Source of the DNA: Hydrogenophaga sp.
GTDB taxonomy: Bacteria; Pseudomonadota; Gammaproteobacteria; Burkholderiales; Burkholderiaceae_C
NCBI GenBank assembly: GCA_020048405.1
Contig: JAIFMP010000106.1
Span: 1-38,592 of the forward strand
Length of the DNA: 38,592 bases
Direction: 5' to 3'
The first letter of the stretch is position 1. Every line of letters begins with the position of its first letter. The position numbers were made by a program, and so were the translations under genes. Of the stretch, positions 1 through 38,592 are shown piece after piece. The notes beneath the pieces were generated by a model. It saw nothing but the letters and a program-made list of their open reading frames with translations, was not told the origin of the DNA and made no database searches.

Positions 1-243
1 GAGGCTCCAACGAGAACATGAACGGCCTGGTGCGCCAGTACCTCCCCAAGGGCACCGACTTGTCGGGCTACAGCCAGGAGCAGCTTGATGCGATTGCAGA
101 TGAAATCAACAACCGCCCCAGGAAGGGATTGGGCTTACGATCACCTCTGGCGGTCTACACAGAACTGCTGTTGAATTCCCCGCAACACTCCACCCTCATT
201 CACTGAAAACCAGGGTGTTGCACTTCACTTTTGAATCCGCCGG
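1..243 (+). mobile_element. IS30-family insertion sequence, 3' end only (transposase C-terminus plus probable terminal inverted repeat)
   Basis: Frame from nt 3 reads GSNENMNGLVRQYLPKGTDLSGYSQEQLDAIADEINNRPRKGLG..., typical of the IS30 transposase C-terminus. It is followed by ggtgttgcacttcacttttgaatccgcc, which resembles an IS30-family end. Confidence 0.8.
3..206 (+). CDS. IS30-family transposase, C-terminal fragment (5' part outside window)
   Basis: NENMNGLVRQYLPKGTDLS and INNRPRKGLGLRSP motifs; stop at 204-206. Confidence 0.8.
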   Translation, partial: GSNENMNGLVRQYLPKGTDLSGYSQEQLDAIADEINNRPRKGLGLRSPLAVYTELLLNSPQHSTLIH

Positions 244-339
244 CTCAATAATTTATTTCGCCCACTGCACCCGGAGAGCTTTTCGGCAGCGTTGGCCAAC
301 CACACACATGCACTTAGCGGTGCAATACGCGTCCAAAAA

Positions 340-933
340 TCAAGCCAACTTCTTGATGACTGCGCTCAATATAGATCTCCGCATCGAACTGAAATAAGGA
401 GTGTCCTTGGGTTTCTGTGCGATCAAAACGGAATCTCGCCACATCTCGCTACCTTCTCCGCCGGTACCAACCCAATCGGTTTCAGCCTTCAGCACGTCCA
501 GTCCAGCAAAACGCGCAATCGCCCTCAGGCCGTCAGGGTAAAACCGCCAGCAATCGACTGGGTAGCGGTGTTCAGGGCCCGCAGACGGCACGATCAGGCA
601 GCAAATTCCGCCGGGTCGCAACACGCGTGCAATCTCGAGGGCGCTGATCCAGAAAAAATCTATATGCTCAAAAGCTTGACCAGAAACAACCACATCAGCA
701 CTGTTTCTACCAAGCTCTTTCCAGTCATAAGGGCTCTGCAGCACGATATCTACGTTGCGCCCGGGTGCTAAGTCCACGCCAACATATCGCCATTGGTTCT
801 GCGCAAACAGAGGCCGGTAACTACCATTGACGTCCTGGCTCCCAATGTCAACGATCTGCAGTTGCTCATCTAAGCGCGGCAACAAATAATCATCCCTGAA
901 GCCCTTGATGCGGCCAAACGAACTGTCGTGCAT
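340..933 (-). CDS. class I SAM-dependent methyltransferase
   Basis: 197 aa; VDIGSQDVNGSYRP motif I, SADVVVSGQAFEHIDFFW, ARVLRPGGICCLIVPS. Confidence 0.75.
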   Translation of the reverse strand: MHDSSFGRIKGFRDDYLLPRLDEQLQIVDIGSQDVNGSYRPLFAQNQWRYVGVDLAPGRNVDIVLQSPYDWKELGRNSADVVVSGQAFEHIDFFWISALEIARVLRPGGICCLIVPSAGPEHRYPVDCWRFYPDGLRAIARFAGLDVLKAETDWVGTGGEGSEMWRDSVLIAQKPKDTPYFSSMRRSILSAVIKKLA

Positions 934-1050
934 ATCAATTTGTCGCGGTCATTTGAAGCTACCGCCCGTTATTGTTCATCACGGTATGATACAGGCCCGT
1001 CATTTTTACCCTCCACACAGCGCTGTGGGTACGCAAACACAACACCGGTC

Positions 1051-1842
1051 ATGCGCTTCAGAGATACCCGCCACCTATGGCTAATAGCCAATTTGCTCAA
1101 GCGCAGACTGGCGGAACGTTACCGTGGCAGTGCCTTGGGTGTGTCGTGGGCCGTACTGTTACCCATGCTCATGCTGGCTGTGTATACATTCTTCTTCAGG
1201 CACTTATTGGGCGTGCGCTGGCCTGGCGATCCAGCAGCAACAGATTTGGAAGTGGCCCTGCGCATCTTCTTGGGCCTGACGTTTGTCAACCTCGCTGGCG
1301 AAGTGCTCACCTCCTCCACCCGTCTGGTGCTCGAGCAACCAGCCTACATCAAAAAAATGCAGTTTCCGCTGCCCATCTTGGCATATGTGTTGGTCGGAGC
1401 GGCGTTCGTGCAAGCATTGTTGGCATTGGGTATTGCGGTCATCGCAGGGTTGCTGGGGGGTTCGGGTCCACCCTGGGCCTTTCCCCTGATCCTCGCCTAC
1501 AGCATTCCCCTGATCATCTGGCTGTTGGCTGCGTCTTGGACACTCTCTGCGCTCGGCGTGTTCCTGCGCGACCTTCAGCACATTCTTCCGCCGCTGGTAA
1601 CCGTGCTGCTATTTCTCTCCCCGGTCTTCTACACGGTATCGGCCTTGCCGTCAGAGTGGCACACCCTCATGTCCTTCAACCCACTCACCCTACCCATAGA
1701 AGCAGGGCGTCACCTCATTTTGGGTGATCCGGCCCCCAGTTCCGCCCTGTGGGCAATCCAATTCACAGGAGCCGCTTTGGCTGCCGTGGGTGCACGTTGG
1801 CTATTTGAGCGGGTACAGCCTGGGTTTGCCGATGCGCTCTGA
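1051..1842 (+). CDS. wzm: ABC-2 type polysaccharide export permease (Wzm-like)
   Basis: Start chosen at MRFRDTRHLWLIANLLKRRLAERYRGSALGVSWAVLLPMLMLAVYTFFF; YIKKMQFPLPIL, GVFLRDLQHI, FLSPVFYTVSALP; overlaps the next gene. Confidence 0.85.
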   Translation: MRFRDTRHLWLIANLLKRRLAERYRGSALGVSWAVLLPMLMLAVYTFFFRHLLGVRWPGDPAATDLEVALRIFLGLTFVNLAGEVLTSSTRLVLEQPAYIKKMQFPLPILAYVLVGAAFVQALLALGIAVIAGLLGGSGPPWAFPLILAYSIPLIIWLLAASWTLSALGVFLRDLQHILPPLVTVLLFLSPVFYTVSALPSEWHTLMSFNPLTLPIEAGRHLILGDPAPSSALWAIQFTGAALAAVGARWLFERVQPGFADAL

Positions 1843-3064
1843 ATCAGCACTCCTGCGTGGCCAAATCCATTTATCTGGCATTGGCAAAGCGTATGCTGAT
1901 GTGGTCAATCCCATCCATGCCCTGAAGGAGGCGCTGACCCGCAGAGCCAATCACTCGCAGCGCTGGGTACTGCAAGGAGTCGACTTGGATCTGCCCCCAG
2001 GCGGTAGCTTGGGTGTCATCGGTGCCAACGGCGCTGGAAAGTCCACGCTGCTGCAAATCATGGCCGGCACGCTGCAGCCCAGCGCCGGTACACGTGTGTG
2101 CGACGGAAAAATAGGCGCCCTGTTGGAACTTGGTGCAGGGTTCAACCCTGAGTTCACAGGGGAGGAAAACGCCCGCCTCGCCTGTGTTGTGATGGGCATG
2201 CTGCCGCGAGACGCTGAATCCGTTCTGCCACACATACAAGCCTTTGCCGACATCGGTCCCTCTTGGTCCCGCCCCGTCAAAACATATTCCAGTGGCATGT
2301 TTGTGCGGCTGGCCTTTGCCGTGTCCACAGCCATAGAGCCAGACATACTCATCATCGACGAAGCGCTGTCTGTTGGCGATGCCGCCTTTTCCCGCAAAAG
2401 CTTCGACCGCATCATGGCCCTGCGAGAGCAAGGCGTTACCCTCGTTTTTTGCACCCACGCCCTCTACCAGGTCGAAATGTTGTGTGACCAGGCCATCTGG
2501 GTCGACCAGGGCCGCATCATGGCCCATGGCAGCGCATCCTCGGTCGTGGCACGCTACAACCAGCACATACAGCTGTCAACTCAGCAGACCGGTCCCGAGC
2601 CAGCCTCCGGCCAGCAGCGAACAATCGGCGCCGCTGACCGGCTCGCCCGCATCAGCCAGGTCAGCCTGCTCGTCAACAACCAATCCTGCAGCCCTCAGCA
2701 GCCCCCAGACCTCCGCAGCGGTGTCGACGAACTCGCCGTGTGCATCCAGGCAGAGCACGACCCTTCCGTCCCCCCGCCCACCGTCGCTGTACTCATCAGC
2801 GACGCAGCCGGCATGCACATCACCAGTTGCACCTCGTTTCACGACGGAATAACTTGGCATGCTACCGAGGGCAACCTGATCGCCACCGTCCGCTTGCCTC
2901 ACCTGCCCCTCATGCGCGGAGAATTCTCCGTCGACGTCTTCCTCCTGTGCGAAAAGGCCATCCACGTATACGAACACGTGGTCAATGCGGCACGTTTTAA
3001 CGTGGCGGCCACGGGAGCAGAGCCGGGCATAGTCCGGCTGCCCCACACCTGGGAGCAGTCATGA
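1832..3064 (+). CDS. wzt: ABC transporter ATPase for polysaccharide export (Wzt-like) with C-terminal extension
   Basis: Walker A GANGAGKST, ALLELGAGFNPEFTGEEN, signature KTYSSGMFVRLAFA, Walker B ILIIDEALSVGD; start chosen at MRSESALL. Confidence 0.85.
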   Translation: MRSESALLRGQIHLSGIGKAYADVVNPIHALKEALTRRANHSQRWVLQGVDLDLPPGGSLGVIGANGAGKSTLLQIMAGTLQPSAGTRVCDGKIGALLELGAGFNPEFTGEENARLACVVMGMLPRDAESVLPHIQAFADIGPSWSRPVKTYSSGMFVRLAFAVSTAIEPDILIIDEALSVGDAAFSRKSFDRIMALREQGVTLVFCTHALYQVEMLCDQAIWVDQGRIMAHGSASSVVARYNQHIQLSTQQTGPEPASGQQRTIGAADRLARISQVSLLVNNQSCSPQQPPDLRSGVDELAVCIQAEHDPSVPPPTVAVLISDAAGMHITSCTSFHDGITWHATEGNLIATVRLPHLPLMRGEFSVDVFLLCEKAIHVYEHVVNAARFNVAATGAEPGIVRLPHTWEQS

Positions 3065-4014
3065 CCCCCGCCCTGAACAACCCACTGTGGTGGCGGTACC
3101 GGGTGGCAAACGCGGCGCTATCTGCCCTGCCGTTGCAACTGCAGTACAGGCTGGCAGAAACATGGGGTCGTTGGCGCTCCCCACGCATGGCCAGTGACGA
3201 CGCAGCCATCCGCCACGCCATAGCCAGTCTGGTGCAACCGCAGGGTGGCTACGCTGACGCAGCAGCAGCCAGCAGGCAATACCAGGGCTTGCAGTCCCGC
3301 ATCAGGTTAGACGACCACCGCATGGCCACAGCGTCAGTGCCTGCTGTGGTCAGCCAAGTCACCGCAACCAATGCCAATGCACTGGCCCCGGTGTTCAACA
3401 GTGGCACGGGCACCATCATCCTCACAGCGCACTACGGCCGCTTGGGCATGATCGGCCCTGGCCTGCGCAGCCTTGGCAAAACGTCTGCCTTCTTGTCGGC
3501 CACCGTTGACGAGCGTGCCACAGCGCTGTCACCCATGCAGCGCTGGGTCGGCTATCGCAATGGTCAGAGCCTGCAGCGCTTTGCCCAAGGCCAATGGGTC
3601 ATGGCAGACGACCCGGCCACCCGCCTGCGCGCCGTGCTGCGCCAGGGCCAGCCGCTCATCGTCGTCATGGACGCATTCTCCTCCCGCAGCCCACAGCGTC
3701 ATGTGTTCCGTTTTGGCTCTGGCTCCATGGCCATCCCCACTGGGGTAGTCCGCTTGGCCGAGGCCACCGGTGCACCTCTGGTCCTCGCACTCATGCACGA
3801 CATGGGCAACGCCCAGGTGCAAATGCGTTGCAGGTCATTGCAGGGCAGCCCCCAGCAAGCCGTCCAACAGGCCTTCGACACCTTGGCGCAAGCAGTGCTG
3901 GCCGAGCCTTGGCAGTGGTGGCTCTTGCCCCACGCACATGCTCTGTGGCAACCCCACGCAGCCAATACAGCCGCCACTCCCTGCCCACACACAGCCAAAG
4001 AGGCCCCAAATTGA
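3061..4014 (+). CDS. LpxL/HtrB-like lysophospholipid acyltransferase family protein
   Basis: GTGTIILTAHYGRLGMIG, IVVMDAFSSRSPQRHVFRFGSGSMAIPTGVVRLAEATGAPLVLAL, WQWWLLPHAHALW; 4-nt ATGA overlap with upstream wzt. Confidence 0.65.
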   Translation: MTPALNNPLWWRYRVANAALSALPLQLQYRLAETWGRWRSPRMASDDAAIRHAIASLVQPQGGYADAAAASRQYQGLQSRIRLDDHRMATASVPAVVSQVTATNANALAPVFNSGTGTIILTAHYGRLGMIGPGLRSLGKTSAFLSATVDERATALSPMQRWVGYRNGQSLQRFAQGQWVMADDPATRLRAVLRQGQPLIVVMDAFSSRSPQRHVFRFGSGSMAIPTGVVRLAEATGAPLVLALMHDMGNAQVQMRCRSLQGSPQQAVQQAFDTLAQAVLAEPWQWWLLPHAHALWQPHAANTAATPCPHTAKEAPN

Positions 4015-6923
4015 CCGACCCCGTAAAGCCAGGCGAGGCCCTGAAATACAGCGTCAACCACGACAACGTAGACCCCGAATCCGTGCTGGGTCACCTCCTG
4101 TCGCTCATCAAGTCAGGCTCACGGGTTCTGGAGCTCGGGTGTGCCGCCGGCAGCATGACCCGCATACTTCACGAGCGCCACGGTTGCCAGGTCGACGGAT
4201 TAGAACTTGACCCCGTTTCCGCCGAACAGGCCCGCCCGTTTTGTTCCCGCTTGCTGATTGGCAACCTCGAAACCGTCCAGTGGGACGGCCCATTTTTCCA
4301 GGGCCAGCAATACGACCACATACTCATTGCGGACGTACTCGAGCACATGCGAGAGCCCGGTCAAGTCCTACGGGGTGTGTCAAACCTGCTGGCTTCTGGT
4401 GGGTCCATTCTGGTGTCCACCCCCAACATCAGCTTTGCAGGCGTGCAGGCTGCAATACAGGCTGGCTGGTTTCCCTACGCCCCCACCGGGTTGCTTGACC
4501 AGGGTCACGTCCACTTCTTCACGCGCTTCGAACTCGAAGCCCTCGTTCTGCAATGCGGGGGCGTCCCCGTTGAACGGCGTGCCGTCCATTGGGGCCCAAA
4601 TGACTCCGAATTCGCCTCCTACTGGGCCGAACTCACCCCTCAAGCCCAACAAACACTGCTGTCTTCGCCCGATGCAACCGTGTACCAGTGGGTTGTTTCC
4701 ATAGAGCGCCCGTCTGAAAAAACTTGGCGACGCTGCGTGATGTTTGCCCCCGAGCGTGCGTTGTACAGCCAAAAATGGGGCCAACTCGTCCAGCAAGTCA
4801 ACACACTCCAGCAAGAGCTCGAAGCTGGCCATCAACGCGCGCTCGGCATGCTGGACAGCGTCAAACAGCTTCGGTTGCGACAGTATGAATTAGAGAGGCA
4901 ACTCATCACCCAACAACAGCAAGCCCACACTGCAACAGCGAAGTTGGAGCAAGTCTTCACATCCACCAGCTGGCGTCTCACAGCCCCCGTGCGCAATGCC
5001 AGAGCAACAGCCTCCCGCTGGCGCACCAACGCAAGCTTGCTTGCCAAGTCACTTCGTACCCAAGGGGTTGCTCCCACGCTGCTCAAGGTCGTCAAAAAAC
5101 TTGCGAGCCACCAGGCACCCACAGTCCCGGTCGGCGCCCCCACGTCTGAATTGTTTCAGCCTGATTGGGCTGCCTACAGGGACTGGCTCAACCAATACGA
5201 GCAATTGCCTTCAGACGGTACTGACCAAGTTGCCGTGGCCCTGCAAACCGCTGGCAACTGGCCCACCTTCAGTGTCATCATGCCGGTGTTCAACCCCAAT
5301 TTGGTGTGGCTGCTCCAGGCAATTGAATCAGTCCGTCAGCAGTGGTACCCGCACTGGCAACTCATCATCGTTGACGACGCCAGCACCCAGCAGCGCCAAG
5401 AACTCATGGCCCTGCTGGAGCGCAAGTCAGCCGATGACCCGCGCATCCGCGTCACCTACCGCGAGTCAAACGGGCACATTTCCCGTGCAACCAACGACGG
5501 CCTGAACCACTCAACCAGCGACTGGGTCACCTTCATCGACCAGGACGACACACTCGCACCTCATGCCCTGTGGTGTTTGGCAGATGCCATACGCCAAAAC
5601 CCAGTCGCAAAGCTCGTTTACTCGGACGAAGACAAAATAAATGAGACCGGTTCACGGCTCGAGCCCCACTTCAAACCCGACTGGAACCCGGACCTTCTCC
5701 TCTCCTACAACTACATATGCCACTTGGCGGCCTACCGTCGCCACGTTATGTTGGAGGTGGGTGGACTTCGCCCAGGCTTCGAAGGCGCACAAGACTTCGA
5801 CCTTGCCCTCCGCTTCACCGAACAGTGCACGCCTGCTGAAATTGTCCATGTCCCACGGCTGCTCTACCACTGGCGCGTGCACCAGGGCAGCACCTCCAGC
5901 AGTCTTGGTGTCAAGCCCTACGCCATGCAAGCTGGCGTACTGGCGCTGGAACAAGCCTTGCAGCGCCGCAGCGTGGTCGGGTCGGTTCACATCGACCATG
6001 ACCTCGCCTTCCAGGTCAAGTACGACATCACGGCTACTCCCCCACACGTCACGCTGGTCGTCCCTACTCGCAATGGCGGCAACCTGCTCAAAACCTGTAT
6101 CAGCAGTGTTCTCGCGCTGACCGACTACACCCACTTCGACATCCTCATCATCGACAACGGATCCGACCAACCTCACACTCTGGGCCTGTTGCAAGACTAC
6201 GCCGCACATCCCCGCTGCAGCGTTGTCAAAGACCCTCGGCCCTTCAACTACGCCGCGCTCCACAATGCAGCCATACCGGCAGCCAAAGGAGACTTCGTCT
6301 TGCTGCTCAATGACGACATCCAAGTCACCCAACCCGACTGGCTGCGTGAAATGGTCTCTGTCGGCTTGCAACCCGGCGTAGGCATCGTGGGTGCGCGCTT
6401 GCTCTACCCCAACAACGCCGTACAGCATGGAGGTACCGTCATGGTCGGGGGCGTGGCTGGCCACGCCCACAAGCACTTCCCGGCCAGTCATTGGGGCTAC
6501 ATGATGCGCGCCCGCGTCCGCCAAACCCTGTCTGCCGTCACCGCCGCGTGTTTGTTGGTTCGCAAAGAGGTCTACCAGCAAGTCGGCGGCATGGACGAAA
6601 CCCTGGCTGTGGCGTTCAACGACGTGGCCTTTTGCCTGGCCGTCGGCGCCGCCGGGTATCGCATCGTCTGGACGCCATACGCTGAGCTCGTCCACCACGA
6701 GTCAGCTACCCGTGGCCACGAGCATGTCGACCCGGCCAGGGTTGAGCGCTTCAACCGCGAAATCAAATACATGCAGGCGACATGGGGCAGCCAGTTGGCT
6801 TACGACCCGGCATGGAACCCCAACTTGAACAACATGCGCGAAGACTTCGCACTGGCACACCCACCTCGTTTGAAGCCCTTGTTTCCAGGTATCCAAGTTC
6901 CCACAGAGCCCGGCAATGTCTAA
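4011..6923 (+). CDS. multidomain methyltransferase plus two GT2 glycosyltransferase domains
   Basis: Probable TTG start inside a TTGA overlap. VLELGCAAGSMTRIL and ILIADVLEHMREPGQVL (methyltransferase); FSVIMPVFNPN...IIVDDAST...FIDQDDTL (GT2 #1); VTLVVPTRNGG...DILIIDNGSDQ...LLLNDDIQV (GT2 #2). Confidence 0.85.
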   Translation: MTDPVKPGEALKYSVNHDNVDPESVLGHLLSLIKSGSRVLELGCAAGSMTRILHERHGCQVDGLELDPVSAEQARPFCSRLLIGNLETVQWDGPFFQGQQYDHILIADVLEHMREPGQVLRGVSNLLASGGSILVSTPNISFAGVQAAIQAGWFPYAPTGLLDQGHVHFFTRFELEALVLQCGGVPVERRAVHWGPNDSEFASYWAELTPQAQQTLLSSPDATVYQWVVSIERPSEKTWRRCVMFAPERALYSQKWGQLVQQVNTLQQELEAGHQRALGMLDSVKQLRLRQYELERQLITQQQQAHTATAKLEQVFTSTSWRLTAPVRNARATASRWRTNASLLAKSLRTQGVAPTLLKVVKKLASHQAPTVPVGAPTSELFQPDWAAYRDWLNQYEQLPSDGTDQVAVALQTAGNWPTFSVIMPVFNPNLVWLLQAIESVRQQWYPHWQLIIVDDASTQQRQELMALLERKSADDPRIRVTYRESNGHISRATNDGLNHSTSDWVTFIDQDDTLAPHALWCLADAIRQNPVAKLVYSDEDKINETGSRLEPHFKPDWNPDLLLSYNYICHLAAYRRHVMLEVGGLRPGFEGAQDFDLALRFTEQCTPAEIVHVPRLLYHWRVHQGSTSSSLGVKPYAMQAGVLALEQALQRRSVVGSVHIDHDLAFQVKYDITATPPHVTLVVPTRNGGNLLKTCISSVLALTDYTHFDILIIDNGSDQPHTLGLLQDYAAHPRCSVVKDPRPFNYAALHNAAIPAAKGDFVLLLNDDIQVTQPDWLREMVSVGLQPGVGIVGARLLYPNNAVQHGGTVMVGGVAGHAHKHFPASHWGYMMRARVRQTLSAVTAACLLVRKEVYQQVGGMDETLAVAFNDVAFCLAVGAAGYRIVWTPYAELVHHESATRGHEHVDPARVERFNREIKYMQATWGSQLAYDPAWNPNLNNMREDFALAHPPRLKPLFPGIQVPTEPGNV

Positions 6924-9381
6924 ATCCCCACGCAGCGGGCGTCCAAAAACGCCCGTTGGCCACCCATCTACCCCGCCCCCTGTGCCCACGCTCACCGTGG
7001 CGTATCAGGATGCTCTCGCAAAACATCGTCTGGGTCAGCTTGCCCATGCCCAGCAACTCTACAACCAAGTTCTTGCAGTCGATCCACAGCACTTCGGTGC
7101 GGCCCACATGCTTGGGGTGTTGTTGTATCAGCTCGGCCAACACCAGCAAGCCCATGGCTACTTGAACAGGGCACTGCAAATCGACCCAAAATCGCCCGCT
7201 GCTCACACCAACATGGGGCTGGTGCTCGGTGCAGTCGGGCGTCACGATGATGCTTTGCGCTGCCACGATCAGGCTTTGAAGCTACATCCCGATTTTGTGG
7301 AGGCCTGGATCAACAGGGGAGGGGCGCTCAAGGAACTGCGGCGCTGGTCTGATGCCTTGCACAGCTACGACCAAGCCTTGCAACGCCGTCCAGCAGCTCC
7401 CCAGATCGAACTCAACCGCAGCATCGTACTGTTCGAGATCGGAAACACCACAGAGGCACTGGCCATTCTCGATCAGCTCATTGAAATACACCCGGGCTTT
7501 CTGCAAGCGCGTTACCAGCGTGGCAGTGCTTTCATTGACCTTGAACGATTTTCCGAGGCTCAAAACGACCTGGATCACGTTGTCCAGTCCGCTCCAGATT
7601 TCGCAGACGCGTGGGTTCAAAAAGCCCACCTGTGCAAGCGCTTGAACAAACTCGATGATTCATTGGTCTGCATCGATCATGCATTGTCAATAGCCCCCGC
7701 CAAGGCCAAGGCACACTTCATCAAAGGTCAGTTGCTGAAGACTTTAGGTGAATGGCTTGAAGCCATTCAGTGCTTCAGCAATGCGCTCCTTGTGGAGCCT
7801 GAAAATGCAGTCTATTTATTCCATCGAGGAGTGCTATATGCAATGATGGGCGAAAAAGCCAAATCACTCGATGATTTGGATCACGCATTGCAGGTGGACC
7901 CCTCTTTCATCCAGGCATACATTGGTCGCTCTAGCCTCTTGAGTTATGCGCGTATGTTTCCGGATGCGCTGGCTGATTTATTGCGAGCAAGAGAACTGAG
8001 TTCCGGTGGAAAAAGCCACCAAATTTCATCTTTCATTCTCAAGGTTAAATCCCATTTGTGTGACTGGTCAGACTGGGGTATTCTGCAGCAGGAGTTGATC
8101 ACGGAAGTGTATTCGAGTGCCATCTCTTATGGCTCATTTGCACTTCTCTCGCTGACAGATGACCCAAGCCTCCATCTCCATGCGGCAAAGAGTCAAGGCA
8201 ATGTGCTTTCGTCTTTAAGTGACCGACTTGGTACGATCAAGCCGAAAGACGGAGTTGAAAAAATCCGTGTCGGCTACTATTCTGCCGATTATTCACAACA
8301 CGCCACAATGATCCTGATGGCGGAGTTGTTTGAGCTGCATGACCGCCAAGGCTTCGAGTGGTACGCCTTTTCCTTTGGCGAGCCAGACCAAACCGACCCC
8401 ATGTACCGTCGTGCCCATGTCGCGTTTGATCGCTTCATTGATGTGCGTGGTTTGTCCCCGTTGGAAATAGCCAAACTGTCCCGGGAACTTCAAATCGATA
8501 TCGCTGTTGATCTGAAGGGTGATACCGAAGACTCACGCTCGTCAATTTTTGCCTATCGGGCAGCACCGATACAGGTCAATTACCTCGGGTATCCGGGCAC
8601 CATGGGCACCACCTATCACGACTACATCATTGCCGATGCCTGGGTCGTACCAGATTCCCTCAAAGAGCATTACACCGAAAAGGTGGTCCGTTTACCCAAC
8701 AGTTATCAGGTCAATGACAGAAAGCGCCAAATCTCTGACCGGCCATTTTCCCGCAAAGACTGTGGCCTCCCGGAACAAGGTGTTGTTTACGCATGCTTCA
8801 ATGCCGTCCACAAAATCACGCCGGAGGTCTTTGCCAGTTGGATGCGAATCCTCTTGGCAGTGCCAGAAAGTGTTCTGTGGCTCTTTGAGGGCAACCAATG
8901 GGCGCCCAGCAACTTGCGCAGCCAGGCAGAACTGCACGGCATCGATCCTCAGCGGTTGATCTTTGCTCCAACCATGTTCCACCCCGACCACTTGGCGCGC
9001 CTTCAACTGGTCGATTTGTTTTTGGACACCTTGCCCTACAACGCGCACACCACTGCCAGCGACGCCTTGTGGGCAGGCGTACCTGTGCTCACGCGAATGG
9101 GCCAATCCTTCGCAGCAAGGGTCGCAGCGAGCCTGTTATCTGCCGTGGGCTTGCCTGAATTGATCACCCAAACGCCCGAAGAGTACGGAACCTTGGCCAT
9201 AGATTTAGGGCAGCACCCTGCTCGCCTGCACTCTTTAAAACAGCGCCTTCAAATCCTCCGCAGCAGCGCACCGCTATTTGACACGCCTCAATTCGCCAGA
9301 CACCTGGAGTCCGCATTCCGGCTGATGGTGCAGCGCCAGCAAACGGGTCTCCCGCCCGATCACTTTGACATCGAGTCCTGA
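6916..9381 (+). CDS. TPR-repeat O-GlcNAc-transferase-like (GT41/SPINDLY) protein 1
   Basis: N-terminal TPR repeats; C-terminal IRVGYYSADYSQHATMILMAELFELHDR, AVDLKGDTEDSR, IQVNYLGYPGTMG, NAHTTASDALWAGVPVLT. Confidence 0.85.
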   Translation: MSKSPRSGRPKTPVGHPSTPPPVPTLTVAYQDALAKHRLGQLAHAQQLYNQVLAVDPQHFGAAHMLGVLLYQLGQHQQAHGYLNRALQIDPKSPAAHTNMGLVLGAVGRHDDALRCHDQALKLHPDFVEAWINRGGALKELRRWSDALHSYDQALQRRPAAPQIELNRSIVLFEIGNTTEALAILDQLIEIHPGFLQARYQRGSAFIDLERFSEAQNDLDHVVQSAPDFADAWVQKAHLCKRLNKLDDSLVCIDHALSIAPAKAKAHFIKGQLLKTLGEWLEAIQCFSNALLVEPENAVYLFHRGVLYAMMGEKAKSLDDLDHALQVDPSFIQAYIGRSSLLSYARMFPDALADLLRARELSSGGKSHQISSFILKVKSHLCDWSDWGILQQELITEVYSSAISYGSFALLSLTDDPSLHLHAAKSQGNVLSSLSDRLGTIKPKDGVEKIRVGYYSADYSQHATMILMAELFELHDRQGFEWYAFSFGEPDQTDPMYRRAHVAFDRFIDVRGLSPLEIAKLSRELQIDIAVDLKGDTEDSRSSIFAYRAAPIQVNYLGYPGTMGTTYHDYIIADAWVVPDSLKEHYTEKVVRLPNSYQVNDRKRQISDRPFSRKDCGLPEQGVVYACFNAVHKITPEVFASWMRILLAVPESVLWLFEGNQWAPSNLRSQAELHGIDPQRLIFAPTMFHPDHLARLQLVDLFLDTLPYNAHTTASDALWAGVPVLTRMGQSFAARVAASLLSAVGLPELITQTPEEYGTLAIDLGQHPARLHSLKQRLQILRSSAPLFDTPQFARHLESAFRLMVQRQQTGLPPDHFDIES

Positions 9382-9395
9382 ATCAACTGCCAACA

Positions 9396-11780
9396 ATGAA
9401 GATCGATTTCAGCAAACAACCCAGACTCGTTCAGTGGAATGTCCCATTTCAGCAAGTCGCCAAACCGTCATTGGATACTCTGCTGGCCCAGGCTGCACAG
9501 CATGTAGCCAATGGAGACGTTCGTTCAGCCCATGCCCTGTTGGTCAAGGCGGTGGAGGGCTATCCGCCTGATCCGCGTCCCTATCGCGAGTTGGCCCGCC
9601 TGGCCGAGGCGCTGGGGCGGTACGAAAACGCGCTCGCCTGCCACGATCAGGCACTCGCCCTGCAAGCCAGCCACGCGCCCACAATGTTGGCAAAAGCCCA
9701 GACATTGATTCAATTGGCAAAATGGGACGACGCAAAACAGGTCGTTTGTCAAGTGCTCAACGCATCAGACGGCAACCCTGAAGCGTTGGTTTTGTTGGCC
9801 GGCCTAGAGCACCAAGCGGGAGACAGGGCCACCGCCGAAAATCACCTCCGTTCTGTCCTGCGTGCGCAGCCTGCGCACGCAGGGGCGCTCAATGCCCTCG
9901 GCAAACTTCAGTTGGCCAGCGGCGATCGTCTCGGCGCACTGCAATCCTTTGAGCTGTCGACCCAATCCGATCCGGCGCAGCCTGAGCCGTGGATCAATCT
10001 CGGCGTTACCCTCATTGCCACAGGTGCCAAGCGAGAAAAAGCGTTGGACTGCTATCGCCGTGCCCTGCAGCTTGATCCAAAGCAACCTGACGCGCACTTC
10101 AACCTAGGCACCGCCTTGTTTGCTGGCAAGGCATACAAAATTGCGGCCTACCATCTACAGCAAGCCATTGCCGCCAGGCCCACCCATGAACAGGCATACA
10201 TCAACTTGGCTGTGGGCCTCAACGCAGTCATGCAGTTCAACCCTGCCTTGCAGGTTTGCGAGCGGGGCCACAAAATCTGCGGCGATACCCCCGCTTTGTG
10301 GGCAAGCAAAGCCGAGTCTCTCGCCAACTTGGGCCGCCACCTCGAGGCCATAGACGCAGCACACAAGTCCATCAGTCTTGGGTATCCCGCGGCCGATTTA
10401 TGTGCACAGCTGGCCGCTTGGCATCGAACCCTGTGCAATTGGACGGTTGAAGGCAGTGACGCGAATGACTGGCGCAACTGGATTGCCGAGGGTTTGAAGG
10501 TAAATCCCTTCACATTGCTCTCCATCGACGACGACCCATTCGTTCAAAAGACCGCTGCAACACAGTCTGTCGAGGCCTTTCAATCACTGTCAAGTCCCCC
10601 GCAGCCTGATCGTGCCGTGCGTATTCACACCAAGCTTCGAGTGGGGTACATCTCGCCCGATTTTCGGAGCCACCCCATCATGACCATCTTGGCCACGGTG
10701 TTCGAGGCACATGACCGCGCTGCGTTCGAGTGGTATGCATTTTCCCTTGTTGCAGCCCCACAAGATCCAGCACAAATCCAGGCGCAAGCCACGTTCGATC
10801 ACTTTCTGGACGTCAGTGAATGGTCTGATGAAGAGATAGTCGTTCAGGCCAGAGAGTTGCAGATTGACGTCATGGTTGATTTGGCTGGCCATACCCATGG
10901 AAGTCGCATGTCGGCATTGGCCATGCGCTGCGCGCCAGTGCAAGTCACCTACATTGGTTACCCCGGCACCACAGCCACCCCAAACATTGACTACCTCTTT
11001 GGCAGCCCGGTAGTTACCCCTGCAGGCAGTGAGTCGTGGATGACCGAGCAGCCGGTTCAGCTGCCTTGGCTGGTTCCCATCTCGCCTCGCCGGGTGTCTG
11101 AGCATGTATGGACGCGTGCTGAGGCGGGTTTGCCTGCAGATGCTTTCGTGTACTGCAGTTTCAATAACAACTACAAATTCACCCCCGAAATGTTCAGTGC
11201 GTGGGCGCGTATCCTGCTTCAGGTCCCCGGCAGCATTTTGTGGCTCTATGCCAAAACGCCTCAGGTGCAAGCCAGTTTGCGCAGCGAAGCTCAGGCCCGT
11301 GGTCTCAACCCTGATCGCCTCGTTTTCGCCGGCTCCGTCCCCATGCCTGACTACCTGGCCCGAATGCGCTTGGCCGACCTGTTTTTGGATACCCACCCCT
11401 ACAATGCCCACACAACGGCACTGGATGCAGTCTGGGTGGGTTTGCCTGTGCTGACATTCACTGGCTCGTCCTTCGTCAGTCGCATGGCGGCTGGTGTCCT
11501 GTCGTCCATTGGCATGGACGATCTGATTGCCACCAGCCTGCAAGATTACGAGGCCCGTGCAGTTGCCATCGGCCTGGGCCTCAAGCCCCTTGCCCCATTG
11601 CGTCAACAACTGCTCAATCCAGCCACAAGAGCCACTCCGCCCTTTGATGCCACGGCATTTGCTCGCCTCCTTGAAGCCGCCTACACGGCCATGCATCAAA
11701 GGGCCACCGCGGGTGAAGCACCAGCCCCCCTGCGCATTGATGCCCAAGGCAGGCCAACATTCGGTCCCTTCATGGAATAA
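9396..11780 (+). CDS. TPR-repeat O-GlcNAc-transferase-like (GT41/SPINDLY) protein 2
   Basis: TPR repeats; LRVGYISPDFRSHPIMTILATVFEAHDR, MVDLAGHTHGSRMSALAMRCAPVQVTYIGYPGTT, YNAHTTALDAVWVGLPVLT. Confidence 0.85.
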   Translation: MKIDFSKQPRLVQWNVPFQQVAKPSLDTLLAQAAQHVANGDVRSAHALLVKAVEGYPPDPRPYRELARLAEALGRYENALACHDQALALQASHAPTMLAKAQTLIQLAKWDDAKQVVCQVLNASDGNPEALVLLAGLEHQAGDRATAENHLRSVLRAQPAHAGALNALGKLQLASGDRLGALQSFELSTQSDPAQPEPWINLGVTLIATGAKREKALDCYRRALQLDPKQPDAHFNLGTALFAGKAYKIAAYHLQQAIAARPTHEQAYINLAVGLNAVMQFNPALQVCERGHKICGDTPALWASKAESLANLGRHLEAIDAAHKSISLGYPAADLCAQLAAWHRTLCNWTVEGSDANDWRNWIAEGLKVNPFTLLSIDDDPFVQKTAATQSVEAFQSLSSPPQPDRAVRIHTKLRVGYISPDFRSHPIMTILATVFEAHDRAAFEWYAFSLVAAPQDPAQIQAQATFDHFLDVSEWSDEEIVVQARELQIDVMVDLAGHTHGSRMSALAMRCAPVQVTYIGYPGTTATPNIDYLFGSPVVTPAGSESWMTEQPVQLPWLVPISPRRVSEHVWTRAEAGLPADAFVYCSFNNNYKFTPEMFSAWARILLQVPGSILWLYAKTPQVQASLRSEAQARGLNPDRLVFAGSVPMPDYLARMRLADLFLDTHPYNAHTTALDAVWVGLPVLTFTGSSFVSRMAAGVLSSIGMDDLIATSLQDYEARAVAIGLGLKPLAPLRQQLLNPATRATPPFDATAFARLLEAAYTAMHQRATAGEAPAPLRIDAQGRPTFGPFME

Positions 11781-11816
11781 ACTCATAAGTTGTAGAGAGT
11801 TGTGTAAAGGGAGAAT

Positions 11817-12467
11817 GTGTCAGTGATCGTGCGTCAACTGCTGTGTGTCTGTGCGCTTTGTACGGTCATGCCTGCCCAAGCCACAGCCTTGTGGACCTAT
11901 GTCGACGCGCAAGGGGTCACCCACATCGGCAACGTGTCTCCGCCAAACACACGTCAAATCGAATGGTTGGCGGGAAAACCCTCTAGACCATCCTTTCGCC
12001 AAACAGGCGCTGATGGAGCTGCACCACATCGATGGCCAAGATACGCTGAGGTTCGGCCTCTGCTAGAGGCTGCTGCCCGTATGCACGACGTTGATCCAGC
12101 TCTCGTCACCGCAGTTGCAGCAGCCGAGTCTGGGTTCAACGCCAATGCCGTATCGCGCAAAGGGGCGTTGGGGTTGATGCAAATCATGCCTGATACCGGT
12201 GCCCGTTATGGGCTCGGTACCGACAAGCGCTTGGTGTCGGATGCCTTGGTGCAAAACCCGGGGCTCAATGCACAGATCGGCGCTAACTACTTGGCCGACT
12301 TGTTGAGGCAGTTCAACGGCGAGCTTGAGTTGGCCGTTGCAGCCTACAACGCGGGCGAAGGTGCTGTGCTTCGTCATGGCAAAAAAGTACCACCTTACCC
12401 TGAAACGCAGCAATACGTTTCAAACGTCATCCAGCTATACAACAAATTCGGGCCACTCAAACCCTGA
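11817..12467 (+). CDS. lytic transglycosylase (SLT domain) with DUF4124-like N-terminus
   Basis: Signal-like N-terminus, LWTYVDAQGVTHIGNV, then DPALVTAVAAAESGFNANAVSRKGALGLMQIMPDTGARYGL and AAYNAGEGAV. Confidence 0.85.
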   Translation: MSVIVRQLLCVCALCTVMPAQATALWTYVDAQGVTHIGNVSPPNTRQIEWLAGKPSRPSFRQTGADGAAPHRWPRYAEVRPLLEAAARMHDVDPALVTAVAAAESGFNANAVSRKGALGLMQIMPDTGARYGLGTDKRLVSDALVQNPGLNAQIGANYLADLLRQFNGELELAVAAYNAGEGAVLRHGKKVPPYPETQQYVSNVIQLYNKFGPLKP

Positions 12468-12505
12468 CCCGATGTTGCTAGGCAGCCAGACACCAGGAAA
12501 ACCGC

Positions 12506-14572
12506 GTGAATTTTTCAGTATTCCCCAGGGCACTTCGGCAGCCCATGATATTTGCTACGTTGATGGCCATTGGTGCAGCCCTTTTGTATTCCACCGGCCT
12601 GACACACAGGCTTATTTTCGATGATGGATGGGCCACCAGAAACCCAGCCATACTCTCTGCCCCCATCTCACTCGGTTTACAGCTTCGCAACCTGTCCTTG
12701 GCCAGCTTCCAGTTCATCTTTCAGTGGGTGGGCCCGGAGTTGCAATGGCAGCGGATGTTCAACATCGTTATCCACATCATCAATGGATGGCTGCTGTGGA
12801 CACTGAGCTTGGCTTTGCTGCGCCGCGCACTGAGTCAAGAGGCGTCGGCTGCCGATGCATCATTTCCAACTGAGCCCCGTCAATCGCCTGACCCAAGCCT
12901 GGTATCAGTGGCAGCGCCCGTGGCCGTTGGTCTTTGGTTGCTCAATCCCGTGGCTGTGTACGCGGTCCAATACCTCACCCAGCGCTCATCCCTGCTGGCC
13001 ACCTGCTTTGTACTGATTGGGTTGTTGGCTTTTATCAGGGCTTTACAGGCCCAGTCCGTAGTCGCACGCGCGCTATGGGGGGCAGCCGTGCTGGCAGCAT
13101 GCGCTCTGGCAATCATGTCCAAGGAGCACGCAGCACCAATGGTTGCGGCACTGCTGCCGCTCTATGTTTTTTGGAAGCGGCCCCCGCCTCGTCATCTATG
13201 GACGGCTGGCGTTGTGGCATTGGTCGTATCTGTACTCGCTGCAACCGCGCTTCTCAGCCGTAAGGGGTTTGCGCTTGGGCTGTTATATGAAGATCTCGCA
13301 GCTTCGTTTCTGCAGCAACTCAACGCTATTCGTCCTGAAGCAACAGAGAATGCTTACTCGCTAAGCATCATTAACCAACTCTGGCTATTCTTTCAGTATG
13401 GGGCGATATGGAACCTTCCTTGGCCGGGCTGGATGAGCATAGACGTCCGCCCCCCATTTCCTATGCAAGCCCACGCATTTCCGCACATCTTGGGCCCGGT
13501 CCTCTGGCTTTCGGCCGTTTGTGCTTCAATTTGGGCGCTGTTGGCAAAGTCCGGGCGCTTAGCGTTGCTTGGGTTACTCTTCCTAATCCCCTCCGCTTTT
13601 TTCCTCACTGAACTGGCCTACGTACGCTTGCAGGAACCTTTCGTGCTGTACCGCAGTTACTTGTGGTCAATTACGCTACCTGCGGTTTGGGCTATTTTGC
13701 TAGTCACGCTTATTGAAACCAAATGGCGGTTGGTGGCAGCAGGCGTGGCAATTTCCCTAGCGTGTGCTGCTGTGTCTTTCGAGCGCATACAAACACTTTA
13801 CGACGAAACAACCGCTTGGCGTGATGCGGTCGATAAGCTCGACTTGAGCGCGTCACCAAGTACTTTGGGCCGTTGGCGCGCGCCCCTCAATCTATCTCGC
13901 GCCGATCTCGTCAAAGGCAACTATCAGGAAGCGTTGCGCCACGCCCAACTGGCCGAAAAGCTCGGTGCGCCAAACGGCATGGCCCAATTCAATTCGGGCA
14001 ACGCATTGCTGGCACTGAGGCAGCCCAAGCAAGCGTTGCACTATTTTCAATTGGCCCAGAGCAAAGGCTACAGTGAGCCTGAGATTTGGATGTCCTTGGC
14101 CGCGTCGCTAGACCAACTCGGCCAGACGAGTGAAGCCATCTCTGTCTATGACCAAGCATTGGCCTCGCCGTTGCAGCCGCAGAACCGCCTCTTGGTGTTG
14201 CAACAGGTGGCCCGTTTGGCCAATGCTGTCGGCCGCTTTGACAATGCAAAAAGATATTACCAACAAATGCTGAGTTTGCAGCCAAACTTACCCGTCGCAT
14301 GGTTAGGGCTGGCCCATTCAAGCTTTCGTGCTGGCCAAATCCAGCCTGCGCTGGATACTCTAACCACTGCCATCTCTAAGCAACCACTGGCAGAGTTTTT
14401 TCATGCGAGGGGAATGTTGTATGCCCAGGTCGGTCAGCGTCAGCAGGCCCTGCAAAACCTGGCCGAAGCCGCAGCACGCGAACCCACCAACCCCACCTAC
14501 CAATCCGCACTGAAAGAACTGCAGAACCAACTTAAGCCCTCTGCCGGTGAGGTGTCACTTAAGAAGAAGTAA
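12506..14572 (+). CDS. polytopic membrane protein with C-terminal TPRs, putative GT-C/TMTC-like glycosyltransferase (copy 1)
   Basis: LIFDDGW in the first loop, QRMFNIVIHIINGWLLWTL, NPVAVYAVQYLTQRSSLLATCFVLIGLLAF, MSKEHAAP, then TPR-like repeats. Confidence 0.6.
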   Translation: MNFSVFPRALRQPMIFATLMAIGAALLYSTGLTHRLIFDDGWATRNPAILSAPISLGLQLRNLSLASFQFIFQWVGPELQWQRMFNIVIHIINGWLLWTLSLALLRRALSQEASAADASFPTEPRQSPDPSLVSVAAPVAVGLWLLNPVAVYAVQYLTQRSSLLATCFVLIGLLAFIRALQAQSVVARALWGAAVLAACALAIMSKEHAAPMVAALLPLYVFWKRPPPRHLWTAGVVALVVSVLAATALLSRKGFALGLLYEDLAASFLQQLNAIRPEATENAYSLSIINQLWLFFQYGAIWNLPWPGWMSIDVRPPFPMQAHAFPHILGPVLWLSAVCASIWALLAKSGRLALLGLLFLIPSAFFLTELAYVRLQEPFVLYRSYLWSITLPAVWAILLVTLIETKWRLVAAGVAISLACAAVSFERIQTLYDETTAWRDAVDKLDLSASPSTLGRWRAPLNLSRADLVKGNYQEALRHAQLAEKLGAPNGMAQFNSGNALLALRQPKQALHYFQLAQSKGYSEPEIWMSLAASLDQLGQTSEAISVYDQALASPLQPQNRLLVLQQVARLANAVGRFDNAKRYYQQMLSLQPNLPVAWLGLAHSSFRAGQIQPALDTLTTAISKQPLAEFFHARGMLYAQVGQRQQALQNLAEAAAREPTNPTYQSALKELQNQLKPSAGEVSLKKK

Positions 14573-14612
14573 TGCCTCAAATTCAAGCAATTCCATTCGG
14601 GTAGATTTCATC

Positions 14613-16640
14613 ATGATAGACACCAAGCGATTTTCCCAACTGGCCACGGCGTTTGCACTTGTCGCGGGTTTGGTGGGGCTGTATTCGTTGGGCCTGCATG
14701 CCAAACTCATTTTCGATGACGCTTGGATACGCATTGACGCCCAACGCCTTGTCGCTCCGGTATCGCTGCAACTCGACTTCCGTAGCTTGTTTTGGGCGAG
14801 TTTCCAAATCGTTCACCAATACATCGGGCAGGATTTGGTTTGGCAGCGGGCTTTCAACGTTTTTTTACATATAACCAATACCCTGTTGCTGTGGAGGTTG
14901 ACGGCTGTCTTGATGGGCAAGGCTTTGTCTGAGCAGGCAGCCAGACAGCAAAACAATCCTGGCAGTGTGTTCACCGCCATGCTTCAGCACAAGTCACTTC
15001 TCCACACGGCGGTGCCCGTCGCAGTTATCGCGTGGGCTTTCAATCCGGTGGCTGTCTACGCTGTGCAATACCTTATCCAGCGGACAACGCTGCTTGCAAC
15101 CATGTTTCTGCTCGTGTCCTGGCTCACATTCATCGGGGCATTTCAGGCACAGACCTCAGTACGCAAGTTGGCCCTTTGGGTCATCATGGGTGCGGCCTAT
15201 GTTCTGGCCGTCATGTCCAAGCAGCATGCAGCTCCTGGCATTGCCATCTTGCTGCCCATATTTGTCTTTTGGCGCCGCCCTTCTCGCTGTGATCTCGCGG
15301 TGGTGGGTAGCATTTTGGTCGGCGCCATTGCATTGGCAGCCGCTTGGACGGTTTACAAAGGTGGTTGGGCCCTGGGCACATTCACTGAGCCATTGGTTGG
15401 CCCCTTCCTGCAGCAACTCGAAGTGTTGCAACCCGGGGCGGGTCAGCAGGTTTATGCGCTGAGTGTGGTCAATCAGTTGTGGCTGTTCTTTCGCTACGGG
15501 ATTCACTGGCTCCTGCCTTGGGTGGGATGGCTGAGCATTGACATTCGTCCCACGTTCCCACTCAGTGCACATGCCTTCCCGCACGTGCTCGGTGCCGTGC
15601 TATTTTGCGTTGCGGTCTCGGCCTCTGTTTGGGTGGTGGCCAGGCAGCGCGGCATCGCGTCGTTGGCGGGGCTGGCTTTTCTGGTACCCGCTACTCTGTT
15701 CACCACCGAACTCGCCTTTGTCCGTCTTCAAGAGCCCTTTGTCCTTTACCGCAGTTACCTGTGGTCTGTTTCTCTCCCCGTCTTTTGGGCGCTTGCGCTA
15801 CTTGCTGTGTTCAGCCAACGCAAATGGCTCTATGCGGCAGGATTGGGGTTGGCGGTGGGTTTTGGTCTGCAGGCCCATGACCGCATCAAGAGCATGAGAG
15901 ACGATCCCACCGTATGGCAAGACGCGCTGGCCAAAACCAACACCAATGCCCCTGTCAACGCAATGGGTCGCTGGCGCGCACCACACAATTTAGCCCGGTG
16001 GGATTTGACGGAGGGCCGATACCAAGATGCATTGGCACACGCTCGGTTGGCAGACCAACTCGGCGCGCCTGATGGTTTGGCCAAATCCAAAATGGGCTTT
16101 GCACTCGTCGCGCTCCGTCGGCCTCAGGAGGCTTTGCCTCTGTTGATAGCAGCCAAAACTGAAGGATTTCTCAACCCAGAGCTATGGATTGCGATTGGCA
16201 GCGCCCTTGATCAAATGAACCGTGTTGACGAGGCGTTCGAAGCTTACGATCGCGCACTAAGTTCCAATTTATCAATCGACTATCGACCTAGAGCCCTTTT
16301 GGCGGCGGGCTACTTAGCCAACCGTACAGCGCAATACAAAAAGGCTGAGGGCTATTTTTCAGAGTTACATCGTATTCAGCCCACTGCCCCTGATGCTATC
16401 GTTGGTTTGGGCTTAAGCAAAGTGAAACAAGGTGCCGCAAAAGAGGCCTTGGACATTGTGACACAGGCTATTGCGCGCAAACCGCATGCGGAGCTTTTTT
16501 TCTTTCGTGCTCAGGTCAATTTCCATTTGCATAATCAGAAATCGGCCAACGAGGATGTGTTGGCGGCGCTTGCGCGAGATCCTCGAAACTTAGAATATAT
16601 AGGGTTTAAGGACCACATTCAGACTTCTTTGCGAAAGTAA
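14613..16640 (+). CDS. polytopic membrane protein with C-terminal TPRs, putative GT-C/TMTC-like glycosyltransferase (copy 2)
   Basis: Colinear with the preceding gene: LIFDDAW, QRAFNVFLHITNTLLLWRL, NPVAVYAVQYLIQRTTLLATMFLLVSWLTF, MSKQHAAPG, FVRLQEPFVLYRSYLWS. Start MIDTKRFSQL chosen. Confidence 0.6.
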   Translation: MIDTKRFSQLATAFALVAGLVGLYSLGLHAKLIFDDAWIRIDAQRLVAPVSLQLDFRSLFWASFQIVHQYIGQDLVWQRAFNVFLHITNTLLLWRLTAVLMGKALSEQAARQQNNPGSVFTAMLQHKSLLHTAVPVAVIAWAFNPVAVYAVQYLIQRTTLLATMFLLVSWLTFIGAFQAQTSVRKLALWVIMGAAYVLAVMSKQHAAPGIAILLPIFVFWRRPSRCDLAVVGSILVGAIALAAAWTVYKGGWALGTFTEPLVGPFLQQLEVLQPGAGQQVYALSVVNQLWLFFRYGIHWLLPWVGWLSIDIRPTFPLSAHAFPHVLGAVLFCVAVSASVWVVARQRGIASLAGLAFLVPATLFTTELAFVRLQEPFVLYRSYLWSVSLPVFWALALLAVFSQRKWLYAAGLGLAVGFGLQAHDRIKSMRDDPTVWQDALAKTNTNAPVNAMGRWRAPHNLARWDLTEGRYQDALAHARLADQLGAPDGLAKSKMGFALVALRRPQEALPLLIAAKTEGFLNPELWIAIGSALDQMNRVDEAFEAYDRALSSNLSIDYRPRALLAAGYLANRTAQYKKAEGYFSELHRIQPTAPDAIVGLGLSKVKQGAAKEALDIVTQAIARKPHAELFFFRAQVNFHLHNQKSANEDVLAALARDPRNLEYIGFKDHIQTSLRK

Positions 16641-16674
16641 AACGTAAGTGGTAGGCCTTGGCGTAAAGCGGAAA

Positions 16675-18606
16675 ATGCGGATTTTCATCGGCACATTTTT
16701 ATATGTACTGGTATCAGGGCTATTGCTTCAGTTTTTGATATTGCCAAATACACCGTGGTATGCAGGCGACGGCCTGTTGATTGGGGGGGATTGGAATAGT
16801 TTCCATCGACTTGCGATCGACTTGAGTCAAAAGATAGTAAGCAATGGTTGGGGGGAATGGGAGATCAGCGTTGCTGGGCAAGCGCCCGCAAGCGTTGCAG
16901 CCGCTTTTTATGCGATAACAGATATCAGGCATCCGTCGATATTATTGCCACTTCATGGTGTTTTGTATGGGATATCGGTTGTTGCATTGTATTCAATAAT
17001 GTCAAAATTGAACGGCAATCGTATGGCGCCGATAACGGTGCTGTTGCCATTTTATGTATTCCCGTCGACTGCCATGATATGGGGGCAAATTCATAAAGAC
17101 ATATACAGCATCATGGGTATTTTTCTCGTGCTCAGATTATGGGTGATTGTATGGGAATTGTATGTGAATAAGACGAAATACAGTCATATTTTATACGCTT
17201 TTGATATTGCTGCAATGCTGCTTGGTCTACTTGTGATACACTTCGTGCGGCCTTATCTGGCCGAAGTGGTTATTTTGGCTAGTTTGGCCGTCGTATTTGT
17301 GGTGGCCGTGCTTGTTTTTGCTCAAAGATTGAGGGTTGTAGATAATCTGGCAAAAGCAAGCGCACAAAAAGTCAAATTCATTTTTATCCTTGGATTGTCA
17401 TTTGGGTTGCTGGCCATTTTGGTTCCGGATTTATCTGGCAAAATCAATAAATTTACTCCATGGGAATTAATATATTATAAGGGTAATTACTCATCCAAAA
17501 TCTCACAAGATGAAACAACGGATTTGACTTCACATCGTTTGCCCATCGCCCTTGCTGCCATGCGGGCGGGCTATGACGTTCACATTGCAACGGGCATTAC
17601 AGACAAGCACGCAGAAATGAAAGCCCACGGGCTCAAGGTTCACCCTTTGCCGTTGGTGCGCGGTGGCGTGGGTGTAGTCAATGCGGCCCACACCGCCTGG
17701 TGTTTGTTGCGTGTCGTCAAAGCTGTTCGGCCAGATGTAATGCACCTGGTCACCATTAAGCCAGTGTTGTTGGGCGGGCTGGTGGCAAGGGTGCTGCGGG
17801 TGCCCGCTTTGGTGTCGGCCGTATCTGGGTTGGGGTATGTGTTCATGGCGCAAGGCTTGGCAGCCAAGCTGCGTTTGCATGTTGTGCGGCGTGTGTACGC
17901 ATGGGCTTTGGGGCACGCCAACCAACTGGTCATTTTTCAGAACCCTGACGATATGATTGCGCTGCAAGTCGCCACTGGTTTGCAATCTCGTAAGGCCGTC
18001 CTCATTCGCGGCTCAGGTGTTAATTTGCAGCAGTACACGGTGCAGCCCGTGGCGTCCGGCAAACCGGTGGTGCTGTTCCCAGCAAGGTTGTTGGCCGATA
18101 AGGGCGCCTGCGAATTTGTTGCCGCTGCGCAGCAGCTTCGGGCCGAAGGTGTGCAGGCGCGTTTTGTCTTGGTCGGCTTGATGGATTCGGCAAATCCCAC
18201 CAGCCTGACGCAAGCGCAAGTTGACGCGTGGGTATCTGATGGCGTGGTGGAGCTCTGGGGCCACAGGGCAGACATGCCCGCAGTGCTGGCCAGCGCCACG
18301 GTGGTGGTGTTGCCGTCTTACCGTGAAGGCTTACCCAAAGTACTGCTGGAGGCGGCCGCATGTGGCCGGCCCGTGGTCACAACAGACGTGCCCGGCTGTC
18401 GCGATGCAATAGAGCCAGGGCAAACCGGCATGTTGGTGCCTGTGGGCAACAGCGCTAAATTGGCGAAAGCCATCGCTGCGTTATTGCAAAACCCAAAGCA
18501 ATGCAACGCCATGGGCCAAGCAGGCAGAGCTTTGGCCGAGCGCGAGTTTGACGTGCAAGCCGTCGTCAACAAGCATTTGGCCATTTACGAGCAGCTATTG
18601 GCATGA
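16675..18606 (+). CDS. chimeric ORF: N-terminal O-antigen-type polytopic membrane protein fused in frame to a GT4 glycosyltransferase lacking its first residues
   Basis: N-terminal ~280 residues are hydrophobic and AT-rich. From SHRLPIALAAMRAGYDVHIATG the sequence is a canonical GT4 (HLVTIKPVLLGG, SGLGYVF, FQNPDD, LIRGSGVNL, LPSYREGLPKVLLEAAACGRPVVTTDVPGCRDAI). Confidence 0.75.
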   Translation: MRIFIGTFLYVLVSGLLLQFLILPNTPWYAGDGLLIGGDWNSFHRLAIDLSQKIVSNGWGEWEISVAGQAPASVAAAFYAITDIRHPSILLPLHGVLYGISVVALYSIMSKLNGNRMAPITVLLPFYVFPSTAMIWGQIHKDIYSIMGIFLVLRLWVIVWELYVNKTKYSHILYAFDIAAMLLGLLVIHFVRPYLAEVVILASLAVVFVVAVLVFAQRLRVVDNLAKASAQKVKFIFILGLSFGLLAILVPDLSGKINKFTPWELIYYKGNYSSKISQDETTDLTSHRLPIALAAMRAGYDVHIATGITDKHAEMKAHGLKVHPLPLVRGGVGVVNAAHTAWCLLRVVKAVRPDVMHLVTIKPVLLGGLVARVLRVPALVSAVSGLGYVFMAQGLAAKLRLHVVRRVYAWALGHANQLVIFQNPDDMIALQVATGLQSRKAVLIRGSGVNLQQYTVQPVASGKPVVLFPARLLADKGACEFVAAAQQLRAEGVQARFVLVGLMDSANPTSLTQAQVDAWVSDGVVELWGHRADMPAVLASATVVVLPSYREGLPKVLLEAAACGRPVVTTDVPGCRDAIEPGQTGMLVPVGNSAKLAKAIAALLQNPKQCNAMGQAGRALAEREFDVQAVVNKHLAIYEQLLA

Positions 18607-19563
18607 CGGCGCACTGCAAACGTGTGTTAGTCACGGGTGGCACAGGGTTTGTGGGCGGTGCAGTGGTGCAGGCGTTGACTCGCAAGAGTGGCGTAGAGCC
18701 TGTAGCTGCAGTGCGTGCCCGTCTCACGGATGATGGCAACCCTTTGCCCGCGCACCACGTGGTTCTGGGCAATCTGGACGAGCATACGCCTTGGGGCGCC
18801 GCACTGGCAGGTGTGGATGCGGTCATCCACACAGCCGCGCGTGTGCATGTGACGAACGACCAAGCGGCTGACCCACTGTCAAAATTCAGGCGTGTGAACG
18901 TGTCAGGCACCTTGAACCTCGCGCGCCAGGCAGCGGCTGCGGGTGTGAAGCGGTTGGTGTTTGTCAGTTCCATCAAGGTCAACGGCGAGCGTACCTTGCA
19001 AGGCAAACGGTTCAAGCCAGACGATGCGTGCATGCCGCAAGACCCCTATGGCCTTTCCAAATACGAAGCTGAGGTGGGACTGCGTGCGGTGGCAGCAGAA
19101 ACCGGGCTGGAGGTAACCATAGTTCGCCCCCCATTGGTGTACGGACCCGGTGTAAAGGCCAACTTTGCAGCCATGGTGAGTTGGCTCAGCAGGGGTGTAC
19201 CGCTCCCTCTGGGTGCGGTGGTACACAACCGCCGCAGTCTGGTGGCGCTGGATAATTTGGTTGACTTGCTACTGGTATGTGCAACGCACCCGGCGGCGGC
19301 CAACCAGACTTTTTTGGTCAGCGATGACGAAGACGTGTCCACTGCCGACCTGTTGCGCCGCATTGGGCAAACCTGCAAGGCTGCTGCCAGTGCCAGTGGT
19401 GGTGCTGGAATTGGGTGCCGCTGCCGTGGGCAAGGCAGATATGGCGCAGCGCTTGCTCAGCAACTTGCAGCTGGACATTTCCAGAACCAGGCAAGTGCTG
19501 GGCTGGCAACCGCCTGTGTCTTTGGACGAAGGCTTAAGGCGCACTGCTTCTGCCTTTATATAG
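18603..19563 (+). pseudogene. NAD-dependent epimerase/dehydratase (UDP-sugar 4-epimerase type), frameshifted near 19365-19375
   Basis: VLVTGGTGFVGGAVVQAL, FVSSIKVNGE, YGLSKYEAE, IVRPPLVYGPGVKANF in one frame. The expected C-terminus PARLLPVPVVVLELGAAAVGKADMAQRLLSNLQLDISRTRQVLGWQPPVSLDEGLRR is in another frame (ORF 19195..19563). Confidence 0.75.
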
Positions 19564-19610
19564 TCCTTTTCAACAAGCCACTCTTTCTTTTTTAGAGTTG
19601 GTAACTCGTT

Positions 19611-20198
19611 TTGATTTTTCAGGGGTGGGGCAGTGCTGTGAAGCGTTTGTTCGATGTGTTGTTGGCGGTGTGCGCAGCATGTGTGCTGGCATTGCCACTG
19701 TTAATGGTGGCGTTGGCCGTGCGCGCCACGTCGCCTGGTCCGGCACTGTATTGGAGCAACAGGGTTGGCAAGGGTAACTGTGTGTTTGCCATGCCCAAGT
19801 TCCGCAGCATGCGGGTGGGCACTCCTGCCGTCGCCACTCATTTGCTGGCCAATCCCACGGCCCACCTCACACCCATTGGTTCGTTCATCCGCAAAAGCAG
19901 CCTGGATGAGTTGCCGCAGCTTTGGAGCATTTTGGTTGGCGACATGAGCTTTGTGGGCCCCAGGCCCGCCCTGTTCAACCAGCAAGATTTGATAGACCTG
20001 CGCACCCTGCACGGTGTGCACAACCTGGTGCCGGGTCTCACGGGTTGGGCGCAAGTCAACGGGCGCGACGAGCTGCCCATTCCTCAAAAAGTGGCGTTGG
20101 ATGTGGAATACCTGCACAACCAAAGCCTGTGGCTTGACACCAAAATCATCTGGCTAACCTTTGTCAAGGTGCTCAAGCGTGACGGGGTTTCGCACTGA
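19611..20198 (+). CDS. bacterial sugar transferase (polyprenyl-phosphate hexose-1-phosphate transferase, WcaJ/PglC type)
   Basis: KRLFDVLLAV, SPGPALYWSNRVGKGN, MPKFRSMR, IRKSSLDELPQLWSILVGDMSFVGPRP, PGLTGWAQVNGRDELP. True start may be GTG 19638. Confidence 0.9.
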   Translation: MIFQGWGSAVKRLFDVLLAVCAACVLALPLLMVALAVRATSPGPALYWSNRVGKGNCVFAMPKFRSMRVGTPAVATHLLANPTAHLTPIGSFIRKSSLDELPQLWSILVGDMSFVGPRPALFNQQDLIDLRTLHGVHNLVPGLTGWAQVNGRDELPIPQKVALDVEYLHNQSLWLDTKIIWLTFVKVLKRDGVSH

Positions 20199-20276
20199 CA
20201 ACTGCCGCAAGCCTCCCTTGGCCCGAAATGCTCGCCAAGGGTGCGTGAGTGTCCGAAATCCACAAAAGATCCAAAC

Positions 20277-21044
20277 ATGTTTGTCCTGTCTAAACTGCTT
20301 TCGGCCATCACCCAGCCGTTGTTTTGGCTGGCACTGTGGTGGGCCTTGGCGCTGCTGCTGGCAGTCTCCACGCGCTGGCGCCGCATGGCCTTGGGGCTGC
20401 TGTGGGCGGGTTTGGCCGTACTGGGCCTGTTGGGCTTCACCGCTGTGCCAGATGCTTTGCTGCGCCCTCTTGAAAACCGTTACCCGCAGCCCCCGCCAGA
20501 AGCGATCAGCCGCCATGTGGGGTTGATTGTGCTGGGCGGTGCCACCGGCCACCCCAATTTGTTCCTGGCTCATGGGCAGGTACCCTTGGGCGATGCCGCC
20601 GAGCGCATGAGCGCACCCGTGGGCCTGATGCGCCAGCACCCCCACCTACAACTGGTGTTTTCGGGTGGGGAAGGGCGCTTGCTGGCCACCGGCACCACCG
20701 AAGCCGAGTTGGCCAGCGTGTTCTACCAGCAGCAAGGCGTGGACATGGCCCGTGTCACACTTGAAAACGGCTCCCGCAACACCAGAGAGAACGCCCGCCA
20801 AGTGGCCGAATTACTGGGCCCGCGCTGCCAGCAGCCCTGGCTGCTGGTCACATCGGCCTGGCACATGCCTCGCAGCATGGCCGAATTTCAGGCCGTGGGC
20901 TGCAACGTCACCCCTTACCCGGTGGACTTCCGCACCGGGCACACCACACCCCTGACCGAATACGCCTTGGCCGACAGCCTGCAGCGCTGGCAAACCGCTC
21001 TGCACGAATGGCTGGGTCTGTGGGTCTATCAGGCCACGCGGTAG
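20277..21044 (+). CDS. YdcF/SanA-like DUF218 membrane protein
   Basis: Two N-terminal TM segments, IVLGGATGHPN, LVFSGGEGRL, LENGSRNTRENARQV, LLVTSAWHMPRSM. Confidence 0.8.
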   Translation: MFVLSKLLSAITQPLFWLALWWALALLLAVSTRWRRMALGLLWAGLAVLGLLGFTAVPDALLRPLENRYPQPPPEAISRHVGLIVLGGATGHPNLFLAHGQVPLGDAAERMSAPVGLMRQHPHLQLVFSGGEGRLLATGTTEAELASVFYQQQGVDMARVTLENGSRNTRENARQVAELLGPRCQQPWLLVTSAWHMPRSMAEFQAVGCNVTPYPVDFRTGHTTPLTEYALADSLQRWQTALHEWLGLWVYQATR

Positions 21045-21109
21045 CCTTGCTGTCGATGTGATGGCTTCAATTTGGGTGCTGGCCATCTGGTTTTTTGTAT
21101 AGTCAAGCG

Positions 21110-21715
21110 ATGACACAACGCAAGACTGGTGTCCAGTCACCCATCGCGGCAGTGCTCGGCGCGGTCCCTGTCATGCCGGGCGAGTCTGAACAGCAATTCC
21201 AAGCCAGTCTGGCCGAACTGGTGCAAGAGCTGCAGGCCACCACCGTCTTGCAGCGCTATTTGGCCGAAAAAATCCACGAATGCCTGTGGTGGATGCGCCG
21301 CTACCAGGCCCAAAAGCGCGCCACCATCGTGGCCGAAATGGCGGCCCTCACCAACGGTGGCCGGAAGTTCGACGTCACACCCACCGAAGAGCACATCCGC
21401 AACCTGCTGCTCAACAACCAAACCGACAAAACCCTGCGCCTGGTGCTAGCCGAAATCAGGCACACACCCGAGTCGTTGCAACAAAAGGCCATGGCCAACA
21501 AGGCCATCGCCTTGCAACAGCTGGACCAGCAATTGGCCCTGCAGGCCAAAATTCTCGCCGGTTTGCAGGCGTCTTACGAGGTCGCCTTCAACCGCAAAGC
21601 CCATGCCGAGCGTCTGCAACTGCAAAACAGCCTGTTGCGTCGCGACCTCCAGGCCATCGATCTCGATCGCCTGATCAGCGAGCAACCGGCCCCGGCATCC
21701 CATGGCAAGCCTTGA
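21110..21715 (+). CDS. hypothetical protein, helical, co-located with the STGPK-motif ORF
   Basis: Long ORF with coding-like composition; VMPGESEQQFQASLAELVQELQ...EKIHECLWWMRRYQAQKR; 14-nt overlap with the next ORF. Confidence 0.6.
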   Translation: MTQRKTGVQSPIAAVLGAVPVMPGESEQQFQASLAELVQELQATTVLQRYLAEKIHECLWWMRRYQAQKRATIVAEMAALTNGGRKFDVTPTEEHIRNLLLNNQTDKTLRLVLAEIRHTPESLQQKAMANKAIALQQLDQQLALQAKILAGLQASYEVAFNRKAHAERLQLQNSLLRRDLQAIDLDRLISEQPAPASHGKP

Positions 21716-22241
21716 GCAACGCGCGGCCAACCGCCGCAACGCACTGAAGTCCACCGGTCCCAAAAGTGCGCTGGGTAAACGGGCGTCCGCTACCAACGCT
21801 GTGCGGCATGGTCTTACCGTACCGGTGCAGGCGTCTCCTTGGGGCAATTACCTCGCGGCAGTTCAGCACCTGTTGCAAACCGACGGCTTCGCGCCCCACC
21901 AGGCCCAGCAGTTGGCACTCGCCGTGTTGGACTTCGAGCGCAACCTCCACCACCAGCGCAACCGCTACCTCTTCAGTCTGGGCTTGCCAGCCAGCGGCAT
22001 CGACCCAGCTGCTGCCGGCCATGAAGAGCGTCAAATGGCGCACGCCTTGTTGACAGACGGGCCCACCCAGCGCAGCGTGCTGCCGGGGGGCCGCCGCAAA
22101 GCGGTGATCCAGATGGCCAGGTTTCTCCACCGGGTGGGGCAACGCAAGCAGCGCTCTGCTGAACAAGAACTCCGCAACGCCGACCGGCACCTGCGCCGCG
22201 CGGCCAACCAGCTCATCAAAGCCTGCCGAGCCGCTTTTTGA
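21702..22241 (+). CDS. hypothetical protein with N-terminal NRRNALKSTGPKSALGKRASATNAVRHGL motif
   Basis: Recognisable widespread motif of unknown function (consensus like NALKSTGPKTxEGKxxSxxNAxxHGL). Confidence 0.6.
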   Translation: MASLEQRAANRRNALKSTGPKSALGKRASATNAVRHGLTVPVQASPWGNYLAAVQHLLQTDGFAPHQAQQLALAVLDFERNLHHQRNRYLFSLGLPASGIDPAAAGHEERQMAHALLTDGPTQRSVLPGGRRKAVIQMARFLHRVGQRKQRSAEQELRNADRHLRRAANQLIKACRAAF

Positions 22242-22264
22242 CAAAACAAACCCAATCAACCGTC

Positions 22265-24229
22265 ATGCAACGCGTCTTCAATCACTTGGCCGAGCCTGCC
22301 TTGGCCATGCCCCGCGGCCTGAAACGGGTCGTGGTGCTGGGCATAGACGTCGCATGTTGCGTGGCGTCAGCTTGGCTGGCCTTCGTTCTCCGCTTGGGCG
22401 AGGCGCCCCAGTGGTCCGCCCCGCTGGGCTGGGCGGTCGCCATGTCCGTGTTGCTGGCTCTGCCCTTGTTCATCGTGTCCGGTTTGTACCGGGCCATTTT
22501 TCGCTACAGCGGTTGGCCCGCCATGGTCGCAGTGGCCCGCGCCATGCTCATGTACACCGTTGCCTACGCCGGCGTGTTCACGTTTGCGGTGGTGGACGGG
22601 GTGCCCCGCACCATCGGCTTCATCCAGCCCACTTTGCTATTCTTGCTGGTGGGGTCGTCCCGGGCGCTGGCCAGGGTCTGGCTGGGGGGGCTCTACCAGC
22701 GCAAGCTGCGCATGGCCACCCTGCCTCGGGCACTCATCTACGGGGCGGGCAACGCTGGCCGGCAATTGGCCGCTGGCATGGCCAACAGCCCCGAAATGCG
22801 AGTTGTCGGCTACCTTGATGACGACGACCGCCTGCACAGCCATGTGCTCAACGGTTTGCCCATCTACAACCCGGCCGATCTCGCAGAGCTGCTGGTCAGC
22901 ACCCAGGTCACAGATGTCTTGTTGGCACTGCCATCAGCCTCCCGACAGCGCCGCAATGAAATTCTCGACGCTTTGAAGCCCCACAAAGTCACCGTACGTA
23001 CCTTGCCAGGCTTGGGCGACTTGGCCACGGGCAAGGTCAGTTTGAGCGACGTGCGCGAGCTTGACATCGACGACCTCCTAGGGCGCGAGCCCGTCAAGCC
23101 CAACGGCCTGTTGCTCAACATGCACACCCACGGCAAAACAGTGCTCGTCACCGGCGCGGGCGGCAGTATCGGCAGCGAGTTGTGCCGGCAGATCCTCGCC
23201 ACGCAGCCCAAACGCCTGCTGTTGTTCGACATGAGCGAATACGCCCTCTACCAGGTCCACCAAGACCTGCACCAGGCACTGCTCGCAGAGTCACCAGAGC
23301 TGCCAGACGTCGTGCCCCTGCTGGGGTCGGTGTGTGACCAGGCCCGCGTCAACGACATCATGCACACATGGCAACCCCACACGGTCTACCATGCGGCCGC
23401 TTACAAACACGTGCCGCTGGTAGAGCACAACCCGGCCGAGGGGGTGCGCAACAACGTGTGGGGCACACACGTGTGTGCCGAGGCCGCAGCCCGCCACGGG
23501 GTGCGAAACTTCGTCCTCATCAGCACCGACAAGGCCGTCCGTCCCACCAACATCATGGGGGCCAGCAAGCGGCTGGCCGAAATGGTGTTGCAAGCCACAG
23601 CGGCCGAGGGTCAGCGTGTGGCTGGGAACACAATCTTTTCCATGGTGCGTTTTGGCAACGTGTTGGGCTCCAGCGGCTCAGTGGTGCCACTGTTTCGCAC
23701 TCAAATCCGCAACGGCGGCCCTGTCACACTCACGCACACCGACATCACGCGCTATTTCATGACCATCCCCGAGGCAGCCCAACTCGTCATCCAGGCAGGT
23801 GCCATGGGGATGGGGGGTGATGTTTTTGTGCTCGACATGGGGCAACCAGTGCGCATCGTCGACCTGGCGCGCCGCATGGTAGAGCTGTCTGGCCTGTCGG
23901 TCAGGGATGAACACAACCCCAATGGCGACATCGAGCTCAAAGTCACAGGGCTGCGCCCGGGCGAAAAACTGTTTGAAGAGCTGCTGATCGGAGACAACCC
24001 CGGCCCCACCCAGCATCCCCGCATCCTCAAGGCGCATGAACAGTTCTTGCCGTGGCCGCAATTGGCGCCGCATTTGGACCACCTGAGCAATGCCTTGAGC
24101 GAAAACGACGTGCCCGCCATCCGGGCGCTTTTGCAACAGTTGGTCAGTGGCTATCAGTCCAGCGGGGAGGTGGTTGACTGGGTCCACCTCGCAAATGCAA
24201 GGCAGGCCACGCGGGGTGAGAGGGCATGA
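22265..24229 (+). CDS. membrane-anchored nucleoside-diphosphate-sugar 4,6-dehydratase (PglF/WbpM/CapD family)
   Basis: N-terminal TM helices, ALIYGAGNAGRQLA, KTVLVTGAGGSIGSELCRQI, YHAAAYKHVPLVEHNPAEGVRNN, FVLISTDKAVRPTNIMGASKRLAE, VRFGNVLGSSGSVVPLF, LRPGEKLFEELL. Confidence 0.92.
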   Translation: MQRVFNHLAEPALAMPRGLKRVVVLGIDVACCVASAWLAFVLRLGEAPQWSAPLGWAVAMSVLLALPLFIVSGLYRAIFRYSGWPAMVAVARAMLMYTVAYAGVFTFAVVDGVPRTIGFIQPTLLFLLVGSSRALARVWLGGLYQRKLRMATLPRALIYGAGNAGRQLAAGMANSPEMRVVGYLDDDDRLHSHVLNGLPIYNPADLAELLVSTQVTDVLLALPSASRQRRNEILDALKPHKVTVRTLPGLGDLATGKVSLSDVRELDIDDLLGREPVKPNGLLLNMHTHGKTVLVTGAGGSIGSELCRQILATQPKRLLLFDMSEYALYQVHQDLHQALLAESPELPDVVPLLGSVCDQARVNDIMHTWQPHTVYHAAAYKHVPLVEHNPAEGVRNNVWGTHVCAEAAARHGVRNFVLISTDKAVRPTNIMGASKRLAEMVLQATAAEGQRVAGNTIFSMVRFGNVLGSSGSVVPLFRTQIRNGGPVTLTHTDITRYFMTIPEAAQLVIQAGAMGMGGDVFVLDMGQPVRIVDLARRMVELSGLSVRDEHNPNGDIELKVTGLRPGEKLFEELLIGDNPGPTQHPRILKAHEQFLPWPQLAPHLDHLSNALSENDVPAIRALLQQLVSGYQSSGEVVDWVHLANARQATRGERA

Positions 24230-24297
24230 CCACCCCTCAGGGCCATAAAGGCACAGTTTCACCCCGTTGTTCCTCAGATCAGGTTCACGTACTTCGG

Positions 24298-24356
24298 TAA
24301 AGCTATGAGGCATGTCGTGGGTGCAGCGTCAGTGCGCCATCCACCCCACAGCTTTA
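24298..24356 (+). promoter_or_regulatory. structured 5' leader (nested inverted repeats) upstream of the unknown ORF at 24378
   Basis: Outer arms taaagct (24298-24304)/agcttta (24350-24356); inner arms gtgggtg (24317-24323)/catccac (24338-24344); ggaggt RBS follows at 24365-24370. Confidence 0.35.
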
Positions 24357-24377
24357 TGCCATTTGGAGGTACGCACC

Positions 24378-25505
24378 ATGTCCACTTCTGTATCCAGCAG
24401 CTTGTCAGGCAGCCTGTCGGCCCTCGGCAGCGTGTTGCAAGACGCTGCCCGGCTCTCGGCAAAGGCCGGTCAAGACGCCAGCTTCAGTGCTGAGTTTCAG
24501 GCACTCATCAATGGCGCCTTGCAAAAAGCCACACAGGCACTGGAGCTTGCCCAGCAACCTCAAGCCACTGCCCCCACAGCGGCCTACCAGCCCACCGTCA
24601 GCCTCTCCACCAACCCGGCCGCCACTGCATCACCAGTGCCCGCTGCATCTTCACGTAGCCAATTGGAGCGAGACTTTCAAACCTATTTTTCTCAGGTTCA
24701 GCCGGGGCAGGTGGTTCAGATCGCCGAGGGGGCCGTCACGCGCAACGCAGACGGATCAGCCACATGGCGGTCTGGCGACAAGTCCTACACCTTCAATGCA
24801 TCCTCCTCCATCGACGAGGTGGCACGCAACTCCGGTTTGGGCAAAGAGTGGACCAAGTCATACGGCATCGAATGGCCCGCCCAGACAGCCAATGCCCCGG
24901 TCAAGGCCCCGTTCACCGACTTTGAATCATTCAAGTCGTGGGAAAAAGGGCTGGGCAACCAGTTGGCTGCCGACTACGAGGTACCAGACTACATCGGGGT
25001 CATCAGGCTGTCGCTGCATGGCGGTGACGCCGAGGCTTTCCAGCGGTATGTGTTCTTCAAAAACCACCCAGACATGGCGGCAGACTACCAGAACATCCGC
25101 AACGGTGGCCTGTCCTCCTTCCCCGTGGATGGCTCCACCCTGATCAAAAGCAAGTTGTCTGAAATGCCAGCCGATGTGGCTGACTACTACCGCGCCAATC
25201 CTGACTCGCTCAGAATGGCAGAGGGTTTCGATCAAGACCCGACCCTGGCCAGGTTGCACAGGCTGGGCAAAGCGCAACCCCCGGAGGACTTAGATGCCAG
25301 CAGTTGGTTGAGACATAACAAATGGACGGCCGCCGGCGTGGTCCCCAACGACAACCGCATCTCATTCGCCAATGCCGACTACATCGGGTTGAATGGCAGT
25401 ATGGGCGGCACCTACAAGCTCGCTCAGTGGGACACAGCCACAGGCGGTCTTCGCGATCTCGATGGCAAGGTCTATGCCACATTGACCGGCACGCTGATGG
25501 CGTAA
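24378..25505 (+). CDS. hypothetical protein, Ser/Ala-rich N-terminus, no recognised family
   Basis: Start MSTSVSSSLSGSLSALGSVLQ preceded by ggaggt; 375 aa ORF; no motif I recognise. Confidence 0.6.
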   Translation: MSTSVSSSLSGSLSALGSVLQDAARLSAKAGQDASFSAEFQALINGALQKATQALELAQQPQATAPTAAYQPTVSLSTNPAATASPVPAASSRSQLERDFQTYFSQVQPGQVVQIAEGAVTRNADGSATWRSGDKSYTFNASSSIDEVARNSGLGKEWTKSYGIEWPAQTANAPVKAPFTDFESFKSWEKGLGNQLAADYEVPDYIGVIRLSLHGGDAEAFQRYVFFKNHPDMAADYQNIRNGGLSSFPVDGSTLIKSKLSEMPADVADYYRANPDSLRMAEGFDQDPTLARLHRLGKAQPPEDLDASSWLRHNKWTAAGVVPNDNRISFANADYIGLNGSMGGTYKLAQWDTATGGLRDLDGKVYATLTGTLMA

Positions 25506-25646
25506 GCCAGCGGCGGGCGGCTGTAAGAGTGTGCCACCGCTCATGCGGTATCGTAGGGCCATGCACGTCCCGCCTTTTTTCATTGGGTACCCAAAGGCAA
25601 GTCGCCCAGACAACGGTCACACCGAAAGCCCCGCAGGGGGTGGAGA

Positions 25647-26759
25647 TTGATCAACATTGCCTTGACTGCCGGTTTCTTCAGTTGGCTCATTTGCATGTTG
25701 CTCGTGCGGCACGCCACCGACCACGCGCGCAGCTATGGGCACGGGCAGCCCCAGCGCTTCCATTGGGGCGATGTACCCCGGTTGGGTGGGCTGGGCGTTG
25801 CCCTGGGTTGGTTTGCCGGGGTGGGTGGGCTGGGTGTGGTGTGGGGCCATGCCGAGCTCTCGAACATCCCCATGCGCTCGAACGATTCAGCCTGGGTCAC
25901 GATGTTGCTTCTGCCGTTGGTCGCACTCGGCTTGGCTGAGGATCTGACCCAGCGCGTCCGCCCCACAGCCAGGTTGTTGATAACGGTGGCGTGGGCGCTG
26001 TTGGTCGTCTCCGTGATGGACTTGCGCATCAACCGGCTCGACCTGTCCTGGTTTGACTCGCAGTTCACATCTGTGGTGTGGTGGACATTCATCACCGTGG
26101 CGGCACTCACAGGCTTGCCACACGCGTTGAACATCATCGACGGCTACAACGGGCTGGCTGGCATGGTTTCGCTGCTCATCGCGCTGGCCTTGGCGCACGT
26201 CGCATTCCAGGTCGGCGACCGTGAAATCGCCATGTGGCTGGTGGCCATGGCTGCCGCAAATGCAGGTTTCTTGGCATGGAACTACCCCCGAGGGCTGATT
26301 TTTGCCGGAGACGGCGGGGCCTATCTGTGGGGTGGCCTGATTGCCATTGCCAGCATTGCGCTGGTGCAGCGTCACGCTGTGGTGTCGCCTTGGTTCCCCA
26401 TGCTGTTGCTCATTTACCCCGTTTGGGAAACGGTGTTCTCCATCTACCGCAAAGTGGCTCGGGGTGTATCGCCAGGGGTCGCCGACGCACTTCATTTTCA
26501 CCAGTTGATCTACCGTCGCATCGTCCGTGAGGTGTTCCATGACGACCAGGCACGCCGCATGCTGATGCGAAACAACCGCACATCCCCCTATTTGTGGGGC
26601 TTCACCTTGCTCACCGTCATCCCGGCCGTGATGTTCTGGGGAAACACGCCCGTGTTGATCGGGTTTTGCGCTTTGTTTGTGGTCAGTTACGTACCCCTGT
26701 ACCTGATGATCGTGCGCTTCAAGGTGCCCCGCTGGATACGGCGCGGGCGCAAACACTGA
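25647..26759 (+). CDS. MraY/WecA-like polyprenyl-phosphate glycosyl-1-phosphate transferase
   Basis: [92 protein letters not shown]. Confidence 0.9.
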
Positions 26760-26799
26760 GCCACAATTCAGGCGGTTTCAAACAGCTGTGATCAACCCC

Positions 26800-27636
26800 A
26801 TGACCGACACCACCCACATCGCCCCGCGCGACAAGGCCGAAATCCTGGCCCAGGCGCTGCCTTACATCCGCAAGTACCACGGCAAAACGCTGGTCATCAA
26901 CCTGCAGCGTGCGTTTGCCGAAGACGTGGTGTTGCTCAAACTGGTGGGAATGAACCCGGTGGTGGTGCACGGCGGTGGCCCGCAAATTGAAACGCTGCTG
27001 CAACGCTTGGGCAAAAAGGGCGAGTTCATCCAGGGCATGCGTGTCACCGACGCCGAAACCATGGAAGTGGTGGAGTGGGTGCTGGGTGGCGAGGTGCAGC
27101 AGGACATCGTGGGCCTCATCAACGCCGCAGGTGGCAAGGCCGTGGGCCTGACAGGGCGCGACGGTGCCATGATCCGTGCGCGCAAGCTGCGCCTGTCCGA
27201 CACGCAAAACCCTGAACTCGAACACGACGTGGGCCAAGTGGGCGACATCGTCAGCATCGACCCCAGCGTGGTCAAAGCCCTGCAGGGCCCCATCGGCTTT
27301 GGCGAACACAATGAAAGCTACAACATCAACGCCGACGTGGTGGCTGCCAAACTGGCCACGGTGCTGCATGCTGAAAAACTGCTGATGCTCACCAACATCC
27401 GCGGCGTGCTCGACAAGGCAGGTCAGTTGATGACCGAGCTCACCCCCCGGCGCATCGATCAGCTCTGTGAAGACGGCACCATCTCGGGCGGCATGATTCC
27501 CAAAATTGCAGGCGCGCTGGATGCGGCCAAGAGCGGGGTGAATGCGGTGCACATCATCGACGGCCGCGTGCCCCATGCGCTGCTGCTGGAGGTCCTGGGC
27601 AACGAGCCGTTTGGAACGATGATTCGCTCGCATTGA
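26800..27636 (+). CDS. argB: acetylglutamate kinase with two internal in-frame deletions relative to family expectation
   Basis: [97 protein letters not shown]. The expected KYGGNAM and DDAFIPVIS segments are absent. Confidence 0.85.
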
Positions 27637-27640
27637 CTTC

Positions 27641-27690
27641 TTAAAATATAGCTGTCAATGCATTACAGTCAAGCGCTAAAGGCATAAAAG
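27641..27690 (+). repeat. dispersed intergenic repeat, copy 1 (ATAGCTG...AAGCGC.A.AGGC...)
   Basis: ttaaaatatagctgtcaatgcattacagtcaagcgctaaaggcataaaag; shares a core with 35394-35448 and the reverse strand of 37249-37290. Confidence 0.6.
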
Positions 27691-27713
27691 TCGCTTAATT
27701 TATAAGGCACACG

Positions 27714-28409
27714 ATGCGCTTGCTGCTGGTAGAAGACGACGTGATGGTGGCCAGCGGCATCAAGCTGGGGTTGTGCAACGCGGGCTACGCGGTCGACTGG
27801 GTGGGCAGCGCCGAGCGCGCGCTGGAAGCTGTGCATGCCAACAACTTTGACGCAGCGGTGGTGGACATCGGTTTGCCTCAAATGAACGGCCTGGCCCTGA
27901 CCCAGGCGCTGCGCCAGGACGGCCGCACGTTTCCGGTGATCATCCTCACCGCCCGCGACGCGCTTGAAGACCGCGTGCAAGGGCTTGATTTGGGCGCAGA
28001 CGACTACATGCTCAAGCCCTTTGAATTGCCCGAGTTGTTGGCACGGCTGCGGGCGCTGCTGCGCCGCTCACAGGCGGCCACGTCTGCCGTGCTGGCGTTT
28101 GGCCCAGTGGAAATGGACACGGCCCAGCGCCGCGTGTTGGCGGGTGGCCAACCCATGGACCTGGGCCCCCGCGAGTGGACGGTGCTGGAGTACCTGCTAC
28201 TGGAGGCCCCCAAACCCGCCGCCAAAGACAAACTGTTGGCCGCCCTTACTGGGTGGGACAAAGAAATCACGCCCAACGCCATTGAGGTGTACATCAGCCG
28301 CCTGCGTGGCAAGCTGGAGCCGCACGGTGTGGCCTTGAGGGCCATACGCGGCTTTGGCTACCGGCTGGAGTGGGCCCCGCCACCCGCCCCATGCAGCCCG
28401 ACCCCCTGA
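27714..28409 (+). CDS. OmpR-family response regulator (TctD/QseB-like)
   Basis: MRLLLVEDDVMVASGIKLGL, VVDIGLPQMNGLAL, ILTARDALEDRVQGLDLGADDYMLKPFELPELLARLRALLRR, winged-helix C-terminus YISRLRGKLE...IRGFGYRLEW. Confidence 0.92.
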   Translation: MRLLLVEDDVMVASGIKLGLCNAGYAVDWVGSAERALEAVHANNFDAAVVDIGLPQMNGLALTQALRQDGRTFPVIILTARDALEDRVQGLDLGADDYMLKPFELPELLARLRALLRRSQAATSAVLAFGPVEMDTAQRRVLAGGQPMDLGPREWTVLEYLLLEAPKPAAKDKLLAALTGWDKEITPNAIEVYISRLRGKLEPHGVALRAIRGFGYRLEWAPPPAPCSPTP

Positions 28410-29836
28410 GTGCTGGCCTGAGCGACACAGGGGGCCTGCAGCGCCGCCTGTTGCTCCTGCTGTTGTTGCCGTTCGGGTTGGTGGGTCTGGTGGGCGCGTG
28501 GTTCCAGTACCAGGCGGCTGGCACAGCAGCTGCCCAGCAGGACCAGCGCCTGCTGCGCCTGGCCCCCATGCTGGGTGACTCGGTCGTGTCTGCGGTGAAC
28601 GAACCGGCCGACACGCAAGCCGGGCTGTTGCCGCCCAAACCCCTGCTGTTGCTGGCACCGCCGGTTGAAGAATTTTTGAACGAGCGCGAGGGCACGTCGG
28701 GCTACAGCATTTTGTCCACACAGGGGCAACTGTTGCTGGGCGACACCTGGTTGCCCACTGTGCTGCCGTCCACGCCCGAGCCCGAGTTTTTGAGCGTGAC
28801 CGAGGGCGGGGTCACTTACCGCATCATTGCGCAGCGGGTGCCCACCGCAGCGGGCGATCTCATTGTGCAACTGGCCGATGGCTCCGACGTGCAGCAGCGG
28901 TGGCTGAACATCGTGCTGGTGCAGGTGCTGCTGCCCAATGTGGTGCTGATGGTGGTGGCAGCGTTGGGCGTGCGCTGGGCCGTGGCCCGGGCCCTGCGCC
29001 CTTTGATGGCGCTCAAAAACGCGGTCGAATACCGCTCTCCACGCGACCTGAGCCCCATTGCCGGCGACGCCACCCCGGCCGAGGTGTTGCCCCTGGTGCA
29101 TTCGCTCAACCGCCTGTTTGCACTGGTCAACGCCCAGACCGAAGCCCAGCGCCGCTTTGTGGCCGATGCGGCCCACCAGTTGCGCACACCCCTGGCGGGG
29201 TTGCAGGCCCAAATCGAGGCATGGGGTCAGGCCACCCGTGCGCTGCAGCCGCATGACAAGCTCAGCCTGCCAGTAGACCAGGTGCTGCGCTTGCGCTCCG
29301 CCGCACGCCGCACCACCCAACTGGCCAACCAGTTGCTGGCCCTGTCACGCGCCGACACCACCACTGCCGATTCGTCGGCCATGCAGCGTGTCGACCTGAA
29401 AGACCTGTGCGAAACCGTGCTGGCGCTGCACCTCGATGCCGCTGCTGCCTGCCACATCGACCTGGGGTTGGACGCCGAACCGGTTCAAGTAGACGGACAC
29501 GCCTGGCTGCTGCGGGAGTTGCTGATCAACCTGGTGGACAACGCCATCAAATACACCCCTGAGCACGGCAGCGTCACAGTGCGTTGCGGGCAAGAGGCGC
29601 AGGCAGGCGGTGGGGCCATCGGCTGGCTGGCCGTGGACGACAGTGGTCCCGGCATCGAGCCTGCCGAGCGCGAGCGCGTGTTGCAGCGCTTCTACCGCAT
29701 GCCCGGTACGTCGGCCGAGGGCAACGGTCTGGGGCTGGCCATTGCGCACGAAATCGCGCGTGCGCACGCCACGCACCTGCAGCTGGGCAGCGGCCCGGGC
29801 GGCCAGGGGTTGCGGGTGCGTGTTCAGTTCGCCTGA
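28391..29836 (+). CDS. sensor histidine kinase (TctE-like)
   Basis: RRFVADAAHQLRTPLAGLQAQIEAW H-box, LINLVDNAIKYTPEHGSVTV N-box, VDDSGPGIEPAERERVLQRFYR, GNGLGLAIAHEIA. Confidence 0.92.
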   Translation: MQPDPLSAGLSDTGGLQRRLLLLLLLPFGLVGLVGAWFQYQAAGTAAAQQDQRLLRLAPMLGDSVVSAVNEPADTQAGLLPPKPLLLLAPPVEEFLNEREGTSGYSILSTQGQLLLGDTWLPTVLPSTPEPEFLSVTEGGVTYRIIAQRVPTAAGDLIVQLADGSDVQQRWLNIVLVQVLLPNVVLMVVAALGVRWAVARALRPLMALKNAVEYRSPRDLSPIAGDATPAEVLPLVHSLNRLFALVNAQTEAQRRFVADAAHQLRTPLAGLQAQIEAWGQATRALQPHDKLSLPVDQVLRLRSAARRTTQLANQLLALSRADTTTADSSAMQRVDLKDLCETVLALHLDAAAACHIDLGLDAEPVQVDGHAWLLRELLINLVDNAIKYTPEHGSVTVRCGQEAQAGGGAIGWLAVDDSGPGIEPAERERVLQRFYRMPGTSAEGNGLGLAIAHEIARAHATHLQLGSGPGGQGLRVRVQFA

Positions 29837-29965
29837 CGCACGGCAGCACTGCTGCTAGGGGCAAGCCCCTAGATTTAAATGACCCTGCGGCACACATGGC
29901 GGCGCGGTTTGCTTGCAAAATAGCACGGTCGTTCTTTTTGTGGTGCTCCCACACATCCACCGTCT

Positions 29966-30642
29966 ATGACTTCTGCCACCGTGACTGAGCCAGTGAATGC
30001 CGCTTCCAGGGCTGCCCGCAAAAGCCCGGCCAAGTCGTCCCTGAAAGGGCAGATGAAGGGCCAGCAAACCCGCACCGCCATCGTCGACGCGGCGCTGGGG
30101 TTGGCCACGCATGTGGGTCTGGAGGGCTTGAGCATCGGCGCGGTGGCCGAGGTCATGCAAATGAGCAAGTCAGGCGTGTTTGCCCACTTTGGCTCACGCG
30201 AAGAACTGCAGATTTCCGTGGTGCGCGAGTACCGGTGTTCTTCCCTGCCGTGGCCGGCCTGCGCGGCCTGCCCCGCCTGCGTGCGCTGTTTGCCAACTGG
30301 ATGAAGCGCACCAGTATCGAAATTGATTCAGGCTGCATCTACATCAGCGGCGCTGTGGAGTTTGACGATCGCCCCGGCCCCGTGCGCGACGCGCTTGCCA
30401 GCTCGGTCAAAACCTGGCTGGCGGCCATGCACCGCGCCGTGGTTCTGGCCAAAAAAGAAGGCCACCTGCGCGCCGATGCCGACGAGCAGCAAATGACTTT
30501 TGAAATCCACGGCCTGATTTTGGCCCTGCACTACGAAGCCCGGTTCCTGAAAACCCCGGGTTCTGTGGACCGGGCCCTGGCCGGGTTTGAACGCATCGTG
30601 TCAGAGCGTCAGCCCGCACCCGGCACTGCCGCCGCTGGCTGA
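29966..30642 (+). pseudogene. TetR-family transcriptional regulator, frameshifted near 30233
   Basis: HTH half RTAIVDAALGLATHVGLEGLSIGAVAEVMQMSKSGVFAHFGSREELQISVVREY in one frame. The ligand domain VFFPAVAGLRGLPRLRALFANWMKRTS...GCIYISGAVEFDDRPGPVRDAL continues in another frame from 30235. Confidence 0.75.
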
Positions 30643-30696
30643 CCTGTTTTTGTTTTTTGTTTCACCGTTGTCCGTTTTATTCCTCAGGAGACTGCC

Positions 30697-32493
<1,797 letters not shown>

Positions 32494-32513
32494 GCCCCCG
32501 GTTGCTGACGCCC

Positions 32514-32969
32514 ATGAACTGCGCACCTGCTCCACACCTCCGCCATGCTGTGCTGGCGTTGGGTGTGCTGCTGGCCAACGATGCGGTGCTGGCGCAAGCC
32601 AGCCCCGTGGGCCGCTGGAAAACGTTTGATGACTCGACGGGCAAGGCCATGGCGGAGATCGTGATTGCGCCTGTGGCCACGGGCGCGCTGCACGGCCGCA
32701 TCGACAAATCGATCACCCAGGACAGAGAGCCGCTGTGCTCCCTGTGCACCGATGAGCGCAAGAACCAGCCCAAAGTGGGCATGGAGATCATCCGGGGCCT
32801 GCGCCCGGCCGATGGCGGCACGGTGTGGGAGGGCGGCAAGATTCTGGACCCCGAAAACGGCAAGGAATACACCGTGCGCATCACCCCGCTGGACGCTGGC
32901 AAACGGCTGCAGGTCCGGGGCTACATCGGCCCGTTTTACCGCACGCAGGTGTGGCAACGCATTGAGTGA
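32514..32969 (+). CDS. DUF2147 family secreted protein
   Basis: Signal-like N-terminus, ASPVGRWKTFDDSTGKAMAEIVI, CTDERKNQPKVGMEIIRGLR, GGKILDPENGKEYTVRITPLDAGKRLQVRGYIGPFYRTQVWQR. Confidence 0.8.
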   Translation: MNCAPAPHLRHAVLALGVLLANDAVLAQASPVGRWKTFDDSTGKAMAEIVIAPVATGALHGRIDKSITQDREPLCSLCTDERKNQPKVGMEIIRGLRPADGGTVWEGGKILDPENGKEYTVRITPLDAGKRLQVRGYIGPFYRTQVWQRIE

Positions 32970-33003
32970 GGCGGGTGCCACACCCGCCCAAAGAAGGAAA
33001 ACC

Positions 33004-35392
33004 ATGAACCGATTCAACGTGAAAAAAGTCGCCGTCCTCGGCGCAGGCGTGATGGGCGCACAAATTGCCGCCCACCTCGTCAACGTCAAGGTGCCGGTGG
33101 TGCTGTTCGACCTGGCTGACACCAAGTCGCCGGCCAAAAACGGCATCGTCACCCGCGCCATCGACAACCTGAAAAAGCTCAAGCCCTCGCCGCTGGGTGA
33201 CAAGGCAGATGCCAGCCTGATTCAGGCCGCCAACTACGAAGAGCACCTGGAACTGCTGCAGGGCTGCGACCTCATCATCGAGGCCATTGCCGAGCGCATG
33301 GACTGGAAGGTCGACCTCTACAAAAAGATAGCGCCGTTTGTGGCCCCGCAAGCGCTGGTGGCCTCAAACACATCGGGTTTGTCCATCACCGCCATGAGCG
33401 AGGTGCTGCCCGAGGCTTTGAAGCCCCGTTTCTGCGGCATCCACTTCTTCAACCCCCCGCGTTACATGCCGCTGGTGGAACTGATTGCCACGCCCACCAC
33501 CGAGCCGCGTGTGATCGATCAGCTCGAAGCCTTCGTCACCACCGGCCTGGGCAAAGGCGTGGTGCGCGCCAAAGACACGCCCAACTTTGTGGCCAACCGC
33601 GTGGGCATTGCAGGCATGTTGTCGACCATGAAAGAGGTGGAACGCTACGGCCTGACATACGACGTGGTGGACGACCTCACCGGCAAAAAGCTGGGCCGCG
33701 CGAGCAGCGGCACCTTCCGCACGGCCGACGTGGTGGGCCTGGACACCATGGCCCACGTCATCAAGACGCTGCAAACCACGCTAAGCGCAGAGACCGACCC
33801 GTTCTACGGCAGCTTTGATACCCCCGCAGTGCTGACCAAGCTGCTGGAACTGGGTCACCTGGGCCAGAAGGCCAAGGCCGGTTTCTTCAAGAAGGTCGGC
33901 CGCGATGTGATGCGCTTTGACCTGGAAAGCGGCGAATATGTGCCCGCTGGCCAGAAGAGCGACGAGGTGTACGCCCGCATGCTCAAAAAGCCCGCTGGCC
34001 AACGCCTGCGCCTGCTGCGCAACGCCGAAGGGCCCCAAGGCCAGTTCCTGTGGGCCATTCTGCGCAATGCCTTCCACTACGCTGCTGTGCATTTGGGCAC
34101 CATTGCCCACACGCTGGGGCTTTGGCATGAAGCAGGGCCCCTTCGAGCTGTGGCAGGAAGCCGGTTGGCTGGAAGTCGCCAAGATGGTTCAGGAAGACAT
34201 TGACTCAGGCAAAGCCCTGTGCAACACCCCGCTGCCTAAGTGGGTGTTTGAAGGCCCCGTGGCGACATCAAACGGTGGTGCCGGTGGCGTGCACAGCGCA
34301 CAAGGCTCGTTCAACCCAACCACCGGCACATTTGAAGCCCGCCGCACGCTGCCCGTGTACAGCCGTCAGCTGTTCCCCGAGCTGCTGCTGGGCGAAGCGG
34401 GGCCGGATTACCGCACGGCAGGCACCACGCTGATGGAAGATGACGCCATCCGTCTGTGGACGCTGGACAACGAAGTGGTGATTGCCAGCATCAAAACCAA
34501 GATGCACGCCATCAGCCCCGACGTGGCCGAGGGCCTGAGCCAGGCCGTGGATCTGGCCGAGGGCAGCTACCAGGGCGTGGTGATCTGGTCGGGAGACGAA
34601 CCGTTTTCAGCCGGTGCCGACCTGCAAGCCATGCTGCCCGGATTCATGATGGGCGGGGCCGCCGCCATCAACGAGGCTGAGGGTGAGTTGCAGCGCATCA
34701 TGCTGAAGATTCGCTACGCATCGGTTCCAGTCATTGCCGCCGTGCGCGGCCTGGCCCTGGGCGGCGGCTGCGAGCTGGCCGTGCACAGCGCCCGCCGCGT
34801 GCTGCACATGGAAAGCTACGTGGGCCTGGTCGAAGTGGGCGTGGGCCTGGTGCCCGGTGCCGGTGGCCTGACCTACATCGCCCGCCGCGCTGCCGAAAAC
34901 GCCACGGCCAGCACCAACAAAGACCTGATCCCCTTCCTGACCGAAGGCTTCAAGGCCGCCGCCATGGCCAGCGTGGGCACCAGCGCGCTGGAAAGCCGTG
35001 GCCTGGGCTACGTGCTGGACAGTGACGTGGTGGTGCCGCACAAAGACGAACTGCTGTTCACCGCCATCAACGAGGCCAAGGCCCTGTTTGCCGGTGGCTA
35101 CCGCGCCCCGCACAAGCGCCTGTTCCCGGTGGCGGGCCGTTCTGGCAAGGCCACCATTCTGGGCAGCCTGGTCAACATGCGCGACGGCGGTTTCATCAGC
35201 CAGCACGACTTCCACATTGCCTGGCTGATTGCCGGTGTGTTGACCGGCGGCGAAGTGGACGCAGGCACGCTGGTGAGCGAGGAATACCTGATGACGCTGG
35301 AGCGCCAGGCTTTCTGCAGCCTGCTGGAGCACCCCAAGACGCAGGAACGCATCATGGGCATGTTGAGCACCGGCAAGCCTTTGCGCAACTGA
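33004..35392 (+). pseudogene. 3-hydroxyacyl-CoA dehydrogenase/enoyl-CoA hydratase (FadB-like), frameshifted near 34110
   Basis: VKKVAVLGAGVMGAQIAAHLVN...VASNTSGLSI...GIHFFNPPRYMPLVELI...AGFFKKVGRD to AILRNAFHYAAVHLGTIAHT in frame 1. WGFGMKQGPFELWQEAGWLEVAKMVQEDID...GGGCELAVHSARRV...MLSTGKPLRN follows in frame 2. Confidence 0.85.
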
Positions 35393-35393
35393 T

Positions 35394-35448
35394 GTAAATA
35401 CATAGCTGATAACGCTTATCTAGCAAGCGCCAAGGCCACTTTTATGTC
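35394..35448 (+). repeat. dispersed intergenic repeat, copy 2
   Basis: gtaaatacatagctgataacgcttatctagcaagcgccaaggccacttttatgtc; same core as copies 1 and 3. Confidence 0.6.
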
Positions 35449-35952
35449 AATAACCGGCAACGCAGCCTGGCACGCCTGTCCGAGGCGCCCGGCTTCATGC
35501 AGGGCTGGGTGCGCAACCTCGTGCTGCACCGCGCCGTGCCCTTCACCGGCACGGCCAAGATCAACTTCGTGCACATGAGCCCGGCGCGTGTGGAGGTGCA
35601 TCTGGCCAACCAGCGCCCGGTGCAAAACCACATTGGCGGTGTGCACGCCTCGGCCATGAACCTGCTGGCCGAAACGGCCACCGGCATGGTGGTGGGCATG
35701 AACGTGCGCGACGACTGCCTGCCCCTGGCCAAAGAGCTGACCAGCGCGCTGAAGGCCGTGGCCACCCTCAGCCCTGAGCAACAACACGCCCTGCACAGCA
35801 CCGACAAAGGTGAAGTCACCGTGAAAGTGGTGGTGACCGACGAAGCCGGTATCGAGCCGGTGGAATGCACATTTGTATGGGCCTGGATCCCCGCCCGCCC
35901 ACGCCAGCCAATGCCTGTAACCACGCCCCAAGGCAACAAGGAACAATCATGA
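35444..35952 (+). pseudogene. PaaI-like/DUF4442 hotdog-fold thioesterase, probably damaged (N-terminal frameshift and internal deletion)
   Basis: QGWVRNLVLHRAVPFTGTAKINFVHMSPARVEVHLANQRPVQNHIGGVHASAMNLLAETATGMVVGMN. The upstream frame reads NNRQRSLARLSEAPGF, but the ATG at 35444 is one nt out of frame. Confidence 0.65.
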
Positions 35953-37187
35953 GCAAACAACTTCAAGACGCCTACATCGTCGCCGCCACGCGCACGCCCA
36001 TTGGCAAATCGCACCGGGGCTTTTTCAAACACACCCGCCCCGACGACCTGCTGGCCCACGCCCTGCGTGCTGCGCTGGCACAGGTGCCGGGCCTGGACCC
36101 CGCCAGCATTGAAGACGTGATCTGCGGCTGCGCCATCCCCGAAGGCCAGCAGGGCCTGAACGTGGCGCGCATCGGCGCGGTACTGGCCGGGTTGCCCAAC
36201 AGCGTGGGCGGCATCACCGTCAACCGCTTTTGCGCGTCGGGCCTGAGCGCCATTCAGATGGCTGCCGACCGCATCCGCGTGGGTGAGGCCGATGTGATGA
36301 TTGCCGCCGGTGCCGAGAGCATGAGCATGGTGCCCATGATGGGCAACAGCCCTAGCCTGTCCCCCAGCATCTTTGCCGACACCCAGAACGTCGAGAAATA
36401 CGGTATTGCCTACGGCATGGGCCTGACCGCCGAAAAAGTGGCGCAGCAGTGGAAGGTGAGCCGCGCCGACCAGGACGCGTTCGCCCTGCAATCGCACCAG
36501 CGCGCACTGGCCGCACAGGCCAAAGGCGAGTTTGCCGACGAAACCTGCCCCGTGGAAGTGACCGAGCGCAGCGTCAACCTGGACACAGCCGAAGTCACCA
36601 CCACCACCCGCACCGTGAGCCAGGACGAAGGCGCCCGCCCCGACACCAGCCTGGAAGGCCTGGGCAAGCTCAAACCCGCCTTCGCCACCCCACGCCGCGC
36701 TGACATGAGCCCCACCGGCCTGGGCACCGTGACCGCAGGCAACAGCAGCCAGACCAGCGATGGTGCAGGTGCGCTCATTCTGGCCAGCGAGGCCGCCATC
36801 AAACGCTTTGGCCTCACGCCACTGGCGCGCTTTGTCAGCTACGCCTCACGCGGCGTGCCCCCGCATTTGATGGGCATCGGCCCGGTGGAAGCCATTCCTG
36901 CTGCGCTGAAAAACGGTGGCATCAGCCAGAACGACATCGACTGGTTTGAACTGAACGAAGCTTTTGCCGCCCAAAGCCTGGCCGTGATGAACACCCTTGG
37001 CCTGGACCCGGCAAAGGTCAACCCCAACGGCGGTGCCATCGCCCTGGGCCACCCGCTGGGTGCCACGGGCGCCATCCGTGCCGCAACAGTCATCCACGCC
37101 CTGCGCCGCCACAACCAGCGCTACGGCATGGTGACCATGTGCGTGGGCATGGGGCAGGGCGCTGCGGGGATTTTCGAGCGGGTGTGA
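35949..37187 (+). CDS. acetyl-CoA acyltransferase / thiolase (FadA/FadI-like)
   Basis: YIVAATRTPIGK, GLNVARIGAVLAGLPNSVGGITVNRFCASGLSAIQMAADRI, AGAESMSMVPM, NEAFAAQSLAVMNTLGLD, NPNGGAIALGHPLGATGAIRAATVIHAL, MCVGMGQGAAGIFERV; 4-nt ATGA overlap with the preceding gene. Confidence 0.93.
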   Translation: MSKQLQDAYIVAATRTPIGKSHRGFFKHTRPDDLLAHALRAALAQVPGLDPASIEDVICGCAIPEGQQGLNVARIGAVLAGLPNSVGGITVNRFCASGLSAIQMAADRIRVGEADVMIAAGAESMSMVPMMGNSPSLSPSIFADTQNVEKYGIAYGMGLTAEKVAQQWKVSRADQDAFALQSHQRALAAQAKGEFADETCPVEVTERSVNLDTAEVTTTTRTVSQDEGARPDTSLEGLGKLKPAFATPRRADMSPTGLGTVTAGNSSQTSDGAGALILASEAAIKRFGLTPLARFVSYASRGVPPHLMGIGPVEAIPAALKNGGISQNDIDWFELNEAFAAQSLAVMNTLGLDPAKVNPNGGAIALGHPLGATGAIRAATVIHALRRHNQRYGMVTMCVGMGQGAAGIFERV

Positions 37188-37189
37188 CG
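36868..37189 (+). repeat. direct repeat A: thiolase 3' end (intact gene copy)
   Basis: Aligned by eye without gaps to 38031-38352 (constant offset 1163); 18 mismatches in 322 nt counted. Confidence 0.95.
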
Positions 37190-37248
37190 CCTGCGTGGCG
37201 CGCTTGGGTGCGGCGTGCTTCGCCCAGCGATAAGGACCTTCTCGCGTG

Positions 37249-37290
37249 AAAACATGCTCTTGCGCTTAATGGGTGAGAAAAGTCAGCTAT
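37249..37290 (-). repeat. dispersed intergenic repeat, copy 3 (inverted)
   Basis: Reverse complement atagctgacttttctcacccattaagcgcaagagcatgttt carries the same ATAGCTG...AAGCGC.AGAG core. Confidence 0.5.
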
Positions 37291-37319
37291 CAAATTTAAT
37301 TTATAGCTGATTTTTTTTT
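37283..37319 (+). terminator. Rho-independent-terminator-like hairpin after thiolase
   Basis: tcagctat-caaatttaattt-atagctga perfect 8-bp inverted repeat followed by nine T. Confidence 0.55.
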
Positions 37320-37363
37320 GGGGGCGAGCGCTGCAACCTGTTTTGCCTTTGAATTTCGCCAGA

Positions 37364-37588
37364 TCATCTTGATTCGGTGCGTGCCTTTTGCAGCAGTTCA
37401 AGCCCGCGCTCATCGCGTGAGGCACCACGGGCCGCGCGGACGTTGAAGCGGGTTTCTGCGTCAAACTCCGCCAGCATCAGGGTGGTCATTTCTTCCAGCA
37501 GCCGGTTGATGGGCGTGCCCCGGCTTTGCGCCAAGGCTTTCAGACGGCGGTGCTTTTCATCGGGCAGGCGCAAGGTCAGTGCGGTCAT
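37364..37588 (-). CDS. ribbon-helix-helix-type antitoxin / DNA-binding protein
   Basis: MTALTLRLPDEKHRRLKALAQSRGTPINRLLEEMTTLMLAEFDAETRF; 4-nt overlap with the PIN gene. Confidence 0.8.
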   Translation of the reverse strand: MTALTLRLPDEKHRRLKALAQSRGTPINRLLEEMTTLMLAEFDAETRFNVRAARGASRDERGLELLQKARTESR

Positions 37589-38004
37589 GGCAACTCCTTC
37601 AAAAAGTCCTCGGGCAACAGGATGTGAAGCCCCGGAAAACGCAATTCCATGCGCTGTAAATCGCGCAGGTTTTTGGTGACCACGTGGCTGGCACCGCCCG
37701 CCACGGCCAATTCGATCAAGTGGTTGTCGCCTTCATCTGGCAGGTTGGGTCGCCACAGGTAGTACACCCGTGTCCAGCTGCAATGCGACATGAAAATGTC
37801 CAGCAACTCATCGCGCTCGGTGGTACTCAGGCGGCAGCCTTCAAACAATGTGGCTCGCTGGAGCACATCCTCGTACTCGGCAAACAAGGCCGCACTCATC
37901 AGGGGCGTGTATTGACCGTTCAGGCAGGCGGCCACGACTGCGTTGGCAGCGCCAATGCCCAGGCAGGCCCCCACAAAAACGTTGGTGTCAATCACTGCGA
38001 GCAT
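37585..38004 (-). CDS. PIN-domain toxin (putative TA toxin, COG1569-like)
   Basis: Start MLAVIDTNVFVGACLGIGAANAVV; EGDNHLIELAVAGGASHVVTKNLRDLQRMELRFPGLHILLPEDFLKEL. The longer ORF in the track is antisense to thiolase sequence. Confidence 0.85.
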   Translation of the reverse strand: MLAVIDTNVFVGACLGIGAANAVVAACLNGQYTPLMSAALFAEYEDVLQRATLFEGCRLSTTERDELLDIFMSHCSWTRVYYLWRPNLPDEGDNHLIELAVAGGASHVVTKNLRDLQRMELRFPGLHILLPEDFLKELP

Positions 38005-38012
38005 GGGTAAAT

Positions 38013-38030
38013 GGTAGCAAATTTGCCACC
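38013..38030. promoter_or_regulatory. candidate TA operator (imperfect palindrome)
   Basis: ggtagcaaatttgccacc: 18-bp dyad with a single mismatched pair, 8 bp upstream of the PIN start codon. Confidence 0.5.
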
Positions 38031-38350
38031 TGATGGGCATCGGCCCCGTGGAGGCCATTCCTGCGGCGCTGAAAAACGGTGGCATCAGCCAGAACGACAT
38101 CGACTGGTTTGAACTGAACGAAGCCTTTGCCGCCCAAAGCCTGGCCGTGATGAACACGCTGGGCCTGGACCCGTCCAAGGTCAACCCCAATGGCGGCGCC
38201 ATCGCCCTGGGCCACCCGCTGGGCGCCACCGGTGCCATCCGCGCCGCCACCGTCATCCACGCCCTGCGCCGCCACAATCAGCGCTACGGCATGGTGACGA
38301 TGTGCGTGGGCATGGGGCAGGGCGCTGCGGGGATTTTCGAGCGGGTGTGA
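38031..38350 (+). pseudogene. promoterless C-terminal fragment of a second thiolase (direct repeat B)
   Basis: Translates to MGIGPVEAIPAALKNGGISQNDIDWFELNEAFAAQSLAVMNTLGLDPSKVNPNGGAIALGHPLG...GIFERV; one amino-acid difference (A to S) from the intact thiolase. Confidence 0.9.
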
Positions 38351-38359
38351 CGTTGTTGG

Positions 38360-38385
38360 TAGGAGTCTCCTCGTTGAGGCTCCTA
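38360..38385. terminator. strong hairpin, possible bidirectional terminator (no T-run)
   Basis: taggag-tct-cctc-gtt-gagg-ctccta: 6+4 bp stem with an asymmetric bulge. Confidence 0.35.
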
Positions 38386-38592
38386 GAAATGTTTGAGCAG
38401 TTGCGTAACCGTGCAGTTACCTTCTACTGCTCTGATGTCGGCCAGTAATTTCAGGCTGCCAACACTGCCCGTGTTACGTATGTTTGCACTTTGAACTGTA
38501 GCTCCCGAGTTCGACACCAACTGCGCTAAGTTGTTGATTTGTATAGGCTCGGCCTCTCGGCTGCCACTACAACAGGCTCAATTGGGCGTCGT

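Follow-up and report, generated by a model that had tools for sequence, protein, structure and literature searches.

The window analyzed here, a stretch of 38,592 nucleotides of Hydrogenophaga sp. DNA (contig JAIFMP010000106.1), carries two co-directional paralogous genes, GTC1 and GTC2, whose products are 44% identical (Table 1). Both reading frames of the original prediction are found where it placed them, open, uninterrupted and complete, and encode 688 aa (GTC1) and, counting from the GTG at 14547, 697 aa (GTC2). Translation of GTC2 probably starts at the ATG at 14613, because the alignments of its relatives begin there. The sequence blocks originally quoted (LIFDD-W, NPVAVYAVQYL-QR, MSK-HAAP and VLYRSYLWS) are all present, and TPR models match the tails of both proteins. 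GTC1 and GTC2 are the only full GT-C copies in the source genome, two weaker matches corresponding to the TPR parts of OGT-like genes. An ABC-2 permease, Wzt, an initiating sugar transferase and a FlaA1-like dehydratase are encoded near the pair, and the region resembles a polysaccharide cluster.

Table 1. Features of the GTC1-GTC2 locus (positions in the window)
Feature	Position	Strand	Remarks
OGT1: TPR + GT41 (O-GlcNAc transferase-like)	6916..9381	+	
OGT2: TPR + GT41	9396..11780	+	
SLT lytic transglycosylase (DUF4124 + SLT)	11817..12467	+	between the GT41 pair and the GT-C pair
GTC1: GT-C glycosyltransferase	12506..14572	+	11 TM body 12506-13849, C-terminal TPR array, predicted periplasmic
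GTC1 FDD, extracytoplasmic loop 1	12617..12625	+	DD = catalytic DD of GT-C/TMTC M1; 60/60
GTC1 loop 2 block NPVAVYAVQYLTQR	12944..12985	+	R160 where the R of TMTC M3 sits
GTC1 SKE, loop 3	13118..13126	+	TMTC M4 KE; K 60/60, E 59/60
GTC1 SIDVR, loop 4	13436..13450	+	place of TMTC DW (M5, DUF1736 loop); D 59/60
GTC1 VLYRSYLW, loop 5	13643..13666	+	place of TMTC ERxxY (M7); R, Y 60/60
GTC1 TPR tail	13877..14533	+	6-7 helix pairs
GTC2: paralogous GT-C + TPR protein	14613..16640	+	ORF opens at GTG 14547, likely start ATG 14613
GTC2 FDD motif	14712..14720	+	
GTC2 SKQ	15216..15224	+	Q for E in KE motif; codon CAG 15222-15224
GTC2 VLYRSYLW, loop 5	15741..15764	+	

No curated model covering the membrane body of the window proteins was found. 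In Pfam and NCBIfam searches with single GTC proteins, nothing of note was matched beyond TPRs; PMT (PF02366) and MIR had no match in the window proteins, none was listed for DUF2723, the type to which TMEM260 belongs, and DUF1736 (PF08409) matched neither protein. PF08409 had no match in the source genome either, a negative which says little about absence in bacteria, since no control genome matched it. PDB sequence searches returned TPR matches only with full-length queries, and nothing credible with the body. PMT_2 (PF13231) matches 32 of 60 family members weakly (best E 4.8e-6), the GTC1 body not being among them. The GTC AlphaFold models are of high confidence, with a pLDDT of 90.6 at full length and 90.9 for the body alone, which was modelled separately for Foldseek because full-length searches were swamped by TPR proteins; the tail matches the TPR superhelix of OGT. 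In the search with the body, ArnT (5f15) ranks first, and Pmt4 (9i5k, TM 0.50) and Pmt1-Pmt2 (6p25) are also matched, all with probability 1.00; ALG9 is matched as well, and the transporters among the results do not exceed a probability of 0.33, with TM-scores around 0.2. The GT-C structures themselves are matched with weak to modest E-values (best 3.4e-3), so that the GT-C assignment rests on the agreement of the GT-C matches, on the weak PMT_2 matches and on the motifs. The GT-C core originally proposed is thus found by computation, and the modelled architecture of both proteins, a GT-C body followed by C-terminal TPRs, is well supported.

TMTC1-4 are transmembrane O-mannosyltransferases of the GT-C/PMT clan which target cadherins and carry motifs M1, M3, M4, M5 and M7 in loops 1 to 5 (PMC7801869). 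For the GTC proteins, the 11 TM segments were assigned from hydrophobicity and the helices of the AlphaFold models, guided by TMTC, and are therefore not independent of the comparison with it. In the predicted topology the periplasmic loops would hold 37 of the 46 body positions with high conservation, the cytoplasmic loops would hold none, and the TPR tail would be on the periplasmic side. Common to TMTC1-4 and the GTC proteins are a body of 11 TM segments, as predicted here, and motif residues in the same loops, with DD in the first, R in the second, KE in the third, D between TM7 and TM8 and R..Y in the fifth (PMC7801869); the TPR tail, predicted here to be extracytoplasmic, is a further common feature. 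Unlike TMTC1-4, the GTC proteins are bacterial and have no DUF1736 match; the RxD of loop 2 is not kept, R being followed by S/T and I/T/S, the DW of loop 4 is replaced by SID-x-R, ERxxY is kept only in part, and KE is KQ in GTC2. The TMTC-like layout originally suggested is supported by the predicted 11 TM segments, the motif-bearing outer loops and the outward TPR tail; DUF1736 is not matched, and several motifs are kept only in part. Because of these two gaps membership of TMTC proper is not claimed, but the pair appears to behave like TMTC in most features which structure models and motifs can address.

ArnT, the best Foldseek match of the body, has also served best as a template for TMTC (PMC7801869), and is a GT-C enzyme using a lipid-phosphate-sugar on the periplasmic side, as proposed for the GTC pair. 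It is, however, an Und-P-aminoarabinose transferase acting on lipid A, lacks a TPR tail, and is 14% identical to the GTC body. The PMT family shares the GT-C fold, as the match to Pmt4 indicates, but features a MIR domain where GTC proteins have TPRs. TMEM260, described in PMC11292533 as an O-mannosyltransferase for plexins, represents another family starting protein O-mannosylation.

Among genomes of the same family, 19 of 251 contain relatives, and among those of the order 36 of 300; many named Comamonadaceae, Thiobacillaceae, Rhodocyclaceae and others also have them. Conservation was monitored in an alignment of 60 sequences, 27-49% identical to GTC1, whose residue numbering is used. F38, D39, D40, R61, H90, P148, Y152, R160, K206, S287, P305, E369, Q376, V380-R383, Y385 and W387 are invariant in all 60 sequences, and the first-loop acidic motif of the GT-C superfamily is accordingly represented by an invariant FDD. 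The invariance of FDD, R61, R160, K206, R383 and Y385 indicates that the sequence blocks are not due to chance. TPR models match all 25 members scanned. A wider bacterial group (A4; HPxHVEAVAWVxERKE and FEHRNYLP types) is homologous across the whole body (hhalign 99.9%, E 3e-33), and many of its members, albeit distant, have TPR matches. Among the papers searched, none on bacterial TPR GT-C enzymes was found. As a bacterial TMTC-like class, these proteins have an expected fold, and an unusual architecture and context; the likeness of the pair to TMTC enzymes suggests that a design of protein glycosylation known from eukaryotes is widespread, yet unstudied, in bacteria.

The change of E207 to Q in the KE motif is restricted to GTC2, one of the 60 aligned sequences. 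The codon is CAG, as opposed to GAG in GTC1, and since it is one base off a glutamate codon, a sequencing error at this residue is possible. In models of TMTC the KE glutamate is a metal ligand (PMC7801869), and the substitution, as read from the sequence, suggests that GTC2 may be an altered partner subunit. PMT enzymes are described as working as paralog pairs (PMC7759382). In the tree, GTC2 groups with the single copies of Tepidimonas, and GTC1 is placed just outside (support 100/93). A recent duplication was considered and rejected, as no long near-identical repeats were found in the GTC1/GTC2 tandem and the tree sets GTC1 apart from GTC2 and Tepidimonas; given this placement, either the duplication is old, or GTC1 is fast-evolving.

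The original prediction regarded the two OGT and two GT-C genes as a single array, in which a cytoplasmic OGT pair and a periplasmic GT-C pair would act together in protein O-glycosylation on both sides of the membrane. The arrangement in the window (two OGT, SLT, two GT-C) is approached in Tepidimonas fonticaldi, which has two OGT genes (70% and 73% identical), SLT and one GT-C gene, and in Tepidimonas isolate SKYG89, which has one OGT (65% identity) and one GT-C gene; an Azoarcus locus has a distant GT41 match (28%). A GT41 gene is found within 10 kb of GT-C in only 3 of 80 loci of relatives, however, and Tepidimonas alone shares the linkage. Tepidimonas thermarum keeps SLT and GT-C, but OGT is absent both at the locus and in the searched genome (G235). 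Within the family GT41 is also no commoner where GT-C is present: 10 of the 19 genomes with GT-C have it, as do 140 of the 232 without. As GT41 is near GT-C chiefly in Tepidimonas, is missing in T. thermarum, and does not co-occur with GT-C, the array is lineage-local rather than a general feature, and a linked two-sided system is very unlikely. The SLT gene is near GT-C in 9 of the 80 loci, three of them from Tepidimonas. This neighbour, along with the lack of a curated model over the body of the window proteins, would fit a non-catalytic membrane scaffold or another enzyme class, for example one related to peptidoglycan; with the GT-C catalytic positions strictly conserved on the outer face, and GT-C enzymes as the best fold matches, we give this explanation hardly any credence.

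The conserved partner of GT-C in relatives is not GT41, but a GT4-GT2 fusion together with DUF2304. The fusion, formed by a GT4 and a GT2 resembling Dol-P-Man synthase, is encoded within 10 kb of GT-C in 52 of the 80 loci, and directly downstream in 40 of these 52. The only PDB sequence match of the GT2 half is Dol-P-Man synthase (5mlz), with a weak score (E 0.0018). DUF2304 is encoded in 29 of the 80 loci, and is the family of GacJ, which stimulates GacI, an Und-P-GlcNAc synthase acting before the polytopic transferase GacL (PMC8327497). In group A4 a Dol-P-Man-synthase-like GT2 directly adjoins GT-C in 5 of 27 loci, although the flanks are short, plus one in Tepidimonas thermarum. Linkage to GT2 in both subfamilies points to a common logic, a TPR-bearing GT-C combined with a polyprenyl-phosphate-sugar synthase. 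In the source genome (93% complete, 181 contigs) no close GT4-GT2 homolog was found, only a generic GT2 (E 1e-8), nor was DUF2304, and GtrA was matched only below cut-off. Two Tepidimonas loci contain, after GT-C, an ORF which, judged from its sequence, resembles mannose-1-phosphate guanylyltransferase, and would at most hint at mannose.

The gene sets of relatives recall the GacI-GacJ-GacL and GtrA-GtrB-Gtr systems, in which a GT2 polyprenyl-phosphate-sugar synthase, a small membrane protein (DUF2304 or GtrA) and a polytopic transferase are similarly encoded together. They differ in that GT2 is fused to GT4 and GT-C bears TPRs, and the known acceptors of Gac and Gtr systems are polysaccharides. 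The GTC pair might act in the periplasm on O antigen or capsule polysaccharide, which it would decorate in the manner of Gtr/GT136-type three-component systems, and its TPR tail would then do no more than scaffold a biosynthetic complex. Sets of GT-C, GT2 and a small membrane protein do serve O antigens and cell wall polymers (PMC11127046, PMC8327497), and the polysaccharide genes surrounding the pair in the window are in line with this role. In many other genera, however, the cassette is flanked by varied, apparently housekeeping genes (judged by eye) and not by an O-antigen cluster, and a TPR tail is matched in every member scanned. O-antigen GT-Cs are not known to carry TPR tails. On balance, we regard a polysaccharide acceptor as possible, but rather doubtful.

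The reading which we prefer, and hold to be probable, is that GTC1 and GTC2 are inner-membrane GT-C enzymes built on the TMTC plan, which would use a polyprenyl-phosphate-sugar donor and act on an acceptor that is probably a protein. The 11 TM helices would hold the active site on the periplasmic face, where residues of loops 1-5 (DD, R, KE, D and R..Y) may serve the acceptor, the metal and the lipid phosphate, and the TPR superhelix following the membrane body may grip the acceptor in the periplasm. Most likely a single sugar would be taken from the polyprenyl-phosphate-sugar and passed to the acceptor, leading to O-glycosylation of secreted or envelope proteins. No linked gene for a candidate acceptor protein was found, a scan for pilin motifs giving one unrelated match. 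The adjoining GT4-GT2 fusion would supply the donor in most relatives, with the help of the GacJ-like DUF2304 protein. GTC1 appears to retain the whole catalytic set, and GTC2, in which KE is changed to KQ, may be a specialised enzyme or a partner subunit, as in Pmt1-Pmt2 pairs; we infer that the two would act jointly.

More speculatively, and with less confidence than in the reading just given, TPR-tailed GT-Cs may constitute a large, as yet unnamed bacterial class of TMTC type, each member having its own polyprenyl-phosphate-sugar synthase and attaching single sugars to periplasmic proteins, TMTCs being one eukaryotic branch of this class; GTC1 and the E-to-Q variant GTC2 would then be the subunits of a heteromeric enzyme, in which the active site is complete in one and altered in the other. 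The known periplasmic protein O-glycosylation in bacteria outside Actinobacteria mostly moves whole oligosaccharides. Enzymes of the PglL type transfer such oligosaccharides to proteins (PMC3643930). If the proposed function is true, a polyprenyl-phosphate-dependent route which adds single sugars and uses TPRs as a substrate arm would represent a new branch, and the linked GT4-GT2 and DUF2304 genes would point experimenters to the donor pathway. The TMTC design, a GT-C body with outward TPRs, would then be widely used in bacteria, and could be studied in easily grown Comamonadaceae.

The ORF 3' of GTC2, the second of the tandem TMTC-like paralogs in the window, encodes a multi-TM N-terminal domain, no relatives of which were found around other GT-C loci, and a GT4 domain seemingly missing its usual start. 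Fusion, deletion and assembly chimera are all possible origins of this ORF. The final ~75 residues of the NAD-dependent epimerase appear out of frame, possibly as a result of a frameshift in the gene.

Features in the window and at Tepidimonas GT-C loci
Feature	Locus	Position	Remark
Multi-TM + GT4 ORF	window	16648-18606	
NAD-dependent epimerase	window	18603-19595	directly before initiating sugar transferase gene
WecA-like gene	L054 (T. thermarum)	8847-9944	between lytic transglycosylase and GT-C
Mannose-1-phosphate-guanylyltransferase-like ORF	L053 (Tepidimonas)	12044-12508	after GT-C, near contig end
Mannose-1-phosphate-guanylyltransferase-like ORF	L055 (Tepidimonas)	12446-12742	after GT-C, near contig end

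OGT genes are missing at L054, and a transposase-like fragment also resides near the contig end in L055. A second TPR-GT-C, of the distant type, is found in Tepidimonas thermarum (L170; genome G235, contig C103). Its neighbours are a GT4 and a Dol-P-Man-synthase-like GT2 that stands alone. This gene set follows the same cassette logic, TPR-GT-C plus polyprenyl-phosphate-sugar synthase, GT2 and GT4 being separate genes.
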